Below, in pieces: positions 1 to 64,000 of a stretch of DNA of 64,000 bases; position 1 is the stretch's first letter, and every line of letters begins with the position of its first letter. The translations under genes and the position numbers were made by a program. Under the pieces are notes generated by a model. The model was not told where the DNA came from and made no database searches. It worked only from the letters and a program-made list of their open reading frames with translations. This DNA is from a virus. The stretch covers positions 1 through 64,000 of IMG/VR virus record IMGVR_UViG_3300027708_000030. The stretch is one strand, 5' to 3'.

Positions 1-2
1 TT

Positions 3-140
3 GAAGGTGTATCTGGAACTAAGTTAAGAGAACTAGCATCATCTGGTAAGAAAGAAGAATTCCACAAACATCTATCTTCACAGATGAAACCAGAACACAA
101 AGATGAATTATACAACGATCTTAGAAGGGCTATGAAATGA
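3..140 (+). CDS. C-terminal end of a nucleotidyltransferase-like protein (5' truncated by window)
   Basis: An open frame enters from the left edge and ends at TGA 138-140. The 45 visible residues begin EGVSGTKLRELASSGKK. The SGTKLREL stretch resembles the (I/V)SGTxxR motif found near the end of cytidylyl/adenylyl-transferase (HIGH-type) folds, which would agree with a nucleotidyltransferase-like N-terminus in the gene at 756. The stop overlaps the next start (ATGA at 137-140), so both genes are translationally coupled. Only the tail is visible, so the family call is tentative. Confidence 0.5.
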   Translation, partial: EGVSGTKLRELASSGKKEEFHKHLSSQMKPEHKDELYNDLRRAMK

Positions 141-484
141 AGAAACTAATTTTAGTTTTAGCAGTAGCATTATCTGGTTGTGCAGTAATCTTTCCTAAGC
201 CACATGATCCAGTTATGTTTGGTCAGGCAATCGATGTTAAGGTAGGACTAAGTAAAATTAGTTGTGAAGACAAATCTAACTGGCAACCAGTATTAGATAA
301 AGTAGAAACTCTTAAGGTTTACTCTACAGAACGTGGTGATCCACAATCCGATTCATTTGGAAAAATGGAAGAAGCATTAAAGAAAGCAAAAGATAGTAAG
401 AGCAATACATTCTGCGAAAGCATTGTTAAACTTAATAGAACAAGAGTCGATGTTACCATCGATGCTTGGAAAGGTAGAAAATGA
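137..484 (+). CDS. small phage lipoprotein, function unknown
   Basis: 115 residues. The N-terminus has a short basic start, a hydrophobic run and a lipobox (ALSGC), so Cys15 is the likely lipidated residue and the mature protein (about 100 residues, charged, with two further Cys) would be anchored in the host inner or outer membrane. No enzymatic motif is visible. It overlaps both neighbours by four bases, indicating one operon. Phage lipoproteins of this size often act in lysis or superinfection exclusion, but nothing here decides that. Confidence 0.75.
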   Translation: MKKLILVLAVALSGCAVIFPKPHDPVMFGQAIDVKVGLSKISCEDKSNWQPVLDKVETLKVYSTERGDPQSDSFGKMEEALKKAKDSKSNTFCESIVKLNRTRVDVTIDAWKGRK

Positions 485-717
485 GTATCCTCAATGAATT
501 AAGAGAACAGGCTGGACTTGGTGGTCCAGCAGCAGCATTGGCAAACGAACTTCTAGTAATCCATGAAAACTACTCTAATGGAGAACTAACCTCCGAAGAA
601 TACGGATTCCTACTACAAGAAATCGCTGATATTCGTGCTCAGCAGGAACTAGCCTCAGACGAAATCGCCTGTCGTTGGATCGTTGCTGCAGCACAGGCTC
701 TAATATCCACTATGTAA
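481..717 (+). CDS. conserved-looking hypothetical protein
   Basis: 78 residues, acidic, predicted largely helical, starting at the ATGA overlap with the lipoprotein gene. No recognised domain. Position at the head of a structural gene block suggests a virion or assembly role, but this is only context. Confidence 0.7.
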   Translation: MSILNELREQAGLGGPAAALANELLVIHENYSNGELTSEEYGFLLQEIADIRAQQELASDEIACRWIVAAAQALISTM

Positions 718-729
718 GGATACAAACTC

Positions 730-736
730 CTAAATA
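730..736 (+). promoter_or_regulatory. putative late promoter (CTAAATA)
   Basis: CTAAATA lies 20 nt upstream of the start codon at 756 in the short intergenic gap. The same heptamer recurs before other structural genes in this window and resembles the T4 late promoter box TATAAATA recognised by gp55-RNA polymerase. Confidence 0.6.
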
Positions 737-755
737 AGTATGTACTACTTTATAG

Positions 756-2687
756 ATGGATCGTATGAAAGATTATAGACAACTAATAAAAGAATTACCC
801 TCAACTACATTGGTATGTGCACTTGGAGATTTTGATCCTCCAACTACCGCACATGAGTTGTTGGTTAAAACTGTCAATAGACTGGCGGAACAGAAGAATA
901 CCGACCACGTCATCTACGCATCCACTAAAGATAGTCTTATTCAAGAAGACAAAAAGGAACACTACTTAAAGTTAATGTTCCCAAAGACTAAGTTCAAGTC
1001 CGTGAACGAGTCCAAGATTAGCAATCTCCTTGAAGAACTATCAAAGAAATACAAAAAGATTGTAATTGTTGCTGGAAGCGAACAAGTTGCTGGACTCAAG
1101 AAACTTGTTAAAGAAAACACCGAAATTATTGCAATCAACGAGAAGAATCCTGACGCTAATTATGCTAAAATGAAGCAGTTGGCAGTTAAAGGATTGTACG
1201 AAGAATTTAAGAAGAAGTTGCCAAGCACTATTCGTGAACTTGATGGTCGTCGTTTAATGAACGATGTGCGCATGGGTTTAGGTTTAGATCCAGTTAAAGA
1301 GCAACTTGTTCTAGTTAAAGATAAACTACGTGAACAATATTTTCGTGGAGAGATTTTTAACGAAGGTGATATTGTAGAATCAAATGGCGAGCAATTTACT
1401 ATTGTAAAACGTGGTTCAAATCATTTGTTGTTAAAAGAAGAATCTGGCAAACTTGTATCAAAATGGATTCAAGATGTCCAACCAATGGAAGACAAAGTAA
1501 TGAACGAAGGTGTTATCCAACCAAATGGTACTGATAAACTTGATGTAAGTACATCAGATACTGGTGCTAAAAAAGATGACAAAGAACCAAAGGGTAAAAC
1601 TAAAGGGTTCATGACATTCTATAATTACAATACAAAAGATACTGTTAAAGAAGAAATTCAAATTGATGAATTGTCTACTGATCTATTGGCAAGATATAAA
1701 ACAGCATCACATGCATCTGCAAAAGCAGCGGATGCTTCTGGTAACTATGCTAAAGGTGACAAGCGTTTCAAAGGTATCAACAAAGCAACTACCAAACAAT
1801 TCGATAATGATCTAAAGAAACATGGTCAATACAAAGAAGAATTAGAAGAGAATCATATCGTTCATGTGGATGATGGTAGCAAGTATGGCGAACAACCTCA
1901 TGATAAAGATGTTGAGCATGTAATGTCTGGTGTTAACACACATGGCGGTGAATTCGATGGACATTCAGATAAAGGTGCTTTCTTCAAATTCAAATCGCAC
2001 AGTGATGCTAAGAACTTTGTAGATCATGTTAAAAGATCCCCGCATAAAACTGTTGGTGCAGATCTACATGAAGAAACTAAAAAGAAAGAAGTTTGTCCAG
2101 AGTGTGGTGAACCTAAATGCGAATGTGATGTTGGTACAGATAAAACTTCTTACAATCAACCATTCGATCCATTCTTCAAAGAAGATTTTACTGAACAAGA
2201 AATTGATGAGATGGTAAACTCTGTTACTGACGAAGACATTGAAGATCTCTATGAAGAAGACGAAATTGTTTTAGTCTATGATGATACTGGTGAAGAGATT
2301 CCACCACTACAAGAAGAATCAAAGTATGATTTGATGGAAGTTCTTTCTCGTACAGAACGTATGAGAGGTAAGATTCGTCTACGCAAGACTTCTGCAAAAC
2401 GTGGTCGCTCCACTAGGATTGCATTACAGCGTTTCTCAAATCCAACAACTATTAATAAACGTGCACGTCGTCTTGCCATTAAATTAATGAAGAAACGTAT
2501 GCTACGTGGTCGTGATTACTCTAAGATTTCCGTTGGTGAAAAAGAACGTATGGAAAAAGTAATGTCAAAACGCAAAGATGTTATTGGGCGCATTGCTCAA
2601 AAATTAGTTTCTCGTGTTCGTAAAGTAGAGAAGTCGAGAATGTCTCATGGTAAAGTTACTAAAGGGAGTATACCAAGTGTATTTTAA
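756..2687 (+). CDS. large virion-associated protein with nucleotidyltransferase-like N-terminus
   Basis: 643 residues. Residues about 18-40 (ALGDFDPPTTAHELL) look like the GxFxPxTxGH nucleotide-binding motif of nucleotidyltransferases, with TAHE replacing the usual TxGH. The middle is low-complexity and acidic, with a small CPECGEPKCEC cysteine cluster near residue 450. The last 120 residues are very basic and helical (RMRGKIRLRKTSAKRGR region), as in conserved proteins of T4-like marine phages. A multi-domain virion protein is likely. Whether the N-domain is catalytic is unclear because the motif is degenerate. The preceding truncated gene may be a relative. Confidence 0.65.
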   Translation: MDRMKDYRQLIKELPSTTLVCALGDFDPPTTAHELLVKTVNRLAEQKNTDHVIYASTKDSLIQEDKKEHYLKLMFPKTKFKSVNESKISNLLEELSKKYKKIVIVAGSEQVAGLKKLVKENTEIIAINEKNPDANYAKMKQLAVKGLYEEFKKKLPSTIRELDGRRLMNDVRMGLGLDPVKEQLVLVKDKLREQYFRGEIFNEGDIVESNGEQFTIVKRGSNHLLLKEESGKLVSKWIQDVQPMEDKVMNEGVIQPNGTDKLDVSTSDTGAKKDDKEPKGKTKGFMTFYNYNTKDTVKEEIQIDELSTDLLARYKTASHASAKAADASGNYAKGDKRFKGINKATTKQFDNDLKKHGQYKEELEENHIVHVDDGSKYGEQPHDKDVEHVMSGVNTHGGEFDGHSDKGAFFKFKSHSDAKNFVDHVKRSPHKTVGADLHEETKKKEVCPECGEPKCECDVGTDKTSYNQPFDPFFKEDFTEQEIDEMVNSVTDEDIEDLYEEDEIVLVYDDTGEEIPPLQEESKYDLMEVLSRTERMRGKIRLRKTSAKRGRSTRIALQRFSNPTTINKRARRLAIKLMKKRMLRGRDYSKISVGEKERMEKVMSKRKDVIGRIAQKLVSRVRKVEKSRMSHGKVTKGSIPSVF

Positions 2688-3372
2688 ATCTTTCTCAGAC
2701 CATTTGTCTGAAACTTGTAACTGTTGGAAAGGTTACAAGCGCAAACCTGGAACTACACCATGTGCTGAAGGTTCATGCATTAAAGAAGGTAAGCGTGGGT
2801 TGTGGGATAATATCCATGCCAAACAAAAACGAATCAAAGCTGGTTCTGGTGAAAAGATGCGCACACCTGGAAGCGAAGGTGCTCCAACTGATGCAGCATT
2901 GAAGGCATCTCAAACAAATGAGGCTGCTAACATGGCTCAACAAGCAGCAATTGCCATTGCCATGAAAAAAGCTGGTAAGAAACCAAAGAATGAAGAAGTT
3001 GAAGCACAGTTTGATCTAATTGAATCTGTTGTTGAAGAATTAGCATTGTTACACAATATTGATCCAGAAGTTCTTTGGGAAAAGTTTGAAGAGTTTACTG
3101 ACGAACAATTATTAGAGTATGCAGTTGATGCTAAAGGACATAAGTCATCTACTGGTGGACTAACCCAAAAGGGTCGTGATGCATACAATGCTAAGGGTGC
3201 ACATTTACAAGCACCAGTGACAACTCCTCCATCTAAATTAAAAGCTGGAAGTAAAGCATCAAATCGTCGTAAGTCTTTCTGTGCACGAATGGGTGGTATG
3301 GAAGGTCCAATGAAGAAACCAAATGGCGAGCCAAGTCGTAAGGCACTCGCACTTAGAAAGTGGAACTGTTAA
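2677..3372 (+). CDS. conserved phage protein ending in a DUF6321-like cysteine motif
   Basis: 231 residues from GTG 2677. An upstream in-frame ATG exists at 2647, but GTG 2677 is preceded by AAAGGGAG at the right distance, so I choose it. The N-terminus has a cysteine group (CNCWKG...PCAEGSC). The centre is helical and acidic. The C-terminus SNRRKSFCARM ... ALRKWNC matches the family known as DUF6321 in T4-like phages. It overlaps the previous gene by 11 nt. Probably a virion component; function unknown. Confidence 0.7.
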   Translation: MYFKSFSDHLSETCNCWKGYKRKPGTTPCAEGSCIKEGKRGLWDNIHAKQKRIKAGSGEKMRTPGSEGAPTDAALKASQTNEAANMAQQAAIAIAMKKAGKKPKNEEVEAQFDLIESVVEELALLHNIDPEVLWEKFEEFTDEQLLEYAVDAKGHKSSTGGLTQKGRDAYNAKGAHLQAPVTTPPSKLKAGSKASNRRKSFCARMGGMEGPMKKPNGEPSRKALALRKWNC

Positions 3373-3373
3373 A

Positions 3374-3820
3374 ATGGAAGAATTAATAATAGCATTAAAA
3401 GTCTTGATGGCAAATCAAACCTTCATGTACTTTAAAACCCATACTTATCACTGGAATATTGAGGGTATTGAATTCTCTCAGTATCATGATTTTTTTGGGG
3501 ATCTTTATATCGACATTTATAATTCAGTAGATCCAACTGCAGAACAAATTCGTGCGTTAGATCATTATACTCCAATCAGTCTTGGTGAATTATATCGTTA
3601 TAAAACTATTGACGAAAACGAAACTCGTGTAGAGTTAATTAGCGATATGCTCTCAACACTAATTACAGATAACGATAAAGTAATTGCAAGCCTAAATAGA
3701 GTATTCGCTCTTGGTACAAGAGAAAACAAACAAGGTTTATGTAACTTTATTGCAGATCGACTAGATACACATGCAAAACACGGTTGGATGTTACGTGCTA
3801 GTATGAAGAAAATAGGATAA
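3374..3820 (+). CDS. dps: Dps/ferritin-like DNA protection protein
   Basis: 148 residues from ATG 3374, directly after the previous stop. The segment KTHTYHWNIEG followed by FFGDLYIDIYNSVDPTAEQIRAL is the diagnostic Dps region: YHWN with the conserved H and W, then the D/E residues of the intersubunit ferroxidase site. Length fits Dps (about 150-170). Dps dodecamers bind DNA and oxidise ferrous iron with peroxide. A phage copy beside virion genes could protect intracellular phage DNA or be packaged; this is inference. The alternative is a general ferritin-like fold without ferroxidase activity. Confidence 0.85.
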   Translation: MEELIIALKVLMANQTFMYFKTHTYHWNIEGIEFSQYHDFFGDLYIDIYNSVDPTAEQIRALDHYTPISLGELYRYKTIDENETRVELISDMLSTLITDNDKVIASLNRVFALGTRENKQGLCNFIADRLDTHAKHGWMLRASMKKIG

Positions 3821-3824
3821 TAAA

Positions 3825-5783
3825 ATGGAATACAATCAATTCATGGAAGCGTTGAAGGGTAAACAAAAGAAATTGGACAAGAACCACAATGGTGAACTTG
3901 ACTCTCAAGATTTTAAGATTCTTCGTAAAGAAGAAACTGAAGAGTTAGACGAAATTCATCGTATGAAGACTAAACTTAATAAGTTAGATCCGTTCAGCAA
4001 TCGTTCAGTTGCTCGCCAAAAATTGAGCAATCTAATGAAGTCTGGTAAAGCCAGAGGTGCTTTGATTGCCAATAAGATGAGAACTCTAAACATGGGTGAC
4101 GATTTAGATCAAGAAGATCTAGATGCACTCCACGAAGTTTTATCAAAAGATGCTAAGGCTGGTGATTACATCTCTGATTTTGTTCATAGCGATAATCCAA
4201 AGTTTGATGGTAAGTCTAAAAAAGAACGTATCAAAATGGCTCTTGGTGCCTACTACGATACTAACAAGAAGAAAGATGGTGTCTCTGAAGGATACCAAAG
4301 TTACTCTGGTAGAAGCCATGGTAATCCATATGGCGGTGGTGGTTTTGGTAAAAGAGAACGAGAAGATGACGAGTATCATGTTCCAGATCCAACTCCAATA
4401 GCACCAGTACCTGATCGTAAGTATATCAGAGGTACTCCTGAGAACAAAGCGCACAAAGCTGCAAACAAACCAATCAATGGTCATCCGACAAATGAAGAAG
4501 TTGAGGGTTGGAAACTTGATTCTAGTCACAAGCATCCTGATGGTAGTCGTACTGTAAAAGTTAAGCACGAAAATGGTGCAGTGCAAGTTCATACTAACAA
4601 AAATGTAAAGGCATTGCAAACATTGTTGCAACAACGATACAAAGTCAACTTTGCTGAAGAATTTGAACAGGTTGAAGAAGATAAAATGACAACAACAAAA
4701 GATAAATCAGGTAAACTGGTCTCTTTCAAATACGAAGGTGATTGGAAAAAATCTACTGAGAAAAAACAAGGTTCTGGTAAAGCAGCAAACCTCGCTGGTC
4801 AAGCAATGCAGAAAATGTCAGGGGTACAGAATCTTGCAAGAGCACGTGCCAACAACATGAATTCAGAAGAAGTAGAACAAATTGATGAACTTAATGACAA
4901 TTTACATCCAGCAGGTGCTGCTTTATTAAAGCATATTAAACCACAACATCACAATCTCTATAAACCGCATTTAGCAAAAGGTACTTTCAATGGTTCATAT
5001 AAAGATCGTACTGATGTTTTGGCTGCAGCCAAAAAAGCTGGTCACTTAGAAGAAGCAAAAGACGAACAAGAGTATGGTTACGAAGGTGACATGGCTCTAA
5101 ATCAATTGGCAACTCTAACACGATGTGCTGAAATGATCAAAGATATGCTCAAACCAGATACTGATATGCCAGAATGGGTTCAATCTAAGATTACTCTTGC
5201 CACTGACTATATTCAAACTGCAGCTGACTATATGTACTCTGAGATGAATGAGGGTGCACAATATGCTGGTTTAGAAAAAGAAGATAAACCTGGAAAAATT
5301 AAAACTGCAGTTGTTAAACTACATCCAAAGGGTGTTGGCTCTGAAACTGTTGAAGGCTGGAAAGATGCAAAGAAACCAGTAGCAGAAGCAGTTCAAAAGG
5401 TAGACATTCCTGCTTACCTACGCAAAGCAAAAGGTGATACACCATTAAAGATGTCTGACCTAAAGCGTAAAGATACTATTTCTGATCCAGAAAATCTAAA
5501 GAAAAATCGTTTGACAGATTCTTTCGATAACGAAGGTAACTTAATCTCTAATAAGATTTCATACAAAGATTTTATTACGGAAATTAAATTGGCTGATCTA
5601 CCAGTTCGTAGAATTCAGGGGCATTCTTATGGAGCAAATTACTCTGATCCAGAAGGAGCAGATGATGCTGATGATAATAAACCAATGAAGCCAGCAGCTG
5701 AAAAGCGTGGTCGTGGTCGCCCAGCTGGGGCAAAATCTGGTGCTCGTAAGATTACAGGCACTTCAAAACTAATGAATAAATAA
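3825..5783 (+). CDS. large structural protein with EF-hand-like and AT-hook-like segments
   Basis: 652 residues. Residues 18-30 read DKNHNGELDSQDF, an EF-hand-type calcium loop. The middle is repetitive, charged and low-complexity. The C-terminus carries KRGRGRPAGAKSGAR, an AT-hook-like basic segment. Proteins of this architecture occur in structural regions of T4-like cyanophages and relatives. It is likely a virion protein that touches DNA or divalent cations; no enzymatic motif is visible. A strong SD is not evident, but the start follows the Dps stop by a few bases. Confidence 0.65.
   Translation: MEYNQFMEALKGKQKKLDKNHNGELDSQDFKILRKEETEELDEIHRMKTKLNKLDPFSNRSVARQKLSNLMKSGKARGALIANKMRTLNMGDDLDQEDLDALHEVLSKDAKAGDYISDFVHSDNPKFDGKSKKERIKMALGAYYDTNKKKDGVSEGYQSYSGRSHGNPYGGGGFGKREREDDEYHVPDPTPIAPVPDRKYIRGTPENKAHKAANKPINGHPTNEEVEGWKLDSSHKHPDGSRTVKVKHENGAVQVHTNKNVKALQTLLQQRYKVNFAEEFEQVEEDKMTTTKDKSGKLVSFKYEGDWKKSTEKKQGSGKAANLAGQAMQKMSGVQNLARARANNMNSEEVEQIDELNDNLHPAGAALLKHIKPQHHNLYKPHLAKGTFNGSYKDRTDVLAAAKKAGHLEEAKDEQEYGYEGDMALNQLATLTRCAEMIKDMLKPDTDMPEWVQSKITLATDYIQTAADYMYSEMNEGAQYAGLEKEDKPGKIKTAVVKLHPKGVGSETVEGWKDAKKPVAEAVQKVDIPAYLRKAKGDTPLKMSDLKRKDTISDPENLKKNRLTDSFDNEGNLISNKISYKDFITEIKLADLPVRRIQGHSYGANYSDPEGADDADDNKPMKPAAEKRGRGRPAGAKSGARKITGTSKLMNK
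5775..5782 (+). promoter_or_regulatory. putative late promoter (AATAAATA)
   Basis: AATAAATA overlaps the stop codon of the 652-residue gene and lies about 30 nt upstream of the structural gene at 5813, which has its own SD (AAGGAGA). Confidence 0.55.
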
Positions 5784-5812
5784 AGTAAAGTCCAAATCTA
5801 AGGAGACACAAA

Positions 5813-7087
5813 ATGGCACTATGGGGCAACAAAGACTCTAAAACAGCAAGTGGAACTATCGCTATCGCATCAACAGGTGTGGTAACTGGTACTTCTACTG
5901 CTTTCACTACACAAGCAAAAACTGGTAATACTATCCGTGCAAGCGGTGTAGATTTCCAAATCGTTTCAATCACATCTGATACTGTGGCTAAAGTAATCAT
6001 GGGAGCAAACAATGGTAACGGCACAGTTACTACTGTTTCTGGTGGTACTTCTTACACATTATCTGAGAAGCCAGTATTCGTTTCACACGGATCTACAGAT
6101 AGCGTTCCTAATCTAGGCGACTCTAACAAAGTATTCGGTGTTGACACTACTGAAGTTAAAGCAGGTGGCGACAACGTAACTAACGTGGCAGTTGTTTCTG
6201 GTAAAACTCGTTACATTGGTACTGCTCCAGCAGTAACATTCTCTGGCGGTGGTGGTTCTTCTGCTGCAGCTACTGCAACTATCGCTGGTGGTGTAGTTAC
6301 AGCAATCACTGTCACTAACGTAGGTTCTTCTTATACTTCTGTACCGACAGTTGCCATTGCTAAACCTGCTCGTATTATTCCTACTTCTGGAATTACTATT
6401 GCTACTGATACTGTTGCTTATACTGCACATGGCTTAGTTGCCAATGAAGAAGTTAAGTATAACAATGGTGGTGGTGCTTCTGCCACTGGTTTAACTTCTA
6501 CTACATCTTATTATGTTGCTACTGCTGGTCGTACTGCCAATGCGTTCGAAGTTAAGGCAGCAGCAACTACTGGTACTCTTGCAGCAACTGTTGCTACTTC
6601 TGGTACTGGTGGTCAATTCACTTGCGGTGCTTCTACTCTTGCTGCTAATGATCGTGTTACTATCACTGGTACAAATACTGGTACTGGCACTATTACTGGC
6701 TACGCAACTGGCACAACTTATAAAGTTTCTGCCGTTACTGGTACTTCTCCAAGCGTAACTGGTTTCACACTAACTACTGAAGCTGGTGTTGCTATTGTTA
6801 CTACTGCTGGTACTTTGGTTGGTTTGACTTATACAACTGAAACAGTTATCGATATTTCTGGTACTGGTAATAATGCTCAGTACTTTGAAATCCAAAACGC
6901 TGCAGATCAAGCAACAGCTACTGCTTCACTAGGTGAAGGTACATCTGGTGGTGCTGCACATGCTGGTTGGACTCGTCGTATTGTTGGTACTGGCGGTCGT
7001 GCTGGTCGTGTTCAAACTGAAGTTTTAGTTGCCATGGGTTCAATCACTGGTGACCAAGCTGACGATATCCAATATCCAGACGCATAA
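5813..7087 (+). CDS. repetitive T/G-rich virion protein (fibre or capsid decoration)
   Basis: 424 residues, starting MALWGNKDSK as in many structural proteins of T4-like marine phages. Composition is dominated by T, G, A, V and S. Two degenerate copies of a beta-rich module of about 60 residues are visible around residues 205-330, each with a short Y(Y/K)V core followed by TxGT. Such modules suit Ig-like or fibre-shaft folds on the virion surface. Preceded by a late promoter and an SD, and followed by a hairpin, so it may be transcribed as its own late unit at high level. Confidence 0.7.
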   Translation: MALWGNKDSKTASGTIAIASTGVVTGTSTAFTTQAKTGNTIRASGVDFQIVSITSDTVAKVIMGANNGNGTVTTVSGGTSYTLSEKPVFVSHGSTDSVPNLGDSNKVFGVDTTEVKAGGDNVTNVAVVSGKTRYIGTAPAVTFSGGGGSSAAATATIAGGVVTAITVTNVGSSYTSVPTVAIAKPARIIPTSGITIATDTVAYTAHGLVANEEVKYNNGGGASATGLTSTTSYYVATAGRTANAFEVKAAATTGTLAATVATSGTGGQFTCGASTLAANDRVTITGTNTGTGTITGYATGTTYKVSAVTGTSPSVTGFTLTTEAGVAIVTTAGTLVGLTYTTETVIDISGTGNNAQYFEIQNAADQATATASLGEGTSGGAAHAGWTRRIVGTGGRAGRVQTEVLVAMGSITGDQADDIQYPDA

Positions 7088-7093
7088 TAAATA
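7086..7093 (+). promoter_or_regulatory. putative late promoter (AATAAATA)
   Basis: AATAAATA overlaps the stop of the previous gene and lies 67 nt upstream of the fibre-like gene at 7160. It precedes the hairpin at 7110, which would then lie in the leader, so the assignment is less certain than others. Confidence 0.4.
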
Positions 7094-7109
7094 ATAATAC
7101 CTAGAACGA

Positions 7110-7133
7110 GATGGGGTTGTAACAAACCCCATC
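7110..7133 (+). terminator. 9-bp stem hairpin between structural genes
   Basis: GATGGGGTT and AACCCCATC pair perfectly around a six-base loop. The downstream run is only moderately T-rich, so it is either a weak intrinsic terminator or an mRNA 3' stabilising stem for the abundant structural transcript. Confidence 0.6.
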
Positions 7134-7159
7134 AATCTACATTTTAATAGGAGTGCCAA

Positions 7160-7756
7160 ATGGCAGATCAAAAGATATCAGAATTAACCGCAGCAACCTC
7201 TGCTGCATCAGCAGACTTACTGAACATCGTACAAGGTGGTTCAAACAAGAAACTGACAGTTGCTAATTTCTTAGCAAACTTAAACTCCCCAGTTGTAATC
7301 AATGCGAATGGTGCTGACCAAGATACTCGTATCGCTGGTGACAATGATGCCAATTTATTGTATACTGATGCAGGTACAGATAAAGTTGGTGTAGGTACTT
7401 CAACTCCAACAGAAAAATTAGATGTTTATGGTAATCTAGCAATTACTAATGGTTATCTACGTTTATCATCTACTCCACAAGCATTAACTGGTTCTGGTTC
7501 GTTGGTTGTGAATACAACTGCAGCCGTTACGTATGTAACAACTACTGGTTCTGCAACTCTATCATTAGGTGATGGTGTTCAAGGACAAGAGAAAACAATA
7601 GCAATGATTGGCTATGCTGGAAGTGCTGTTTTAACACCATCTTCACCTGTTGGTTTTACAACTATTACTTTTACTGGTGTTAGTAATACTGTTCGTTTGA
7701 TTTTCTTGAATACTAAGTGGCGCATCTTAAGCAATTACGGAGCAACAGTCGCTTAA
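7160..7756 (+). CDS. tail-fibre-like structural protein
   Basis: 198 residues. The start MADQKISELTAATSAASADL is a frequent N-terminus of phage fibre proteins, and the central VGVGTSTPTEKLDV is a motif repeated in trimeric fibre and tailspike shafts. The rest is beta-rich. SD TAGGAG lies just upstream. It is too short for a complete long fibre, so a short fibre, a fibre tip or a decoration protein is likely. Confidence 0.7.
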   Translation: MADQKISELTAATSAASADLLNIVQGGSNKKLTVANFLANLNSPVVINANGADQDTRIAGDNDANLLYTDAGTDKVGVGTSTPTEKLDVYGNLAITNGYLRLSSTPQALTGSGSLVVNTTAAVTYVTTTGSATLSLGDGVQGQEKTIAMIGYAGSAVLTPSSPVGFTTITFTGVSNTVRLIFLNTKWRILSNYGATVA

Positions 7757-7795
7757 CATTTCGTTTTGAATTATTATTAGAAAGTGAAAAGTTAG

Positions 7796-8173
7796 GTGAA
7801 AGAAAAGTTAAATGAATCAAACTTCTTAGTTTTTGCAATGCATCATTATGATAATCCTCAGTGTCATAGCCTGCAAGAATTTGAAGAGGATTTGAAGAAG
7901 TTCTTATATCTTAAGAAATTACTCTCAAGGTATAAAAACAATAGAGAGTTAAGAGAGCGATTGATACTAAATCATATTATAGTTTTGTATAATATTTTCG
8001 GTGAAAACGCAACTCAAATGTTGTTTTATAAGATAGACGAGTCCTGTTGGGATTCACTAATTACATTTTTAGTGTATCTCGATAGGATGCCAGAAACGAT
8101 ACCAGAATTGAATATTGTTTTATCTGATATAGTTTTAGATGAAAACATTATATCAACACTTAGGAAAATTTAA
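7796..8173 (+). CDS. conserved T4-like hypothetical protein
   Basis: 125 residues from GTG 7796; no in-frame ATG near the start. The HHYDNPQC...EFEEDLKKF segment and the NHIIVLYNIFG segment are hallmarks of a protein conserved in T4-like cyanophages and related marine phages, always near structural genes. No known catalytic motif. Its stop overlaps the next start by one base. Confidence 0.7.
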   Translation: MKEKLNESNFLVFAMHHYDNPQCHSLQEFEEDLKKFLYLKKLLSRYKNNRELRERLILNHIIVLYNIFGENATQMLFYKIDESCWDSLITFLVYLDRMPETIPELNIVLSDIVLDENIISTLRKI

Positions 8174-8712
8174 TGAGTCGCATAGTAGACAACTTAATTG
8201 CATATCGAATTCTCAAAATGTTAGTCACTAACTTTGAGAACACAGACGCATTCAAACTAGGTATTATTGATGCTAAGGGTAAGAACATCCGTAAAGCAAA
8301 TACTTTACAGACATCAAAAGAACGTGACGCTTATACTTACCTCAATCGTTTAGTCTTCAATGTTAAGAAGATTATCAATAGACTTCCAGGTGGTGAAAGT
8401 AAAATGAAATCATTGGTTGCAGCACTATGGTTAGTAAAAGAACAATACCAATCAGGCAGTCGTTCAACTGCAATGCTCCAAGAAAAGTTTGACAATATCA
8501 TGAAACTGTTGGATAATAGAGTGTCTCTTGTTGAAGAAGAGATTCTTGTTAAAAAGTTTCTTGATGAAGATGGCGCAGTAGCGAATGTTACTGGTGCTGC
8601 AGTTTCTACCAATGAACCAAAGATTGGTCCAAAGGAAATTAAGAAATACAAAGCTGGTCAAGCATCCACCATTGCAGGAATGATTCGTCGTCCGAAACCT
8701 GTAGGAGTTTAA
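8173..8712 (+). CDS. conserved T4-like structural-region protein
   Basis: 179 residues. The N-terminal segment IVDNLIAYRILKMLVTNFEN and the TDAFKLGIID segment match a widely conserved protein of T4-like marine phages that sits next to the previous family. It looks helical and basic at the C-terminus. Role unknown; probably virion assembly. Confidence 0.7.
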   Translation: MSRIVDNLIAYRILKMLVTNFENTDAFKLGIIDAKGKNIRKANTLQTSKERDAYTYLNRLVFNVKKIINRLPGGESKMKSLVAALWLVKEQYQSGSRSTAMLQEKFDNIMKLLDNRVSLVEEEILVKKFLDEDGAVANVTGAAVSTNEPKIGPKEIKKYKAGQASTIAGMIRRPKPVGV

Positions 8713-8713
8713 G

Positions 8714-9154
8714 ATGTGGATGTTGTCATTTGTACCTGATGCGTTACTTCATATTGTAGTCATTGGTATTATGATTGCTGGTATAGCAATCTATGCTCTT
8801 AGTTTTCTTACAAGATTTGTCCCACCACTAATTCCTTATTCTGGAATCGCCAGAATATTTGGAACTATCCTTACTGTTGTAGGGATTTATTTTTTTGGTA
8901 GTTACTCCACTGAGATGTTATGGAGAGCAAAAGTAACAGAATTAGAAAAACAAATTAAAATTTCTGAAGCAAAATCTAAAGAAATAAATATCCAAATACA
9001 AAAAGTATATGTTGATAGAGTTAAAGTAGTAAAACAAACTCAAATAGTGATACAAGAAAAGATTAAAGAAGTAGAAATTAAAATTGATTCTGAGTGTAAA
9101 GTTGCACCTGAAGCGGTCGATATACTAAATGAAGCAGCAGGAGTGAAAAAATGA
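8714..9154 (+). CDS. two-TM membrane protein with periplasmic-type coiled coil, candidate inner-membrane spanin
   Basis: 146 residues. Two hydrophobic segments (about residues 10-34 and 48-68) are followed by a charged helix of about 65 residues with heptad character. The next gene, overlapping by four bases, encodes an Rz1-like lipoprotein, so this pair resembles an i-spanin/o-spanin set that fuses inner and outer membranes in the last step of lysis. Classical Rz has one TM, so the second TM is atypical. SD GGAG precedes ATG 8714. Confidence 0.6.
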   Translation: MWMLSFVPDALLHIVVIGIMIAGIAIYALSFLTRFVPPLIPYSGIARIFGTILTVVGIYFFGSYSTEMLWRAKVTELEKQIKISEAKSKEINIQIQKVYVDRVKVVKQTQIVIQEKIKEVEIKIDSECKVAPEAVDILNEAAGVKK

Positions 9155-9411
9155 AAACCCTTCTAGTTGCTCTAACAATATTAATATTAACTGGATGTAG
9201 CACACCAGTTAAAAGAAATTTTCCATCTGTTCCAACTGAACTAATGGAAGCGTGTCCTGACTTGAAGAAAACTAAACCTACTGAGAAGTTGAGTGAAGTA
9301 TTGAAAGTCGTAGTGGACAATTATGGACAATATCATGAATGTAAAATTAAAGTTGATACTTGGATTGAATGGTACAAAACACAACGAGACATTTTTGAGA
9401 GTGTAAAATAA
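9151..9411 (+). CDS. Rz1-like outer-membrane lipoprotein (o-spanin)
   Basis: 86 residues. Signal sequence with lipobox LTGC at residues 12-15, then a proline-containing stretch and the pattern CPDL...VVVDNYGQYHEC...WIEWYKTQ seen in phage Rz1-like proteins. Its start overlaps the stop of the candidate i-spanin. Together they would span the periplasm after endolysin has cut the wall. Confidence 0.75.
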   Translation: MKTLLVALTILILTGCSTPVKRNFPSVPTELMEACPDLKKTKPTEKLSEVLKVVVDNYGQYHECKIKVDTWIEWYKTQRDIFESVK

Positions 9412-9765
9412 ATGGATACAGAAAGACTAGCTAAATTGGAAGCACAAGTAGAAACTATAAAAGAGGATGTCAAAGAGTTGAAATCTGATCTTAAAGAAGT
9501 GCACTCTCGTATTACTACATCCAATAGAGAAATCGTTGATAAGATTGACGATATGCAAACTCGCATTGAACATAAGATGCAAGCTAATGCTCAAATCTCT
9601 CAAGACCAACATGCTGAAATTAAAAAGGATGTTGTGCAAGATTTAGAAAAGATGAACACTAGAGTTGCAGCACTTGAGCAGTGGAAGTGGTATGTAATCG
9701 GTGGTGCTGCAGTTGCAGGTTTTATTCTCGGACATATCAACGAGATTGTAAAGTATATAAAATAA
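9412..9765 (+). CDS. XhlA-like coiled-coil protein with C-terminal membrane anchor
   Basis: 117 residues. Residues 1-90 form a long amphipathic coiled coil (KLEAQVETIKEDVKELKSDL), then AALEQWKWYVIGGAAVAGFI begins a single C-terminal TM helix. This layout is that of the XhlA/hemolysin family of phage lysis accessory proteins. It begins directly after the Rz1-like gene, completing a three-gene lysis cassette. The alternative is a tail-associated coiled-coil protein. Confidence 0.65.
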   Translation: MDTERLAKLEAQVETIKEDVKELKSDLKEVHSRITTSNREIVDKIDDMQTRIEHKMQANAQISQDQHAEIKKDVVQDLEKMNTRVAALEQWKWYVIGGAAVAGFILGHINEIVKYIK

Positions 9766-9768
9766 AAC

Positions 9769-9797
9769 TTGTTTTGTAATGATAAGTAGGGTATAAT
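9769..9797 (+). promoter_or_regulatory. sigma70-type promoter before primase
   Basis: TTGTTT at 9769-9774 and TATAAT at 9792-9797, spaced 17 nt. It sits in the gap upstream of gp61; an SD (GTGGAG) follows before ATG 9823. Confidence 0.65.
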
Positions 9798-9822
9798 TGT
9801 ACTCTACTAGTGGAGATTTGTA

Positions 9823-10854
9823 ATGTTATACATTGATGCAAAGTATGCCCAAATACTTGGGTCTCGCTTGCGAAACTTCAAACAAAAGAAAGATTATCTC
9901 TGGAACTATTCATGTCCAGTTTGTGGGGATAGCACATCCAATAAATTAAAAGCACGTGGTTACATCTATCGTGCAAAGGCAGATCTATTTGTGAAGTGTC
10001 ACAACTGTGGTTACGGCACGAACATCGGTAATCTAATTAAGTATGTTGATACAAAGTTGTATGATGAGTATGTGCTTGAACGATATAAGTCTGGTGCAAC
10101 AAGATACAATGACCACAAAGATATCTCTGAAACTCAAGTAGTTCTTGAGACAGAACCAGAAAATTTACTTGAAGATGATATTCTCTCATCTCTCTCAAGA
10201 CTAGATAAACTACCACTGACACATCCTGCTGTTCAGTATGTAGTTAAAAGAAAGATTCCGAAGGACAAATGGAGTCTCCTGTACTTTGCTCCAAAGTTTA
10301 AGGCATACACTAACTCAGTGACTGCCAAATTCCAAGAGCCAATACAAGACGAACATCCAAGGATGATTATTCCATTTTTTACTAATGCTGGTAAGTGTTT
10401 TGCTTATCAGGCTAGAGCGTATGGAAATGAAGAGCCTAAGTATTATACCATCAAGGTGGATGAGACTCAGGAAAAGATTTATGGACTTGAAAGGATTGAT
10501 TATGCTAAAAGAATACTTGTGGTCGAAGGACCAATTGACTCGCTTTTTCTACCAAATGCAGTGGCTGTTTCAGGAGCAAGTTTTGATACCCCTACTATTA
10601 GGAGTATTCTTGCTAATGCAACGATTGTAATGGACAATGAACCAAGAAATAAAGACATTGTCAAACAGTTAGAGAAGTATATCAATCTAGGTTATTCTGT
10701 CTGTATGTTTCCAGAACACATAGAACAGAAAGATGTGAATGAAATGATTTTACATGGCGGAATGACTGCCGATGAAATTACCGATGTCATAAATACAAAC
10801 ACCTACTTTGGTATGGAAGCAAAATTGAAATTTGGTACATGGAAGAAAATATGA
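9823..10854 (+). CDS. 61: DNA primase, T4 gp61-like
   Basis: 343 residues, the usual gp61 length. A zinc ribbon is formed by C31xxC34 and C59xxC62. A TOPRIM-type region follows with RILVVEGPIDS (catalytic Glu) and later VMDNEPRNKD (acidic metal-binding pair). The protein makes RNA primers for lagging-strand synthesis with the gp41 helicase. It opens an operon with thyX, nrdA and nrdB, overlapping thyX by 16 nt, so primer synthesis and dNTP supply are co-expressed. Confidence 0.92.
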   Translation: MLYIDAKYAQILGSRLRNFKQKKDYLWNYSCPVCGDSTSNKLKARGYIYRAKADLFVKCHNCGYGTNIGNLIKYVDTKLYDEYVLERYKSGATRYNDHKDISETQVVLETEPENLLEDDILSSLSRLDKLPLTHPAVQYVVKRKIPKDKWSLLYFAPKFKAYTNSVTAKFQEPIQDEHPRMIIPFFTNAGKCFAYQARAYGNEEPKYYTIKVDETQEKIYGLERIDYAKRILVVEGPIDSLFLPNAVAVSGASFDTPTIRSILANATIVMDNEPRNKDIVKQLEKYINLGYSVCMFPEHIEQKDVNEMILHGGMTADEITDVINTNTYFGMEAKLKFGTWKKI

Positions 10855-11519
10855 ATGTCAGGATGATTAGTTATAGCAAACCCGATGAGAAAATGTTCCA
10901 AGAAGGTTTAGTAGATGTACAGGAGTTAGTTGCATTCTGTGCAAGAGTGAGTAATCCCAACAACCAACTCAACACAGAGACATCAGAGAAGTTAATTAAG
11001 TATCTCATCAAACATCAGCATTGGTCACCACTAGAAATGGTCAGTGCTTGTTTAGAAATTGAAACTACTCGTGATATAGCAAGACAAATCTTGCGTCACC
11101 GCTCTTTCTCGTTCCAAGAATTTAGCCAGCGATATGCTGATCCAACAAAAGACTTATCTTTCGTTCTAAGGGAAGCCCGACTCCAAGATACGAAGAATCG
11201 TCAAAATAGTGTTGAGAATACAAATCTAGCATTGGCAACATGGTGGGAAGAAAGACAAAAGCGAGTGATAAGAGAAGCTGAAGAAGCGTATGCTTGGGCA
11301 ATCGAAAATGGTATTGCCAAAGAGCAAGCAAGAGCAGTACTCCCAGAAGGACTAACTGTTTCTCGTTTATACATGAATGGTACACTAAGATCGTGGATCC
11401 ACTTCATTGAATTACGATCGGCAAATGGTACACAAAAGGAACACCAAGAAGTCGCACGACAATGCGCAAAGGTTATTGCTGAGGTATTCCCTCTAGCAAA
11501 TGAATTAGTAAAACTATAA
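10839..11519 (+). CDS. thyX: FAD-dependent thymidylate synthase ThyX
   Basis: 226 residues. The ThyX signature RHRxxSxxxxSxR appears as RHRSFSFQEFSQR at residues 86-98. The C-terminus LPEGLTVSRLYMNGTLRSW is also typical, with the substrate-binding Arg and the LRSW motif. It methylates dUMP to dTMP using methylene-tetrahydrofolate and FAD. T4 itself carries the unrelated ThyA type (td); the ThyX form is common in marine T4-like phages. An internal ATG at 10851 is an alternative start. Confidence 0.95.
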   Translation: MEENMNVRMISYSKPDEKMFQEGLVDVQELVAFCARVSNPNNQLNTETSEKLIKYLIKHQHWSPLEMVSACLEIETTRDIARQILRHRSFSFQEFSQRYADPTKDLSFVLREARLQDTKNRQNSVENTNLALATWWEERQKRVIREAEEAYAWAIENGIAKEQARAVLPEGLTVSRLYMNGTLRSWIHFIELRSANGTQKEHQEVARQCAKVIAEVFPLANELVKL

Positions 11520-11536
11520 TAATATTGGGGCAATAA

Positions 11537-13330
11537 ATGGAAATTGTGCATGGCATAAAGGTTGACTACAACCGAGATAGTTTGTTTGACGAATTAGGTA
11601 GAATTAGATTAAAAGAAAGTTATATGAAGGATGACGAGGTAAGCCCACAAGAGAGGTTTGCTTTTGTCTCAAATAAATTTGGGAGCAATCCAGAACATGC
11701 GCAAAGGTTATACGAATACAGCAGCAAACATTGGTTGTCTTATTCTACTCCCATTTTATCTTTTGGTCGTAGTAAGCGTGGTTTGCCTATATCATGTTTC
11801 CTTAATTATATCGAAGATACTGCGGAGGGTTTAGTTGATAATCTATCAGAAACTAATTGGTTGTCTATGCTTGGCGGTGGTGTTGGCATCGGTTTTGGTA
11901 TTCGTTCAGCAGACGATAAATCTACAGGTGTCATGCCTCACCTCAAAATGTATGACGCAAGTTCTTTGGCATACAGGCAAGGTCGTACTCGCAGGGGCAG
12001 TTATGCTGCTTATCTGTCTATTGATCATCCAGATATCATCAACTTTCTAGAGATGCGCAAGCCGACAGGCGATCAAAACATGCGTACTCTAAACATGCAT
12101 CATGGGATTAACATTCCAGATGCATTTATGGAAATCATTGAACAGAGTATGATTGATCCAGACTTCGATGACTCTTGGAAATTAGTGGATCCTGCTTCCA
12201 ATGAAGTTCGTGAAACTGTATCAGCAAAAGAATTATGGCAACGCATTCTTGAGATGCGTATGATGACAGGTGAACCATATCTACATTTTATTGACGAATC
12301 AAATCGACAAATGCCACAATGGTTAAAAGATCTTGGGTTAAAGATTAATCAATCTAATCTTTGCTCTGAGATTATTCTACCAACAAATGAGAAACGCACA
12401 GCAGTATGTTGTTTGTCATCTTTGAACTTGGAGTATTATGATGATTGGAAAGATGAACCGCAGTTCCTACGTGATGTTGCTGAAATGCTTGACAATGTTC
12501 TGCAGTATTTTATTGATCATGCTCCTTCCTCAATTAAGCGTGCAAAGTACTCAGCAACTCGTGAAAGAAGTATCGGCATTGGTGCGTTAGGTTGGCATGC
12601 ATATCTACAGAAGAATAATCTTCCATGGGAATCATCATTGGCAGTTGGTAGAAATAAAAACATCTTTAAAACTATAAGAGAGAAATTAGATGTCGCTAAT
12701 AAAGAACTGGGATTGGAACGTGGTGAAGCACCTGACGCAGTGGGTACTGGGAATAGGTTTAGTCATCTTATGGCTATTGCTCCCAATGCTTCTTCTTCCA
12801 TTCTCATGGGCAATACTAGTCCTTCTATTGAACCTTTGCGTGCCAATGCTTATCGCCAAGATACTTTATCGGGTTCTCACTTAAATAAAAATAAGTATCT
12901 TGATAAGGTCGTTACTGATTATGTTAATTCAAACCCTAAGGCAGATGCCCAAGAAATATGGAGTTCGATTATTGCGAATGATGGTTCAGTTCAGCACTTG
13001 GATTGGTTGGGAGACTGGGAGAAAGACGTCTTCAAGACTTCTATGGAAATTGACCAGCGTTGGGTCATTCAACACGCTTCCGACAGGCAACAATATATTG
13101 ATCAAGCACAATCGTTAAATGTATTCTTTAGACCAGACAGTCACATCAAGTATATTCATGCTGTGCATTTCCAAGCATGGAAGTCTGGATTGAAGACTAT
13201 GTACTACTGCCGTAGTGATAAGATCGCAAAAGCAGATAAGGTGTCAAAGAGAATTGAACGAGATATTATTAAAGAAATTAACTTACACGATCTAGCCGAA
13301 GGTAACGAATGTTTGGCTTGCGAGGGATAA
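11537..13330 (+). CDS. nrdA: ribonucleotide reductase class I large subunit
   Basis: 597 residues, shorter than E. coli NrdA (761) because the N-terminal ATP-cone is missing. Active-site pattern NLCSE (N274, C276, E278) carries the thiyl radical; the redox cysteines are C87 (ISCFLN) and C291/C292 (AVCCLSS). The C-terminal C592/C595 pair in ECLACEG would relay electrons from thioredoxin or glutaredoxin. Loss of the cone suggests no dATP feedback inhibition through that domain, useful for a phage. Followed after one base by nrdB. Confidence 0.95.
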   Translation: MEIVHGIKVDYNRDSLFDELGRIRLKESYMKDDEVSPQERFAFVSNKFGSNPEHAQRLYEYSSKHWLSYSTPILSFGRSKRGLPISCFLNYIEDTAEGLVDNLSETNWLSMLGGGVGIGFGIRSADDKSTGVMPHLKMYDASSLAYRQGRTRRGSYAAYLSIDHPDIINFLEMRKPTGDQNMRTLNMHHGINIPDAFMEIIEQSMIDPDFDDSWKLVDPASNEVRETVSAKELWQRILEMRMMTGEPYLHFIDESNRQMPQWLKDLGLKINQSNLCSEIILPTNEKRTAVCCLSSLNLEYYDDWKDEPQFLRDVAEMLDNVLQYFIDHAPSSIKRAKYSATRERSIGIGALGWHAYLQKNNLPWESSLAVGRNKNIFKTIREKLDVANKELGLERGEAPDAVGTGNRFSHLMAIAPNASSSILMGNTSPSIEPLRANAYRQDTLSGSHLNKNKYLDKVVTDYVNSNPKADAQEIWSSIIANDGSVQHLDWLGDWEKDVFKTSMEIDQRWVIQHASDRQQYIDQAQSLNVFFRPDSHIKYIHAVHFQAWKSGLKTMYYCRSDKIAKADKVSKRIERDIIKEINLHDLAEGNECLACEG

Positions 13331-13331
13331 A

Positions 13332-14324
13332 ATGATTACAAAAACAAAAACAAGATTAACGGATACAAGAGATTCATTTAAACCTTTTAACTATCCATGG
13401 GCATATGATGCTTGGTTGAAACATGAACAAGCACACTGGCTGCACTCAGAAGTACCAATGGCTGAGGATGTTAAAGACTGGAAAAAGAAATTAACAAATG
13501 AAGAAAAAACCTTTCTTACGAACATCTTCCGATTCTTCACTCAAGGAGACATTGATGTTGCTGGTGGTTATGTTAATAATTATCTGCCTCATTTCCCTCA
13601 ACCTGAAGTAAGAATGATGTTAATGGGTTTTGCTGCTCGTGAAGCATTACACATTGCTGCATACTCTCACCTAATCGAAACACTGGGATTACCAGAATCT
13701 ACTTACAACCAATTCCTTGAATATCAAGAGATGAAAGATAAGCATGACTATGTACTTGAACTTTCTAGTCGCAATGGTACTATCGCTAGTACTGCTGAGC
13801 ACATTGCTGTTTTCAGTGCCTTTACTGAAGGCATGCAGTTGTTTAGTTCTTTTATCATGTTGCTTAATTTTCCTCGCCAAGGCATGATGAAGGGTATGGG
13901 TCAAATTGTTACTTGGTCTATTGCCGATGAAACAATCCATGCTGAGTCTATGATTAAGTTGTTCCGTGAGTATATCAAAGAAAATCCTGAGATCTGGAAT
14001 GACGAATTAAAGGGTAAGATATATACAATCGCTGAGAAAATGGTAGAGTTAGAAGACAAGTTTATTGATCTTTGCTATCAAGGTGCAGACATGCGTGAAC
14101 TATCTGCAGAAGATGTTAAGAAATATATTCGTTACATTGCAGATCGTCGTCTAATCTCTCTTGGCATGAAAGGTATCTTTAAAGTTAAAAAGAATCCACT
14201 TCCATGGGTCGAAGAAATGATCAATGCACCAGTACACGGAAACTTCTTTGAGAATCGTGTTACTGATTATGCTAAAGGTGCATTGTCTGGCACATGGGGT
14301 GATGTATGGGGTAAAGCAGCGTGA
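13332..14324 (+). CDS. nrdB: ribonucleotide reductase class I small subunit
   Basis: 330 residues. Metal ligands and radical tyrosine line up with E. coli R2: D73, E104, H107, Y111 (EALHIAAY), E166 (FTEGMQ), E200 and H203 (DETIHAE). The tyrosyl radical residue is present, so this is a Tyr-type class I R2. It pairs with the preceding nrdA. The stop overlaps the start of the desaturase gene (GTGATAGAG). Confidence 0.95.
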   Translation: MITKTKTRLTDTRDSFKPFNYPWAYDAWLKHEQAHWLHSEVPMAEDVKDWKKKLTNEEKTFLTNIFRFFTQGDIDVAGGYVNNYLPHFPQPEVRMMLMGFAAREALHIAAYSHLIETLGLPESTYNQFLEYQEMKDKHDYVLELSSRNGTIASTAEHIAVFSAFTEGMQLFSSFIMLLNFPRQGMMKGMGQIVTWSIADETIHAESMIKLFREYIKENPEIWNDELKGKIYTIAEKMVELEDKFIDLCYQGADMRELSAEDVKKYIRYIADRRLISLGMKGIFKVKKNPLPWVEEMINAPVHGNFFENRVTDYAKGALSGTWGDVWGKAA

Positions 14325-15025
14325 TAGAGTTAATCTATCTGTTGGCTATGACTCACATTACCATTGTGTGCGTCACTTTATATCTTCATAGAGGACAGAC
14401 ACACAGAGGAATAACTTTTCATCCAGTTGTTGCACACTTCATGCGTTTCTGGTTATGGCTTACTACTGGTATGGTAACTAAACAGTGGGTAGCTATTCAT
14501 CGTAAACACCATCAGAATTCTGATAAAGAAGGTGATCCGCACACACCTCATGTGTATGGTATTTGGAGAGTGGTCTTCGGTGGTGCTTTACTTTACCATG
14601 ATGCCAGTAAAAATAAAGAGATGATTGCTCAATACGGAGTTGGAACTCCAGATGATTGGATGGAAAATAACATTTACTCTAAACATAGCAGAGCAGGTAT
14701 TATGCTAATGTTAGCCATCAATATTATTTTGTTTGGTTGGATTGGTCTGCTTCTATGGGGTATTCAGATGATTTGGATTCCATTCTGGGCAGCAGGTATT
14801 GTCAATGGTGTTGGTCATTGGTTTGGTTATCGTAACACGGACACCAAAGATCGTTCAAAGAACATATCAATGTTCGGAATCATTATTGGTGGTGAAGAAC
14901 TACACAATAATCACCACGCTGAACCAGCAAACCCTAAATTAAGTAGAAAATGGTTTGAATTTGATATTGGATGGATGTGGTTTAAGATACTACAAAAACT
15001 AAAACTAGCCGAGACTAAACAATGA
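14321..15025 (+). CDS. acyl-lipid/acyl-CoA fatty acid desaturase
   Basis: 234 residues from GTG 14321. Three histidine boxes of membrane di-iron desaturases are intact: H23RGQTH28, H60RKHH64 and H195NNHH199, with hydrophobic helices between them. This fits the short delta-9 type. It would introduce a double bond into host fatty acyl chains, increasing membrane fluidity. It is co-transcribed with nrdAB (4-nt overlap). With the plcP-agt pair at 20.7-22.4 kb it makes a second lipid-modifying function on this phage. Confidence 0.9.
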   Translation: MIELIYLLAMTHITIVCVTLYLHRGQTHRGITFHPVVAHFMRFWLWLTTGMVTKQWVAIHRKHHQNSDKEGDPHTPHVYGIWRVVFGGALLYHDASKNKEMIAQYGVGTPDDWMENNIYSKHSRAGIMLMLAINIILFGWIGLLLWGIQMIWIPFWAAGIVNGVGHWFGYRNTDTKDRSKNISMFGIIIGGEELHNNHHAEPANPKLSRKWFEFDIGWMWFKILQKLKLAETKQ

Positions 15026-15168
15026 CAACTAAGATTTTTGAATGTAATGAATGTCAGGCAAGAGGTAAGATTATACTCAAGTCAGAAGAACGATTGGAAG
15101 ACATCGTTTACTGCCCTATTTGCTCTGCTGACATTTACGAAGAAGACGACTACGAAGAGGAAGAATAA
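15022..15168 (+). CDS. 48-residue zinc-ribbon protein
   Basis: Small frame starting in the ATGA overlap with the desaturase. Two CxxC pairs (CNEC at residues 7-10 and CPIC about 29 residues further) form a zinc ribbon, followed by an acidic tail (EEDDYEEEE). Similar mini zinc-ribbon proteins occur in T4-like phages; role unknown. Confidence 0.7.
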   Translation: MTTKIFECNECQARGKIILKSEERLEDIVYCPICSADIYEEDDYEEEE

Positions 15169-15171
15169 ATA
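15164..15171 (+). promoter_or_regulatory. putative late promoter (AATAAATA)
   Basis: Overlaps the stop of the zinc-ribbon gene and lies 25 nt before the GIY-YIG gene start at 15197. Confidence 0.5.
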
Positions 15172-15196
15172 GTAGTTTATACTACTGATTATTCTA

Positions 15197-15622
15197 ATGT
15201 GGCTTTATAATAACGAAATTATTGAGGAACTACCTGATGATTGTGTTGGCTTTGTTTATTTAATTACGAACAAAGCCAGTAGTCGTATGTATGTGGGTAA
15301 GAAGTTATCCAAATTTGCCAAAACTACATACAAAATAGTAAAGCAGAAAAACGGAATTAAAAAACGAAAGAAGATTCGTAGCAAAATAGACTCTGATTGG
15401 ATGGAGTACTATGGTTCGAGTATAGAACTAAATAAAGATGTAGAGTCTCTCGGAAAGGACAACTTCCTTCGTGAGATTCTTTTCTTTTGTAAATCCAAAG
15501 CTGAATGTTCTTACATAGAAGCACGAGAACAGTTTGCACGAAAGGTGTTAGAGTCAGACGACTACTACAATGGACAGATTTCTGTCCGAGTCCATGGCTC
15601 TCATATTAAAAACAAACTATGA
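15197..15622 (+). CDS. GIY-YIG endonuclease, SegE-like
   Basis: 141 residues. GFVYLITNKASSRMYVGKK is a GIY-YIG core (VYL...YVG), followed by SDWMEYYGSS, LGKDNFLREIL and a conserved Glu in YIEAREQF. This is the pattern of the SegE-type domain of T4-like phages. Such enzymes are free-standing homing endonucleases or general phage nucleases. No intron is evident here. A late-type promoter lies just upstream, so it may have a late or packaging-linked use rather than homing. Confidence 0.8.
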   Translation: MWLYNNEIIEELPDDCVGFVYLITNKASSRMYVGKKLSKFAKTTYKIVKQKNGIKKRKKIRSKIDSDWMEYYGSSIELNKDVESLGKDNFLREILFFCKSKAECSYIEAREQFARKVLESDDYYNGQISVRVHGSHIKNKL

Positions 15623-16863
15623 CATACTTACTCTTTACAGTTGCACTATCGTTGTCGGCTCTCGCTGCATATTACGCAGTGATGGGGCTCATCGCAATTT
15701 TTGCTGCAGCTGTTGTACCGATTGCTCTTATGGGTTCTTTGCTTGAAGCATCGAAACTTGTAGTTGCATCTTGGCTCTATCGAAATTGGAAAGAAATTCC
15801 AAAATTGATGAAGTCATACTTTGTAGTTGCCTTGATTGTGTTAATGATGTTAACATCTATGGGCATTTTCGGATTCTTATCAAAGGCACATTTAGATCAA
15901 GCAATACCTTCGGGAGATGTTCAATCTAAGTTGTCATTACTTGATGAGAAGATTAAAACAGAAAAGGAAAATATCAATGCAAGTCGTAAAGAACTTACTC
16001 AACTCGATGCTCAAGTGGATCAAACCATCGCAAGAACAGACGATGCCAAAGGAACAGACAGAGCCATCTCCATCCGTAGAGGTCAGCAAAAAGATAGAAC
16101 CAGAATCCTCAACGAAATCGGTACAGCGCAAGCCAAGATCGCCAAGTACAACGAAGAGCGTGCGCCAATCGCCAGCGAAGTCCGTAAAGTCGAAGCAGAA
16201 GTAGGACCAATCAAGTACATTGCTGCATTGATATATGGTGACGAAAGTTCAAATGATACGAATATGCTTGAGAAAGCAGTTCGTATCGTCACCATACTCA
16301 TTGTTATTGTATTTGATCCATTGGCAGTACTATTACTAATTGCCGCAAACTGGAATCTTAAACATACTGGTACAAGAAGATGGAATGAATTCTTTGAGAA
16401 ACCACCTACAGTAGACTTTCCAGAAAAGACTAAAGAAGTTGAAGCCGATATGCCTATCGAAGAAGCAACTACAACTCCTGTTTTTGATCATATGACACAA
16501 CATTTGTCAAAAGAAACACCTGACAAATGGGATGAGTCAGAAATTATTGAAGAACACGAAACAACTGTTGTTCCAGAAGAAATCAAAAAAGAAGTAAACG
16601 AGTTATTAGAATCTGAGATTCCAGAAATCGAAATTGATGAGCCAACAAAAGATTGGGAACCAGAATTATATAAAAGAGTTGAGAAGAAAATTGAGTATGA
16701 TTCAGCTGGTAGAAGAATCACACCATCAGTAGAAGAAGAATTAAACCCTCCAACGAAAACACAATCATTCTTGAATAAAGTCCAGAGTGTGTTTTCTTCA
16801 CCTAGTACAAAGTCAGCCATTGAAAAAGATGTTGAGAAGTTGCAAGACAAAAATCCTAAATAG
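15619..16863 (+). CDS. multi-pass membrane protein with coiled coil and acidic tail
   Basis: 414 residues. Three N-terminal TM segments within the first 90 residues, a periplasm-sized coiled coil (about 105-200), a fourth TM near residue 230-250, then a long acidic Pro/Glu/Thr-rich cytosolic tail. The same architecture occurs in conserved T4-like cyanophage proteins of unknown function. It overlaps the GIY-YIG gene by four bases. Candidate roles are remodelling of the host inner membrane or lysis timing; neither is shown by the sequence. Confidence 0.65.
   Translation: MTYLLFTVALSLSALAAYYAVMGLIAIFAAAVVPIALMGSLLEASKLVVASWLYRNWKEIPKLMKSYFVVALIVLMMLTSMGIFGFLSKAHLDQAIPSGDVQSKLSLLDEKIKTEKENINASRKELTQLDAQVDQTIARTDDAKGTDRAISIRRGQQKDRTRILNEIGTAQAKIAKYNEERAPIASEVRKVEAEVGPIKYIAALIYGDESSNDTNMLEKAVRIVTILIVIVFDPLAVLLLIAANWNLKHTGTRRWNEFFEKPPTVDFPEKTKEVEADMPIEEATTTPVFDHMTQHLSKETPDKWDESEIIEEHETTVVPEEIKKEVNELLESEIPEIEIDEPTKDWEPELYKRVEKKIEYDSAGRRITPSVEEELNPPTKTQSFLNKVQSVFSSPSTKSAIEKDVEKLQDKNPK
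16856..16862 (+). promoter_or_regulatory. putative late promoter (CTAAATA)
   Basis: CTAAATA overlaps the previous stop and lies about 50 nt before the GTG start at 16914. Confidence 0.6.
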
Positions 16864-16913
16864 TAGATAATACTAATAAGGAACTACAAGTTCCATGGTT
16901 TTAGGAGAATATA

Positions 16914-17684
16914 GTGGATCCCCTAACTCTCTTTGCATTAGCCAATGGAGCAGTTTCTGCGATCAAAGCTGGATGTAAATTATACAAAGATATCAAAGGT
17001 GCAGCTGGAGATGTAAGGGATGTGCTCAAAGATTTGGATGCACAGTTCCATGGTATGTATGAAGAAAAGGGAAAGACACCACCACCTGCAGCAGTCAAAC
17101 AACTTAATGAAGAAAAAGCCAGAATAAAAGAATTAAACAAGAAAGACTCAGGCGATGTTTATTTTGAGTTAGGTCAACATCTTGGTGCTTTCTTTGATAA
17201 TCAAGCAAAATGTATAGCAGTATTTGAAGCAGAAGAACGTAGGTCTTATCAAGTATACAGTGGTGAATCTTCTGTAGGTGCTCGTGCCCTGCAAAGAATA
17301 TTGATGAAAAAGAAACTTGAGCAGATGGAAGTTGAACTGCGTGAAGTAATGGTATATCAAAGTCCACCTGAGTTGGGTGCACTTTGGACAGAAGTATTAG
17401 AAACTTCTAAAATATTAAATGCAAGACAATCAGTTGCGCTAAAGAAACAGATTGAACTACAACATAAACATGATATTGAGCATGCTAAATTTATAAACAA
17501 AGTTCATGTTGCGTTAAGATGGTTTGGTAGTTTTATAGCAATTATTGGTGTTACATTTATTATTTTATGGTTCGTAGTGCAAGATAGAATAGAAAAATAT
17601 CCACAACTAGGAACTGATTGGGTTCCTAAAACGGACAAACAAAGAAGACAAGAAGCCATGCCCAAACACTACGTAGGAAGATAG
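16914..17684 (+). CDS. conserved T4-like protein with C-terminal TM helix
   Basis: 256 residues from GTG 16914, preceded by the SD TTAGGAGA. It starts MDPLTLFALANGAVSAIKAG, a signature N-terminus of a protein family in T4-like cyanophages. Mostly helical; one TM segment near residues 203-226 and a short basic tail. It heads a group of three to four small membrane proteins. Function unknown; co-occurrence with other membrane proteins suggests an envelope-associated complex. Confidence 0.7.
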   Translation: MDPLTLFALANGAVSAIKAGCKLYKDIKGAAGDVRDVLKDLDAQFHGMYEEKGKTPPPAAVKQLNEEKARIKELNKKDSGDVYFELGQHLGAFFDNQAKCIAVFEAEERRSYQVYSGESSVGARALQRILMKKKLEQMEVELREVMVYQSPPELGALWTEVLETSKILNARQSVALKKQIELQHKHDIEHAKFINKVHVALRWFGSFIAIIGVTFIILWFVVQDRIEKYPQLGTDWVPKTDKQRRQEAMPKHYVGR

Positions 17685-17726
17685 CAGAGCAGTAAGTCTA
17701 ATAATAAAAATAAAAGGAAGACTGAA

Positions 17727-18104
17727 ATGGAATTAGAACAAATCAAAGACAAGTTAAGTGCTGGCGAAGCCAAAGGTGCGCTGATTGAAAAGGTAACATT
17801 TGCAGTATTGCCCATCATGTTTGCCTGTGTGGTGTACTTGATGAATGCGCTGAGTCATGTTAATACACAGTTGACCATTCTTGAAAGCAAGATGCAGTTG
17901 GTGGTGACATCGGACAACAAACAAGCACCAAACATGGGTGCTGAACTGGCTCGTGAAAAACTGCGCCAAGACTTTATGCAAGCCAACACAGAAGCACTAT
18001 CAAGAAGCGGTGCCAACAAAGCAGTACTGGACACATTAGTATGGCGTGTGCAAGAGTTGGAAAAGTACAAAGAGAAACAAAGTAACAATGGTGGGAAGAA
18101 GTAA
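17727..18104 (+). CDS. single-TM hypothetical protein
   Basis: 125 residues with a TM segment around residues 24-43 and a helical soluble C-terminal part. SD AAGGAAG precedes the start. Its position between two other TM/coiled-coil proteins suggests they work together. Confidence 0.65.
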   Translation: MELEQIKDKLSAGEAKGALIEKVTFAVLPIMFACVVYLMNALSHVNTQLTILESKMQLVVTSDNKQAPNMGAELAREKLRQDFMQANTEALSRSGANKAVLDTLVWRVQELEKYKEKQSNNGGKK

Positions 18105-18108
18105 GTAA

Positions 18109-18540
18109 ATGCTCGATGGAGTTAAGACTGCTTCAACTACGCTAAAAGAAGCGCAGAAAATAGGTAAAGAACTTGGTTCTGTTGTTTCCGATCAACAAGC
18201 TGATATGGAAGCAACAATACAGAAAGAGCACAAGGCTCGTGTTACAGCAAAGTTATCTGAAGCTGCTCGCAAAGCATCACTAGAAGTTAAAGCAGTTGAG
18301 AAATTTGAATCTAAGTATAAACATGAACAAGAACTTGCTAAATTAAAAGCTGACACGATTCGTAAGTACGGGAAAGATGCTTGGGTTAAAGTTGAAGCAG
18401 AAAAGGCTCTTATTGAAAAAGAGCGACAAGCAGAATTAACTGCTATGGATATTGATCGACATAAACAACTTGATGTTCTTTGTTGGTGTATGACTGTAGC
18501 AGCATTAATAACCTATTTTTTAAAATTGTATAAAATATGA
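18109..18540 (+). CDS. coiled-coil protein with C-terminal TM anchor
   Basis: 143 residues. A long Lys/Glu/Ala-rich helix (residues 20-115) is followed by a hydrophobic tail ending at the C-terminus (VLCWCMTVAALITYF). Tail-anchored topology. It overlaps the following micro-ORF by four bases. Confidence 0.65.
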   Translation: MLDGVKTASTTLKEAQKIGKELGSVVSDQQADMEATIQKEHKARVTAKLSEAARKASLEVKAVEKFESKYKHEQELAKLKADTIRKYGKDAWVKVEAEKALIEKERQAELTAMDIDRHKQLDVLCWCMTVAALITYFLKLYKI

Positions 18541-18626
18541 GACTAGCGCAATTCGTTTTAATTATAACTCTTGTAGTTACTACATTTTTAATATGGTTAG
18601 AACACCAAGTTAAGATGATACACTAA
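18537..18626 (+). CDS. 29-residue single-TM micro-protein
   Basis: ATG 18537 in an ATGA overlap. One hydrophobic segment (FVLIITLVVTTFLIW) flanked by charged ends. The overlap and reading-frame integrity argue that it is real; function unknown. Confidence 0.5.
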   Translation: MRLAQFVLIITLVVTTFLIWLEHQVKMIH

Positions 18627-18634
18627 AGAATAAT

Positions 18635-18910
18635 ATGAAAACAATAGGATTATTACTGCTTAGTTTTTCAATGTACGCAAATGCTCAAGCATTTAAATAT
18701 AACTATGAAATCACATGTGGTCCAGTCATGCCAATAATACAATTTCTTTCTGAGACTCAACAAGAAAAATTAACATGGACAGGTTTAGATATATCAGATG
18801 GTTCAGTATATTCTTTGTGGGAAGACAAAGAAGGTAATTGGACACTACTTAAGAAAAATTCACAAATTGCTTGTATCATAGGTTCTGGCACAAAAACAAA
18901 GGTTATATGA
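18635..18910 (+). CDS. small secreted protein
   Basis: 91 residues with a typical signal peptide ending near residue 18 (ANA-QAF). The mature part has two Cys that could form a disulfide in the periplasm. Its stop overlaps the start of the secreted nuclease, so both are exported together; it could be an accessory to, or inhibitor of, that enzyme (inference). Confidence 0.65.
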   Translation: MKTIGLLLLSFSMYANAQAFKYNYEITCGPVMPIIQFLSETQQEKLTWTGLDISDGSVYSLWEDKEGNWTLLKKNSQIACIIGSGTKTKVI

Positions 18911-19668
18911 AAAAACTCTTACTATTACTACTATGTTCTTTAAATTTTAGTTTATTAGCGAATCCGATTGATGCATCTTGCCCTCAACACGTAGTTTGGG
19001 GTGCTCCACAGGTAGCAGTTGAGGGTAATAACCAGTACCTATGTCGTACTGGTTATGCCGTTAATTACAACTACCAGACCAAAGTTGCGTATTTCGTAGC
19101 TGAAGTTATCAAACCAGAATTGCTAGTGACTAAGGCAGTTTCTCGTAAAGATGACTTCCGTGAAGATCAAGAGATACCAGCACAATTCCGTGTAACATTA
19201 AAAGAGTATGTAGGTTCAGGACTGGATCGTGGTCACATGGCACCTGCAGCAAACTTTACTTATGATGCAAATGTTATGAGTGAGAGTTTTTTGCTCTCAA
19301 ACATGATGCCACAAAGTCCAGGAAACAATCGTGGGATTTGGAAGTATCTAGAAGAGAATACTCGCTATTGGGCATCCAAGTATGGTCACTTAAATGTAAT
19401 TACAGGTACGATTTTTGATGTCAATTCTCAAACAATGGGTAATGGTACAAAAGTTCCATCATTCATTTATAAGATTGTTATTGATCCAAGACGCAATGCA
19501 GCAATTGCGTTTGTGTTTCCGAATGCTAAGTTAGATCCAAAAGAAATAGAAAACTATGTTGTACCTATTTCAGACATAGAAAAATATACTGGAATAAACT
19601 TCTCTCCTATGATTCCAGCAAACTTAAAATCATTAGAAACAACTAAAGGTAACTATAAGGATTGGTAA
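18907..19668 (+). CDS. secreted DNA/RNA non-specific endonuclease (Serratia/NucA type)
   Basis: 253 residues from ATG 18907; a longer upstream frame exists, but this start opens with a clean signal peptide (MKKLLLLLLCSLNFSLLANP). The beta-beta-alpha-metal core is complete: DRGHMAPAANF with catalytic His, then NMMPQSPGNNRGIWKYLE with the Mg-binding Asn. This family degrades DNA and RNA without sequence preference. Export means it would act in the periplasm or outside the cell, possibly on host or competing phage DNA. Four-base overlap with the secreted partner gene. Confidence 0.9.
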   Translation: MKKLLLLLLCSLNFSLLANPIDASCPQHVVWGAPQVAVEGNNQYLCRTGYAVNYNYQTKVAYFVAEVIKPELLVTKAVSRKDDFREDQEIPAQFRVTLKEYVGSGLDRGHMAPAANFTYDANVMSESFLLSNMMPQSPGNNRGIWKYLEENTRYWASKYGHLNVITGTIFDVNSQTMGNGTKVPSFIYKIVIDPRRNAAIAFVFPNAKLDPKEIENYVVPISDIEKYTGINFSPMIPANLKSLETTKGNYKDW

Positions 19669-19669
19669 G

Positions 19670-20254
19670 ATGGCACTCATAGATTCAGTATTAAACATGG
19701 TCAGCAGGACACCAAAAGATCCTGACGCACCAAAGCCACCAGCTGGTTCTCGTTCAGAGCGTGAAGCAAAGATCAAAGACAAAGCAGGTATGGTCATCAA
19801 TGTGTTTGCATTGCTATTGGCAGTGAATGCATATTTCGGTGGAACATACTCAAGCACTATTCTTGGTAACACTATCAAGGCAGGTAGCGAGTGGAGTTTC
19901 TATCAAGCGAAGAGCATCAAGAAAACTGCAGCAGAGTATGCATTACATGATGCAGTTAAATCTGGTGATACAAAGTATGCAGAAGAATTGAAAAAGAAAA
20001 TTGATCGTTATGAAAACGAACCAAAAGACGGCATGAAGGATATTCGTGCTCGTGCTGAGAAGTTAGAAGCAGACAGAGACGCTGCAAAACTTCGTAGTCC
20101 ATGGATGAGTTATGCTTCAACTGCATACCAGTTAGCAATCGTATTACTATCAGCATCTATCCTTGCTGTTAGCATGCCGTTGTTTTGGGGTAGTTTTGGT
20201 GTATGCGCCATTGGTATTGTATTAATGTCACAGGGCTTATTGCTCTGGTTCTAG
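19670..20254 (+). CDS. DUF4337-like membrane protein
   Basis: 194 residues. N-terminal TM near residues 41-60, the motif AGSEWSFYQAKSIKKT, a charged helical middle, and two C-terminal TM segments. The EW-YQAKSI motif with this TM layout is typical of DUF4337 proteins of bacteria. Function unknown. Begins one base after the nuclease stop. Confidence 0.75.
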   Translation: MALIDSVLNMVSRTPKDPDAPKPPAGSRSEREAKIKDKAGMVINVFALLLAVNAYFGGTYSSTILGNTIKAGSEWSFYQAKSIKKTAAEYALHDAVKSGDTKYAEELKKKIDRYENEPKDGMKDIRARAEKLEADRDAAKLRSPWMSYASTAYQLAIVLLSASILAVSMPLFWGSFGVCAIGIVLMSQGLLLWF

Positions 20255-20263
20255 GAGAAAAAG

Positions 20264-20689
20264 ATGGCAGAAGTTAAAAAAGACGAAGACTGGATGCAAA
20301 AGAAATGGCGTCCAGCCATGGGTTGGATGTACATGTTAGTCTGTATGATGGACATGGTTGTGTTCCCAGTTTTGTGGTCTATACTACAAGCAGTTACTCA
20401 TACTCCAATCACTCAGTGGAATCCATTAACACTGCAAGGTGCTGGTTTATTTCACTTAGCAATGGGTGCAGTATTAGGTATCGCAGCATTTGGTAGAACT
20501 CAAGAGAAAATTGCAGGAAGCGCAACAAATGCACCAACACCAGCCTTACCAGCAAGCGTGCCAACAGCACCTAGCATGCCTGCACCAGTACCAATGGCTC
20601 CAAGACCAGTACCAATGGCACCACCTCCAGCACCATCAATGGACTTATTGCCAGACGATCCACCGACACGCAACACTCGTAACGACTGA
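20264..20689 (+). CDS. holin-like membrane protein (3-TM GTA-holin type)
   Basis: 141 residues. KKWRPAMGWMYMLVCMMDM, then a second hydrophobic stretch, then LFHLAMGAVLGIAAFGRTQE is the pattern of the 3-TM holins of gene-transfer agents and myoviruses. The C-terminal 50 residues are a Pro/Ala/Met-rich cytosolic tail, which is unusual. Holins set lysis time by opening the inner membrane. The cognate endolysin is 28 kb away at 48963. Confidence 0.7.
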   Translation: MAEVKKDEDWMQKKWRPAMGWMYMLVCMMDMVVFPVLWSILQAVTHTPITQWNPLTLQGAGLFHLAMGAVLGIAAFGRTQEKIAGSATNAPTPALPASVPTAPSMPAPVPMAPRPVPMAPPPAPSMDLLPDDPPTRNTRND

Positions 20690-21468
20690 TGAACTATCGC
20701 ACGATATTCATAAGTGATGTTCACTTAGGTACTCGTGATTGTCAAGCAGATAAGTTAAATAACTTTTTGAAACATAACACCTGCGAGACTTTATATCTCG
20801 TGGGTGATATAATTGATGCTTGGAAGATCCAACAGAACAAGTGGCGATGGAAACAAAGCCACACTAATGTTGTCCGCAGAATACTTGGTCATGCCAAGAG
20901 AGGAACGAGAGTTGTTTATGTTGCAGGTAATCATGATGAATTCTTAAGACCGATGATCCCATATGGATTCTCTTTCGGTCTGATTGAAATAAAAAATCAA
21001 ACAGAACATATCGGTGTAGATGGTAAACACTATCTTATAACTCATGGTGATTTATTTGATGGTATTACAAGACTGGCTCCATGGCTTGCATTTCTTGGTG
21101 ATAAACTCTATGACTTAGTTCTTGATTGGAACTCTCGTTTCAACTGGATTCGTCACAAACTAGGGTTTGGATACTGGTCACTGTCTAAATACCTAAAGCA
21201 TAAAGTAAAGAAAGCATCTGACTTTATGTTTCAATTTGAACGTAATCTTGCAGGCTATTGCAAGAAACGAGGTTACGATGGAGTCATCTGTGGGCATATT
21301 CATCACGCTGAAATAAAAGATATTGATGGTATAATCTACATGAATGATGGAGATTGGGTTGAATCCTGCACTGCTTTGGTCGAGCATCATAACGGTAAGT
21401 GGGAAATTATTACATGGACTAAAGAGAATGACAAAGAAGATACTGATAGTAACAGACAACCTACCTGA
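20689..21468 (+). CDS. plcP: PlcP-type metallophosphoesterase (LpxH-like, COG2908)
   Basis: 259 residues. Calcineurin-like motifs: D10xH12, GD40xxD, G80NHDE, H119GD and GHIHH (202-206), then NDGDWVESCTA. The GNHDE form and DWVESCTA tail match the COG2908 proteins called PlcP, which hydrolyse phospholipids to diacylglycerol when phosphate is short in several proteobacteria; true LpxH has GNRDF. The next gene encodes a glycosyltransferase, the standard plcP-agt order. Together they would swap phospholipid for glycolipid. UDP-diacylglucosamine hydrolysis remains the alternative. Confidence 0.8.
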   Translation: MNYRTIFISDVHLGTRDCQADKLNNFLKHNTCETLYLVGDIIDAWKIQQNKWRWKQSHTNVVRRILGHAKRGTRVVYVAGNHDEFLRPMIPYGFSFGLIEIKNQTEHIGVDGKHYLITHGDLFDGITRLAPWLAFLGDKLYDLVLDWNSRFNWIRHKLGFGYWSLSKYLKHKVKKASDFMFQFERNLAGYCKKRGYDGVICGHIHHAEIKDIDGIIYMNDGDWVESCTALVEHHNGKWEIITWTKENDKEDTDSNRQPT

Positions 21469-22420
21469 TCAAATCAATGGTGTCGTTACCACTTACAAAA
21501 ATATTGAAGCATGTGCGATTCGGGATGGTTATACTGTTGATTATCTTGATCCCAGCAGGTTCCGCTATTTTGATTGCCCTCCCTACAACGAAGTCAAGAT
21601 TACCATTCCGTGGCAGGTGGGCAAGAAGATTGAGGAGATCAATCCAGATTATATCCACATCGCCACCGAAGGTACTTTGGGTTTGTGGGCTAGAGCATAT
21701 CTTTCAAAATGTGGTATTAGCCACAATACTGCTTATCATACTAAGTTTCCTGAGGGACTTAAAACCCTATTTGGCATTCCTGAGTGGATAACATGGAGAT
21801 TTGTTCGCTGGTTTCATAAACATAGTGGTAAGGTATTAACAACCACTGAGACAATGGTGAAAGATCTTAAAGCACATGGGTTTGGTGGAGAAGTTATTCC
21901 ATGGACTCGTGGTGTTGATAGAGAAATATTTAATCCATCGCACAGAAACGACAATATCAATGGTAAATATTTGCTCTGTGTTTCTCGTGTTAGCAAAGAA
22001 AAGAATCTTGAAGAATTTTTTAAATTAGATTATCCTGGATACTACAAAGTTATGGTTGGTGATGGACCAATGCTTGAAACATACAAGAAACAGTATCCTG
22101 AGGTAATCTTTACTGGATTTAAGACTGGTGTTGATTTAGCCAAATGGTATGCAAATGCTGAAGTGTTTGTATTTCCTAGTCAATGGGAAACATTTGGTAT
22201 TGTAATGATCGAAGCGATGGCTTGTGGTACTCCAGTTGCAGCATTCCCATGCGATGGACCATTAGATGTTATTGATCAAGCAGAAACTGGATTCATGAAT
22301 GACAATCTTAGCGATGCAATTGATGGTTGTTTACAGTTAAATAGGGATAGAGTGTTAAGGGGTAGCCAGCGATGGAGTTGGGAAAATGCTTGGAAAATCT
22401 TCAAAAATAACCTAACTTAG
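21428..22420 (+). CDS. agt: GT4-family glycosyltransferase, Agt-like
   Basis: 330 residues from ATG 21428, overlapping plcP by 41 nt. N-terminal NGVVTT and later IHIATEGTLGLWAR and NTAYHTKFPE, then WTRGVD, a VSRVSKEKN nucleotide-binding start, and ETFGIVMIEAMACGTPV with the E(x7)E motif: a GT-B retaining enzyme. The same N-terminal motifs occur in the glycosyltransferases encoded beside plcP, which add sugar to diacylglycerol. Product probably a mono- or diglycosyl-diacylglycerol. LPS or teichoic modification would be the alternative. Confidence 0.8.
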   Translation: MTKKILIVTDNLPDQINGVVTTYKNIEACAIRDGYTVDYLDPSRFRYFDCPPYNEVKITIPWQVGKKIEEINPDYIHIATEGTLGLWARAYLSKCGISHNTAYHTKFPEGLKTLFGIPEWITWRFVRWFHKHSGKVLTTTETMVKDLKAHGFGGEVIPWTRGVDREIFNPSHRNDNINGKYLLCVSRVSKEKNLEEFFKLDYPGYYKVMVGDGPMLETYKKQYPEVIFTGFKTGVDLAKWYANAEVFVFPSQWETFGIVMIEAMACGTPVAAFPCDGPLDVIDQAETGFMNDNLSDAIDGCLQLNRDRVLRGSQRWSWENAWKIFKNNLT

Positions 22421-22424
22421 GGAT

Positions 22425-22445
22425 AACCCCACGATCTGTAGGGTT
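22425..22445 (+). terminator. stem-loop of the recurrent stem-loop/promoter cassette
   Basis: AACCCCAC and GTAGGGTT pair (one mismatch) around GATCT. The same hairpin occurs at 31121, 39961 and 40309, each shortly before a sigma70-type promoter, like the mobile promoter-early stem-loop (PeSL) cassettes described in T4-type phages. Confidence 0.6.
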
Positions 22446-22458
22446 ATTAACCCCCCTA

Positions 22459-22484
22459 AACCCCTGTAGATACAGGGGTTTTTT
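22459..22484 (+). terminator. intrinsic terminator after agt
   Basis: AACCCCTG, a short loop and CAGGGGTT followed by six T. It ends the long structural/lipid operon and insulates the early unit that starts at 22500. Confidence 0.85.
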
Positions 22485-22499
22485 ATTGCCAAAAAGTGC

Positions 22500-22528
22500 T
22501 TGTCTTTAATTGCATATTGCTGTATAAT
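22500..22528 (+). promoter_or_regulatory. sigma70-type early promoter
   Basis: TTGTCT, 17 nt, TATAAT. The -35 is followed by TTAATTGC, a tract shared with the promoters at 25257 and 39697. Confidence 0.85.
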
Positions 22529-22558
22529 AGTTGTATGAAAATTGAAAAGGAACTGAAA

Positions 22559-22816
22559 ATGAAGCAATTAAATGCCTACATCGCTAAGAAAAACCAATGG
22601 AATGCTATCTTCAAAAGCACTCGATATTGTTTAGACACTCATGCTGATCGTCAGCGTGTTGCAGATTGTATTGACTCTGATTTGAGTCCTGAGAATTTGA
22701 CTTGCGATGGTGAACTTCCACGAAGTGTGGTTAACGCAAAATACAAAGAGTTGGTCTATGCTGCAAGTCAACTCAAGAAGTTGGATCCAGCAGTAAAATT
22801 TTATGAATTTGAGTAA
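22559..22816 (+). CDS. early hypothetical protein
   Basis: 85 residues from ATG 22559, which has the SD AAAAGGAAC. An in-frame ATG at 22535 coincides with the predicted transcript 5' end, so a leaderless 93-residue form is also possible. The product is basic at the start, with two Cys; no domain recognised. First gene of an early unit. Confidence 0.65.
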   Translation: MKQLNAYIAKKNQWNAIFKSTRYCLDTHADRQRVADCIDSDLSPENLTCDGELPRSVVNAKYKELVYAASQLKKLDPAVKFYEFE

Positions 22817-22825
22817 GGATAGATT

Positions 22826-23035
22826 ATGAAATATCGTGTAATTGTGAATGGTGTATCTTTTTATACATCAGGTGCAGCTATCAAGCGTGGTGTTGGTGAT
22901 TCAGTTGGTGTGAATACAGTTGTTCGTCAGTTGTTTGAAAATATGTTTAATGCAATCGGTATTGCATCAACGATGACAGTGTATGACCACAAGATGAATC
23001 GTGTTTCTTATGATGTTCAAATTTCAAAGGTATAA
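22826..23035 (+). CDS. early hypothetical protein
   Basis: 69 residues, beta-rich by pattern, no recognised motif. SD AAGGAT upstream; co-directional with tight spacing in the early operon. Confidence 0.6.
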   Translation: MKYRVIVNGVSFYTSGAAIKRGVGDSVGVNTVVRQLFENMFNAIGIASTMTVYDHKMNRVSYDVQISKV

Positions 23036-23037
23036 TT

Positions 23038-23253
23038 ATGAGTAAAATGGCAGAATTAGCAATGGAAATTGATGACTTAATTGAACAAGGTATGTCTGCT
23101 AAGTTTATCGCAATTAAACTTAACATTCCAATTCAAATGGTACAAGACGCATTTGAACAGCGTGAGAATTTAGAAATTGAAAAACAGTACGAGTTCTTGT
23201 CTTATGCAGATGAAATGGCAAACGATGATGCTCAATATTATGGAGAAGCATAA
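23038..23253 (+). CDS. small acidic protein with helix-turn-helix-like segment
   Basis: 71 residues. The stretch IEQGMSAKFIAIKLNIPIQM reads like a helix-turn-helix (recognition of a conserved regular spacing), suggesting a small regulator; the rest is acidic. Evidence is weak. The stop overlaps the next start by one base. Confidence 0.55.
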   Translation: MSKMAELAMEIDDLIEQGMSAKFIAIKLNIPIQMVQDAFEQRENLEIEKQYEFLSYADEMANDDAQYYGEA

Positions 23254-23507
23254 TGAATATGATTATTGAAGAAAAGAATACAGTTGAGTATAAAGGCGAG
23301 ATATTTGATCGCACTCATGGTAGTCCTTTTGATCGTGGTGCTGCTGATAGTTACTATCATCGTCCACCAAATCCTCATTGGTATCCAGAAGGCACTTACA
23401 ATGGTGATCGTGTAGAAGCAAAAGATATGCATGGGATTCAATTGCGTGCATATGCTATGGGTTATGAATTCAACGAACGATTCGGTGATAAAAAGAATTG
23501 GGATTAA
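23253..23507 (+). CDS. conserved phage protein (DRG..SYYHRPPNPHWYPE family)
   Basis: 84 residues. Contains the stretch FDRGAADSYYHRPPNPHWYP, then YAMGYEFNERFGDKKNW, a combination found in many phage and plasmid hypothetical proteins. Function unknown. Confidence 0.65.
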   Translation: MNMIIEEKNTVEYKGEIFDRTHGSPFDRGAADSYYHRPPNPHWYPEGTYNGDRVEAKDMHGIQLRAYAMGYEFNERFGDKKNWD

Positions 23508-23628
23508 AAACCCCATCGGTCTTACTGGAGGGATATCCGTGGCAGACCTTAAACAGCCAAAACAGCAGTCTATTTTTGCTGGTTACAGACTATAAAGAAA
23601 AACCAGCACTAATTTTTGAAAGGTGATT

Positions 23629-23928
23629 ATGAATAAATTTGCAGTGAATAGAATGAAAACAGCACGACAGGAAGAAATCATGCTTATCTGTCAAGAAGAG
23701 TGTGCTGAAGTTGCGCAAGCAATAAGTAAGGTGTTCCGATTCGGAGTTGATGGTGAGCACTTGGGTGCTACGAATCGTGAACGACTCGAAGAAGAAATTG
23801 GTGATTTGCTTTGCATGATCGAGATGCTGACTGAAGAAGAAATCATCGATGCCAGTGCAGTTGCAAGAGCAGCACAAGCCAAGCGAGCAAAGTTAGCCAA
23901 GTGGTCGAACATTAAGGAAGTTGCATGA
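23629..23928 (+). CDS. MazG-like nucleotide pyrophosphohydrolase
   Basis: 99 residues from ATG 23629 with SD GAAAGG. The all-alpha NTP pyrophosphatase signature is present: EECAE followed 30 residues later by LEEEIGDLLCMIEML (EExxE...ExxD). Such enzymes hydrolyse (d)NTPs or related alarmones to monophosphates; phage MazG has been proposed to feed nucleotide pools or modulate ppGpp. A second, different member of this superfamily is encoded at 45475. Confidence 0.8.
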   Translation: MNKFAVNRMKTARQEEIMLICQEECAEVAQAISKVFRFGVDGEHLGATNRERLEEEIGDLLCMIEMLTEEEIIDASAVARAAQAKRAKLAKWSNIKEVA

Positions 23929-24146
23929 TTCAGATTAATAACCTAACCGAGTATCAAGTTGAGATGTTAGACCATATGTGGTCTTTGGACTCAGTGGAAG
24001 AATACGAGGAATGGTATAATCTATTAGATGACGAAGACCAGCAACTTGCAGATAGTCTGCAACAAATGATTATTCTCGCAGAGATGGATAATCTGATGGA
24101 CGACTGCAAAGATGCGAAAGAACTATTAAAGAAATTTGCCTTGTAA
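23925..24146 (+). CDS. acidic hypothetical protein
   Basis: 73 residues, strongly acidic (runs such as YEEWYNLLDDEDQQ), helical. Overlaps the MazG stop by four bases. DNA-mimic or inhibitor roles are possible for such acidic early proteins but unsupported. Confidence 0.6.
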   Translation: MIQINNLTEYQVEMLDHMWSLDSVEEYEEWYNLLDDEDQQLADSLQQMIILAEMDNLMDDCKDAKELLKKFAL

Positions 24147-24155
24147 GAGAAAGAC

Positions 24156-24293
24156 ATGTATAATAAACGAATGAAACCTAGAAATCCTATTGCAAAGGAT
24201 GTTCGTACTCCCAAATACCGCATGCGTGTAGTTGAGAGTAAGGTTCAGTACATTCGTCAACCTAAGCACAAGAAGGACATATATGAGTCTTAA
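24156..24293 (+). CDS. 45-residue basic protein
   Basis: ATG 24156, product MYNKRMKPRNPIAKDVRTPK onward, pI very high, ending in a Lys-rich tail. Overlaps the next start (24283) by 11 nt. The RNPIAKDVRTPKYRMRV stretch resembles small basic phage proteins of unknown function. Confidence 0.55.
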   Translation: MYNKRMKPRNPIAKDVRTPKYRMRVVESKVQYIRQPKHKKDIYES

Positions 24294-24531
24294 TTACGAA
24301 GCAGAATTTTATCGTGCAGGTCTACTAAAGACTGTAAAGATAAAAGAGCACAAGTACGATCTGGTAGAATTTACAATCACCAGTAAACTTACCGATGAAG
24401 AAACAGGTAAAGTTATCCTTGATAGTGGACATACAGCCTTCTTCAGCAACAAAGAGTTCAAGGAATTCTTTGGTCCAATTTTTAATGAGATGAAAGTGAG
24501 ATTAGATAATGCAGACAGTATTCAGCAATGA
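24283..24531 (+). CDS. early hypothetical protein
   Basis: 82 residues from ATG 24283 (SD AAGGACA). Mixed alpha/beta pattern, no recognised motif. Overlaps the DUF2693-like gene by 23 nt. Confidence 0.6.
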   Translation: MSLNYEAEFYRAGLLKTVKIKEHKYDLVEFTITSKLTDEETGKVILDSGHTAFFSNKEFKEFFGPIFNEMKVRLDNADSIQQ

Positions 24532-24814
24532 AAAAGAGTTTGAAGATTTTAAAAACTGGACTTTAGGACTATTACACGATGAAAATCTCAAGTCAGGTGT
24601 GTGTGTTACTTTTACCAAGAAAGATGGAAGTGAACGCAAAATGCAGTGTACCCTCATCGAAAGCAAAATCCCAACAGACAAGCGTCCAAAGGGTACAAGC
24701 GAAAGTGAGAATACCAGCATTGTTGGATCCGCAGTTCGTGTCTTCGATACAGAAGTCGGAGAGTGGAGAAGTTTCCGTTGGGACTCAGTAACTAAAGTGG
24801 AGTTTGATTTATGA
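24509..24814 (+). CDS. DUF2693-like SH3-fold phage protein
   Basis: 101 residues. The sequence KKDGSERKMQCTL, then VFDTEVGEWRSFRWDSV matches the DUF2693 (WYL-like SH3) proteins of phages. These small beta-barrels are thought to bind nucleic acid or protein; no activity is established. Confidence 0.7.
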   Translation: MQTVFSNEKEFEDFKNWTLGLLHDENLKSGVCVTFTKKDGSERKMQCTLIESKIPTDKRPKGTSESENTSIVGSAVRVFDTEVGEWRSFRWDSVTKVEFDL

Positions 24815-25002
24815 AAATTTTAATTTTATTGGCAATCGTTATTGCAGTGGCAATTATTATGCCAATTGCAACAATCTGGTCACTCAATGCATTATTCCCT
24901 GCATTGGCAATCCCATTGACATTTGATACATGGATGGCTACATTGATTCTAAGTGGAATCGTTAGTGGCAGTTCTGGATTTACATATAGAGGTAACAAAT
25001 GA
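24811..25002 (+). CDS. two-TM small membrane protein
   Basis: 63 residues, almost entirely hydrophobic, two TM segments. Four-base overlaps on both sides. Function unknown. Confidence 0.6.
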   Translation: MKILILLAIVIAVAIIMPIATIWSLNALFPALAIPLTFDTWMATLILSGIVSGSSGFTYRGNK

Positions 25003-25253
25003 ACTACGCATTGACACCCGAACAGAAGAAAGATTTACAAGGGGCTATTCAAGAGATTAGCAACTCAATGATTCGTACTGAAGCAGAACGAGATCTCATT
25101 CGAGAAATAGTTAAGGAACAATCTGATACATTGCAAATTCCTAAGAAAGTTATTTCAAAGATTGCAAAGACGTATCATAAACAGAATCTCGCACAGGAAG
25201 TTGCAGACCATGAGGACTTCGTGGAACTATACGAGAAAATCACTGCAAAATAG
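24999..25253 (+). CDS. dsbA: DsbA-like double-stranded DNA-binding protein
   Basis: 84 residues, close to the 89 of T4 DsbA. The core RDLIREIVKEQSDTLQIPKK followed by AKTYHKQNLAQEV and EDFVELYEKI matches DsbA spacing (D/E-rich helix, YHK.N, E.VELY). In T4 it binds dsDNA at late promoters and stimulates late transcription; in T4 the gene neighbours rnh, 33 and 59. Here rnh follows within 1.2 kb, supporting the call. Confidence 0.75.
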   Translation: MNYALTPEQKKDLQGAIQEISNSMIRTEAERDLIREIVKEQSDTLQIPKKVISKIAKTYHKQNLAQEVADHEDFVELYEKITAK

Positions 25254-25256
25254 TGC

Positions 25257-25285
25257 TTGACATTAATTGCGAATTGCGGTATAAT
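25257..25285 (+). promoter_or_regulatory. sigma70-type promoter
   Basis: TTGACA, 17 nt, TATAAT, with the TTAATTGC tract after the -35. Strongest consensus promoter seen in the window; drives the gene at 25315. Confidence 0.9.
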
Positions 25286-25314
25286 AGATATTATATTATG
25301 GAGGTTACAAACCT

Positions 25315-26430
25315 ATGGCTGTGAATACTGCAAAACGACGTGCAAAGAATAATGCTATTCTGTTGTCACAAAAGAAGTTCGAACCAACAATCGACCAGAT
25401 TGATTTTACAATCAGTCTGAGTCGTGCGTTGGGTTACTACTCAGTGCACACTGGGTCAAAAGAACAGAAAATGTTTACGATTGAGTTCTTCTCAAAGAAA
25501 GAACCCAAGATCGCTAAACAACTCAAGAAACTCCCCGATTTTCATTTCCAAACATTTGGATCACTATGTCGTCTCATGACTAATGAACAGACAGACTTAA
25601 AACAATTGTCTTCATACAGCCCATTCTTTACGAACAAGTTGAAACAATTGCTGGCTGATGCAACCAAATATGTCGAAGAAGTTGAGATTGTCAAAGCACC
25701 AACTAATGTGATCTCCATTCAAGAACGAATGGAAGACAAAGCCAGAGAACATGCTGGTGAGTTCGAGGGTGCGATTGATGAGTGGATCATTACACGTGGT
25801 AAGAGTAATTTCTCTGCCAAGAACTATCTGCTTGCCAATGAAGTTGGTGCACCCATCGCTAAACGAATCGGTGAATTGTTTGTAGGCACTGCACAAGAAT
25901 TGCGTGAAGCACTTGATGGTGATGATGAACAACTCACAGAGGGTTACTCATACCTAACACGTAGAGAACTAAAGAAGTTTGTCGAGTTCGTAGAGACTAT
26001 CATTGCAGACTGCCAACAACAAGTGCAGACTGCTAAAGCGAATCGTGCACCACGTAAACGCAAACCACAACCACCAAGTAAAGTGGTTGCCAAGATGAAG
26101 TACATGAAAGACTTTGCAGAGTTTAATCTCAAGTCAATCAAGCCAGAGACGATTGTTGGATCGTCTGAGGTATGGGTATACAATACCAAATATCGTAAGG
26201 TAACTGTTTACAAAGCCATCAACGATGTGCTGACAGTTAAGGGTACTACAATTATCGGATTCGATGTGAAAGAATCCAAGACGCTGATGTTGCGCAAACC
26301 AGATGTATTCTTTAAGGGACTAACACTTGGTAAGCGACCATTGAATAACGCAATGAAGACATTGACCACGAAGCCAACTGTGCCAAATGGTCGTGTCAAT
26401 GAAGAATGTATTTTGCTGGGAGCATTTTAA
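25315..26430 (+). CDS. conserved phage protein of unknown function, basic linker
   Basis: 371 residues. SD GGAGG at 25300-25304. N-terminal half helical, residues about 240-255 very basic and Pro-rich (NRAPRKRKPQPPSK), C-terminal third beta-rich with a VWVYNTKYRKVTVY motif. Similar proteins sit upstream of rnh in T4-like marine phages. No catalytic pattern seen. Strong early promoter and good SD imply high early expression. Confidence 0.65.
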   Translation: MAVNTAKRRAKNNAILLSQKKFEPTIDQIDFTISLSRALGYYSVHTGSKEQKMFTIEFFSKKEPKIAKQLKKLPDFHFQTFGSLCRLMTNEQTDLKQLSSYSPFFTNKLKQLLADATKYVEEVEIVKAPTNVISIQERMEDKAREHAGEFEGAIDEWIITRGKSNFSAKNYLLANEVGAPIAKRIGELFVGTAQELREALDGDDEQLTEGYSYLTRRELKKFVEFVETIIADCQQQVQTAKANRAPRKRKPQPPSKVVAKMKYMKDFAEFNLKSIKPETIVGSSEVWVYNTKYRKVTVYKAINDVLTVKGTTIIGFDVKESKTLMLRKPDVFFKGLTLGKRPLNNAMKTLTTKPTVPNGRVNEECILLGAF

Positions 26431-26431
26431 T

Positions 26432-27325
26432 ATGATATTAGTTGATTATAGTCAGGTGGCACTTGCAGCCATCCTTACCTTCCAGCGTGAGTTGAAAGGA
26501 ACTGAATCAGAAGTTAAGAATCTGATTCGTCACGTAACTTTGTCTACACTCAAATCATACAAGAAAAAGTATGGTAAAGAATATGGAGAGATGGTAATCT
26601 GTTGCGATGGTCGTAAATACTGGCGCAAGGAATTCTTCGAATATTACAAGGGTATGCGTAAAAGCAATCGTGAAAAGTCAGATCTCGATTGGAAGTTAAT
26701 CTTTGATACACTATCAGAAATGCGCACTGATCTTGCCACATACTTTCCATATCGTGTTATTCACGTGGATCGTGCAGAAGCAGACGATATCATTGCTGTA
26801 TTGACAGAGTGGGCGCAAGATAATCAGATGGTTCAACAAGGATTAGTTGAAGAACCACAAAAGATTCTTATCCTTTCTTCTGATAAAGACTTTAAACAAC
26901 TACAATTGTATCCTAATGTGAAACAATGGTCTCCGATGCAGAAGAAATATATTACTGCTTCTCATAAAGAAATTATTGAACATAAGATTGAACATATCGT
27001 TAAGGGTGATACTGGTGATGGAGTTCCAAACATCCTAAGCAAAGACGATGTATTCATGAAAGGCGAGAGACAGAAACCAATGAGTGCCAAACGACTTCAA
27101 GAATTTTTCGAGAATGGATTCATTGCTTGTAAGAATGATGAGGAACGACGCAACTGGCAACGCAATGCGACTTTGGTCGACTTCCAATTTATTCCAGATG
27201 GAGTCAAGTCAGATGTTATCGGCACATACCTAAATATTATTCCGAACACTGATAAGATGAAAATCATGAACTATCTTATGGAAAATCGTTGCCGATTATT
27301 GCTTGACGAAATAGAGGACTTTTAA
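26432..27325 (+). CDS. rnh: RNase H / 5'-3' flap exonuclease, T4 Rnh-like
   Basis: 297 residues from ATG 26432 (MILVDYSQ). FEN-family acidic residues are visible: D5, VICCDGRKYWR, RAEADDIIAVL, LSSDKDFKQL and KGDTGDGVPN (H3TH helix). T4 Rnh removes RNA primers from Okazaki fragments and is stimulated by gp32. Length agrees with T4 Rnh (305). Confidence 0.93.
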   Translation: MILVDYSQVALAAILTFQRELKGTESEVKNLIRHVTLSTLKSYKKKYGKEYGEMVICCDGRKYWRKEFFEYYKGMRKSNREKSDLDWKLIFDTLSEMRTDLATYFPYRVIHVDRAEADDIIAVLTEWAQDNQMVQQGLVEEPQKILILSSDKDFKQLQLYPNVKQWSPMQKKYITASHKEIIEHKIEHIVKGDTGDGVPNILSKDDVFMKGERQKPMSAKRLQEFFENGFIACKNDEERRNWQRNATLVDFQFIPDGVKSDVIGTYLNIIPNTDKMKIMNYLMENRCRLLLDEIEDF

Positions 27326-27763
27326 ATGAAACAATACATAACAGAAATGCTCAAGGAGATCAATGACGATCCCAAGACAATTGAGAAACACAAAAATGAA
27401 TTCTTGTTGAAGGTTTTATTTGCCCACGCATTTTTACCTACTCACAAGATGTTATTACCTGAAGGTGAACCACCATTCAAACCTGCTGATCAACCAATTG
27501 GAATGACTGATACAAATTTGTTCACTGAATGTAAGAAGATGTATGTATTCATGCGTGCAGATCTTAAACCACTTAAACGAGAAGCATTGTTTATTGGCTT
27601 ACTGGAAGGAATTCATCCTACAGAAGCTGCAATTCTTATCGCTGTTAAAGATCAAAAGTTACATAAAATGTATCCAAAGATTACACATAAACTAGTGAGT
27701 GATGCAGGAATTATTCCACCACCTGTTAAAAAAGAGAAATCCAATGAAAATAGTAAAAGTTAA
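27326..27763 (+). CDS. DUF6433-like conserved T4-like protein
   Basis: 145 residues, starting directly after the rnh stop. Central LLPEGEPPFKPADQPIGMTD, then REALFIGLLEGIHPTEAAIL matches DUF6433, found beside rnh in T4-like cyanophages. Function unknown; co-transcription with replication genes suggests a replication or recombination role. Confidence 0.75.
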   Translation: MKQYITEMLKEINDDPKTIEKHKNEFLLKVLFAHAFLPTHKMLLPEGEPPFKPADQPIGMTDTNLFTECKKMYVFMRADLKPLKREALFIGLLEGIHPTEAAILIAVKDQKLHKMYPKITHKLVSDAGIIPPPVKKEKSNENSKS

Positions 27764-28007
27764 AAACACTGATACCAATTTAGAACTACCAGCAGAGGTT
27801 AGAGTTTATACACCCAATCAAGTTGTAGTTCTAATTAAAGAGTTTGAAACAGCAAAACTGTTTAGACAAGAGATGACATCAGAAGATGGTGTTAATTGGA
27901 CTACAGATGATGGTGTATATACTTGCGAAATTGCAAAGGATATGTTTGAATACGATAAAGGAACTATTTTAGTAAGAGTTCCAAAGACGAAAGTTGTTGA
28001 CTTGTAA
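27744..28007 (+). CDS. hypothetical protein
   Basis: 87 residues from ATG 27744, overlapping the previous gene by 20 nt. Beta-rich, acidic; no recognised domain. Confidence 0.6.
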   Translation: MKIVKVKNTDTNLELPAEVRVYTPNQVVVLIKEFETAKLFRQEMTSEDGVNWTTDDGVYTCEIAKDMFEYDKGTILVRVPKTKVVDL

Positions 28008-28025
28008 TAACTTCTGTAGTATAAT
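27997..28025 (+). promoter_or_regulatory. sigma70-type promoter producing a leaderless transcript
   Basis: TTGACT, 17 nt, TATAAT. The A of ATG 28032 is seven bases after the -10, i.e. at the expected +1. Confidence 0.85.
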
Positions 28026-28031
28026 TATATT

Positions 28032-28556
28032 ATGAACGATTCAGTGAAAACAGTAGTAGATCATTTTGCAAAAAGAGTATTCGATATTCAATTTGCAGAC
28101 ATCCATGTCAATGCTAAAAAGAAAGCAGTTGATATCGATTGTAGGATCGTATCAGATTTTATTTCTTGCGAGAATGAGTTTTGCTCTCATGCCACTCCAC
28201 ATATACTTAGAAACTGTAAATGGTGGAGCGAGGGAGCAATCAAGAAGTTTGAATCACTTCAAGGTACTAAACGACAACGAAGAGAGTCATACGAAGATGG
28301 TAAACGAATGTTTAACATCGAACATCAATACCCACTCGGTATTATAAAAGACAAGGTAGTTAAAAAAACATTTAAGTCAGTGGAACAAGTTAAAGATTAT
28401 TTTATTAGGTATAATAAAGTAGTCATTGTTACTGCTGAGGAAAATGCTAAGTTAAACGCAACCCACAAGACTGCAGCTACAATCCAAGAAGCACGTACCA
28501 GATACCAGCAGAATGGAATAGTTGTTCGTAGATTTGATATGAATGATATAAAATAG
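28032..28556 (+). CDS. conserved phage protein with EHxxP motif; leaderless gene
   Basis: 174 residues. A CENEFCSH cysteine/histidine cluster lies near residue 50, NIEHQYPLGIIKDKV near residue 100 and VVIVTAEENAKLN near 140. The EHxxP...VTxEE(D/N) pattern recurs in phage hypothetical proteins of unknown function, and may be an HNH-like metal site. No SD is visible; the start codon coincides with the predicted transcription start. Confidence 0.6.
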   Translation: MNDSVKTVVDHFAKRVFDIQFADIHVNAKKKAVDIDCRIVSDFISCENEFCSHATPHILRNCKWWSEGAIKKFESLQGTKRQRRESYEDGKRMFNIEHQYPLGIIKDKVVKKTFKSVEQVKDYFIRYNKVVIVTAEENAKLNATHKTAATIQEARTRYQQNGIVVRRFDMNDIK

Positions 28557-28566
28557 GAGATATATT

Positions 28567-29280
28567 ATGCCAAATTGGTGTTATAACAGTGCAACATTGC
28601 ACCACGATAATAAAGAAGTGATTGATGGTTTTGAAACAGAACTTCAAAAAGAGAAGGCTGAACCATTTAACTATTTGCGACCAAACCCTGCAGGTGAGTG
28701 GGATTATGCTTGGTCATGCGAGAACTGGGGATGTAAGTGGGATGTTTCCATCATGGATTGGGAACGAGAAGATGACAATACAATAGTCTTACACTTTGAT
28801 TCACCATGGTCTCCTCCAGTCATTATGTATGAATTCTTAGAGACAGAGGGTTGGACTGTTCGTGCAATGTATCACGAACCTGGAATGGGATTTGCTGGTC
28901 GTTTCGAAGATGGCTTTGACGAATACTATGAGATGGATTGGACAGATCGTAATTCAATTGAGAATCTACCTGAAGACATTCTTGACTTCACCAATGCTCT
29001 TGATGATTTGGAACGCTATGAAGAAGAACAGTTCGAAGAAGAACTAACTGATTTAGAACGCACTGATTGGTTTGATGCCAGTGTCAATCCTGCATATATT
29101 GGTCGATACGAAGTAACTACTGTTGCATGGGATTTTCCTCAGTATTGTACTTGGGATGGTAAGTCATGGGCTCGCTGGGAAGGTGACGAATTAGAAGTCA
29201 CTAAATGGAGAGGACTTGCAGAAGAATATTGGGATGCAGTCGCTGCATTAGATAAGATTATCGAGGACTCGAGAGTATAA
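28567..29280 (+). CDS. Api92/YubB-like ferredoxin-fold protein
   Basis: 237 residues. N-terminal MPNWCYNSATL, then WSCENWGCKWDVS and later FDSPWSPPV match the Api92-like (DUF1281) ferredoxin-like proteins of phages and plasmids. The middle has a long acidic insertion. SD TAGGAG precedes. Role unknown; the family is spread by mobile elements. Confidence 0.75.
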   Translation: MPNWCYNSATLHHDNKEVIDGFETELQKEKAEPFNYLRPNPAGEWDYAWSCENWGCKWDVSIMDWEREDDNTIVLHFDSPWSPPVIMYEFLETEGWTVRAMYHEPGMGFAGRFEDGFDEYYEMDWTDRNSIENLPEDILDFTNALDDLERYEEEQFEEELTDLERTDWFDASVNPAYIGRYEVTTVAWDFPQYCTWDGKSWARWEGDELEVTKWRGLAEEYWDAVAALDKIIEDSRV

Positions 29281-29281
29281 A

Positions 29282-29989
29282 GTGAAGAAGTTTGCTATAT
29301 TATGGTTGTTGATTTGTGCCAATGCTTACGCAGATGTTTCATTTGGAACTGGCGAATCAGAAGACTGTAACATAGCAAAAGCACTTGCTGTCAATGATGC
29401 TATTGAACGCTACGCTGAGAAAGAGTTTGAAGTAAAGAAACAACATATTTGCAGAGAACGAAACGCAGAAGGCATTGAATGCGAATATGTTAAGAAGACT
29501 GAGATTGAATCTGCTGGTACTTTAAAGAAAGTATTAAGCGAGAAGGTAAAACAGAAGAAAGATATTTGTGTTGTTGAGGTTAAGATTGAACTTGACCCGA
29601 GCAGACCACTGGCAGGAGACATTGAGAATGCCAGTAACTTTGCATATAATGGACAGAAATATCCATTTGATGTAATAACTAGAGAGCCAATGTATGTTTA
29701 CTTGTTTAGTGTATACGATGACAAGATGCATATGATGTATCCCTATGATGGAATTAAGAGTAATCTCTTACATGGTAAGTTGACTTTACCGAATGGTATC
29801 TGGTGGCAAGCAGACATAATGTCCAATGCTATCGAAAGTAAAGATACACTGATGGCAGTCTTCACCAAAGTTAAGATTACTTTTGGTAGTAGTATGACGA
29901 GGGATGAGATCTATCGTCAGATTGCGTCAGTGCCTATTAATGCTAGGCGAGTGGTTTACCACAATTTTGTTATTAAACGGAGAACTTGA
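29282..29989 (+). CDS. exported protein with DUF4384-like segment
   Basis: 235 residues from GTG 29282. Signal peptide ends at AYA-DVS near residue 18. N-terminal domain helical with two Cys pairs; the C-terminal part YVYLFSVYDDKMHMMYPYDG resembles DUF4384 domains. It is followed two bases later by an LPP20-like lipoprotein gene, a pairing typical of bacterial envelope modules and not of phages. Role in the periplasm unknown. Confidence 0.6.
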   Translation: MKKFAILWLLICANAYADVSFGTGESEDCNIAKALAVNDAIERYAEKEFEVKKQHICRERNAEGIECEYVKKTEIESAGTLKKVLSEKVKQKKDICVVEVKIELDPSRPLAGDIENASNFAYNGQKYPFDVITREPMYVYLFSVYDDKMHMMYPYDGIKSNLLHGKLTLPNGIWWQADIMSNAIESKDTLMAVFTKVKITFGSSMTRDEIYRQIASVPINARRVVYHNFVIKRRT

Positions 29990-29990
29990 A

Positions 29991-30644
29991 ATGAAATATA
30001 TTATGACTTGTGTAGTGGCATCTATGGTAGCCTTATCTGGATGTTCAACTTTTAAGGGAGATCCCAACAAAACAGTTGAGATCCCTGCCAATAAACTCGA
30101 TAATATTCCTCAATGGTATCTTGCAAAAGATCCAGATGACACGAAGTTTATCGTAGTTACTGCGACTGATGTATCGAAAGATATGCAGTTTGCCATCGAC
30201 AAAGCAACATTGAATGCTAAGATTCAACTTGCCGCACGATTGAAAACAGATGTTGATTCTGTTACTCGTGAGTCTACACTTGAGACTGCTGGATCTGGTT
30301 CTGCTGTTGAACGAGAGATTGATCGTGTATCCAAGGTTCGTGTGAAGCAAGCCATTGGTATGTTCAAACGAGAGAACATTGCTGTATTCAAAGAGGGTGA
30401 TGTATATCGTGCATACGTGCAGTTTAAGATTGCAACAGAAGATGCGCAACGATTGACTATGCCAGCAGGTAAGAACAAGAATCGTGAAGACAAATTCAAA
30501 GAGTTGGAAGATGAACCAAAGGTATCTGCAGTTCAACCAAATACATTCCAACTCCTACCTGTAGAGAACGAAGAATACAAGAAGCGTCGTGAAGAAGCGA
30601 TGAAGAAACCTGGAGCAGTAATTGGTCAGGCAGTTGTTCGATGA
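29991..30644 (+). CDS. LPP20-like lipoprotein
   Basis: 217 residues from ATG 29991; a longer upstream frame exists, but this start gives a signal peptide with lipobox ALSGC. The mature part begins with an IPQWYLAKDPDD segment and alternates Ala-rich helix (KATLNAKIQLAARL) with a strand YRAYVQFKIA, as in LPP20/FlgT-like envelope lipoproteins. The C-terminus is disordered. Likely lodged in the outer membrane and working with the preceding exported protein. Confidence 0.65.
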   Translation: MKYIMTCVVASMVALSGCSTFKGDPNKTVEIPANKLDNIPQWYLAKDPDDTKFIVVTATDVSKDMQFAIDKATLNAKIQLAARLKTDVDSVTRESTLETAGSGSAVEREIDRVSKVRVKQAIGMFKRENIAVFKEGDVYRAYVQFKIATEDAQRLTMPAGKNKNREDKFKELEDEPKVSAVQPNTFQLLPVENEEYKKRREEAMKKPGAVIGQAVVR

Positions 30645-31090
30645 AACAGAAGTGGGTAGAAGCATTCATGGATACAGCCGAGCGTTTTGCTCAGCTGTCC
30701 AGTGCAGTTAGATTGCAGGTCGGTGCGGTTGTCGTAAAAGATAATCGTATCATCTCAATTGGATATAATGGAATGCCATCTGGGTGGACAAACGAATGTG
30801 AGAACATCGTGCAGCATTCAGATGACACGATAACAACAGTAACAAAAGATGAGGTAATACATGCTGAAGCAAATGCAATACTCAAATTGGCTCGTGATGG
30901 TGAATCAGGCAATGGCTCCAGTTTATTCTGTACTCATGCTCCTTGCATTCATTGCGCTAAGTTAATACATGGTGCAGGAATAGAACATGTTTACTTTCGG
31001 GAATCATATCGAGATGAACTTGGTATTGATTTTTTAGAGAAATGTAAAATAAGAGTTGAAAAAGTTGACTTTAATTCAATAATGAACTAA
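30641..31090 (+). CDS. cd: dCMP deaminase
   Basis: 149 residues. Zinc-site motif HAEANAI, then APCIHCAKL (PCxxC) with the catalytic Glu in HAE. Also GYNGMPSGW, diagnostic of phage and eukaryotic dCMP deaminases. It converts dCMP to dUMP, feeding ThyX. Overlaps the lipoprotein stop by four bases. Confidence 0.93.
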   Translation: MKQKWVEAFMDTAERFAQLSSAVRLQVGAVVVKDNRIISIGYNGMPSGWTNECENIVQHSDDTITTVTKDEVIHAEANAILKLARDGESGNGSSLFCTHAPCIHCAKLIHGAGIEHVYFRESYRDELGIDFLEKCKIRVEKVDFNSIMN

Positions 31091-31098
31091 GATAGTGA

Positions 31099-31105
31099 CT
31101 AAATA
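31099..31105 (+). promoter_or_regulatory. CTAAATA late-promoter-like box before the RNA array
   Basis: CTAAATA in the short gap after dCMP deaminase. If used, it would let the late polymerase read into the tRNA/ncRNA array, though a stem-loop follows at 31121. Confidence 0.35.
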
Positions 31106-31120
31106 GATTACTGTCTGAAA

Positions 31121-31141
31121 AACCTTACAAGTTGTAGGGTT
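31121..31141 (+). terminator. stem-loop of the recurrent stem-loop/promoter cassette
   Basis: AACCTTAC, AAGTT loop, GTAGGGTT (8 bp). The bases after it (ATCCAGA-AGT) are shared with the copy at 40309-40340. Confidence 0.65.
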
Positions 31142-31154
31142 ATCCAGATAGTGC

Positions 31155-31183
31155 TTGACAAATAACCAAAGGTGTAGTAGAAT
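31155..31183 (+). promoter_or_regulatory. sigma70-type promoter of the RNA array
   Basis: TTGACA, 17 nt, TAGAAT. No gene starts nearby; it reads into the folded RNA at 31291 and the tRNA array. Confidence 0.8.
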
Positions 31184-31290
31184 TCAATCATGAACTTAAG
31201 AAATATATCCTCGCAGAAACATCTCCCGCTATTAAGTGGCTGGACATGCTCACGCACATCATTTGGATATAATGCGATTGAGGATTCTGG

Positions 31291-31366
31291 GGGTTTGGCA
31301 AGTACATAACTGACACACGCAGTTTACTTACCAAACCCTCTGAGATGAAAATCCAGAGGGTTTTTT
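31291..31366 (+). ncRNA. folded leader RNA with overlapping terminator (attenuator-like)
   Basis: A near-perfect hairpin is formed by GGGTTTGG/CCAAACCC (31291-31298 with 31331-31338), AAGTA/TACTT and AACTG/CAGTT around a seven-base loop. The last bases of its 3' arm are also the 5' arm of a terminator (31334-31342 with 31354-31362) followed by six T. The two stems cannot both form fully, as in attenuators. An extended -10 (GGATATAAT, 31265-31273) just upstream could alternatively start a short sRNA of about 85 nt. No ORF is credible at 31184-31415. Confidence 0.7.
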
Positions 31367-31415
31367 GTTTTATAGCCATCGTGCTAAAATGTTCTTTTAC
31401 AATTCAGGATTCTGT

Positions 31416-31489
31416 TGGGGGTTGGTGTAGTGGTAGCACACTTGACTTTGACTCAAGTAGTACAAGTTCGATTCTTGTACCCCCTGCCA
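31416..31489 (+). tRNA. tRNA-Gln(TTG)
   Basis: Anticodon loop CTTTGAC between CTTGA/TCAAG; T arm ACAAG TTCGATT CTTGT; acceptor TGGGGGT/ACCCCCT with a non-pairing position 1-72, as often weak in tRNA-Gln; G73 and encoded CCA. Confidence 0.9.
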
Positions 31490-31498
31490 AACAGAAAC

Positions 31499-31570
31499 AC
31501 ATTGATCATCTAATTGGTCAGGATGGTGTTCATAAGGCACTAAATGTAGGTTCGACTCCTACTCAGTGTG
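31499..31570 (+). tRNA. aberrant tRNA-like gene, CAT in an enlarged anticodon loop
   Basis: Acceptor ACATTGA pairs with TCAGTGT (31563-31569), T8, D stem ATCT/GGAT and T arm GTAGG TTCGACT CCTAC are all normal, but the best anticodon stem TGGTG/CACTA leaves a nine-base loop TTCATAAGG; the alternative seven-base loop TCATAAG lacks U33. No CCA is encoded, unlike its neighbours. Either a decayed tRNA or a tRNA with altered decoding. A tRNA-Met(CAT) origin is possible. Confidence 0.5.
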
Positions 31571-31590
31571 TTTTTGTTTGGTAAAAATAT

Positions 31591-31664
31591 GGGAGTGAAA
31601 CTTTAAGGTGAAGTAACTGGCTTTTAACCAGTAAAATTCGGATCGTTCCCGAACACTCCTACCA
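31591..31664 (+). tRNA. tRNA-Lys(TTT)
   Basis: Anticodon loop CTTTTAA in stem ACTGG/CCAGT; acceptor GGGAGTG/CACTCCT; encoded CCA. Confidence 0.93.
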
Positions 31665-31669
31665 ATTAT

Positions 31670-31745
31670 GGTGTTTATAGTGTAGTGGTCTGCACATCTC
31701 GCTGTGACCGAGATAGTATGAGTTCGATCCTCATTAAACACCCCA
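31670..31745 (+). tRNA. tRNA-His(GTG) with encoded G-1
   Basis: Loop CTGTGAC in TCTCG/CGAGA; acceptor GTGTTTA/TAAACAC; the extra 5' G (31670) faces C73, the identity element of tRNA-His; CCA encoded. Confidence 0.93.
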
Positions 31746-31746
31746 T

Positions 31747-31822
31747 GCTGCTTTAGCTGATGTGGTCATAGCGGTGGTTTGAAGAACCATTGAAAGTAGT
31801 TCGATTCTACTAGGCAGCACCA
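31747..31822 (+). tRNA. tRNA-Phe(GAA)
   Basis: Loop TTGAAGA in GTGGT/ACCAT; acceptor GCTGCTT/AGGCAGC; CCA encoded; one base after tRNA-His. Confidence 0.93.
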
Positions 31823-31831
31823 AAAAATTAG

Positions 31832-31906
31832 TCCCGATTAGCTCAGAGGTAGAGCAATCGCTTGATAAGCGATAGGCGAGTGGATCGTTACCACTATCGG
31901 GAACCA
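31832..31906 (+). tRNA. tRNA-Ile(GAT)
   Basis: Loop TTGATAA in ATCGC/GCGAT; acceptor TCCCGAT/ATCGGGA; CCA encoded. Confidence 0.93.
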
Positions 31907-31912
31907 AGTTAT

Positions 31913-32002
31913 GGAGAGTTGGTCGAGTCTGGTTTATGGCAACAGTCTTGAAAACTGTCGAACAGAAATGTTCCGTGAGTTCGAATCTCACACTCTCCGC
32001 CA
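31913..32002 (+). tRNA. tRNA-Ser(TGA)
   Basis: Loop CTTGAAA in ACAGT/ACTGT; long variable arm of class II; acceptor GGAGAGT with G73; CCA encoded. Confidence 0.93.
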
Positions 32003-32006
32003 ATAT

Positions 32007-32081
32007 GCCTCGTTATTTCAGTGGTAGAATGTCTCTTTTACACGGAGAAGGTCGGCAGTTCGAATCTGTCACGAGGTACCA
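32007..32081 (+). tRNA. tRNA-Val(TAC)
   Basis: Loop TTTACAC in TCTCT/GGAGA; acceptor GCCTCGT/ACGAGGT; CCA encoded. Confidence 0.9.
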
Positions 32082-32083
32082 AT

Positions 32084-32158
32084 ACCCGATTGGTGAAATG
32101 AATATCACGCTGTGCTACGAACGCAGAAGTGGAGGTTTGATTCCTTCATTGGGTGCCA
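32084..32158 (+). tRNA. tRNA-Arg(ACG)
   Basis: Loop CTACGAA in CTGTG/CGCAG; acceptor ACCCGAT/ATTGGGT; G73; CCA encoded. Confidence 0.9.
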
Positions 32159-32164
32159 AAGTTT

Positions 32165-32253
32165 GGAAGATGGGCAGGACGGTAATGCAGCAGATTGCTA
32201 ATCTGTCATCGTAGTGATACGGTGAGTGAGTTCGACTCTCACATCTTCCGCCA
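32165..32253 (+). tRNA. tRNA-Ser(GCT)
   Basis: Loop TTGCTAA in GCAGA/TCTGT; long variable arm; acceptor GGAAGAT/ATCTTCC; G73; CCA encoded. Confidence 0.93.
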
Positions 32254-32259
32254 AATGTT

Positions 32260-32334
32260 GGGCTGATAGCTTAATGGTAAAGCAATCGACTCATAATCGA
32301 TTGAGTCTGAGTTCAATTCTCAGTCAGCCCACCA
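32260..32334 (+). tRNA. tRNA-Met or Ile2 (CAT)
   Basis: Loop CTCATAA in ATCGA/TCGAT; acceptor GGGCTGA/TCAGCCC; CCA encoded. The anticodon arm resembles bacterial tRNA-Ile2, whose CAT is converted to lysidine by TilS, so this may read AUA. Confidence 0.88.
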
Positions 32335-32336
32335 AT

Positions 32337-32414
32337 GCCTCGATGGACAAATTGGAAAAGTCGTCTCTCTCAAAAGGAGAAATTCTGTGAGTTCGAATCT
32401 CACTCGAGGTACCA
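32337..32414 (+). tRNA. tRNA-Leu(CAA), short variable region
   Basis: Loop CTCAAAA in TCTCT/GGAGA; acceptor GCCTCGA/TCGAGGT; CCA encoded. The variable region is only six bases, unlike normal class II tRNA-Leu. Confidence 0.75.
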
Positions 32415-32418
32415 ACTG

Positions 32419-32447
32419 TTGACTTGCAAGATTGTTTGATGTATAAT
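32419..32447 (+). promoter_or_regulatory. internal sigma70-type promoter of the tRNA array
   Basis: TTGACT, 17 nt, TATAAT, nine bases before tRNA-Leu(TAA). Its spacer is nearly identical to that of the promoter at 32706. Confidence 0.85.
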
Positions 32448-32456
32448 AGAGTAACT

Positions 32457-32539
32457 GCGAGTATGATGAAATTGGTAAACATAGAAGACTTAAAATCTTC
32501 CGCTTCGGCTTCCCAGTTCGAGTCTGGGTACTCGCACCA
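32457..32539 (+). tRNA. tRNA-Leu(TAA)
   Basis: Loop CTTAAAA in GAAGA/TCTTC; normal long variable arm; acceptor GCGAGTA/TACTCGC; CCA encoded. Confidence 0.93.
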
Positions 32540-32541
32540 AT

Positions 32542-32616
32542 ACGGCTATAGTATAATGGAGAATACAGTAGGCTTCTACCCTACGAATGTGGGTTCGATT
32601 CCTGCTAGCCGTGCCA
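32542..32616 (+). tRNA. tRNA-Arg(TCT)
   Basis: Loop CTTCTAC in GTAGG/CCTAC; acceptor ACGGCTA/TAGCCGT; G73; CCA encoded. Confidence 0.92.
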
Positions 32617-32623
32617 GAATTAT

Positions 32624-32697
32624 GTGAGTGGAGCCAGTTGGACAGGCACTGGATTGCAAACCCATGGAAGTAGGTTCGATTCCTATCACTCACTCCA
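32624..32697 (+). tRNA. tRNA-Cys(GCA)
   Basis: Loop TTGCAAA; acceptor GTGAGTG/CACTCAC with U73, the tRNA-Cys discriminator; anticodon stem has two weak pairs; CCA encoded. Confidence 0.88.
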
Positions 32698-32705
32698 GAT
32701 AGTTG

Positions 32706-32734
32706 TTGACTTGCAAGATTATTTGAGGTATAAT
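32706..32734 (+). promoter_or_regulatory. internal sigma70-type promoter
   Basis: TTGACT, 17 nt, TATAAT; transcript would start near 32741 and contain the folded leader, tRNA-Glu and the two closed RNA domains. Confidence 0.85.
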
Positions 32735-32740
32735 AGTTGT

Positions 32741-32866
32741 TCTTCGAAAGTCCACTCTAAGTCTGCGGTAAATACGTAGCATGTGGCAGGGATGGCTTGA
32801 TTGTTGCAACTCGCCTACAATCTCCCATGCAAGCAAGTTTGGTAGTTCTTGTAAAAAACTACCACT
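32741..32866 (+). ncRNA. structured leader RNA upstream of tRNA-Glu
   Basis: About 126 nt with no ORF. Three helices are visible: CTGCG/CGTAG, GCATG (32779-32783) with CATGC (32826-32830) continued by GGA/TCC, and TGGTAGTT/AACTACCA (32840-32864). It starts at the predicted transcription start of the promoter at 32706. It may form one RNA with the domains at 32946 and 33180. Confidence 0.6.
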
Positions 32867-32868
32867 GT

Positions 32869-32944
32869 GCTCGATTCGTCTATCGGTTAGGACACTGCCC
32901 TTTCACGGCAGGAAGGAGGGGTTCGATTCCCCCATCGAGTACCA
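32869..32944 (+). tRNA. tRNA-Glu(TTC)
   Basis: Loop CTTTCAC in CTGCC/GGCAG; T stem GGGGG/CCCCC; acceptor GCTCGAT/ATCGAGT; CCA encoded. Confidence 0.93.
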
Positions 32945-32945
32945 G

Positions 32946-33177
32946 ATTTAATTACATTGGTTATCAACCCAGTAGGTGACTTATGCAGAGATATATTCCT
33001 AGTGACGGCTAGGCTCTGGTAAGTTACACGAAAGATGGAAACGAAGTCGAAAGATGGATACGGTGGTCACGCTGGAACAAGTTGGGCACGTAATGTGGTT
33101 GACAGACAAGTCCATGGACGGCATGGTAGGGCAGGTTCAAAACTGTTTATTCTGTCAAACACCCAGTGTAATTAAAT
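32946..33177 (+). ncRNA. 232-nt multi-branched structured RNA, closed by a 15-bp stem
   Basis: The ends 32946-32960 and 33163-33177 pair over 15 bp (one G-T). Inside, a stacked arm is formed by GTGACTTA/TAAGTTAC (32976-32983 with 33020-33027), CAGAG/CTCTG and CCTAG/CTAGG around loop TGACGG; a second arm by TTGACAGA/TCTGTCAA (33099-33106 with 33151-33158) contains the palindrome GTCCATGGAC. No ORF covers it. It begins one base after the tRNA-Glu CCA. Candidate for a GOLLD-like or new phage ncRNA. Confidence 0.75.
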
Positions 33178-33179
33178 GT

Positions 33180-33332
33180 GGTATTAGTTTAGTGTTATCA
33201 AGGTATCGTCATAGGACGCTATGACTACTCGACAGTTAGGGTGCGACTGAAACTGTCTGATATAACTGCCACTCGCTTGTCAGTGTTAGCTACATTGTTG
33301 ACAAATCGGCACGATAACACTAAACTAATATC
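33180..33332 (+). ncRNA. 153-nt multi-branched structured RNA, closed by a 20-bp stem
   Basis: Arms 33180-33199 and 33313-33332 are complementary over 20 bp with one G-T. Three hairpins sit inside: GTCATAG/CTATGAC with tetraloop GACG (33208-33225), GACAGTT/AACTGTC (33231-33257) and TTGTCA/TGACAA (33277-33304). It is two bases from the previous RNA domain and three bases before tRNA-Tyr, so it fills the inter-tRNA space completely. Non-coding; function unknown. Confidence 0.8.
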
Positions 33333-33335
33333 ATT

Positions 33336-33428
33336 GGAGCAATTGATGCTATGGCGTGTGCATCCTCAGACTGTAAATCTGATCCCTCTGGGTAAACAAT
33401 CTTGGTTCGACTCCAAGTTGCTCCACCA
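33336..33428 (+). tRNA. tRNA-Tyr(GTA)
   Basis: Loop CTGTAAA in a CAGA/TCTG stem; class II variable arm; acceptor GGAGCAA/TTGCTCC; CCA encoded. Confidence 0.92.
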
Positions 33429-33435
33429 GTTTTTA

Positions 33436-33510
33436 GGCTCGTTAGTATAATGGTCATTACAGCGGATTGTCTATCCGCTTATGGGAGTTCGATTCTCCCA
33501 CGAGTCGCCA
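33436..33510 (+). tRNA. tRNA-Asp(GTC)
   Basis: Loop TTGTCTA in GCGGA/TCCGC; acceptor GGCTCGT/ACGAGTC; G73; CCA encoded. Confidence 0.93.
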
Positions 33511-33514
33511 AGTT

Positions 33515-33592
33515 TGCGGAGTATGGAAGTGGTCTATCCGTCTGGTCTCATAAGCCATGAAATCGTTGGTTCGAATCCAACCTCCGCTACCA
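33515..33592 (+). tRNA. tRNA-Met(CAT), possibly initiator-like
   Basis: Loop CTCATAA; anticodon stem core TGG/CCA; acceptor TGCGGAG/CTCCGCT in which position 1-72 does not pair, a feature of initiator tRNAs; A73; CCA encoded. Confidence 0.8.
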
Positions 33593-33784
33593 AGCCATGC
33601 AGCGTCACAACTGCTACTCTGACCCAGAGGAAATGAAACTGAGTTGTCCTCAGTAGGGTGGTTCTTTTCTATTAAATTAGAAGGCATCGAAACTGTTATA
33701 GAAGACAGATAAGATGGGGTCGACCAAACCAGCGTTAGCAACACGAGAGTTCTGTCCGTGGCGAGTGGGTGGAGGGCATGCTTG
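33591..33784 (+). ncRNA. third structured RNA element in the tRNA array
   Basis: CAAGC-ATGC (33591-33600) pairs with GCATGCTTG (33776-33784) with one bulge, closing about 194 nt. Internal hairpins: CTCTG/CAGAG (33617-33629), ACTGAG/CTCAGT (33638-33654), TTCTA/TAGAA (33667-33682) and others. No credible ORF. It starts at the CCA end of tRNA-Met. The stretch 33785-33863 after it holds a CTGGT/ACCAG hairpin and a TATAAT with no good -35. Confidence 0.55.
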
Positions 33785-33863
33785 ATGGAGAAACTGGTGC
33801 GATGTACACAAACCAGAAATAAACTGATGTGCTATAATTACCACGACGGATAGAAAGCATTTT

Positions 33864-33940
33864 GCCCCGATGACGGAATTGGTATACGTGTTGGTCTTAG
33901 AAGCCAAATTTTGCGAGTTCGAGTCTCGCTTGGGGCACCA
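33864..33940 (+). tRNA. tRNA-Leu(TAG), short variable region
   Basis: Loop CTTAGAA in TTGGT/GCCAA; acceptor GCCCCGA/TTGGGGC; CCA encoded. The variable region is five bases, again lacking the class II arm. Confidence 0.82.
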
Positions 33941-33946
33941 AATTTC

Positions 33947-34021
33947 GGTGATGTAGCACAACGGTAGTGCAACTCCTTCATACGGAGTAGGTTAGTGGCT
34001 CGATTCCACTCATCACCACCA
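33947..34021 (+). tRNA. tRNA-Met or Ile2 (CAT)
   Basis: Loop TTCATAC in ACTCC/GGAGT; acceptor GGTGATG/CATCACC; CCA encoded. Third canonical CAT tRNA of the array. Confidence 0.88.
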
Positions 34022-34028
34022 AATATAG

Positions 34029-34105
<77 letters not shown>

Positions 34106-34119
34106 AGATAAGTAGAAGT

Positions 34120-34773
34120 ATGAAGCACATGGCATTATATTTGCACCATCCCGAATGTTCGAAGGACTGTGCGTATGCCATGGTTAATGCTCTTTCTTCA
34201 GATTACCAAATACGGATATTTGAAGAAAGCGAGTTAGACGATGATAGTTTCTTTGACAATATTGACATTATTGCTTTTCCTGGTGGTATTGGCGATAGCG
34301 ACAGTTATCCTAATTTCTTCACTAGAACAAGAGCGAATCGAATCGCCAGATTCTTGGATGGTGGTGGTCACTATCTTGGCATCTGCATGGGTGCTTATTG
34401 GGCTGGAAGTCGTTATTTCGATATACTTACTGATGTTGGTCCAGTTCAGTACATAAAGAGACCGAATGCCACTGTTCGCAGAAGTTATGGAACAGTTGCT
34501 GATGTAGAGTGGAATGGTACAAAAGAGCAGATGTATTTTTATGATGGTTGTGCGCTGATTGGAGACGAGACAAAGTTTAAAACAATCGCACGATATGCCA
34601 ATGGTGATCCAATGGCAATCATACAAGGAAGAATAGGATTAATAGGTTGCCACCCAGAAGCACCACTGTATTGGTATGAGAAACCATGGCAATACATAAA
34701 CAAACACTGGAACGATGGAAGACATCACACACTGTTGTTAGATTTTGTAAATAAATTATGCCCTATTAGTTAA
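34120..34773 (+). CDS. class I glutamine-amidotransferase-like protein (BPL_N type)
   Basis: 217 residues, the only larger gene inside the tRNA array. AFPGGIGDSDSY, then YLGICMGAYWAG with the nucleophile Cys, and IGCHPEAP with the His give a GATase1/DJ-1-type catalytic pair as in the biotin-protein-ligase N-terminal (BPL_N) family. The substrate is unknown; no synthetase partner is adjacent. Its last codons overlap the 5' end of tRNA-Thr at 34760, so transcript processing of the tRNA would cut the mRNA. An internal ATG at 34129 is an alternative start. Confidence 0.7.
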   Translation: MKHMALYLHHPECSKDCAYAMVNALSSDYQIRIFEESELDDDSFFDNIDIIAFPGGIGDSDSYPNFFTRTRANRIARFLDGGGHYLGICMGAYWAGSRYFDILTDVGPVQYIKRPNATVRRSYGTVADVEWNGTKEQMYFYDGCALIGDETKFKTIARYANGDPMAIIQGRIGLIGCHPEAPLYWYEKPWQYINKHWNDGRHHTLLLDFVNKLCPIS

Positions 34774-34833
34774 ATGGTAGAACACCTGTTTTGTAATCAG
34801 GTAATGGCAGTTCGATTCTGTCATGGGGCACCA
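34760..34833 (+). tRNA. tRNA-Thr(TGT)
   Basis: Loop TTTGTAA in a CCTG/CAGG stem; acceptor GCCCTAT/ATGGGGC; CCA encoded. Overlaps the stop of the GATase-like gene by 14 nt. Confidence 0.9.
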
Positions 34834-34852
34834 AACAATAATGGAGAATGTC

Positions 34853-34990
34853 GTGTCATCAAGAGAAACAATAGAGAAAGCATATGGAAGCATTCCCAAA
34901 GAAGTAGGAATGTATCATGATTGGGGTATCCCAACATGGAGAGGTTTTAAGTATTACTGGTATAAAATTACCAGAAAAGTAACAAGATAA
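34853..34990 (+). CDS. 45-residue basic protein between tRNAs
   Basis: GTG 34853 is preceded by GGAG (34843-34846); an in-frame ATG at 34841 is too close to that SD. The product contains a Trp/Tyr-rich segment (DWGIPTWRGFKYYWYKI). Unknown function. Confidence 0.5.
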   Translation: MSSRETIEKAYGSIPKEVGMYHDWGIPTWRGFKYYWYKITRKVTR

Positions 34991-34996
34991 GTTTAT

Positions 34997-35072
34997 TCCG
35001 CAGTAGCTCAGTTGGTAGAGTAGATGACTGTTAATCATTTGGTCGATGGTTCGAGCCCATCCTGTGGAGCCA
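34997..35072 (+). tRNA. tRNA-Asn(GTT)
   Basis: Loop CTGTTAA in GATGA/TCATT; acceptor TCCGCAG/CTGTGGA; G73; CCA encoded. Confidence 0.93.
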
Positions 35073-35078
35073 AGTATC

Positions 35079-35152
35079 GGGGGATTAGTATAATGGGATT
35101 ACGGCAGCTTTGCAAGCTGTTTATGGGAGTTCGATCCTCCCATCCTCCACCA
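35079..35152 (+). tRNA. tRNA-Ala(TGC)
   Basis: Loop TTTGCAA in GCAGC/GCTGT; acceptor GGGGGAT/ATCCTCC; CCA encoded. Confidence 0.92.
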
Positions 35153-35202
35153 AGAATCGCTCTCACATATGGCGTATAATAAGATAAGTAATATGTGACC
35201 TT

Positions 35203-35276
35203 GCTCTGTTAGTTAAATGGTATAACAGTTGATTAGTAATCATCAATTGGGAGTTCGATTCTCTCACGGAGCACCA
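35203..35276 (+). tRNA. tRNA-Thr(AGT)
   Basis: Loop TTAGTAA in GTTGA/TCATC with one mismatch; acceptor GCTCTGT/ACGGAGC; CCA encoded. A34 is unusual for a bacterial threonine tRNA. Confidence 0.8.
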
Positions 35277-35278
35277 AT

Positions 35279-35352
35279 ATCTCTCTAGTGTAATGGCAGC
35301 ACGAAAATCTCCAAAATTTTTAGTCGGGGTTCAAGTCCCTGGAGGGATGCCA
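35279..35352 (+). tRNA. tRNA-Trp(CCA)
   Basis: Loop CTCCAAA in AAAAT/ATTTT; acceptor ATCTCTC/GAGGGAT; G73; CCA encoded. Confidence 0.9.
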
Positions 35353-35354
35353 AT

Positions 35355-35428
35355 GCGGGATTAGTTTAATGGTAAAACTACAGATTTCCAATCTGTTGTT
35401 ATCAGTTCGATTCTGATATTCCGCTCCA
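35355..35428 (+). tRNA. tRNA-Gly(TCC)
   Basis: Loop TTTCCAA in ACAGA/TCTGT; acceptor GCGGGAT/ATTCCGC; U73 as expected for Gly; CCA encoded. Confidence 0.93.
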
Positions 35429-35446
35429 TTTAAGATAGAGGTAGTT

Positions 35447-35923
35447 ATGCGTAAAGATATCAACATCGATGAAGTGAAACAATTCATCGAGGCACAGAGT
35501 CCTGAATCTAAGATTTATATCGGTGGCGACTCTGAACGATTTAATATCGGTGATGATTTCTACGCTGATTATATCTTAGTGATTGTTGTTCATATCAATG
35601 GTAATAATGGTTGTAAAATCTTCGGTGAAGTATCTCGTGAAAGAGACTATGACCAGAAGAAAAGCAAACCACGTATGCGATTGATGAATGAAGTATATAA
35701 AATTGCAGAGTTGTATCTAAAGTTGCATGAAGTTCTGGAAGACAGAGATGTGGAAGTTCACCTTGACATTAATCCAGACGAAATGCATGGATCATCTTGC
35801 GTAATCAACGAAGCAGTTGGTTACATTAAGGGTATGTGCAATATTGTACCATTTGTAAAACCAAATGCATTTGCAGCATCATACGCTGCAGACAGATACA
35901 AGTCTTACATGCGTGCAGCATAA
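35447..35923 (+). CDS. RNase H-like protein, DUF458/YkuK type
   Basis: 158 residues. IYIGGDSERF at the start and VEVHLDINPDEMHGSS, AVGYIKGM and VKPNAFAASYAADR further on are the YkuK/DUF458 pattern, an RNase H-fold family with conserved acidic residues. Activity is untested in the family as far as I know; RNA processing near a tRNA array would be plausible. It lies between two tRNA groups. Confidence 0.75.
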   Translation: MRKDINIDEVKQFIEAQSPESKIYIGGDSERFNIGDDFYADYILVIVVHINGNNGCKIFGEVSRERDYDQKKSKPRMRLMNEVYKIAELYLKLHEVLEDRDVEVHLDINPDEMHGSSCVINEAVGYIKGMCNIVPFVKPNAFAASYAADRYKSYMRAA

Positions 35924-35924
35924 T

Positions 35925-35953
35925 TTGACATGCAGGGAATATTATTGTATAAT
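35925..35953 (+). promoter_or_regulatory. sigma70-type promoter for tRNA-Gly(GCC)
   Basis: TTGACA, 17 nt, TATAAT; transcript would start about seven bases before tRNA-Gly. Confidence 0.88.
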
Positions 35954-35966
35954 AAGTAGTAAGAGT

Positions 35967-36041
35967 GCGGGATTAATTCAGTGGTAGAATGTTTCGTTGC
36001 CAACGAAAATGTCATCGGTTCAAATCCGATATCCCGCTCCA
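35967..36041 (+). tRNA. tRNA-Gly(GCC)
   Basis: Loop TTGCCAA in TTTCG/CGAAA; acceptor GCGGGAT/ATCCCGC; U73; CCA encoded. Confidence 0.93.
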
Positions 36042-36057
36042 ACAACATGGAGATATT

Positions 36058-36264
36058 ATGACAGAAGAAACTACACCAGTACCACTAACCTTTAAAGAGC
36101 AGTGGGAACAAAAGAAACTACTGAAGCGAGCCAAGAAAAAAGCAAAGCATAATTTGCAAAGCCAAGGATTGGGTCGCAAAGAAGCAAGTAAAGCAGTCAA
36201 CAAAGCAGTCAATCGAATCGCTTCCAATAAGCCCATGCAACGTGCTGCTGGACGTGGCGGATAA
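36058..36264 (+). CDS. basic helical protein
   Basis: 68 residues from ATG 36058 (SD TGGAGA). Very Lys/Arg-rich (KRAKKKAKHN), so probably nucleic-acid binding. Co-transcribed with tRNA-Gly and closed by the terminator at 36270. Confidence 0.65.
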   Translation: MTEETTPVPLTFKEQWEQKKLLKRAKKKAKHNLQSQGLGRKEASKAVNKAVNRIASNKPMQRAAGRGG

Positions 36265-36269
36265 AATAC

Positions 36270-36291
36270 AATCCCACATAGTGGGATTTTT
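36270..36291 (+). terminator. intrinsic terminator
   Basis: AATCCCAC, ATA loop, GTGGGATT followed by T5. Confidence 0.85.
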
Positions 36292-36308
36292 CACATTAGG
36301 AATTTATT

Positions 36309-36710
36309 ATGTTTGAATGTATCATAGCAGGAGATTCAATTGGAGTAGGAATTGCCAATGTACGTAAAGAGTGCGTGGCATATGTACAAGGTGGAATTAA
36401 CTCGCACCAGTGGTTGAATAAAAATATTCAAAACACACCACTAATTGCTAATCATGTAATCATCTCACTTGGTTCAAACGACCACAAATACGTTAAGACT
36501 GAGGAAGAACTCAGAGTCATTCGTAAACTAACCAAAGCCGACAGAGTGTATTGGATTATGCCAAGCGATAAGTTTCCAGCAGCACAATCAGCAGTGTGGC
36601 ATGTGGCAAACGAGAATAACGATATGATTCTTGGAACGAAACGAATGCAAACCGATGGTGTCCACCCATCGTGGGCAGGATATAAAGAACTAGCGGAGAA
36701 GGCAAGATGA
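36309..36710 (+). CDS. SGNH/GDSL-like hydrolase
   Basis: 133 residues. Block I GDSIGVG (Ser nucleophile), ISLGSNDH (Asn block) and DGVHPSWAGY (Asp-x-x-His) give the SGNH catalytic set in a short domain. Members hydrolyse esters on polysaccharides or lipids; phage versions may deacetylate surface glycans. The first gene of a long run of tiny overlapping genes. Confidence 0.7.
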   Translation: MFECIIAGDSIGVGIANVRKECVAYVQGGINSHQWLNKNIQNTPLIANHVIISLGSNDHKYVKTEEELRVIRKLTKADRVYWIMPSDKFPAAQSAVWHVANENNDMILGTKRMQTDGVHPSWAGYKELAEKAR

Positions 36711-36916
36711 ACATTAAAGACTATCAGATGGAGCCAAAGAAGCCACTATCATTCGAGGAGTGGAAGGGTAATATTGCTCCACAATATCAAGGAGAGAAAC
36801 TCAAGGCATATGATAGACTGCATAATGTAGACTACGAGAAAGAATTCAATGCCATGCTTAAATCAGAGTATGCAGAATACCTATCAAATCTAAATGGAGA
36901 CTGGTTGCTAAAATGA
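36707..36916 (+). CDS. hypothetical protein
   Basis: 69 residues, Lys/Glu-rich, starting in an ATGA overlap. No recognised domain. Confidence 0.6.
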   Translation: MNIKDYQMEPKKPLSFEEWKGNIAPQYQGEKLKAYDRLHNVDYEKEFNAMLKSEYAEYLSNLNGDWLLK

Positions 36917-37041
36917 TACTGGTAGCCACATGGATCACTGTTGGATTCTTTTCAGCCATCGGATGGTATGGAGCGAATCATCTCGTCATTGAACCATACC
37001 TGCCACCACCGAGACAGATAGAGAAAAAGAAAGATGATTGA
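36913..37041 (+). CDS. small TM protein
   Basis: 42 residues, one TM segment followed by a proline-rich, basic tail. ATGA overlaps with both neighbours. Confidence 0.55.
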   Translation: MILVATWITVGFFSAIGWYGANHLVIEPYLPPPRQIEKKKDD

Positions 37042-37219
37042 AATAATTATAGCACTGGCAATAGGAATTGCACTGGGTTTCGCATTAAACAATAAGAAAC
37101 CACCAGAGCAGGAACAACCACCAGACTATGCCTATTACAAAAACCTATCCGAATCACTAATGCAAGATGTGAGACGACTAAGAGAAGAACTAAGGAAGAA
37201 AGATGACAACCTTCACTAG
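37034..37219 (+). CDS. small TM protein with cytosolic helix
   Basis: 61 residues, N-terminal TM (IIIALAIGIALGFAL) then a charged helix. Overlaps both neighbours; topology resembles small spanin- or inhibitor-like proteins, but no function is shown. Confidence 0.6.
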   Translation: MIEIIIALAIGIALGFALNNKKPPEQEQPPDYAYYKNLSESLMQDVRRLREELRKKDDNLH

Positions 37220-37430
37220 CGAGGACAGAGAAAACTCTGAGCCAATACTGAATAGCTGTAGGGATACAGGAATGTCCACGTATACCTATTTCTGGACTGT
37301 CAATAAGAAAGTCATTAGTCCATACTTTAATACTGACTCCGAAGCCAATAGCTGGATGGAGATCGAGAAATACAAGATTGAAGCACAATCGCTTTGGTCT
37401 GATTCATGCACAACCCAAAGGAAACTATGA
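37203..37430 (+). CDS. hypothetical protein
   Basis: 75 residues, mixed charge, no recognised domain; overlaps neighbours by 17 and 4 nt. Confidence 0.55.
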   Translation: MTTFTSEDRENSEPILNSCRDTGMSTYTYFWTVNKKVISPYFNTDSEANSWMEIEKYKIEAQSLWSDSCTTQRKL

Positions 37431-37582
37431 AAACTGTACAACAAATGGAAACTGAAGCCATCCTATCAATGATGGAATCGATGAAGACTCTGGAACAACA
37501 ACTAGCCGATGCCAAGAAAAGAATCGATGATCTAGAAAAGATAATCTCCAATCAGAGAGCAATGATAAAGGAACTGCAATGA
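37427..37582 (+). CDS. 51-residue coiled-coil protein
   Basis: ATG in an ATGA overlap; a single amphipathic helix with heptads (LEQQLADAKKRIDDLEKII). Confidence 0.55.
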   Translation: MKTVQQMETEAILSMMESMKTLEQQLADAKKRIDDLEKIISNQRAMIKELQ

Positions 37583-37710
37583 AGGTAAATAAACTAATTC
37601 GTAAGATGTATAAAGCAATCATACTATCCAAGAAGAAACAAGAGAAGAAACTATACCTAAAGATCCTCAAGAAATCCCTAAAACATAAGCATACGGAAGC
37701 CGTGCAGTGA
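37579..37710 (+). CDS. 43-residue lysine-rich protein
   Basis: ATGA overlap start; about one third Lys, likely nucleic-acid associated. Stop overlaps the following GTG start. Confidence 0.5.
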   Translation: MKVNKLIRKMYKAIILSKKKQEKKLYLKILKKSLKHKHTEAVQ

Positions 37711-37910
37711 CACAAGAAGTAATCCTACATAAAGACGACCTCAATGCAATCATCGAGTTCGCCTCAAAGTACCCCGAATCCGACTATATTACAGTCTCCT
37801 GCGATTCTTCCTCGGGGATCGGAATTTTAGTCTCAGCATCACTACGAGCAATAATCAACGAAGATGCAGTAATCATAACAAAGCAAATCGTGGACGAATC
37901 ATCATGGTAG
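37707..37910 (+). CDS. hypothetical protein
   Basis: 67 residues from GTG 37707 in a GTGA overlap. Acidic alpha/beta pattern; no domain recognised. Confidence 0.55.
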   Translation: MTQEVILHKDDLNAIIEFASKYPESDYITVSCDSSSGIGILVSASLRAIINEDAVIITKQIVDESSW

Positions 37911-38080
37911 AAAACGAAGATAAACTATGCACTCTGGAAGAAGCTGAAGAATTCGATAAGAAACGAAACTACAGCTATACCGTGCCTTGGAATGGAGTTG
38001 CTCCATCAGTAAATGCTCAGTGGAAAGTAGAGATAAAAGATCCATGGGATGAATGGAAAGCCAATAAGGATATCGTGTGA
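37904..38080 (+). CDS. hypothetical protein
   Basis: 58 residues, acidic N-terminus, Trp-rich C-terminus (PWDEWKANKD). Overlaps both neighbours. Confidence 0.5.
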   Translation: MVENEDKLCTLEEAEEFDKKRNYSYTVPWNGVAPSVNAQWKVEIKDPWDEWKANKDIV

Positions 38081-38649
38081 ATATGGTAGACGATAGTTCT
38101 GTCTGGTCCACTATTGATGGTGTAGATCTGTGGATATACGATAAACTAATACTTGCAAAACGATTAGGCTATGATTGTGGACCAGCTGGAATAGCACCAA
38201 CAAAGACTAACGAGTACATTGTAAGACCAATCTCTAACTATCGTATGATGGGTCGTGGTAGTAGTATACTGACAATTCCTGCCAATGCCGATATTATTCC
38301 AGATGGTTACTTTTGGTGTGAGGTATTTAACGGTAGACACATAACAATAGACTATAATTACGGAGTACAAACTCTTGCTGTGGAAGGATTTAAAGACAGT
38401 ACCAGAACAGATCGATTTAGCTCTTGGAAGCGAATCGAATATTCTTACGAACTACCACCATTATTACAACCCATAGCCCTAAAGTACGAGTGGCTTAATA
38501 TAGAGATAATTGACGATAAAATCATTGAAGTACACCTAAGATACAACGATGACTTTGCTAATCATACATCACAAGAGATAATACCCATATGGCGAGAGAA
38601 CTACTATCATAGTCCATGTGGAGATAGAATAGGATTTTTACTAAAATGA
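38077..38649 (+). CDS. conserved T4-like protein (YDKLILA..VRPI family)
   Basis: 190 residues from GTG 38077 (ATG 38083 is an alternative). The pattern LWIYDKLILAKRLGYDCGP, then EYIVRPISNYRMMG and GYFWCEVFNGRHITIDY is shared with a protein of T4-like cyanophages; the segment order suggests an ATP-grasp-like or related fold, not proven. Overlaps neighbours by four bases. Confidence 0.65.
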   Translation: MNMVDDSSVWSTIDGVDLWIYDKLILAKRLGYDCGPAGIAPTKTNEYIVRPISNYRMMGRGSSILTIPANADIIPDGYFWCEVFNGRHITIDYNYGVQTLAVEGFKDSTRTDRFSSWKRIEYSYELPPLLQPIALKYEWLNIEIIDDKIIEVHLRYNDDFANHTSQEIIPIWRENYYHSPCGDRIGFLLK

Positions 38650-38765
38650 ACCAAGAAGAATACATTAAGTTTCTGGAAGAGAGACTAAAGCACTCCGATG
38701 AACAACTAACGAAAGCCATGGAGATGCTGGCTAAACTAATGAGTAAGATGAAGGATGCTATTTAG
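38646..38765 (+). CDS. 39-residue helical protein
   Basis: ATGA overlap start; short Glu/Lys-rich helix. Last of the tiny-gene run. Confidence 0.5.
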   Translation: MNQEEYIKFLEERLKHSDEQLTKAMEMLAKLMSKMKDAI

Positions 38766-38825
38766 TCGTGTGTGGTGGACGTATATTCGGAAAATACAGG
38801 GTTTGCATGAATACAAAGGCGAGTG

Positions 38826-39119
38826 ATGGCATACAAAGAAAAAGTTTGTCCTAAGTGTAACACCGTGCACAACAAGCGTGGTGAGTTCTGCTCTCGTAGC
38901 TGTGGTAACTCTCGTCCACTAACAAAGGAACAGAAGCAGAAGATTGGTGCTGCTAAGTCTGCATGGCTTACTGGTGGTAGTGAAGAAGCAGAAGTGGCTG
39001 TGCATAACTTTGTCTCTGGTGGAAACAATAAGACTGCTGAACCCATTGCTCCTATTGTTTCGAGAGATGCTGGCTATAGACGTTTCGTAGAAGATGGCGA
39101 TCTATGGGAGGAAGTTTAG
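38826..39119 (+). CDS. zinc-finger-like protein
   Basis: 97 residues from ATG 38826. CPKC and CSRSC pairs (residues about 8-11 and 21-25) form a treble-clef-like zinc site next to SRPLTKEQKQKIG, as in DNA-binding modules of phage homing endonucleases. No nuclease domain follows. Likely DNA- or RNA-binding. Confidence 0.65.
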   Translation: MAYKEKVCPKCNTVHNKRGEFCSRSCGNSRPLTKEQKQKIGAAKSAWLTGGSEEAEVAVHNFVSGGNNKTAEPIAPIVSRDAGYRRFVEDGDLWEEV

Positions 39120-39218
39120 TTACAGGGAATATTGCCAGTTATTACCACGCTATGTGAGTGTATGTGGGAGGGCTATGTGGAGACGTATGTGACACTCTTG
39201 TGCGCAACGAGTGTAAGA

Positions 39219-39246
39219 CGAGTGCGTGTGCTCTCGAGTGCGTGTG
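39219..39246 (+). repeat. 12-bp direct repeat, two copies
   Basis: CGAGTGCGTGTG at 39219-39230 and 39235-39246, a 16-bp period, within a G/T-rich tract. Confidence 0.8.
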
Positions 39247-39404
39247 ATGCAATATTGCAATTCTTATTTGATTTTAATTTGACTTTGGGGTATACTTACG
39301 GTGTTAGGGTTGATAAAGAGTAGGTAATGCATTAGTCGTGTAACTCCTATGTAGCGTGTATATGGGCTCGGTGACCGACCAGTAATATAGTTTGGAGTGA
39401 TTTG

Positions 39405-39441
39405 AAAAGACCAGCAATCGTTTTTGATTCTGGTCTTTTTT
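39405..39441 (+). terminator. intrinsic terminator
   Basis: AAAAGACCAG and CTGGTCTTTT pair around 15 bases, followed by T-rich sequence. No gene ends near it, so it may end a small RNA transcribed from the region 39130-39400. Confidence 0.8.
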
Positions 39442-39466
39442 GCATTTCTAGTTCTGAAATTGTAGT

Positions 39467-39542
39467 AAGTAAGTGCTAACTTACTTTTTGGTTAGTAAGC
39501 ACTTACTTCGATCGAGAGAATTTGGTAAGTAAGTGCTTACTT
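39467..39542 (+). repeat. three palindromic AGTAAG/CTTACT sites
   Basis: AAGTAAGT-N4-ACTTACTT (39467-39486), AGTAAG-CA-CTTACT (39494-39507) and AAGTAAG-TG-CTTACTT (39527-39542). A fourth with the same half sites lies at 54324. Spacing suits a dimeric DNA-binding protein. Confidence 0.75.
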
Positions 39543-39696
39543 CGCCAGCATGCGTCCGTCTCGTCGGCTATAAACCAGACGAGCAGGGTCCACGTCCACC
39601 CCAGTAACTTTCGAATAACTCAATTATTCCTCAAGAGAGAATTAACGACAACCACTAATTAATAACCCTCAACTTTGGTAGGGATCAAATTAGTTG

Positions 39697-39725
39697 TTGC
39701 CTTTAATTGCAAATTCAGTAATAAT
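39697..39725 (+). promoter_or_regulatory. sigma70-type promoter, weak -10
   Basis: TTGCCT, 17 nt, AATAAT, with TTAATTGC after the -35 as at 22500 and 25257. Confidence 0.65.
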
Positions 39726-39754
39726 AAGCCATAAATTTGAAAAAAGGACTTAAA

Positions 39755-39970
39755 ATGATTTCTCGTGATTTTCTCTCTTCTTTGAACTTCCGTGTTATGG
39801 ACGAAACCGATAAAATGGGTTTCGCTGGGGTTCAATCGCCTGTTCCACTGATTGTTGAAATCAATGATCTTTTGATTATCATTGATGGTGATCGTTGTGA
39901 AGTTTACGGTGAAAATTCGGATTTTGGACCAGCAGAAATTTGCGAATCCATCAGCGAATTACCCTACTAA
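39755..39970 (+). CDS. hypothetical early protein
   Basis: 71 residues from ATG 39755 with SD AAAAAAGGAC. Acidic, beta-rich; no domain recognised. First of three genes that each have their own promoter of the same type. Confidence 0.65.
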   Translation: MISRDFLSSLNFRVMDETDKMGFAGVQSPVPLIVEINDLLIIIDGDRCEVYGENSDFGPAEICESISELPY

Positions 39971-39979
39971 GAGTGGGGT
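39961..39979 (+). terminator. stem-loop of the recurrent cassette
   Basis: ACCCTAC, TAAGA loop, GTGGGGT, overlapping the end of the previous gene and 7 nt before the next promoter. Confidence 0.55.
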
Positions 39980-39985
39980 TATTGC

Positions 39986-40014
39986 TTGCCGTTAATTCGG
40001 TTTGGATGTAAGAT
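39986..40014 (+). promoter_or_regulatory. sigma70-type promoter
   Basis: TTGCCG, 17 nt, TAAGAT; shares GTTAATTCG with the promoter at 40343. Confidence 0.65.
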
Positions 40015-40040
40015 TACAGTATTGAAATTAAGGAAACAAA

Positions 40041-40310
40041 ATGAGTAAAACCGATAAAATTAAAGACTACGCATCCAAAGCCCAGTATTACTTGGAACTG
40101 GCTGACAAGTATCAGCAAATGGCTTTCGGCGAATTCGCTGACGCACAGTGCTACGACCTGCATAACGGGATTGAAGAAATGATGGACGAAATTGACGATC
40201 TGCTTATGGAAGTCTGTATCCCTCTTGAAATGAATACGATTGATATCGGCTCGGGTTTGTACGACGCACGAGAAGGAAACGAGGATTCTTTCTCAAATCT
40301 GGATAAGTAA
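40041..40310 (+). CDS. acidic early protein
   Basis: 89 residues, strongly acidic with MMDEIDDLLME; helical. SD AAGGAAAC. No domain recognised. Confidence 0.65.
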   Translation: MSKTDKIKDYASKAQYYLELADKYQQMAFGEFADAQCYDLHNGIEEMMDEIDDLLMEVCIPLEMNTIDIGSGLYDAREGNEDSFSNLDK

Positions 40311-40329
40311 CCCTACGGATTGTAGGGTT
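40309..40329 (+). terminator. stem-loop of the recurrent cassette
   Basis: AACCCTAC, GGATT loop, GTAGGGTT: a perfect 8-bp stem overlapping the stop codon, followed by the next promoter 14 nt later. Confidence 0.7.
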
Positions 40330-40342
40330 ATCCAGAAAGTTG

Positions 40343-40371
40343 TTGTCGTTAATTCGTAGTTGCTGTAAGAT
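40343..40371 (+). promoter_or_regulatory. sigma70-type promoter for the AAA+ ATPase gene
   Basis: TTGTCG, 17 nt, TAAGAT. Confidence 0.65.
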
Positions 40372-40404
40372 TATGGTATTGAAATTGATTATGAAAGGTT
40401 TTTT

Positions 40405-41301
40405 ATGAATGTATCCGCTGTTTCCTTCGACGCCAAATCTGGCAACTACATGGCTAAAGTCGGTTCTAAGACTATCAAGTCTTACTCCAAAGCATACGTG
40501 GAGCGCAAACTCCGCAACATGGTTGGTGATGTAGAAGTTGCCATGGCTGCAGCTGTTGAGAAGTCTAACAAGTATGACATCAATACACGATTCGGTTTCG
40601 TGGAAAAGCTGGTTACCATGGTTGCCACTGGTGTTCAACCCTCTGCCGTGATTACTGGTGAAGGTGGACTCGGCAAAACATTCACTGTAACCAAAACCTT
40701 GGCTGCACATGGCTACAAAGATATTTCAGAATTAGCTGAATTCCAAGTGGGCTCTGTCATCAATACTGCAAAGTGTTTTATGATGGTCAAGGGTTATTCC
40801 ACTGCAAAGGGTTTGTATCGCACTCTGTTCGAGAATCAAAAATCCGTGATTGTGTTTGATGATTGCGACGCTGTTCTGAAAGATCCAGTTGCATTAAACT
40901 TGCTTAAGGGAGCATTGGACTCTTACGGCAAACGCATTATTTCTTGGAATGCAGACATGAAGGATGATGATCTGCCACGCAGTTTTAATTTCGAAGGACG
41001 TGTTATTTTCATTAGCAACATGGATCAAGATCGTATCGACCAAGCCATTCGTTCACGTAGTATGATGATTGACCTGAGCATGACTTTCGACCAGAAGATC
41101 GACCGCATGGAATACATTGCAAAGAGTGATGAGTTTCTCCCAGAGTACGATGCAAAGATCAAGTCTGATGCACTGGCTCTTATCCGTGAAGTCGGTAAAG
41201 AAGCCAAAGAGATTAGTCTCCGTACTCTTATTGCTGTGTCCAAGGTACGTGCTTCCAACAAAGAGTGGAAAGACCTTGCTACATACATGTTGACTGCTTA
41301 A
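40405..41301 (+). CDS. AAA+ family ATPase
   Basis: 298 residues. Walker A GEGGLGKT near residue 86, Walker B SVIVFDDCD near 150, sensor-1 RVIFISNMD and an arginine-finger-like AIRSRSM. Single AAA+ module with a 75-residue N-terminal domain. It is not a T4 replisome protein. Similar single-module ATPases occur in phages of several families. Targets unknown; own early promoter implies early action. Confidence 0.85.
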   Translation: MNVSAVSFDAKSGNYMAKVGSKTIKSYSKAYVERKLRNMVGDVEVAMAAAVEKSNKYDINTRFGFVEKLVTMVATGVQPSAVITGEGGLGKTFTVTKTLAAHGYKDISELAEFQVGSVINTAKCFMMVKGYSTAKGLYRTLFENQKSVIVFDDCDAVLKDPVALNLLKGALDSYGKRIISWNADMKDDDLPRSFNFEGRVIFISNMDQDRIDQAIRSRSMMIDLSMTFDQKIDRMEYIAKSDEFLPEYDAKIKSDALALIREVGKEAKEISLRTLIAVSKVRASNKEWKDLATYMLTA

Positions 41302-41310
41302 GGAGAGCAT

Positions 41311-41439
41311 ATGTTGAAATGGATATTGTTGATAGTAATAGTAGTAGCATTCCCTATAGAGGTAGAACATCTATTGGCAGATGTTGCAACAATCGCCAAG
41401 GATACAATAACATTAGTAATACAAGGATTTAAGCAATGA
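41311..41439 (+). CDS. 42-residue TM protein
   Basis: ATG 41311 with the good SD AAGGAGAG; N-terminal TM (WILLIVIVVAFPI), then amphipathic helix. Confidence 0.6.
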   Translation: MLKWILLIVIVVAFPIEVEHLLADVATIAKDTITLVIQGFKQ

Positions 41440-41528
41440 AGAAGAAAACACTAAACGAACTGTTACGTAAGAGATTAGGTATCAAGCCCACATTAGGGTA
41501 TTTACTAAGAAAGAGATTATCTAAATGA
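41436..41528 (+). CDS. 30-residue basic micro-protein
   Basis: ATGA overlaps on both sides; Lys/Arg/Leu-rich (NELLRKRLGIK ... LLRKRLSK) with an internal repeat. Confidence 0.45.
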   Translation: MKKKTLNELLRKRLGIKPTLGYLLRKRLSK

Positions 41529-41677
41529 TTAGATTCATAGTAGGACTATTCGTAGTATTCGGAGCAGCAGGTGGGATGGACAATGCAACCGATGGTGAAC
41601 TATTGCCATTATTGGGATTAGCCATAGTAGGACTAGTACTGATGTACTTCGGCTCTGAGAAACTGAAACAGATGTAA
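41525..41677 (+). CDS. 50-residue two-TM protein
   Basis: Two hydrophobic segments separated by a short acidic loop (GGMDNATDGE); ATGA overlap start. Confidence 0.55.
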   Translation: MIRFIVGLFVVFGAAGGMDNATDGELLPLLGLAIVGLVLMYFGSEKLKQM

Positions 41678-41769
41678 ATCTGTATTCGGCTTAGGGGACA
41701 TATCTGTATTTGAAGGGACTCCTCCTCAGCCACACAATCGGGGGTTTAGCCACCATCATAATTACATCC

Positions 41770-41798
41770 TTGTCTTGCAATCATTCTTAGGGTATAAT
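41770..41798 (+). promoter_or_regulatory. sigma70-type promoter
   Basis: TTGTCT, 17 nt, TATAAT. Confidence 0.85.
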
Positions 41799-41881
41799 CA
41801 TATCTGTAGAGGGTTGCATCGATCGAGTTCAGATTGTCTGCAAAAATTCCCCGAGAAAATTTTCACTGTAAAAGGTTGCAT

Positions 41882-42109
41882 ATGAATGAAGTTTATATTC
41901 TTGAGATGTATAATCCAGACGAGGAATATCCAGGATCACAGTCACCGATTCTTGGTGTTTTCATTAGTAAAGAAAATGCAGAGATATATCGTAATGAATA
42001 CATTCGAGATCGTTATAGCATCGATGAAGAGGATTGTTCGGATCAAGATCTGATTAACGACATCTATCCTGTTGAGTTTTTCATTAACAGATTTAGAGTG
42101 ATGTCATGA
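41882..42109 (+). CDS. hypothetical protein
   Basis: 75 residues from ATG 41882 with SD AAAAGG; acidic alpha/beta pattern (YILEMYNPDEEYPG ... GVFISKENAE), similar in style to small phage regulators; no domain recognised. Confidence 0.6.
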   Translation: MNEVYILEMYNPDEEYPGSQSPILGVFISKENAEIYRNEYIRDRYSIDEEDCSDQDLINDIYPVEFFINRFRVMS

Positions 42110-42162
42110 CCACTGTAATCGCAATGGCTATAATTATTATTATGGAGTTAGCAAGAAAATGA
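42106..42162 (+). CDS. 18-residue TM micro-ORF
   Basis: ATGA overlaps on both sides; one hydrophobic stretch. May serve only translational coupling. Confidence 0.3.
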   Translation: MTTVIAMAIIIIMELARK

Positions 42163-42338
42163 TTGTATATGATAATGATGGTAAGAACATAGTCATCTCC
42201 ACGACTCCTAGAGTTGAGTTTGATGATAATGTTCCAATATGGTTTATTAATGAGTTTCTTCGTAGAATGGCCAAGGGACAGATTAAGGTTAAGGATTCTA
42301 CTGGTAAAGAATTAAAGGTGTATTATGGTGAATGTTAA
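42159..42338 (+). CDS. hypothetical protein
   Basis: 59 residues, ATGA overlap start, no domain recognised. Confidence 0.55.
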   Translation: MIVYDNDGKNIVISTTPRVEFDDNVPIWFINEFLRRMAKGQIKVKDSTGKELKVYYGEC

Positions 42339-42453
42339 ACAAGGAAATATTGCACGTCCTCCTCAGTGGTGGAAACACCTAAGAGACTGGAAACGAGTGT
42401 TTTGGAAGTCTGAACGACAAGCACAAAAGCGAGGTATTAAAAATGAGTCTTGA
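42325..42453 (+). CDS. 42-residue basic Trp-rich protein
   Basis: Starts inside the previous gene; contains QWWKHLRDWKRVFWK, which could bind membrane or nucleic acid. The start may also be GTG 42328. Confidence 0.5.
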   Translation: MVNVKQGNIARPPQWWKHLRDWKRVFWKSERQAQKRGIKNES

Positions 42454-42784
42454 TGTTGATTTAATGGTTATAAAACCCACGAGTATCTTCTCTATGAATA
42501 TCACTCATAATCTTGGCAAGATGGCTACACAAGTTTTCTTGTCTAATGGTGATACTCTTTATGATGTTTTATGGCGACCAGAAGAAGTTGGTTATTACAC
42601 AGCTGAGGATATCTCTGCACTTTTACATGAAGGTATGGTTAAGTTAATTTCTTCTCCCGAAGAGTATAAGAGATATAATCCAGACAACGGATGGGGTGAC
42701 TACGATGGTCTTGTTGAATTTGTCAAACAATACTATCATGCTTGCCTAACGAATCCAGAAGCAGAGTTAAGAGTAAGTAGATGA
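42443..42784 (+). CDS. conserved phage protein (NITHNLGKMA family)
   Basis: 113 residues. SMNITHNLGKMA, then LYDVLWRPEEVG and NGWGDYDGLVEFV recur in hypothetical proteins of many phages. Function unknown. Confidence 0.7.
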   Translation: MSLDVDLMVIKPTSIFSMNITHNLGKMATQVFLSNGDTLYDVLWRPEEVGYYTAEDISALLHEGMVKLISSPEEYKRYNPDNGWGDYDGLVEFVKQYYHACLTNPEAELRVSR

Positions 42785-43005
42785 AACTGGCTGATCAATT
42801 TTCTAAGTCCGTACCCCAGAAGTGGAACTATGGAGACAGAGTATTCGCAAAGTGGGAAGGTGTTCCTCTCGTGGGTATGGTCATTCGTCAGAATGAGTTT
42901 GGAGTGCTAATTCATGCAGACCTTCCCCTCGGAGAAAGTGAAGGAAGACAGGTAGTATATTGCAATCCCAAGACAGTTAAAAAATTGGTTGTCTTTAATG
43001 AATAA
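42781..43005 (+). CDS. hypothetical protein
   Basis: 74 residues, SH3-like beta pattern (YGDRVFAKWEGVPLVGMV). ATGA overlap start. The promoter of the next gene lies in its 3' end. Confidence 0.55.
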   Translation: MKLADQFSKSVPQKWNYGDRVFAKWEGVPLVGMVIRQNEFGVLIHADLPLGESEGRQVVYCNPKTVKKLVVFNE

Positions 43006-43017
43006 TTGGAGTATAAT
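42989..43017 (+). promoter_or_regulatory. sigma70-type promoter producing a leaderless transcript
   Basis: TTGTCT, 17 nt, TATAAT; ATG 43024 begins seven bases after the -10. Confidence 0.82.
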
Positions 43018-43023
43018 AGTACT

Positions 43024-43221
43024 ATGATAAAATTAGAAATCCCCTTTGAAGTTGCAGACGGCATTGTACTGGCATCGTTGAAGAATCACATTGGTTATCT
43101 TAGAGAAGAGATTCGTGCCCATGTTGAGGATGGTGCTTATCTTCATCCAGAGGATTACCATAACAGTATGGTGAATTTAATTCCAGCCATGCAACTGATT
43201 ATTGATTACTATGGTGGCTAG
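43024..43221 (+). CDS. hypothetical protein; leaderless gene
   Basis: 65 residues. Contains AHVEDGAYLHPEDYHNS. The start codon coincides with predicted +1 and no SD exists. Confidence 0.6.
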   Translation: MIKLEIPFEVADGIVLASLKNHIGYLREEIRAHVEDGAYLHPEDYHNSMVNLIPAMQLIIDYYGG

Positions 43222-43420
43222 AGTCTTATTGGTATTATTGTTATCAGGATGTTCCATGACAAAGATGGAAAACATCTATGTTGATAATTCTGCCACGAAT
43301 AACTTTGTTGGTAATCCTTGCAAGTTTTATGTTAGACTTGCAGGTGAAGCCAAGTGCATGATCATGAAACATGATGCAAGGAATCCAGAAAATCCATATA
43401 ACAATGAAAGAACAAAATGA
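43211..43420 (+). CDS. small lipoprotein
   Basis: 69 residues from ATG 43211. Short signal with lipobox LLSGC, then a mature part with two further Cys. Function unknown. Confidence 0.65.
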   Translation: MVARVLLVLLLSGCSMTKMENIYVDNSATNNFVGNPCKFYVRLAGEAKCMIMKHDARNPENPYNNERTK

Positions 43421-43635
43421 CAGAACAAAAATTGAATAAACTTGTATTAGAAATAGATAATGTTTTAAGTAAGATGATTGTGGAATATGAATATGATCCA
43501 CTACATCTATCATCTATTATCCTTGCACGTCTTGTGAGGATGAATCAAGAGTTTGAAAGTCATGATGATTTTAATAAAATTATGAACTCAGCAATTTTGA
43601 AAAGACCTGCTGATAATGAAAGGACACTACAATGA
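43417..43635 (+). CDS. hypothetical protein
   Basis: 72 residues, helical, ATGA overlaps with both neighbours. Confidence 0.6.
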   Translation: MTEQKLNKLVLEIDNVLSKMIVEYEYDPLHLSSIILARLVRMNQEFESHDDFNKIMNSAILKRPADNERTLQ

Positions 43636-44540
43636 AAATTGCAATATGTTCAGACGTCCATCTAGAATTCGGACAACTGGAATTAGAGAACACACAGAAT
43701 GCTGAAGTCCTTATTTTATCTGGTGATATTTGTACTGCTGTTGACCTTAGGGTTACCGATAGTATTTTATCTTCTGCTAAAACTGATAGGTATCTTGAGT
43801 TTTTTACTGCTTGCTCTCGTAACTTTCCTCATGTGGTTTATGTTATGGGTAATCACGAACATTACCATGGTGACTATGCTACTTCTGCAAGCATTCTAAA
43901 AGATGCACTAAAGCATCTACCAAATATTCATGTTCTTGACAAAGAAGTATTCACTCTTGGAGATTATGTCTTTCTGGGTGGCACTCTTTGGACTGACATG
44001 AATGCCGAAGATGAAATGACTATGAATCATGTTTCTCGTCGTATGAATGATTTTCAGATCTGTAAAAATAGTCTTAGGACTGTAAACTTCAGAACACAGG
44101 AACCAACTCTTGACGAGAATGGTGATCACAAGAAAGATGCTGAAGGTAAGCCAATGTATCATGCAGTCTTCAAGACTCGTGAAGCATACCTGTCTCCGCA
44201 GGATGCTGTGGAAGACCACAAAGCAATGTTGAAGTTTATTGAGACTAATTACAATATGACTCCTCCATGGATGACTACCATTGTAGTTGGGCATCATGCT
44301 CCAAGCAAACTTTCTGAGCATCCACGTTATAAAAAAGATCAACTCATGAATGGTGCTTACAATTCCAAGTTAGATCAATTTATCATGGATCGTCCAGGAA
44401 TTAAGTTGTGGACTCATGGTCATACTCATGAAGACTTTGACTACATGATTAAGGGTTGTCGTGTTGTTTGTAATCCTCGTGGTTATATCAACTACGAAGA
44501 TCGTGCAGATCGTTTTGAATTGAAATTCGTAGAGGTTTAA
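43632..44540 (+). CDS. calcineurin-like metallophosphoesterase
   Basis: 302 residues. SDVHLE, LSGDI, MGNHEHYHG, VVGHHAPS and THGHTHED give the full dinuclear metal site. Unlike the PlcP-type enzyme at 20689, it is of the general phage metallophosphatase type, similar to bacterial YmdB/Icc-like or RNA-phosphatase relatives; substrate unknown. Confidence 0.85.
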   Translation: MKIAICSDVHLEFGQLELENTQNAEVLILSGDICTAVDLRVTDSILSSAKTDRYLEFFTACSRNFPHVVYVMGNHEHYHGDYATSASILKDALKHLPNIHVLDKEVFTLGDYVFLGGTLWTDMNAEDEMTMNHVSRRMNDFQICKNSLRTVNFRTQEPTLDENGDHKKDAEGKPMYHAVFKTREAYLSPQDAVEDHKAMLKFIETNYNMTPPWMTTIVVGHHAPSKLSEHPRYKKDQLMNGAYNSKLDQFIMDRPGIKLWTHGHTHEDFDYMIKGCRVVCNPRGYINYEDRADRFELKFVEV

Positions 44541-44541
44541 T

Positions 44542-44877
44542 ATGAGTGATTACACTCCAGACAGATGGATGATTGTTAAAATTACTGGACCAGTTGCATA
44601 TCCAGTCCATAAAGTTTTTGCTTGTTGGTATGGTGGTTATCTTGGTTCAGATTCTTGGAAACTAAACAGTGGTATCACAAGAGCATATGAAGATGGTCAT
44701 TGCTTCATGTTTGACGGAAACAGTGGTTCTACCTATGTTTGTCATAAGGCACATTATGGTGCTAGCAGTTATGGTTTTGGTGTTCTTGAGAATATGGTAA
44801 CCAAAGCACTTGATAATGGTGTTACAATTGAAGTATTACCTGAAGAAACTAACTGGTTGGAGATTAACTATGAATAA
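44542..44877 (+). CDS. conserved phage hypothetical protein
   Basis: 111 residues. HKVFACWYGGYLGSDSWKLN, then CHKAHYGASSYG recur in phage proteins of unknown role; mixed beta pattern. Confidence 0.65.
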   Translation: MSDYTPDRWMIVKITGPVAYPVHKVFACWYGGYLGSDSWKLNSGITRAYEDGHCFMFDGNSGSTYVCHKAHYGASSYGFGVLENMVTKALDNGVTIEVLPEETNWLEINYE

Positions 44878-45070
44878 ACCTACGACATGGACAATTACAG
44901 TTGAGGAAGCAGACGATGGTAGTGGAGATTTAGTTCTTCCACTCACCGATGAGATTATGGAATCTGCTGGTTGGCAGATTGGTGATACACTCGAGTGGAT
45001 AGATAATAAGAATGGCACTTGGTCAATAAAGAAAATAGAAAATGAACCATCAACTAATACCACTGAATGA
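44870..45070 (+). CDS. AbrB/SpoVT-like small DNA-binding protein
   Basis: 66 residues from ATG 44870. LVLPLTDEIMESAGWQIGDT plus LEWI is the swapped-hairpin AbrB pattern, a likely dimeric transcriptional regulator or antitoxin-like protein. No toxin gene is adjacent. Confidence 0.65.
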   Translation: MNKPTTWTITVEEADDGSGDLVLPLTDEIMESAGWQIGDTLEWIDNKNGTWSIKKIENEPSTNTTE

Positions 45071-45185
45071 TAAAGAAGAAGCAATTCTTACTTTAATGCA
45101 ACGTGTCAACGAACTTGAGTACGAAAACTCAAATTTGAAAGATGAAATTAAACGACTACAATGGTCACTTATGGAGCAAGACTAA
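45042..45185 (+). CDS. 47-residue coiled-coil protein
   Basis: Starts inside the previous gene; heptad-bearing helix (RVNELEYENSNLKDEIKRL). Confidence 0.5.
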   Translation: MNHQLIPLNDKEEAILTLMQRVNELEYENSNLKDEIKRLQWSLMEQD

Positions 45186-45475
45186 TGAAATATACTTTAA
45201 TAGCTGAAGATGAGTTTGGTGGTTCAACAACCACTCGTGAGTTTACTGCAGATTATTTACCAGAAGTTCTGTCAGAAATTGAATTGTTTCTAAAAGGAGC
45301 AGGTTTTGTATTTGATGGTAATCTCGACTTTGTCAATGATTTCGAAACTGAGCCAGAATGGGAACCCGAAGAAGAGTGGAATACTGAAGAATGGTCTACA
45401 CCAGAGTTATATGACGAACAAGATTTACCAATGGGTAAGTCAAAATACTATTTCGACACCGAAAGGAACAAATAA
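45185..45475 (+). CDS. acidic hypothetical protein
   Basis: 96 residues from ATG 45185, beta-rich N-terminus and very acidic, Trp-containing C-terminus. Confidence 0.6.
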   Translation: MKYTLIAEDEFGGSTTTREFTADYLPEVLSEIELFLKGAGFVFDGNLDFVNDFETEPEWEPEEEWNTEEWSTPELYDEQDLPMGKSKYYFDTERNK

Positions 45476-45840
45476 TGGGAATGCCACTTGATGTACTAAT
45501 GTTTCAACAAGCATGTGATCAAAAACCATCACCTGAAAACGCTGCATTATACAGATCTCTCATGGAAGAAGAGTTCAAAGAGTTCGTTGATGCTCATTGG
45601 AATCATGATGATGTTGAAATGCTTGATGGTTGCATGGATTTAATCTGGGTAACACTTGGATTTTGTCACATGAAGGGTTACGATGTTCAAAAAGCATGGG
45701 ATGCAGTGCTTCGAAGCAACATGGCAAAGGTTGATCCCACTACTCGCAAGGTTATTCGTCGTGAAGATGGTAAGATTTTGAAGCCAGAGGGCTGGACTCC
45801 ACCTGATTTGAGCAAATTTACAAAAAAACACTTGCCTTAA
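45475..45840 (+). CDS. MazG/PRA-PH-like pyrophosphohydrolase
   Basis: 121 residues. MEEEFKEFVDAHWNHDDVEM, then DGCMDLIWVTLGFCHMKG is the all-alpha NTP pyrophosphatase pattern (ExxE...ExxD, here with D substitutions), followed by KVDPTTRKVIRREDGKILKP, a C-terminal signature of phage and bacterial house-cleaning enzymes. Likely hydrolyses non-canonical or excess dNTPs. Confidence 0.75.
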   Translation: MGMPLDVLMFQQACDQKPSPENAALYRSLMEEEFKEFVDAHWNHDDVEMLDGCMDLIWVTLGFCHMKGYDVQKAWDAVLRSNMAKVDPTTRKVIRREDGKILKPEGWTPPDLSKFTKKHLP

Positions 45841-45860
45841 ATTGATTTTTGAGGTATAAT
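45832..45860 (+). promoter_or_regulatory. sigma70-type promoter producing a leaderless transcript
   Basis: TTGCCT, 17 nt, TATAAT; ATG 45867 begins seven bases after the -10. Confidence 0.82.
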
Positions 45861-45866
45861 TACATT

Positions 45867-46391
45867 ATGATTACATTATACTTAGACATGGATGGTGTGC
45901 TTTGCAACTTTGACAAGGCATATCGTGCTATTGACCCTGATAAAGCAGACCGAAAGAAGTTTCGTGAGGCAGTTTTCATGCATAAAATCTTTGAAGACTT
46001 AGAATTTATGCATGATGCTCATGTTTTGCTTGATTATGTTGCTAAACTCAAGGATATCAACATTGAAATTCTTACTTCAATGGGCACTTATGACGAATTA
46101 CAAGGTCATGAAGCAAAAACACAGAAGTTATACTGGTTACACAAGCATAACATTCCTTACAAAGCCAATTTTGTTCGAGCAAAACAAGAAAAAGCCAATT
46201 TTGCGCATGATAGATCAATTTTAGTTGATGATTCTACTGGTTGTATTAATCCGTTTAATGTTAAAGGTGGTCATGGTATTCTCCACACAAAATCTTCTGA
46301 TTCTATTCAACAAATTCATGATGTGATTCGTGGAATCAACGGATTACATGCATTAAAATTTGGTTTTGACTCAATGGGATCTTATGCTTGA
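45867..46391 (+). CDS. 5'(3')-deoxyribonucleotidase-like HAD phosphatase; leaderless gene
   Basis: 174 residues from ATG 45867. HAD motif I YLDMDGVLC, motif II EILTSM, and SILVDDSTGCI as motif IV. It resembles the small deoxynucleotidases that dephosphorylate dNMPs. With dCMP deaminase, ThyX and NrdAB it would tune nucleotide pools. No SD; start codon at predicted +1. Confidence 0.78.
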   Translation: MITLYLDMDGVLCNFDKAYRAIDPDKADRKKFREAVFMHKIFEDLEFMHDAHVLLDYVAKLKDINIEILTSMGTYDELQGHEAKTQKLYWLHKHNIPYKANFVRAKQEKANFAHDRSILVDDSTGCINPFNVKGGHGILHTKSSDSIQQIHDVIRGINGLHALKFGFDSMGSYA

Positions 46392-46674
46392 TATTTTTGG
46401 ACCAACTTTACAATGGATACGTGATGACTACTCTTCTAATCGACTTCGCTTTTTTGTTGAGCTCTGCGCTTGGGCTGTTAGTATTGGCTGTAGTATCACA
46501 ATGGCAGTCACAGTCCCTAATCCTCCTCTTATTCTATTATACCCTGTCTGGATTAGTGGTTGTGCTATGTATGCTTGGGCTAGTTGGACTAGGAAATCAT
46601 TTGGCATGCTTGCTAACTACATCTTGCTTACTTCCATAGATACATTTGGTTTAATAAGGATGCTTACTCAGTGA
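46384..46674 (+). CDS. conserved T4-like membrane protein
   Basis: 96 residues from ATG 46384. Three TM segments; MAVTVPNPPLIL, ISGCAMYAWASWTRKSFGML is shared with a membrane protein of T4-like cyanophages. Function unknown. Confidence 0.7.
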   Translation: MLDIFGPTLQWIRDDYSSNRLRFFVELCAWAVSIGCSITMAVTVPNPPLILLYPVWISGCAMYAWASWTRKSFGMLANYILLTSIDTFGLIRMLTQ

Positions 46675-47282
46675 ATATATTTTATCTTCACGAAGATACT
46701 AAAGAATGCGCAAAACAACATCTTGACAAACATGTCGTTAAGATGATTCTAGAATACGCACAACTTTTGTCTACTGCTCATCGTCTTCTTGACGGATATG
46801 AGTATGAAGGTAAGTCTATTTCTGGTCGCAAAGCAATGCGATGGAAATTAGATGATGAACGTGAAGATAATTTATATCTTGCGTCACATATGAAACATCC
46901 ATCAGGCATCTGGTGTCGTGAAACTTCTCGCAACTATATGTGGTTGTACTCTTTGTGGCGAGATCTCATGAAAGAATATACTTTCCGCTATGGCAAACAC
47001 CATGTTGCTGAAAGATTAATTCCTTTTCTTGATACTTTACCAACAAACATAAAATTTGATGGTATGACTCCAATGCCACAGTGTATGCCTGAAGATTATA
47101 AAGTTCCGACTGATTCTATACAAGCATATCACAATTATTACATTAATGACAAACAACCATTTGCTGTTTGGACAAATAGACCAATCCCAGAGTGGTATGT
47201 TTGTGAGTGGAAAGATAGAAATCACAAAGCAGTGTATCAAAAACAAAACGATAAAATAAAATTTAGAATGGTTCCCGCATAA
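46671..47282 (+). CDS. conserved phage protein (DKHVVKM family)
   Basis: 203 residues from GTG 46671 in a GTGA overlap. NIFYLHEDTKECAKQHLDKH then VVKMILEYAQLLSTAHR is highly characteristic of a T4-like phage family. Conserved His/Asp residues could bind metal, but no function is known to me. Confidence 0.7.
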   Translation: MNIFYLHEDTKECAKQHLDKHVVKMILEYAQLLSTAHRLLDGYEYEGKSISGRKAMRWKLDDEREDNLYLASHMKHPSGIWCRETSRNYMWLYSLWRDLMKEYTFRYGKHHVAERLIPFLDTLPTNIKFDGMTPMPQCMPEDYKVPTDSIQAYHNYYINDKQPFAVWTNRPIPEWYVCEWKDRNHKAVYQKQNDKIKFRMVPA

Positions 47283-47929
47283 TGAGTTTAAATACATTTA
47301 ATAATTACGGATTTATTGAACATATCTTTACTGATAAAGAATTACAACCAATTCGTGATGAAATTGATGAAATTCAAGCAGACTTTGACATGCATCAACC
47401 ACAGCAATGGAATACTCGTCTCAGTGGCAACCTAAAAAGAGAATTTGCACTGCCAAAATCAATGAAACATGCAGAAACACTAATTTTACCACAAGTTGAA
47501 GAGTATGTTGAGTTTTTCAACTTTCTTAAAGACTCATTTCTCACAAGAGACGAAGTAGAGTTTAGTTTGAACTCACTTTGGGTGAATTTTCAAGCAAAAA
47601 ATGAGTTTAACCCACTTCATAATCATGATGGGTTCATGTCTTTCGTTATCTACACGAAAGTTCCATTTAAAATGAGAGATGAGTTGGCTGCATCTCCAGG
47701 AATTAACTCAAATAACAATGTTCCAGGTCATTTCCAGTTTTCTTACACTGGAATTCTTGGTGGCATCAGTAATCACTATGTTCCTGTTGATGAAAGTTAC
47801 GAAAACACCATGATGTTGTTCCCTTCCAAGTTAATGCACTGTGTTTATCCATTTTTTACCTCTGACGAATACAGAATTTCCGTTGCTGGCAATGTTTACT
47901 GTAATAGAAAGAATTCCGCCACTAAATAG
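47282..47929 (+). CDS. 2OG-Fe(II) oxygenase-like protein
   Basis: 215 residues. Double-stranded beta-helix pattern: FNPLHNHDGFMSFVIYTKVP with the H-x-D pair, then PSKLMHCVYPFFTSDEYRIS giving the distal His and the 2-oxoglutarate-binding Arg. Cyanophages carry the same type. Substrate unknown; protein or nucleic-acid hydroxylation is possible. Confidence 0.78.
   Translation: MSLNTFNNYGFIEHIFTDKELQPIRDEIDEIQADFDMHQPQQWNTRLSGNLKREFALPKSMKHAETLILPQVEEYVEFFNFLKDSFLTRDEVEFSLNSLWVNFQAKNEFNPLHNHDGFMSFVIYTKVPFKMRDELAASPGINSNNNVPGHFQFSYTGILGGISNHYVPVDESYENTMMLFPSKLMHCVYPFFTSDEYRISVAGNVYCNRKNSATK
47922..47928 (+). promoter_or_regulatory. putative late promoter (CTAAATA)
   Basis: Overlaps the stop of the oxygenase gene; 19 nt before ATG 47947, which has SD TGAGGAGA. 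Confidence 0.6.
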
Positions 47930-47946
47930 AGTTGTGAGGAGACATT

Positions 47947-48189
47947 ATGCCAACATATAGTTTTAGAAATAGAGAAACAGGCGAAATTCATGATGAGATC
48001 ATGCGCATTGCTGCTCGTGATCAATATCTACTAGACAATCCCCATTTGGAATCTATTATTACAAGTGCACCTGCATTTGCTGGGGATCATATCACCATTA
48101 AAAAAGATACAGGTTTTAAGGAGGTGCTACAAAGAATCCATTCTCTAACTCCAGGAAGTCAATTAGATAAAACATCATCCCAAATTTAA
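47947..48189 (+). CDS. conserved T4-like protein, FmdB-like start
   Basis: 80 residues. MPTYSFRNRETGEIHDEIM and later ITSAPAFAGDHI and FKEVLQRI match a short protein of T4-like marine phages that resembles FmdB-type zinc ribbons but lacks the cysteines. Late promoter upstream. Confidence 0.7.
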   Translation: MPTYSFRNRETGEIHDEIMRIAARDQYLLDNPHLESIITSAPAFAGDHITIKKDTGFKEVLQRIHSLTPGSQLDKTSSQI

Positions 48190-48198
48190 GGAATTTCA

Positions 48199-48966
48199 AT
48201 GGCTCGTGCATCAGCTGCTAAAAAAGTAATAGACATCAATAATAATGAAGAGCGTGAAACGAAACCAATTGCCAGTAATCAATTAAGAATCCGATTAGAC
48301 AACTTAAAGACATTCCAACCATTAACAGACAATCAGAAGAAATTCTTTGACGCATACAAGCGTGGTGATTATTTTGTGGCACTTCATGGTGTCGCTGGAA
48401 CAGGTAAAACATTCATTGCTCTTTATAAAGCAATCGAAGAAGTCCTTGATAAAGCAAATCCATTCAATAAGATTATTGTAGTTCGTTCTGCAGTTCAATC
48501 TCGTGAGATTGGTCATCTTCCAGGAGATGTAAATGAGAAAATGGAAATCTATCAACAACCATATCGTCAAATCTGCGAGACACTATTCGGTCGCAAAGAC
48601 GCATGGGATAGATTAGAAGAACAGCACCACATTGAGTTTATCTCTACCTCATTTATTCGTGGTATGTCTTTTGATAATGCAATCATTATCGTGGACGAGA
48701 TGCAAAACTTGACCTTTGAAGAAATCGACACAGTTATGACTCGTGTTGGTCATATGTCAAAGATTATCTGGTGTGGAGATTACCGTCAGACTGACCTAAA
48801 TAAGAAAAAGAACGATATGTCTGGTATTCTAAAATTCTTTGATATTGCCATGCATATGGGTGCTTTCACTAAGATTGAATTCACTCCTGATGACATCGTT
48901 CGATCGTCTTTGGTTAAAGATTATATCCTTGCCAAACTAAAAATAGAAGACATGGAGAACAAATGA
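48199..48966 (+). CDS. phoH: PhoH-like ATPase
   Basis: 255 residues. Walker A GVAGTGKT at 64-71, KIIVVRSAVQ, Walker B AIIIVDEMQNLT, WCGDYRQTDL. PhoH-type proteins are common marine phage auxiliary genes; the domain is a P-loop RNA helicase-like ATPase. Overlaps the endolysin start by four bases. Confidence 0.93.
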   Translation: MARASAAKKVIDINNNEERETKPIASNQLRIRLDNLKTFQPLTDNQKKFFDAYKRGDYFVALHGVAGTGKTFIALYKAIEEVLDKANPFNKIIVVRSAVQSREIGHLPGDVNEKMEIYQQPYRQICETLFGRKDAWDRLEEQHHIEFISTSFIRGMSFDNAIIIVDEMQNLTFEEIDTVMTRVGHMSKIIWCGDYRQTDLNKKKNDMSGILKFFDIAMHMGAFTKIEFTPDDIVRSSLVKDYILAKLKIEDMENK

Positions 48967-49583
48967 TTACAGCAGAACAATTTGCACACTTATTTCCAAG
49001 AGCACAAGACCCAGCGTCTTGGGCAGAGTCAATGAACAACGTATTTCCTACATATGAGATTGATACACCACATCGTGTTGCAGCATTCCTTGCACAGTGT
49101 GGTCATGAGTCAGGTGGTTGGACAGTATTCGAAGAAAACCTAAACTATTCCGCACAAGGATTGAATGGTATCTTTAAGAAGTATTTTCCTACAATCGAAT
49201 CAGCTACTCCGTATGCTCGCAAGCCAGAGTTGATTGCCAACAAGATTTATGCAAATCGTATGGGTAATGGTACACCAGAAAGTGGTGATGGATATAAGTA
49301 TCGTGGTCGTGGACCAATTCAGCTGACTGGAAAAGATAACTACAGAGCATTTGCCAAGGATATGTTTGACGACTGGGAAAATCTATTTGAGAATCCAGAC
49401 TGGGTTACATCGGATCGTGACTTTGCTCTTATGTCAGCAATTTGGTTCTGGAATAAAAACAAGTTGAATGTTCAGGCAGATGCTGGTGACATTAAACTAA
49501 TGACTAAAAAGATTAATGGTGGTTACATCGGCTTGGAAGATCGTATCAAACACTACAATGAAGCAATACACTTACTTGTATAA
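48963..49583 (+). CDS. endolysin, GH19 chitinase/lysozyme type
   Basis: 206 residues. RVAAFLAQCGHESGGWTVFE carries the catalytic Glu, followed by a NRMGNG loop and YKYRGRGPIQLTGKDNY, the GH19 signature. No signal peptide, so it depends on a holin (candidate at 20264). Cleaves peptidoglycan glycan strands. Confidence 0.92.
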   Translation: MITAEQFAHLFPRAQDPASWAESMNNVFPTYEIDTPHRVAAFLAQCGHESGGWTVFEENLNYSAQGLNGIFKKYFPTIESATPYARKPELIANKIYANRMGNGTPESGDGYKYRGRGPIQLTGKDNYRAFAKDMFDDWENLFENPDWVTSDRDFALMSAIWFWNKNKLNVQADAGDIKLMTKKINGGYIGLEDRIKHYNEAIHLLV

Positions 49584-49597
49584 CTAGGAGAAATAAA

Positions 49598-49714
49598 ATG
49601 TTAGACACTCTATTTTGGATAGCACTTGGTGCATTTGTTGGTTGGAATTTTCCACAACCTTTCTGGGCAAAAATTATTCAAGAAAAAATTCAATCGATGA
49701 TTGCTAAAAAGTAA
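49598..49714 (+). CDS. 38-residue TM protein
   Basis: Begins after SD CTAGGAG. One TM segment (TLFWIALGAFVGWNF), C-terminal basic helix. Sits directly after the endolysin, so it could be a lysis partner; short proteins of this kind occur in T4-like phages. Confidence 0.6.
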   Translation: MLDTLFWIALGAFVGWNFPQPFWAKIIQEKIQSMIAKK

Positions 49715-50097
49715 TGGCTTATTCCGATAAAGTTATCGACCACTATGAGAATCCACGTAATGTGGGTTCTTTGGATAAAAACGATCCATCGGTTGGTACT
49801 GGAATGGTTGGTGCACCTGCGTGTGGTGACGTGATGAAGTTGCAGATTAAAGTTGAAGATGGAATTATTACCGATGCAAAATTCAAAACATATGGATGTG
49901 GATCTGCTATTGCAAGTTCCTCTCTTGTTACCGAATGGGTTAAAGGCAAGACATTGGAGCAAGCAGCAGTTATTAAAAATTCAGACATTGCTCAAGAACT
50001 CGCATTGCCCCCAGTCAAAATCCATTGTAGCATCCTTGCTGAAGATGCCATCAAAGCAGCAATAAACGACTATCAACTAAAGTGTGCGTGCGTATGA
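49714..50097 (+). CDS. iscU: IscU-type iron-sulfur cluster scaffold
   Basis: 127 residues, the size of E. coli IscU (128). All functional residues are present: C37 and D39 (ACGD), C62 (GCGSAIA), the HscA-recognition motif LPPVK (98-102), H104 and C105. It would assemble 2Fe-2S clusters on its own or with host IscS/HscAB. It is followed by an IscA-type carrier overlapping by four bases, so the two work as a unit. Clients might be phage or host Fe-S enzymes. Confidence 0.93.
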
Positions 50098-50405
50098 TTA
50101 CCGTAACAGAATCCGCAAAGAAACAACTCGATGAGATCCTAATGGATGATGTATCGATGAAATATGTAAGAGCATTCATCACTGGTGGTGGTTGCTCTGG
50201 TTTTAATTATGGGTTTACACTTGAAGCAGATAAAGAAGAAGATGACTTCGTTATTGACAATCTTGTAGTTGATGCCATGAGTATGCAGTATTTTGACAAC
50301 GCTACTATAGATTTTACTAGTGATAAATTAAAAGGATCTCAATTTGTTATATCAAACCCAAACGCAAAATCAACCTGTGGATGTGGAAGCAGTTTCTCAG
50401 TCTAA
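50094..50405 (+). CDS. iscA: IscA/ErpA-type iron-sulfur carrier
   Basis: 103 residues from ATG 50094. The three ligand cysteines are present: C34 in [10 protein letters not shown], and C95 and C97 in CGCGSSFSV at the C-terminus. A-type carriers pass Fe-S clusters from the scaffold to apo-proteins. Directly coupled to iscU. Confidence 0.92.
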
Positions 50406-50406
50406 A

Positions 50407-51060
50407 GTGAAAACATTTATACATCATGATTTCGGCAAACTTGAACGTGACACAAAACCCGATGGTACAAGGTTATATAAAACCCCATCGGGTAAATCCT
50501 ATCCCTCCGTTACGACAGTTACAGGATTGCACTCAGCAAAGGGAATCCTGGAGTGGCGAAAAAGAGTCGGAGAAGCAGAAGCAAACCGAGTCTCCGCAAA
50601 AGCCAGTTCCAGAGGTACAAGAATCCATCAACACTGTGAAGACTTTCTCCTTGGAGAGCATGTTGAGCCAGATATGTTTGATGCAGAGATGTTCAACTCA
50701 ATCCGACCACTCCTCGACCAAATCGACAACATCCACTGCTTGGAGACTCCACTATGGTCTGACCATTTACAAGTCGCAGGAACAGTTGACTGTATCGCAG
50801 AGTTCCAAGGTAAACTTTCGGTTATAGATTTTAAGACATCTAGTAAACCAAAAGATAGAGATGATATCCATAACTACTTTATGCAGACTGCAGCATATGC
50901 AGTAGCATTTGAAGAACGAACTGGTATTCCTATTGGAAGACTTGTAATTATTATGGCAGTTGATAGTGACGATCCAAGATGGTTTATCGAGAAACGAGAC
51001 AATTGGATTGGTGGTTTTAAAAAACTGCGATTAGACTATAAGAATTTAAAAAACATTTGA
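50407..51060 (+). CDS. PD-(D/E)XK (RecB-family) nuclease
   Basis: 217 residues from GTG 50407; the frame is open upstream into iscA but this is the first start after it. VAGTVDCIAEFQG, then LSVIDFKTSSKP and FMQTAAYAVAFEER give the PD-(D/E)XK core with the QxxxY motif. Similar to Cas4/MGME1-like exonucleases of T4-like phages. Roles in recombination or host DNA degradation are plausible. Its stop lies in the -35 of the tmRNA promoter. Confidence 0.82.
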   Translation: MKTFIHHDFGKLERDTKPDGTRLYKTPSGKSYPSVTTVTGLHSAKGILEWRKRVGEAEANRVSAKASSRGTRIHQHCEDFLLGEHVEPDMFDAEMFNSIRPLLDQIDNIHCLETPLWSDHLQVAGTVDCIAEFQGKLSVIDFKTSSKPKDRDDIHNYFMQTAAYAVAFEERTGIPIGRLVIIMAVDSDDPRWFIEKRDNWIGGFKKLRLDYKNLKNI

Positions 51061-51085
51061 CTTGTAACTAAATACAAGGTATAAT
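51057..51085 (+). promoter_or_regulatory. sigma70-type promoter of the tmRNA gene, with embedded CTAAATA
   Basis: TTGACT, 17 nt, TATAAT. The spacer contains CTAAATA (51067-51073), the late-promoter-like box, so it may be used both early and late. Confidence 0.85.
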
Positions 51086-51091
51086 GTAGGT

Positions 51092-51390
51092 TATTGCTGT
51101 ATGAAGCAAAGAGAAAAGTGTTCTGGACGGGAGTTCGATTCTCCCCACCTCCACCAGAAGTGCATGTGTTAGATGAAAGAAACCATTTTATGGGCTCTAA
51201 TGGGTGTACTTCTGATGGGGGTGACTAGGTTTCGACAGGGCAACAAGTACACAAGTGGACAGCACGACACAGAGAGTCGTAAAAAGTAAAAAACCGTAAA
51301 CGCAAACGACGCACAGTTCGCATTAGCAGCCTAAACACTGCTTAGGGTTTCGATAGGTTTCCTCGTAACAGAATAACCTATCACATTATT
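51092..51390 (+). ncRNA. ssrA: circularly permuted (two-piece) tmRNA gene
   Basis: Order is reversed relative to a normal tmRNA. First comes the 3' acceptor part: T arm GGGAG TTCGATT CTCCC (51129-51145), acceptor strand CACCTCC, A73 and CCA (51146-51156). An intervening loop follows, whose ends GAAGTGCA/TGTACTTC pair. Then the 5' part: acceptor strand GGGGGTG (51217-51223) that pairs with CACCTCC, the D-loop GGTTTCGACAGG, and the tag frame at 51302. Processing should yield two RNAs held together by base pairing. A hairpin GATAGGTT/AACCTATC (51352-51382) ends the coding piece. End points are approximate. Confidence 0.92.
51302..51334 (+). other. tmRNA proteolysis-tag reading frame
   Basis: Resume codon GCA, then the frame reads ANDAQFALAA and stops at TAA. 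ANDxxFALAA is the form found in many Burkholderiales tmRNAs; the C-terminal ALAA directs tagged proteins to ClpXP. Confidence 0.93.
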
Positions 51391-51406
51391 TTAAAAAGGG
51401 AATTAC

Positions 51407-51850
51407 ATGAAAAAAGTTATTTTAGTAACAGCATTAATGGCATCGATGGGTGCACAAGCAGTTGAACTAGGTATTAATGCAAGTCGTGATACTGCCAATA
51501 CAGATCGTACTGGTTATGGTATTACAATTGGACAGAAGTATGACAAAGTAGGCATTACAGCTGGCTTTGATCAATACAAATCTGGAATTGATATGAACAA
51601 GTATAGTTTAGTTGCTTCTTATGATGTTACCAAAGTTGGTGCAGCAACCATTGCAGTTAAGGGTGGAGTTGCCTACTTAGATCAAAAGAATACAACTGAT
51701 GGCTATGCAGCATTAGTTGGTGCAGGTGTTTCTTATCCACTAAGCAAACAAGTTGCTCTTACTGCTGATTATCGTTATCAAGCAGGACAATCTAAAGTTA
51801 GTTCTTTAGATGGTAGCACTATCATTGCTGGTTTGAAATATTCATTCTAA
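51407..51850 (+). CDS. outer-membrane beta-barrel protein
   Basis: 147 residues with a signal peptide (cleavage near AQA-VEL, residue 19). The mature part alternates polar and hydrophobic residues in about eight strands and ends in LKYSF with a C-terminal Phe, the BAM-recognition signature of outer-membrane proteins. Likely an 8-stranded OmpX/OmpA-like barrel. A phage OMP could block superinfection or alter the surface. SD AAGGGA. It is the first gene after the tmRNA. Confidence 0.8.
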   Translation: MKKVILVTALMASMGAQAVELGINASRDTANTDRTGYGITIGQKYDKVGITAGFDQYKSGIDMNKYSLVASYDVTKVGAATIAVKGGVAYLDQKNTTDGYAALVGAGVSYPLSKQVALTADYRYQAGQSKVSSLDGSTIIAGLKYSF

Positions 51851-52113
51851 TGAACATTTTGCCATTAAAGACGCAAGTATTGGTCGCTGAGAATAAAAAA
51901 GATGACACAACTGAGTCTGGCATTATTATTGAGGGTACTCGTGGTACTGGCATGACAGCCAAAGCCACAGTACTCGCAATTGGTCCAGATGTGACTGATG
52001 TTAAAATCGATGATGTTGTTTTGTTGGATTGGTCAAAGGCATCTCCAGTAAAAATTGGTGATGTGCAGAGAGCGATGATTAAAGAAGAATTTATCATCGC
52101 AGTGTTTGAATAA
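51850..52113 (+). CDS. 31: GroES-like co-chaperonin (gp31 equivalent)
   Basis: 87 residues. NILPLKTQVLVAENKKDDTT, then SGIIIEG (the mobile-loop end) and VLAIGPDVTDVKIDDVVL match GroES/Cpn10 rather than the divergent T4 gp31. It would cap host GroEL to fold the capsid protein. One-base overlap with the barrel gene. Confidence 0.88.
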   Translation: MNILPLKTQVLVAENKKDDTTESGIIIEGTRGTGMTAKATVLAIGPDVTDVKIDDVVLLDWSKASPVKIGDVQRAMIKEEFIIAVFE

Positions 52114-52205
52114 GTCGAAGCTGGATGCAAGACCCTCTATACCTATTGTATAGATCTGGATTGCTTAAGGATGACGAAGTGGTAGTTTAATTTAAGGAGA
52201 TTTCT

Positions 52206-52415
52206 ATGAAATCATTGATCGCAGTAGTATTGTTAGCATTTACAGCGTCTATCTTTGCAGCAGAGCCAGCAAAGAAAGAAGAAAAGAAAGTAGAAGCAAA
52301 TTGCGTAACTAAAGATAAAAAAGGAAATTGTCCTCCTCCACCAAAAGGTGAAAAACCTACTCCTAAAAAAGTAGAGAAGAAGGATGACAAAAAAGCTGAA
52401 CCAGCAAAGAAATAA
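52206..52415 (+). CDS. secreted Lys/Pro-rich protein
   Basis: 69 residues. Signal peptide ends at IFA-AEP; mature part is Lys/Glu/Pro-rich with one Cys pair (NCVTKDKKGNC). Periplasmic; role unknown. SD AAGGAGA. Confidence 0.65.
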   Translation: MKSLIAVVLLAFTASIFAAEPAKKEEKKVEANCVTKDKKGNCPPPPKGEKPTPKKVEKKDDKKAEPAKK

Positions 52416-52418
52416 TTC

Positions 52419-52425
52419 CTAAATA
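52419..52425 (+). promoter_or_regulatory. putative late promoter (CTAAATA)
   Basis: In the 78-nt gap before 52494, followed by a small GGGTT/AACCC hairpin. Confidence 0.6.
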
Positions 52426-52493
52426 ATTATACAGTGGGTTGATGGAACCCAATAAAACCATCATTACACAAACACAACACAAAGGAGTATTTT

Positions 52494-52769
52494 ATGTCAA
52501 ATATGACACCATTCGAAATCCGTCTTGAACTACTAAAAATGGCAAAAGACATGTTAAACGATGATTATTATGGTAAGCGTGAGGTTATTAGCAATAGTTG
52601 GCATGCCAAACTAGAAATTGCTAAAATCAATGGTGGAGAGTTACCTGAACATCCAGGATTCCCAACTTATCCATCAGAAGCGGAAATCATTGCAAAGGCT
52701 CAGACCCTAAATGGTTTTGTTTCAAACATCCCACTAGATACAAAGACTATTAGCAAAAAGTCCACCTGA
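52494..52769 (+). CDS. conserved T4-like hypothetical protein
   Basis: 91 residues. MTPFEIRLELLKMAKDML and AEIIAKAQTLNGFVSN are conserved in T4-like marine phages, usually beside late genes. SD AAGGAG. Function unknown. Confidence 0.72.
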   Translation: MSNMTPFEIRLELLKMAKDMLNDDYYGKREVISNSWHAKLEIAKINGGELPEHPGFPTYPSEAEIIAKAQTLNGFVSNIPLDTKTISKKST

Positions 52770-52831
52770 TAGGGAATTGGATTGTAGGGTTCACACACTC
52801 TGCAATCCTTAACTGTTTTAAGGAGATCAAT

Positions 52832-53341
52832 ATGCATAAACGATTATACAGTTTAGCAGCAATATTTTTAATAAGCATAACATTATTACTATGCACAGGT
52901 TTTTCAAAAGAAAAGATTATCGGTGTAACATATACACAACTGACACCAGAAGCCAGAACGCAAGTTGACTGTTTGGCAGAAAACATTTATTATGAAGCAG
53001 GATTTGAACCACGAGACGGAAAGATCGCTGTTGCAATGGTAACATTGAACAGAGTGCAAGATCCACAATTTCCAAAAGATATTTGCTCTGTAGTGAAACA
53101 AAAGGTAAAATCAACCTGTCAGTTCACTTGGTTCTGTGAGCACAAAACAATACAGAACAATTCAGTATACATGCAAGCAAGAGATATTGCATTGCTGGTG
53201 TATGCTAACTATGAAAAGATGCACGACATGACAGAAGGTGCATTATTTTATCATGCGGATTATGTTAATCCACGATGGAAACTTGAACGAACTGCAGTAA
53301 TCGGCAGACATATTTTTTATAAACAGAGAGATGGTATTTAA
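52832..53341 (+). CDS. SleB-like cell-wall hydrolase
   Basis: 169 residues. N-terminal signal/TM, then CLAENIYYEAGFEP with the catalytic Glu, AMVTLNRVQDP, KSTCQFTWFCE and GALFYHADYVNPRW: the Hydrolase_2/SleB family of lytic transglycosylase-type enzymes. Exported by its own signal, unlike the GH19 endolysin, so it may act from the periplasm during infection or late lysis. Confidence 0.85.
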   Translation: MHKRLYSLAAIFLISITLLLCTGFSKEKIIGVTYTQLTPEARTQVDCLAENIYYEAGFEPRDGKIAVAMVTLNRVQDPQFPKDICSVVKQKVKSTCQFTWFCEHKTIQNNSVYMQARDIALLVYANYEKMHDMTEGALFYHADYVNPRWKLERTAVIGRHIFYKQRDGI

Positions 53342-53342
53342 T

Positions 53343-53906
53343 ATGATGAACAAACTGAACATTCAACTTAAAGATAGCGGAGACGATTCAGCACACTCGT
53401 TTTATCTCCTTATGGAAGAAATATCATTACAGTCTGCAAAGACTTTAGTTGAATGGATCTTTGAAGCAAACTTTACTGAAGAACGACCAGATTTACTCAA
53501 TCTGATTATCTGTTCTCCAGGTGGTGACTTGAACGCTGCATTTGCAGTTATCGATACTATGAGAGGTTCAGCAATCCCTATTCGCACAATTGGTTTAGGA
53601 CAAATTGCTTCGGCAGGATTAATGATCTTTCTTGCTGGTGACAAAGGGCATCGTATTCTCACACCGAATACTTCTATACTCTCCCATCAATACACTTGGG
53701 GTGCTTTTGGTAAAGAACACGAATTATTCGCAACGGTAAAAGAGTTTGACTTAACGACTAAAAAAATGATCACTCATTATAAAAAGTCTACTGGTCTTGC
53801 TGAATCAAAAATCAGAGAGGTATTATTACCACCTCAAGATATTTGGCTCAGTCCTCTTGAAGCCAAAAAATTAGGACTATGCGATGAAGTTAAAGAACTT
53901 TCTTGA
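53343..53906 (+). CDS. clpP: ClpP-like serine protease
   Basis: 187 residues from ATG 53343. Catalytic triad in ClpP order: S90 in GQIASAGLM, H115 in SILSHQY, and D166 in PPQDIWLSP, followed by the EAKKLGLCDEV end. Also the CSPGGDLNAAFAV oxyanion loop. No ClpX/ClpA gene is in the window, so it would rely on the host unfoldase or act alone. 2 kb from a tmRNA gene whose tag is a ClpXP degron. Confidence 0.88.
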   Translation: MMNKLNIQLKDSGDDSAHSFYLLMEEISLQSAKTLVEWIFEANFTEERPDLLNLIICSPGGDLNAAFAVIDTMRGSAIPIRTIGLGQIASAGLMIFLAGDKGHRILTPNTSILSHQYTWGAFGKEHELFATVKEFDLTTKKMITHYKKSTGLAESKIREVLLPPQDIWLSPLEAKKLGLCDEVKELS

Positions 53907-54075
53907 TTATGTAAAATTTTCTGGAATCTGGATAGGGTTTGTTTTGAATCCTTACCACTGGGAATTTCGAGTAGAAAAAACTGGACCAACTGATACAGAT
54001 CCAAACGGATATCTGGCATCTGTTTATTTTGGACCATTTTGGATTAGGGCTGTCTTAGATGATGGATCTTGGTAA
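53884..54075 (+). CDS. hypothetical protein
   Basis: 63 residues overlapping the clpP stop by 23 nt; aromatic-rich, beta pattern (WEFRVEKTGPTDTDPNGYLA). Unknown. Confidence 0.6.
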   Translation: MKLKNFLDYVKFSGIWIGFVLNPYHWEFRVEKTGPTDTDPNGYLASVYFGPFWIRAVLDDGSW

Positions 54076-54091
54076 ATTAAAGGGGATAATT

Positions 54092-54328
54092 ATGAATGAT
54101 AATGTTTTTGTTAGTTGTGTTACTCTTGCAATTGTAACACTTATTTGCTCTATTACTTTCTATCAGTATAGTGAGTTGAAATCAGTTGAGAGAAATGTAG
54201 AATCAGCGATTGTAAAAGGAATTGATCCTGTTGCAGTTCGCTGTGCCTATGCAACCCAATCAGATATGGTTTGTGTAGCATACGGATCGTCTCATCAAGG
54301 GTTTTCTACCCCAAAATCCTCTAAGTAA
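54092..54328 (+). CDS. small TM protein
   Basis: 78 residues from ATG 54092 with SD AAGGGGA. One N-terminal TM, then a soluble part with two Cys (VRCAYATQSDMVCVAYG), as in short conserved proteins of T4-like phages. Confidence 0.6.
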   Translation: MNDNVFVSCVTLAIVTLICSITFYQYSELKSVERNVESAIVKGIDPVAVRCAYATQSDMVCVAYGSSHQGFSTPKSSK

Positions 54329-54341
54329 GTAGTTACTTACT
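54324..54341 (+). repeat. palindromic AGTAAG/CTTACT site
   Basis: AGTAAGTA-GT-TACTTACT, the same half sites as at 39467-39542, here 36 nt before an early promoter. Confidence 0.65.
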
Positions 54342-54376
54342 AAACCGATCCTCTAGGATACACGTGTTCTAGGGGG

Positions 54377-54405
54377 TTGTCTTTAATTCCGAATTAGCGT
54401 ATAAT
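54377..54405 (+). promoter_or_regulatory. sigma70-type promoter
   Basis: TTGTCT, 17 nt, TATAAT, with TTAATTCC after the -35. Confidence 0.85.
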
Positions 54406-54436
54406 ATCTCTATTATCGTTGAAAAGGAAGTTAAAA

Positions 54437-55132
54437 ATGGGTTTACTTACAGTTGGCAATCCAAAGTTGTTAAAGGGTCTGAAGAAGGGTTACTTATCTT
54501 CAGTGTTACACTTTGCACCTGCTGATTTATCAGGTAAAGAAGTGTGTCCTAAGCGAACAGCTGGATGTACACTTGCATGTTTGAACACTGCTGGTCGTGG
54601 TGGCATCTTCAAAAAAGGTGAATCCACTAATGTGATTCAGCAAGCACGAATTCGTAAGACCAAAGCATTCTTCGAAAATCGTCAAGCATTCCTCAATGAG
54701 TTGACTGTTGAGATTATCAAAACAAAAACCAAAGCAGAAAAACAAGGACTCATTCCAGTCTTTCGTTTGAATGGTACTTCAGATCTCGCATGGGAGAAAT
54801 ATGAAGTTGCAAATGGCAAGAACATTTTCCAAATGTTCCCAGAAGTGCAATTTTACGACTATACCAAAATCAACAATCGCAAAGTTGCACATATCCCTAA
54901 CTATCACCTGACTTTCTCCAAAGCAGATGGCAACGATATGGATGTTCGTATTGCATTGTCAAATGGTATGAATGTTGCAGCTGTATTTCACAAAGTGCCA
55001 GAAACATATCTCGGGCGACCAGTTATCAATGGCGACGAGACTGATCTTCGTTTCTTAGATCCAAAGGGTGTTATTGTTGGATTGAAAGCAAAGGGTAAAG
55101 CAAAGAAAGATACTACTGGTTTCGTGGTGTAA
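54437..55132 (+). CDS. gp88-like phage protein
   Basis: 231 residues from ATG 54437 (SD AAAAGGAAG). LHFAPADLSGKEVCPKRTAG and CTLACLNTAGRGG, then FRLNGTSDLAWEKY: the gene-product-88 family of phages and plasmids. The conserved Cys (CP...C..AC) and Asp residues suggest a metal or Fe-S site. Function not known. Confidence 0.8.
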   Translation: MGLLTVGNPKLLKGLKKGYLSSVLHFAPADLSGKEVCPKRTAGCTLACLNTAGRGGIFKKGESTNVIQQARIRKTKAFFENRQAFLNELTVEIIKTKTKAEKQGLIPVFRLNGTSDLAWEKYEVANGKNIFQMFPEVQFYDYTKINNRKVAHIPNYHLTFSKADGNDMDVRIALSNGMNVAAVFHKVPETYLGRPVINGDETDLRFLDPKGVIVGLKAKGKAKKDTTGFVV

Positions 55133-55134
55133 TC

Positions 55135-55641
55135 ATGACATTAAATGAACTCGCTACGAAAGAAGTAATCTTTCGCACAAATAAAACAGTCGTTGCAACC
55201 AAAGCACTAATCTCGATGGTTGAACATAAACCAATCAGAGATTATCTTAAAAAATGCATGGGTATTCCTATTGATAAACTTGCAGAATATGTTGGTGCAT
55301 ATTTACTTGGTCATCAACTAGTAGATGCAGTTGGGTTTGATACTCGCAAAGGAAATAAAAAATTAGAAATAAAATGGTCATTTTTGAATCGTACTCCCAG
55401 TAAAAATGGTAATCCCACTGCAAGTGCGAATATGTCCAATCTAAAATCAAAGTCTTGTGATTTGATGGTTTTCGTTTGCGATGATGAATTGAAACCAACA
55501 GATCATAATTATATTCGTATATTTTTGTTTCCAGCAAAGATTTGGAAACCATGTTGGAAGAATGATAAACACAGCATGTCTTTCGGTAGTGATAGACATA
55601 AATGGTATGACAAATACCAGTTGACATTAAATGATATTTAA
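55135..55641 (+). CDS. restriction-endonuclease-fold-like protein
   Basis: 168 residues. DAVGFDTRKGNKKLEIKWS contains a D...ExK arrangement typical of PD-(D/E)XK folds, followed by CDLMVFVCDDE. Possibly a phage nuclease; not a certain assignment. Confidence 0.55.
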   Translation: MTLNELATKEVIFRTNKTVVATKALISMVEHKPIRDYLKKCMGIPIDKLAEYVGAYLLGHQLVDAVGFDTRKGNKKLEIKWSFLNRTPSKNGNPTASANMSNLKSKSCDLMVFVCDDELKPTDHNYIRIFLFPAKIWKPCWKNDKHSMSFGSDRHKWYDKYQLTLNDI

Positions 55642-55649
55642 GGTATAAT
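55621..55649 (+). promoter_or_regulatory. sigma70-type promoter producing a leaderless transcript
   Basis: TTGACA, 17 nt, TATAAT, inside the end of the previous gene; ATG 55656 begins seven bases after the -10. Confidence 0.85.
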
Positions 55650-55655
55650 TATATT

Positions 55656-56000
55656 ATGCAATTTTTACATACATCACTTGGAAAGTCCAAGAAAAAGAAA
55701 CCGACTGCAAAACAACGAGAGTTGCAGTCGTCATGGGAAACCATGCTAAAGAAGTATGCCACAAAGACGATTACTCCTAAAAAGCAATCACTCAGTGATG
55801 TATACTCACTTGGTACACCTGCTTGTCGTGAGACACCTAAGATTCCAAGTCTTCCATTCACAGGTGCTCCTTGTGTTAAGAAACCAAACCCTGTTTATAC
55901 AGGTACTAAGGTTAAAGGTATTGGCACGATGCATAAAAGTAATGCAGTTCCAATTTTTAGTGATGAAGAAGCAGTTGCTATTGCAACAATGAGGAGATAA
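55656..56000 (+). CDS. conserved phage protein; leaderless gene
   Basis: 114 residues. Basic start (LGKSKKKKPTAKQRELQSSW) and KGIGTMHKSNAVPIFSDEEA C-terminus, a combination common in phage hypothetical proteins. No SD. Confidence 0.68.
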   Translation: MQFLHTSLGKSKKKKPTAKQRELQSSWETMLKKYATKTITPKKQSLSDVYSLGTPACRETPKIPSLPFTGAPCVKKPNPVYTGTKVKGIGTMHKSNAVPIFSDEEAVAIATMRR

Positions 56001-56002
56001 CA

Positions 56003-56191
56003 ATGGCTGAATTTTGTGTTAAGTGTTCTGAAAAAGAAGCAGAGATAGAAATTCTCCGCAATCAACACTATAAAGAAATGCAATGCATGAAAGAAAAGAT
56101 TGCTAAATTACAGGATGAAAACGATGCACTTATCATGGATGTTGCATTCTATGGTGGCAACATGATTAACTTGTCTTGCAATGACAAATAA
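56003..56191 (+). CDS. coiled-coil protein with CxxC
   Basis: 62 residues; FCVKCSEKEAEIE then a heptad-bearing helix. Role unknown. SD GAGGAGA. Confidence 0.6.
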   Translation: MAEFCVKCSEKEAEIEILRNQHYKEMQCMKEKIAKLQDENDALIMDVAFYGGNMINLSCNDK

Positions 56192-56199
56192 GGTATAAT
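56171..56199 (+). promoter_or_regulatory. sigma70-type promoter producing a near-leaderless transcript
   Basis: TTGTCT, 17 nt, TATAAT; ATG 56205 begins six bases after the -10. Confidence 0.82.
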
Positions 56200-56204
56200 A
56201 TATT

Positions 56205-56423
56205 ATGACGCTGAACGAGAAGTATAGTGACTTACAAGTCCAAAAGATGAAATTAGATAAATTCTTCTCTATGTTCCTTGAGAAGTTTGAAAGACAGATG
56301 GATCCTGATAGAACGGATACACCTGTTTGGAAACTCTATAAAAATAAACTCAAAGAATATGAAAAGGTAGATCATGAACTTAAAGCAACTCAGTACTGGA
56401 TTAACAAGGAACGAAATGTTTAA
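56205..56423 (+). CDS. hypothetical protein ahead of gp33
   Basis: 72 residues, helical, charged. Start codon at predicted +1 without SD. It heads the 33-59-32 transcription unit. Confidence 0.62.
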   Translation: MTLNEKYSDLQVQKMKLDKFFSMFLEKFERQMDPDRTDTPVWKLYKNKLKEYEKVDHELKATQYWINKERNV

Positions 56424-56631
56424 AACTGCAAACGAATTCTCTCTTCACATAGAGCAGATGGTTCGTGATAGCAAAATGACATATATGGATGCTGTTCTTG
56501 AATATTGTAAAGAAAACTATCTAGAGCCAGAAGATGTATCGAAGTTGATTAACAAGTCTCTGAAAGATAAAATTGAAATGAATTTTCGTGATTTAAACTA
56601 CTTACCAAAGCAAGCACAACTGGATGTGTAA
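56416..56631 (+). CDS. 33: late transcription co-activator, gp33-like
   Basis: 71 residues from ATG 56416. SLHIEQMVRDSKMTYMDAVL and LEPEDVSKLINKSLKDKIEM match the conserved core of gp33 of T4-like phages, which binds the RNA polymerase beta-flap and the sliding clamp to activate late promoters. Its neighbours gp59 and gp32 support this. Confidence 0.8.
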   Translation: MFKTANEFSLHIEQMVRDSKMTYMDAVLEYCKENYLEPEDVSKLINKSLKDKIEMNFRDLNYLPKQAQLDV

Positions 56632-57242
56632 TGGATGGATTTAAGGCATATCGTTATTACCTAGCAATTAAACTTCACTTTACCACAGACAGATTTAATG
56701 TTTTTGAGAACAGAGGTAGTGTTCGTGGTACTCGTGAGGCATTTAATGCTCGTAATGATAGATACATATTTGAGAAGTTAGCGAACAAACGACCAGATGA
56801 TAAAGATATCATACAGTTTTTTGTATCCAACTTTGCATATGGTAATGACCAAGCAATTTATGCTGGACAAGAAGCAGAAGACAATTATTTACAATGGCAG
56901 AAACGAAAACAATCGATGACTAAGATTTTCGTTGATGATTTGGCATCACTAATAACACACATTGAATTAAACAAGTTGAAACCCACTGCAATATTTCAAT
57001 TTACAGAAAACGAATATCCTGTAGCATTAAAATTATTCGTTGGTGGTAAAATTGCAATAGAAACATTAAATATTATAGACGATATGACTGGAATGCTTGA
57101 CGACTGGGTAACTCATCCATCTGTAAGATACATTTGGGAAGATGAGATGCGAAGAATTAAAAAGTTGACTGGATTCGTGAAATACGATAAAATAAAGATT
57201 GGCAAAATCTTCAGTCATTTTAAGGAAGAAATTGCAGAGTAA
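56631..57242 (+). CDS. 59: gp59-like helicase loader
   Basis: 203 residues (T4 gp59 is 217). MDGFKAYRYYLAIKLHFTTD, NARNDRYIFEKLANK and FFVSNFAYG match gp59, which loads the gp41 helicase on gp32-coated DNA. One-base overlap with gp33 and followed by gp32, as in T4 where 33, 59 and 32 are adjacent. Confidence 0.88.
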   Translation: MDGFKAYRYYLAIKLHFTTDRFNVFENRGSVRGTREAFNARNDRYIFEKLANKRPDDKDIIQFFVSNFAYGNDQAIYAGQEAEDNYLQWQKRKQSMTKIFVDDLASLITHIELNKLKPTAIFQFTENEYPVALKLFVGGKIAIETLNIIDDMTGMLDDWVTHPSVRYIWEDEMRRIKKLTGFVKYDKIKIGKIFSHFKEEIAE

Positions 57243-57243
57243 T

Positions 57244-57441
57244 ATGGGCAGGACATATCATAAGTCATCAAGAAGTTTTGATGACACAGAATTTGGTAAT
57301 CGTTTAGGGAAACCTGCCAAACATTCAAACGGTAAAAAAACTGGTGGAATGAGAACGATAAATAGTTATGTTGAAGAAGATTATGATGACTCAGATGATG
57401 AGTTTGACATAGATGAAACTACAGATACTAAAAATACTTAA
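57244..57441 (+). CDS. small T4-like protein between 59 and 32
   Basis: 65 residues from ATG 57244. Basic N-terminus, very acidic C-terminus (YDDSDDEFDIDET). Similar small proteins occur at this position in T4-like cyanophages. Confidence 0.65.
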   Translation: MGRTYHKSSRSFDDTEFGNRLGKPAKHSNGKKTGGMRTINSYVEEDYDDSDDEFDIDETTDTKNT

Positions 57442-57467
57442 CATACATTTAATACAAAGGAAATACG

Positions 57468-58373
57468 ATGGATATTCAATCACTACGCAAAATGCGCAAC
57501 TCAGACTTTGGTGCAATCTCTAATGCATTCGAAAAAGTCGCAAATCCCCAATCCGAAACAAAATCTTTTACCGATGATCGCTTTTGGCGATTAGAAGGTG
57601 ACAAAGCAGGTAATGGCACAGCCACTATCCGTTTCTTGCCACGTGTAGAAGGTGATGAACTCCCATGGGTTCGTATCTTTTCTCATGGCTTTCAAGGACC
57701 AACTGGTAAGTGGTATATCGAAAACTCACTAACAACTCTTGGTGAGAACGATCCAGTGGGTGAGTTAAATACCCAACTTTGGAACTCTGGTTCTGAAGCA
57801 AACAAAGAAATCGCACGTAAACAAAAGCGTCGTCTTTCTTTTACTGCCAACATTCTTATTGTGTCTGATCCAAAGCACCCAGAGAATGAAGGTAAAGTAT
57901 TCTTGTGGAAATTTGGCAAGAAAATCTTTGATAAGATCATGGACAAAGCACGTCCAACATTTGAAGATGAAAAACCAGTCAATGTGTTTGACTTCTGGGA
58001 AGGTGCAAACTTCAAACTCCGTATGCGTAAGAAAGATGGTTACGCAAACTATGATGAGTCTGCATTTATGGAGCCATCAGCAATTGGTTCTGATGATGAG
58101 ATCGTTAAGATCGCTTCTGCTCAAGTCAAGTTGGCTGAGTTTACAGATCGTAAGAACTTTAAGTCTTATGATGAGTTGAAGAAGAAACTCAATGAGGTTT
58201 TATCTGGTGATTCTTTTGCTAGCAAGTCTGCTGCACAGATCGCTGAAGATGAAGATCGTCCAGTAGCATCTGCACCAAAGATCGCTTCTAAACCTGCGCC
58301 AGCACCTAAGGCGATAGAAGAAGACGATGATGATGTTATGTCTTATTTTGAGAAGATTGCTAAAGAAGATTAA
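57468..58373 (+). CDS. 32: single-stranded DNA-binding protein gp32
   Basis: 301 residues (T4 301). N-terminal SLRKMRNSDFGAISNAFEKV is the cooperativity domain; the OB core follows (FWRLEGDKAGNGTATIRFLP, EGKVFLWKFGKKIFDKI); the acidic C-terminus (EEDDDDVMSYFEKIAKED) contacts other replication proteins. The Cys/His zinc site of T4 gp32 is absent, as in cyanophage versions. SD AAAGGAAA. Confidence 0.93.
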   Translation: MDIQSLRKMRNSDFGAISNAFEKVANPQSETKSFTDDRFWRLEGDKAGNGTATIRFLPRVEGDELPWVRIFSHGFQGPTGKWYIENSLTTLGENDPVGELNTQLWNSGSEANKEIARKQKRRLSFTANILIVSDPKHPENEGKVFLWKFGKKIFDKIMDKARPTFEDEKPVNVFDFWEGANFKLRMRKKDGYANYDESAFMEPSAIGSDDEIVKIASAQVKLAEFTDRKNFKSYDELKKKLNEVLSGDSFASKSAAQIAEDEDRPVASAPKIASKPAPAPKAIEEDDDDVMSYFEKIAKED

Positions 58374-58390
58374 TCTTTAGGTTAGAAATG

Positions 58391-58420
58391 AAAATGGGAT
58401 CTTTATGATCCCATTTTTTA
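58391..58420. terminator. bidirectional terminator between gp32 and gp29
   Basis: AAAATGGGATC, TTTAT, GATCCCATTTT with A-run on one side and T-run on the other: an 11-bp stem serving both converging units. Confidence 0.88.
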
Positions 58421-60433
58421 TGCGTATCTAGTTTGTATGTATCTAGATTGAGATGATTCTTGATTTCGAATCGGAGACTTAATAACTTGATTAGTACTAG
58501 AGTTATTAGTGACTGGAGCATTGACCACATTGGTCTTATTACCACCACCTCCGCCAGCAGTAGCACTGGCATCAGCATTTGCTCTAGATCCACCTTCAAC
58601 TGCACCAGCTGGACGTAACGCTGCACCCATTGCTGCAATTTTGTCAATCGGAAGTTCAGAGATTGCCTTAATTGTTTTAGTATCAATTGACGAGAATTTA
58701 CCCAGACCAGTTGCCAAAGCCATAACACCATCACCAGCTGCTTTGATATCTTGTCCACGTTCACCCATCATCATAATCTGTTCAACTGGAGATTTTCCAG
58801 GAGTGACTAGATTTAAGAATCCACCAACTAGATTACCGATACCAGCTGCAGCTGTTCCAGCACCGAACACTGCCATGCCTGCACCAATAGCTGCAAGACC
58901 AGCACCAACCATAAGAAGATTGTTACCATCTAGTTTGCCAAGTGTCTCTATTCCAGCAGTCATCTCGGCAAAACCTTTACCAACTGCCTGCATTGCTTCA
59001 CCAATAACCCAAAGTGCAGCACCCATTGCACCTAAAGCAAGAGCACCAGTAAAGATTAATGGTGCAGCAGTACCAGCAATAGCACCGATAACTCCAAGAC
59101 CAGCAACTGCAGCCATACCTTTAGCGATTGTTTCCCAGTCTAATTCAGCGAATGTTCCAAGCGCAGCACCGATACCCCATGTTGCCAAAGCAAGAATACC
59201 CAGTGCTGCAGCACCAGCAATAATGTTACCCTTAACTTTATCTAAAGCCAGTGCAGCAATGACTAATCCACCAAGAGCAACCATACCCTTACCGATAGAT
59301 TCCCATTCAATATTACCAAAGTTTTCGAATGCTTTAGAAGCAACCCAAAGAGCACCAGCAATGGCAATTAAACCAATACCGAATTTCTTCATTCCTTCAA
59401 GTGCCTTACCAAACTTACCACCTCCACCAGAATCACCACCACTTTCTTCAGCAGGTTTTGCCTTTTGCGCAGGAGAATCGCCACGAGTATTCTGTTCAAT
59501 CTTAATCAAAAGATCGTCCATCTTTTCTTCGTGTTTGGCTTGTTCTAGTTCTCGCTCTTCATTTGCACCTGAATCAGCAAATTGTTGAGTAGGAGATTCT
59601 TTCTTAACTACTGAATCTGTTAAACTAGAAGAATCTCGTTTAACCAATCCTGCTTTAAGATCACTCTTGGCATATTCATTGGATAAGTCGTCACGTTTAC
59701 TTAGAAGTCGTTTACCTTCTTTGGTCTTTGAAAGATCGGCTTCAGACATCCCAGTATCTTTCTTAAACTGAGATAACTCTGACTCATTTCGTTTAATTTC
59801 TTTTGCTGTTTTATTTGCAGATTCAAATTTAGTTCCAAGAGTTTTGCGATCGTCTTCAGAACCAAGTTTACGTTGAGTTTGGATGAACTTCTCTTTAGCG
59901 ATAGACTTATTGAAGATACCACCAACATTAAATGCCTTAAGAGCAGTAACTTTAAGAGCAGACATTGAACCAAAGTTATCCTTTAGTTTCTTACCCATAT
60001 CTCTAAATTTATCACCCATCGTTTCAAAAGTCTGCATACCTTTTGCGATATTGGCGATTGCTTTGACTTCTTCCTTACGAAGTTGTAGATTCTCTTTTAG
60101 AGCATCGTTGGCTTCTTTGATCTTTAACTTTTCTTGATCTTTCAGTTTAATGGCTTCTAATTTTGCTTCATTAAACTGTTTGTCTTGTAGTTGAGCAATC
60201 AATGCTTCTTTAATATCTTTCATCATAGCCGACTGAGCAATTTGTTCAGCCAACTGTTGCTGGTTTGCGCCAGCCTGAGCCATAGAAGACTCTAATTGTT
60301 TGATGGCAGTTTCATTAGCCTTTGCCTGTTCTGAAAGTAACTTTGAAAAGGCAGCACTGTCCCATGCATTAACATTAGTTGTTGTGCTAACATTAACTAC
60401 TGGTGGCTGATTTTTACTGTTTCGTTTTGCCAT
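58418..60433 (-). CDS. 29: tail tape-measure / baseplate hub protein, gp29-like
   Basis: 671 residues. Long N-terminal coiled coil (residues 40-330), then several Gly/Ala-rich hydrophobic repeats of the form ...W(E)(S/T)I(G/A)KGM(V/A)A(L/V)GGL... at about 370-560, and a low-complexity Gly/Asn/Ser tail. This is the layout of T4-like tape measures. It follows gp51- and gp26-like genes in the same minus-strand block, consistent with the hub operon. Confidence 0.8.
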   Translation of the reverse strand: MAKRNSKNQPPVVNVSTTTNVNAWDSAAFSKLLSEQAKANETAIKQLESSMAQAGANQQQLAEQIAQSAMMKDIKEALIAQLQDKQFNEAKLEAIKLKDQEKLKIKEANDALKENLQLRKEEVKAIANIAKGMQTFETMGDKFRDMGKKLKDNFGSMSALKVTALKAFNVGGIFNKSIAKEKFIQTQRKLGSEDDRKTLGTKFESANKTAKEIKRNESELSQFKKDTGMSEADLSKTKEGKRLLSKRDDLSNEYAKSDLKAGLVKRDSSSLTDSVVKKESPTQQFADSGANEERELEQAKHEEKMDDLLIKIEQNTRGDSPAQKAKPAEESGGDSGGGGKFGKALEGMKKFGIGLIAIAGALWVASKAFENFGNIEWESIGKGMVALGGLVIAALALDKVKGNIIAGAAALGILALATWGIGAALGTFAELDWETIAKGMAAVAGLGVIGAIAGTAAPLIFTGALALGAMGAALWVIGEAMQAVGKGFAEMTAGIETLGKLDGNNLLMVGAGLAAIGAGMAVFGAGTAAAGIGNLVGGFLNLVTPGKSPVEQIMMMGERGQDIKAAGDGVMALATGLGKFSSIDTKTIKAISELPIDKIAAMGAALRPAGAVEGGSRANADASATAGGGGGNKTNVVNAPVTNNSSTNQVIKSPIRNQESSQSRYIQTRYA

Positions 60434-60436
60434 CTA

Positions 60437-60619
60437 TTACATCCTCTTTTTGGATTCGATTCTTTTCTTTTCTTCTTCAAGATATTGGATTAACATGAAG
60501 ACATATACTTCTCGTTCGAAAGGTATCATTTCTTCTAACTCAGCCAAAGAGTATTTGTGGTACTGCATCATCGCAAAATTCATTTTATAATAGTTCTCGA
60601 GCGATTCATGACTGAGCAA
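60437..60619 (-). CDS. 51: baseplate hub assembly protein, gp51-like
   Basis: 60 residues. FAMMQYHKYSLAELEEMIPF, then EREVYVFMLIQYLEEE corresponds to the conserved segment of gp51-type hub chaperones of T4-like phages. Located between gp26 and gp29 as expected. Confidence 0.7.
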   Translation of the reverse strand: MLSHESLENYYKMNFAMMQYHKYSLAELEEMIPFEREVYVFMLIQYLEEEKKRIESKKRM

Positions 60620-60621
60620 TA

Positions 60622-61344
60622 CTAAAAAAAACTTTGGAGTCCCTCCAATACCTTAATATGATGTCTGCTACATACAGGGCAATCATATTCAATGTGTTTT
60701 CTAACTTTCGGCATTGTCTCAAAGAATTGTTGAATTTTTAAGAACTGGTCTGAAGTTAAATTTTCAATAAACGCTAATAATTCTTGTTTAGTGCTTTCTT
60801 TAGCATAAAATAGTTCTTCACCATCATAAATGTAATCAATAGATAAAGCCATAATATCAAAGACTGTATCTAAGTCATTAGTATCAAAACCTTCTAACTT
60901 TTTAATAACATCAACTGTAGGATATTTCATCACTACACCAACATCATTAAATAACGCAATATTGTTTGTATGTCCCTCACCCTTTTCAACTGTTATTGTG
61001 GATAAATCAACACGAACAGTTGCTTTGGCTTTTTCATTCTGTTCACCATGATCTAAATCACAGGAGAATGTTAAATCAACATTTTCACCAACAGACTTAC
61101 CACGGATCTGAGTAAACATATACTCTAGATCAAATGTTGCTAATTTCTCAACATCAATTTTATCTTGCACGCAAGTCTTAACGATTCCCTTTAGGGTTTC
61201 AATCATTGTTACTACATCTTCGGATTGCTGAGCAATCAAAAGTGCTTTTTCCTCTTTAACGAGGAATGGACGATATCTTACTGTCGCTCCACTTGACGGC
61301 ACAACCATTGTATAGGTTGGCGTATTCATAATTGGCAAAGCCAT
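60622..61344 (-). CDS. 26: baseplate hub subunit, gp26-like
   Basis: 240 residues. YRPFLVKEEKALLIAQQSED near the start and the C-terminal CPVCSRHHIKVLEGLQSFF zinc-like CxxC element are typical of T4-like gp26. Tight spacing (two bases) to the gp16-like gene upstream and gp51 downstream. Confidence 0.85.
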   Translation of the reverse strand: MALPIMNTPTYTMVVPSSGATVRYRPFLVKEEKALLIAQQSEDVVTMIETLKGIVKTCVQDKIDVEKLATFDLEYMFTQIRGKSVGENVDLTFSCDLDHGEQNEKAKATVRVDLSTITVEKGEGHTNNIALFNDVGVVMKYPTVDVIKKLEGFDTNDLDTVFDIMALSIDYIYDGEELFYAKESTKQELLAFIENLTSDQFLKIQQFFETMPKVRKHIEYDCPVCSRHHIKVLEGLQSFF

Positions 61345-61346
61345 AA

Positions 61347-61760
61347 TTATTCTCCTTTAGACATATTCTTGATTAACTTATTCAATTCAGCAGTGCTACC
61401 TGTAAAGATAACATTGTTATTCGTCACTTCTTTTCTAGACCCTTCTTTCGGTGCATCTAGTTTTTGCTTCTGTTGATGTAGATCCAATAACTGTTGGTTT
61501 ATATCAGCCAACTGTTTCATTAGATTTCCAACAACTTCAAATGCTCTTGGATGCTCAGACTGCATAGCCACATCAAGTGACTTCTGTAGTGCTTCCTGTC
61601 CTTGCTGTAATAAAATACGAAGATTGTTTCGAGATATTTCAAAGTCATCTTCAATCTTATTATTCGATGGGATTATGACTTCCCCTTGTTTTGTAATCAC
61701 TTCATTTTTTGTCATTGGTTCTATATCAAACACCTCAGACAAACTATCATCAATTTTCAT
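61347..61760 (-). CDS. 16: small terminase subunit, gp16-like
   Basis: 137 residues. RNNLRILLQQGQEALQKSLD, SEHPRAFEVVGNLMKQLAD and VIFTGSTAELNKLIKN match gp16 of T4-like cyanophages. It recognises DNA for packaging and stimulates the large terminase gp17. The large subunit gene is not in this window. Confidence 0.8.
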   Translation of the reverse strand: MKIDDSLSEVFDIEPMTKNEVITKQGEVIIPSNNKIEDDFEISRNNLRILLQQGQEALQKSLDVAMQSEHPRAFEVVGNLMKQLADINQQLLDLHQQKQKLDAPKEGSRKEVTNNNVIFTGSTAELNKLIKNMSKGE

Positions 61761-61776
61761 TATACAATCCTAACTG

Positions 61777-61783
61777 TATTTAT
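61777..61783 (-). promoter_or_regulatory. putative late promoter, minus strand (ATAAATA)
   Basis: On the minus strand GAAATAAATACAG lies about 20 nt upstream of the gp16 start. Confidence 0.55.
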
Positions 61784-61786
61784 TTC

Positions 61787-62533
61787 TTAAAATTTCAATA
61801 GACTTGGTAATCTAGTCACACCATAACTCAACACAGCACCAGTAACAAAGTTACCTGCTCCACCCAAAGTCTTATTCAGACTCTCTTGAAATCCAGTAAA
61901 GTTACTTGTAAATTTATCAATCAAACTTGTTGATATAACTTGTTCATTTGGAAGTTCAGATACTGGAGTTGCAGTCCAATTTTTATATTGCATTTGAACT
62001 GTTAACTTCATGATATCTTTGGAAGCATAATCCAACTGAATTGTTCCTATATTTTTAGGATAACATTCAGATAATTTTAATTGATATCTCTTTTTGTCAT
62101 TAATATCTTGAACTTCAATATCAATTTGAGTTGTATAGTCGTTATAGTAACCATATGTTCTGGTGTTTGGATTAGAAATAACATTCATCCAGTCATCAAA
62201 CATTTCTTTAACTTTCATTTCTGTATCAACATAAAAAGAAAGAGATAAACTATCATATAGTTTCTCATATGGAACTTCACGGAATTCACCGAAGACTCTA
62301 TTCTGAACTGTTGAATAATTAGCACCTGGAAGTTGCGCTTGATCACAAAACAATAAAATATTTTGTGTTGAAGTATTACTCCATCCAGGAACTTTAGTAA
62401 TGTTTACTGCATATCTGTTTGTTCTAGCGATACCACCAGTTTTAACCTGAGCAACAAAGTTTTGTATAGGTTTAGCCTTTGGATTATTTTCTCGTTTAGT
62501 ATCTTTAGTGCCAAATGGTAAATTTAATGCCAT
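61787..62533 (-). CDS. 54: tail-tube-fold baseplate protein, gp54-like
   Basis: 248 residues. NRYAVNITKVPGW, FCDQAQLPGANYST, RVFGEFREVPYEKLYDSLSL and FYVDTEMKVKEMFDDWM are shared with gp19/gp54-type tube proteins, and IQLDYASKDIMKLTVQMQYKNW is the terminal strand pattern. The extra C-terminal extension suggests the tube initiator gp54 rather than gp19. Confidence 0.75.
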   Translation of the reverse strand: MALNLPFGTKDTKRENNPKAKPIQNFVAQVKTGGIARTNRYAVNITKVPGWSNTSTQNILLFCDQAQLPGANYSTVQNRVFGEFREVPYEKLYDSLSLSFYVDTEMKVKEMFDDWMNVISNPNTRTYGYYNDYTTQIDIEVQDINDKKRYQLKLSECYPKNIGTIQLDYASKDIMKLTVQMQYKNWTATPVSELPNEQVISTSLIDKFTSNFTGFQESLNKTLGGAGNFVTGAVLSYGVTRLPSLLKF

Positions 62534-62534
62534 T

Positions 62535-63137
62535 CTATGCCTTTCTAATTATTTTGGTCGATTCAGACCAAATTTCTTGTTTGTTTGCACCAACAAATCG
62601 TTCAACTGGAAGTAACATAGCAGTTGCCCAGTCTCCTGAAGAGATCTGTCTAAACTGAGATCTAACATGCCCCATCAGATATTGTTTTACGCATGGTTGT
62701 GCTGCAGCAAATCTAGATACTCCATCTATAACTTGCCACGAGTATTTTAATCTAGTGGTTTCGTCTAGTCTATTGTTACTCTTGAATGTCATTAGTCTAT
62801 CAAGCAATACGATTCTTAATTTATACGGTAAGTAATGCATATTCAAACCAATAAAACCATCTTGTGTTGCAGAGAATGGAAATACTAAAGGAAACCTATC
62901 GTAGTAAGGTAATTCCTTTTTCATCTTTGGATCATATGCATACATATACAATCTTCCAGGCATTACTCTAGTGACCAATTGATCAGCATTTCCACTCAGA
63001 ATTTTTCCTGGAGTGAGTTGTTGCTTATTCAGTTTGGTGACTTCTTTCTCGAACCAGCCCTTAGACTTATTAGCCACAGTGGCTAAGTCATATTTGTTGT
63101 GTTCGAATACGTCTTTGAATGTTGGTTTTGTAGCCAT
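62535..63137 (-). CDS. conserved T4-like structural protein beside gp4
   Basis: 200 residues. MPGRLYMYAYDPKMKKELPY, DRFPLVFPF, GFIGLNMHYLPYKLR and CVKQYLMGHVRSQF are highly conserved in T4-like marine phages. Position next to gp4 and tube genes indicates a virion component; I cannot assign a T4 number with confidence. Confidence 0.7.
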   Translation of the reverse strand: MATKPTFKDVFEHNKYDLATVANKSKGWFEKEVTKLNKQQLTPGKILSGNADQLVTRVMPGRLYMYAYDPKMKKELPYYDRFPLVFPFSATQDGFIGLNMHYLPYKLRIVLLDRLMTFKSNNRLDETTRLKYSWQVIDGVSRFAAAQPCVKQYLMGHVRSQFRQISSGDWATAMLLPVERFVGANKQEIWSESTKIIRKA

Positions 63138-63142
63138 AATTA

Positions 63143-63574
63143 CTATTTAGGTGATAATCCCAACTCGTGCTCGGTTATAATTTTGAACTCCCAATTCCTG
63201 TCTTTTGCGTATTCTGTTGCTGCAGACCACTTTGCTTGGTTCTTCATGAATGTTAGGGATTCCAATAAATATCTCTGGGTTCGTTTTCCAGGAAATATAG
63301 GTGGTTGACATTGCGCTGCAGGTTTGACTTCCACTAAGTAAGTCTTCCCTGTAGTTACCGTTATTTTGAAATCTACAAAGTAACGATGAATACGATTATC
63401 CGTGGGACACTTATAAGGTATAACTGTCTCTTCTGAATTCCACTTTAATACCCCAGGATTTTTATCACACCATCCAGCAAAACGAGTTTCCCAAGAGGAT
63501 CTCATTATGATGTTTGTTGGATCACCTGTGTATTTTTCAGGAAATATTGGAACGAATCTTCTTTTATGGAACAT
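63143..63574 (-). CDS. 4: head completion protein gp4
   Basis: 143 residues. FPEKYTGDPTNIIMRSSWET, VLKWNSEETVIPYKCP, HRYFVDFKI, YLVEVKPAAQCQPP and KWSAATEYAKDRNWEFKII match gp4, a nuclease-like fold (D..ExK-type VDF...VEVKP) needed to complete heads before tail joining. Confidence 0.88.
   Translation of the reverse strand: MFHKRRFVPIFPEKYTGDPTNIIMRSSWETRFAGWCDKNPGVLKWNSEETVIPYKCPTDNRIHRYFVDFKITVTTGKTYLVEVKPAAQCQPPIFPGKRTQRYLLESLTFMKNQAKWSAATEYAKDRNWEFKIITEHELGLSPK
63144..63150 (-). promoter_or_regulatory. putative late promoter, minus strand (CTAAATA)
   Basis: CTAAATA on the minus strand at the end of gp4, immediately before the 200-residue structural gene. Confidence 0.55.
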
Positions 63575-63587
63575 AAATAACTAATAG

Positions 63588-63595
63588 GATAAATA
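63588..63595 (+). promoter_or_regulatory. putative late promoter, plus strand (GATAAATA)
   Basis: Lies 31 nt upstream of ATG 63626. Confidence 0.55.
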
Positions 63596-63604
63596 ACCAC
63601 CATT

Positions 63605-63611
63605 TATTTAG
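63605..63611 (-). promoter_or_regulatory. putative late promoter, minus strand (CTAAATA)
   Basis: CTAAATA on the minus strand 30 nt upstream of gp4; with the box at 63588 it forms a divergent late-promoter pair. Confidence 0.58.
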
Positions 63612-63625
63612 GTTAAAGGTACAAA

Positions 63626-64000
63626 ATGGCGATAGAATACGACCAACTGGGTAATGCGATTAGCGGATCATATGACGGGATTCCAACTCCTCCGTCGCCA
63701 TCCGCAGCAATTCCATCAATCCCAAAACCAGGAAAAGCACCATATACTCCAAATGAATTCAAAAAGGATACACCATATAGTGTAGGTAACTATATGTATC
63801 CATCTGATTTAATGGCAGACGATGGGCGTTATGGTGGTAATTATGTAATTTTTTATATTAATGTAGTTGAAGATTCTAAGTTATTCAATGATACAAGCAT
63901 AGAGACTGTTAATGATTTAACACCAAGAGATTCTGGTGACTTAGCTGCAATGAAACTAAATGATAAACAACTAATCACAGGAAACGCTGCAGTAAATACA
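63626..64000 (+). CDS. baseplate/tail-tube structural protein, 3' truncated by window (gp48-like)
   Basis: 125 residues visible. MAIEYDQLGNAISGSYDGI, a Pro-rich linker and NYMYPSDLMADDGRYGGNYV, IFYINVVEDSKL resemble T4-like tail-tube cap proteins. SD AAAGGT. The end lies outside the window, so the assignment is provisional. Confidence 0.55.
   Translation, partial: MAIEYDQLGNAISGSYDGIPTPPSPSAAIPSIPKPGKAPYTPNEFKKDTPYSVGNYMYPSDLMADDGRYGGNYVIFYINVVEDSKLFNDTSIETVNDLTPRDSGDLAAMKLNDKQLITGNAAVNT

Follow-up and report, generated by a model that had tools for sequence, protein, structure and literature searches.

The tmRNA genes of Bxz1-type mycobacteriophages and of Bacillus phage G are one-piece genes. 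Phage-encoded ssrA has been described in both of these, while mycobacteriophage DS6A carries a tRNA-like domain (PMC4131195), which lacks a tag and in this respect is unlike the gene described here. A tmRNA database holds 79 phage sequences (PMC11915505), and a 2021 count across phage genomes gave 53 tmRNA structures of the two-piece kind, all three two-piece lineages being shared with phages (PMC9004378). According to previous studies, permuted precursors are processed by RNase P and tRNase Z, the mature RNA has a two-piece architecture, and the ALAA ending of the tag is read by ClpX/ClpA (PMC3985003, PMC3968760). Among the closest described systems is Melnitz, a marine T4-like myophage of OM43 Methylophilales published in 2022, which possesses a two-piece tmRNA (PMC9004378).

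The window analysed here, a stretch of 64,000 nucleotides, belongs to a T4-like virus record of 130,972 nt (IMG/VR record IMGVR_UViG_3300027708_000030), whose portal, major head protein, terminase, sheath and tube match PHROGs of those names. The closest phage DNA match is 72% over 357 nt, and there is no near isolate. ARAGORN detected 29 tRNA genes in the window, including two with unusual anticodons, Tyr-ATA (31498-31571) and Thr-AGT (35203-35276). The original prediction, made from the letters of the sequence, had placed a circularly permuted tmRNA at 51092-51390 and had named a covariance search as the check that could refute it. That search returned strong matches: RF01850 (beta_tmRNA) aligned over its full length to 51043-51388 on the plus strand with 136.3 bits (E 1.8e-41; gathering cut-off 84 bits), and in an Rfam covariance scan of the window RF04321 (tmRNA_permuted) also matched over its full length, with 129 bits (gathering cut-off 47). 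Independently, ARAGORN called a permuted tmRNA at 51064-51425 with the tag ANDAQFALAA, which is absent from the ARAGORN list. The agreement of two covariance models with the permuted ARAGORN call bears out a complete permuted tmRNA in the window, and chance or a mis-call was ruled out by the two models together with the covariation given below.

Among the models of permuted type, the beta model (136.3 bits) scored above the alpha (64.1 bits) and cyano (44.7 bits, below its own cut-off) models, and an alpha or cyano type was ruled out by these lower scores. With a score above the curated cut-off and the permuted order, the gene falls within RF04321; with a score above the cut-off and the best score of the three permuted types, it also falls within RF01850. 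All elements named in the original prediction (T arm, CACCTCC, CCA, closed loop, GGGGGTG, D-loop and tag frame) lie at the places given for them, and its range is near the limits of the transcript, with the promoter putting the gene start at about 51057. As far as sequence can tell, the window gene is thus confirmed as a complete circularly permuted (two-piece) tmRNA gene of betaproteobacterial type in a T4-like phage, carrying the features expected of a working ribosome-rescue RNA, of whose two pseudoknots the stems are borne out by covariation.

All parts of the gene lie on the plus strand. It is preceded by a sigma-70 promoter, TTGACT-17-TATAAT (51057..51085; -35 box 51057-51062, -10 box 51080-51085), which has 11 of the 12 consensus bases and ranks second among the sigma-70 matches over 9 kb of scanned sequence. 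Elsewhere in the window, a perfect consensus sigma-70 promoter, TTGACA-17-TATAAT, is present at 55621-55649. The end of the -10 box lies 32 nt upstream of the T domain; among 109 viral genes no distance is nearly as common as 31-33 nt, which 43 of the 47 bacterial genes have as well, and since this spacing is common to both, the bacterial promoter layout has been kept by the phages. Judging from the promoter spacing, transcription would start at about 51092. The acceptor piece (51092..51156), delimited by the ARAGORN 3' tRNA domain and the RF01850/RF04321 alignments, has a 5' end placed by the promoter and a 3' end given by the encoded CCA. It comprises the 5' strand of helix 2, which joins the two pieces (51095..51125; 51095-51099 with 51260-51264, and 51119-51125 with 51236-51242), the T arm GGGAG-UUCGAUU-CUCCC (51129..51145; 99% of alignment cells paired, with compensatory changes), the acceptor 3' strand CACCUCC (51146-51152), which pairs with 51217-51223, the discriminator A73 (51153) and the encoded CCA (51154-51156). 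Within the acceptor stem, U 51150 pairs with G 51219 as G3-U70, and the alanine identity set (G3-U70, A73 and CCA) is complete.

The spacer (51157..51216, 60 nt) is closed by GAAGTGCA/TGTACTTC and is expected to be removed; its hairpin, GAAGUGCA.../...UGUACUUC, prolongs the acceptor stem. The coding piece follows (51217..51385, with an approximate 3' end; the RF01850 alignment extends to 51388) and contains the acceptor 5' strand GGGGGUG (51217-51223), the D-like loop GGTTTCGACAGG (51228-51239), the PK1 stem CGAC/GUCG (51265..51279; 80% of alignment cells paired, compensatory changes at 4 of 4 pairs), the tag frame and a 3' hairpin. The tag frame, GCAAACGAC...GCCTAA (51302..51334), identified by ARAGORN and by tag conservation, reads ANDAQFALAA and ends with a TAA stop. 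The 3' hairpin AUAGGU/ACCUAU (51353..51381; 98% paired, compensatory changes at 5 of 6 pairs) is probably the 3' pseudoknot, in which an upstream AGGG can pair with UCCU of the hairpin loop; this second pairing is kept in 89% of alignment cells.

Similar to the window gene, the Melnitz tmRNA is a two-piece permuted tmRNA of a T4-like aquatic phage. However, it was reported to be alphaproteobacterial in type, whereas the window gene is of the beta type (136 vs 64 bits). The Melnitz tmRNA is linked to a glutamine riboswitch and located next to a transcription coactivator gene, while the window gene sits between an exonuclease gene and an OMP/GroES/ClpP region, and no riboswitch reached the Rfam gathering score anywhere in the window. 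The betaproteobacterial two-piece tmRNA (RF01850) shares with the window gene its gene order, promoter position, tRNA-like domain, PK1 and tag frame; named genomes in which the beta type was found are mostly Rhodocyclaceae/Accumulibacter. The betaproteobacterial genes are approximately 66-79% identical to the window gene over aligned positions, have a median spacer of 25 nt (vs 74 nt in phages), and carry ANDE-x tags and a terminator-like 3' hairpin. This hairpin, which stands at the end of RF01850, is deleted in the window gene, and the RNA may therefore run on into the downstream OMP gene.

A permuted tmRNA in a phage is not a first: besides two-piece phage tmRNAs such as that of T4-like Melnitz (PMC9004378), six cultured phages were found here by Rfam and/or ARAGORN to possess one. 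Phages DLP_6, BUCT-ZZ01, Axy11 and S-CAM3 scored above the RF04321 cut-off and QDWS595 above the RF01850 cut-off, while Rb1 has a permuted ARAGORN call with an RF01850 match below the cut-off. These six belong to other phage groups and have different tags where these could be read, and no locus common to them was found. The tmRNA is unannotated in the GenBank records of Achromobacter phage Axy11 (L103), DLP_6 (L294), BUCT-ZZ01 (L292) and QDWS595 (L102). The two-piece phage tmRNA is thus an already known type, to which the window gene adds a member, an old conserved lineage, and tags not present in the bacterial genomes searched.

The named structure, comprising 46 pairs, was tested for covariation in 28 diverged phage sequences. 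Overall, 93.3% of alignment cells are paired and 35 of the 46 pairs show compensatory changes, while slid structures gave 41-51% paired and none of 500 shuffles reached the real value. Both ends of helix 2 are paired in 100% of cells (4 of the 5 pairs at one end and 6 of the 7 at the other have compensatory changes), and its middle is poorly paired (43-71%). The two acceptor strands, although on either side of the spacer, vary in step among the phage relatives (CACC/GGGGGTG, CATC/GGGGATG, CAGC/GGGGCTG and CTGC/GGGGCAG); G3-U70 is kept in all of these variants and is present in 28/28 aligned sequences. In the spacer, the basal stem shows compensatory changes at 8 of 8 pairs, and 95% of the phage spacers, compared with 6% of shuffled ones, form a basal stem of at least 6 pairs. 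Conservation of this stem in a segment that would not be kept in the mature RNA suggests that it acts in folding or processing.

The tag frame shows the same constraint. Its pattern did not arise by chance in 100 shuffles of the window. Among 100 phage tags of standard length, positions 1-3 (AND), positions 9-10 (AA) and the stop are invariant and positions 7-8 (AL) nearly so; synonymous codon changes are present at the conserved residues, while positions 4-5 vary freely. Because the pairing covaries and the fixed tag residues show silent codon changes, both the RNA and the tag frame are considered functional in this lineage, and the alignments indicate clear purifying selection on the phage tmRNA.

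The same locus recurs in other phages. Upstream of the tmRNA, the window carries a PD-(D/E)XK exonuclease gene (50344..51060, plus strand; PF12705, phrog_298), whose TTG start is uncertain and whose end overlaps the -35 box of the tmRNA promoter. Downstream on the same strand are genes for a small outer-membrane beta-barrel-like protein (51407..51850; weak Pfam porin/OMP matches), a GroES-like co-chaperonin (51850..52113; PF00166, phrog_3188) and a ClpP-like protease (53331..53906; PF00574, 102.8 bits; PDB ClpP matches, E 7.5e-17), in which the Ser/His/Asp positions align with those of solved ClpPs. Across phages the order is fixed as exonuclease, tmRNA, cell-wall hydrolase and ClpP-like protease, the latter two being conserved downstream in sister loci. 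As well, adjoining IscU/NifU-like and IscA-like Fe-S cluster genes occur at 49714-50405 of the window and in a subset of the sister loci only. The beta-type T-arm/acceptor pattern was found in 100 viral stretches, nearly all of which are permuted tmRNAs. When phage loci were picked by the exonuclease alone, counting those with room downstream, 65 of 77 were closely followed, in the same orientation, by a permuted tmRNA; among the other 12, comparison of contig names placed a complete one at another position of the contig or locus in at least 8, and one more had a partial match.

In a tree of 156 genes, phage and bacterial sequences were separated by 2 label changes, compared with a mean of about 41 for shuffled labels, the bacterial side being a limited sample of 47 permuted beta-type genes. 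The one intermingled phage is the Alcaligenes phage QDWS595, which falls among cellular rows on a very long branch and is of unsure placement. A donor lineage nearer to the phages possibly exists outside the tree sample. The beta-type RNA would fit an origin from betaproteobacteria long ago, while recent capture from a host was ruled out by the tree and by the absence of the tag from genomes.

This absence also bears on whether the tag records the host lineage, as the FALAA ending had been taken to suggest. ANDAQFALAA-TAA, in all codon versions, was found in none of 84,980 bacterial/archaeal species genomes (one genome per species, TAA stops only), and the pattern is present in 65 viral stretches. 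Another pattern matched 45 bacterial places in the same genome set, and the search was therefore able to detect tmRNA genes. Two dubious ARAGORN calls excepted, the bacterial tags read are all ANDE- in permuted genes and ANDE or ANDN in one-piece genes, differing from phage tags mainly at positions 4-5. The FALAA ending by itself is common to many Burkholderiales. The tag as a host record was abandoned, being ruled out for positions 4-5; it is instead regarded as a property of the phage, because it matches 65 viral stretches and no genome, and bacterial tags are ANDE/ANDN.

We consider it highly probable that the gene is a functional permuted two-piece tmRNA of betaproteobacterial type, owned by the phage lineage and acting as follows. 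The near-consensus sigma-70 promoter would be read by host RNA polymerase, and the precursor would fold with its acceptor stem continuing into the spacer hairpin, a pairing borne out by covariation. As in known two-piece tmRNAs, RNase P would cut in front of G51217 and tRNA 3'-end processing would act behind the CCA at 51156 to remove the spacer. What remains would be an acceptor piece of some 65 nt and a coding piece of roughly 165-170 nt, connected through the acceptor stem and helix 2. Host AlaRS would presumably charge the RNA, for which G3-U70 and A73 are present, and host SmpB, EF-Tu and S1 would load it on stalled ribosomes. SmpB is assumed to come from the host because none was found in the phage record: a search with PF01668 was negative in this 130,972-nt record, whose completeness is not established, and in nine sister records. 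A phage-encoded SmpB was rejected on this result, and the own SmpB expected of self-sufficient trans-translation is lacking in these records, which bears on autonomy and not on the identity of the tmRNA. Ala-ANDAQFALAA would then be added, and its C-terminal ALAA would direct the product to ClpXP, where host ClpX might possibly act with the phage ClpP-like subunit. The likely benefit would be that ribosome rescue and amino-acid recycling are kept going in lytic infection, beside the 29 phage tRNAs and GroES.

The proximity of the ClpP-like gene was also weighed as proof of coupling to the tmRNA and was rejected, the genes sharing a locus by descent in one group. Almost every sister locus has the ClpP-like gene close to the tmRNA, BUCT-ZZ01 has one that is unlinked, and ClpP-fold proteins of phages are often head proteases. 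The position of the gene 2 kb downstream favours another reading, in which the phage tmRNA mainly marks host proteins for degradation or retunes the adaptor/protease choice of tagged proteins. Phage tags indeed depart from bacterial ones mainly at positions 4-5, and the authors of the Melnitz study proposed host protein recycling (PMC9004378). However, tmRNA targets stalled ribosomes rather than chosen proteins, and the residues read by ClpX are unchanged. Positions 4-5, where the tags vary, are presumably those not contacted by SspB, and if so drift accounts for them as well; offensive tagging is therefore judged unlikely. Less probable still is a decoy, in which the phage RNA would tie up SmpB/AlaRS and block host trans-translation, as suggested for the DS6A tmRNA consisting of the tRNA-like domain only. 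The apparent lack of a phage SmpB would suit such a role, and DS6A-type RNAs inhibit the endogenous tmRNA (PMC11915505, PMC4131195), but a decoy needs neither the mRNA-like half nor the tag frame, and both are under purifying selection across the lineage. That the gene is no more than a functionless relic of a recent host-gene capture, such as an attachment-site fragment, is hardly credible, since, although tmRNA genes are common integration sites and pieces of them are sometimes carried by phages (PMC9004378), this gene is complete with its promoter, occupies one locus across a diverse T4-like lineage, shows strong compensatory evolution and falls in a separate phage cluster in the tree.

In addition to the functional tmRNA, some relatives carry small ORFs in the spacer. 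Ten of the 41 phage spacers of at least 85 nt possess an ORF that starts 10-11 nt past the CCA and ends at the last TGA (TAG in one), compared with 0.4 such ORFs on average when the spacer middles were shuffled. They comprise a 41-codon ORF (L015, L055, L063, L244 and L251), a 62-codon ORF (L224 and L269), and ORFs of 54 codons (L040), 32 codons (L049, with the TAG stop) and 26 codons (L034). A Shine-Dalgarno-like AAGGA or AAAGA often precedes the start, and the start region pairs with the 3' end of the spacer in 10/10 ORF-bearing spacers. Substitutions in the five-member 41-codon family are biased to the third position (e.g., 9/1/18 and 1/0/3 at codon positions 1/2/3); genes for relatives of this membrane protein are found within spacers or immediately before tmRNA genes, and in some cases at other places. 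The 62-codon cassette is found in four contigs, always within a tmRNA spacer, while the T arms, acceptor stems and tags around it differ; for the 54-codon ORF, a 76% relative was found that is not part of a tmRNA. A nested ORF was also looked for in the 60-nt spacer of the window gene, which has none. It is rather likely that the spacer of the permuted tmRNA serves this phage lineage as a site for housing small protein genes, in which case processing would release a mini-mRNA. ORFs in tmRNA spacers were not reported in the literature searched, the coverage of which was partial.

In L315, L323 and L326-L329, the tmRNA is immediately preceded by a relative of the 41-codon protein, whose stop codon coincides with the beginning of the acceptor piece or lies close to it. 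Mosaic tmRNA genes (L269/L224, L241/L005, L265/L016 and 13 other pairs) have spacers that are 91-100% identical with at least one flank at 75% or below, and L089 and L043 share a near-identical tmRNA gene with the tag/3' part swapped.

Finally, judging from the sister loci, small protein genes can apparently be accommodated in the spacer of a permuted RNA gene, an arrangement that we did not find described. As for the permuted tmRNA itself, it is no occasional capture: a widespread T4-like phage lineage has long inherited it as one of its core genes, and the tags are its own. With this, the replacement of host ribosome rescue by the phage during infection, as well as the reason for the variation of its tags, become testable.
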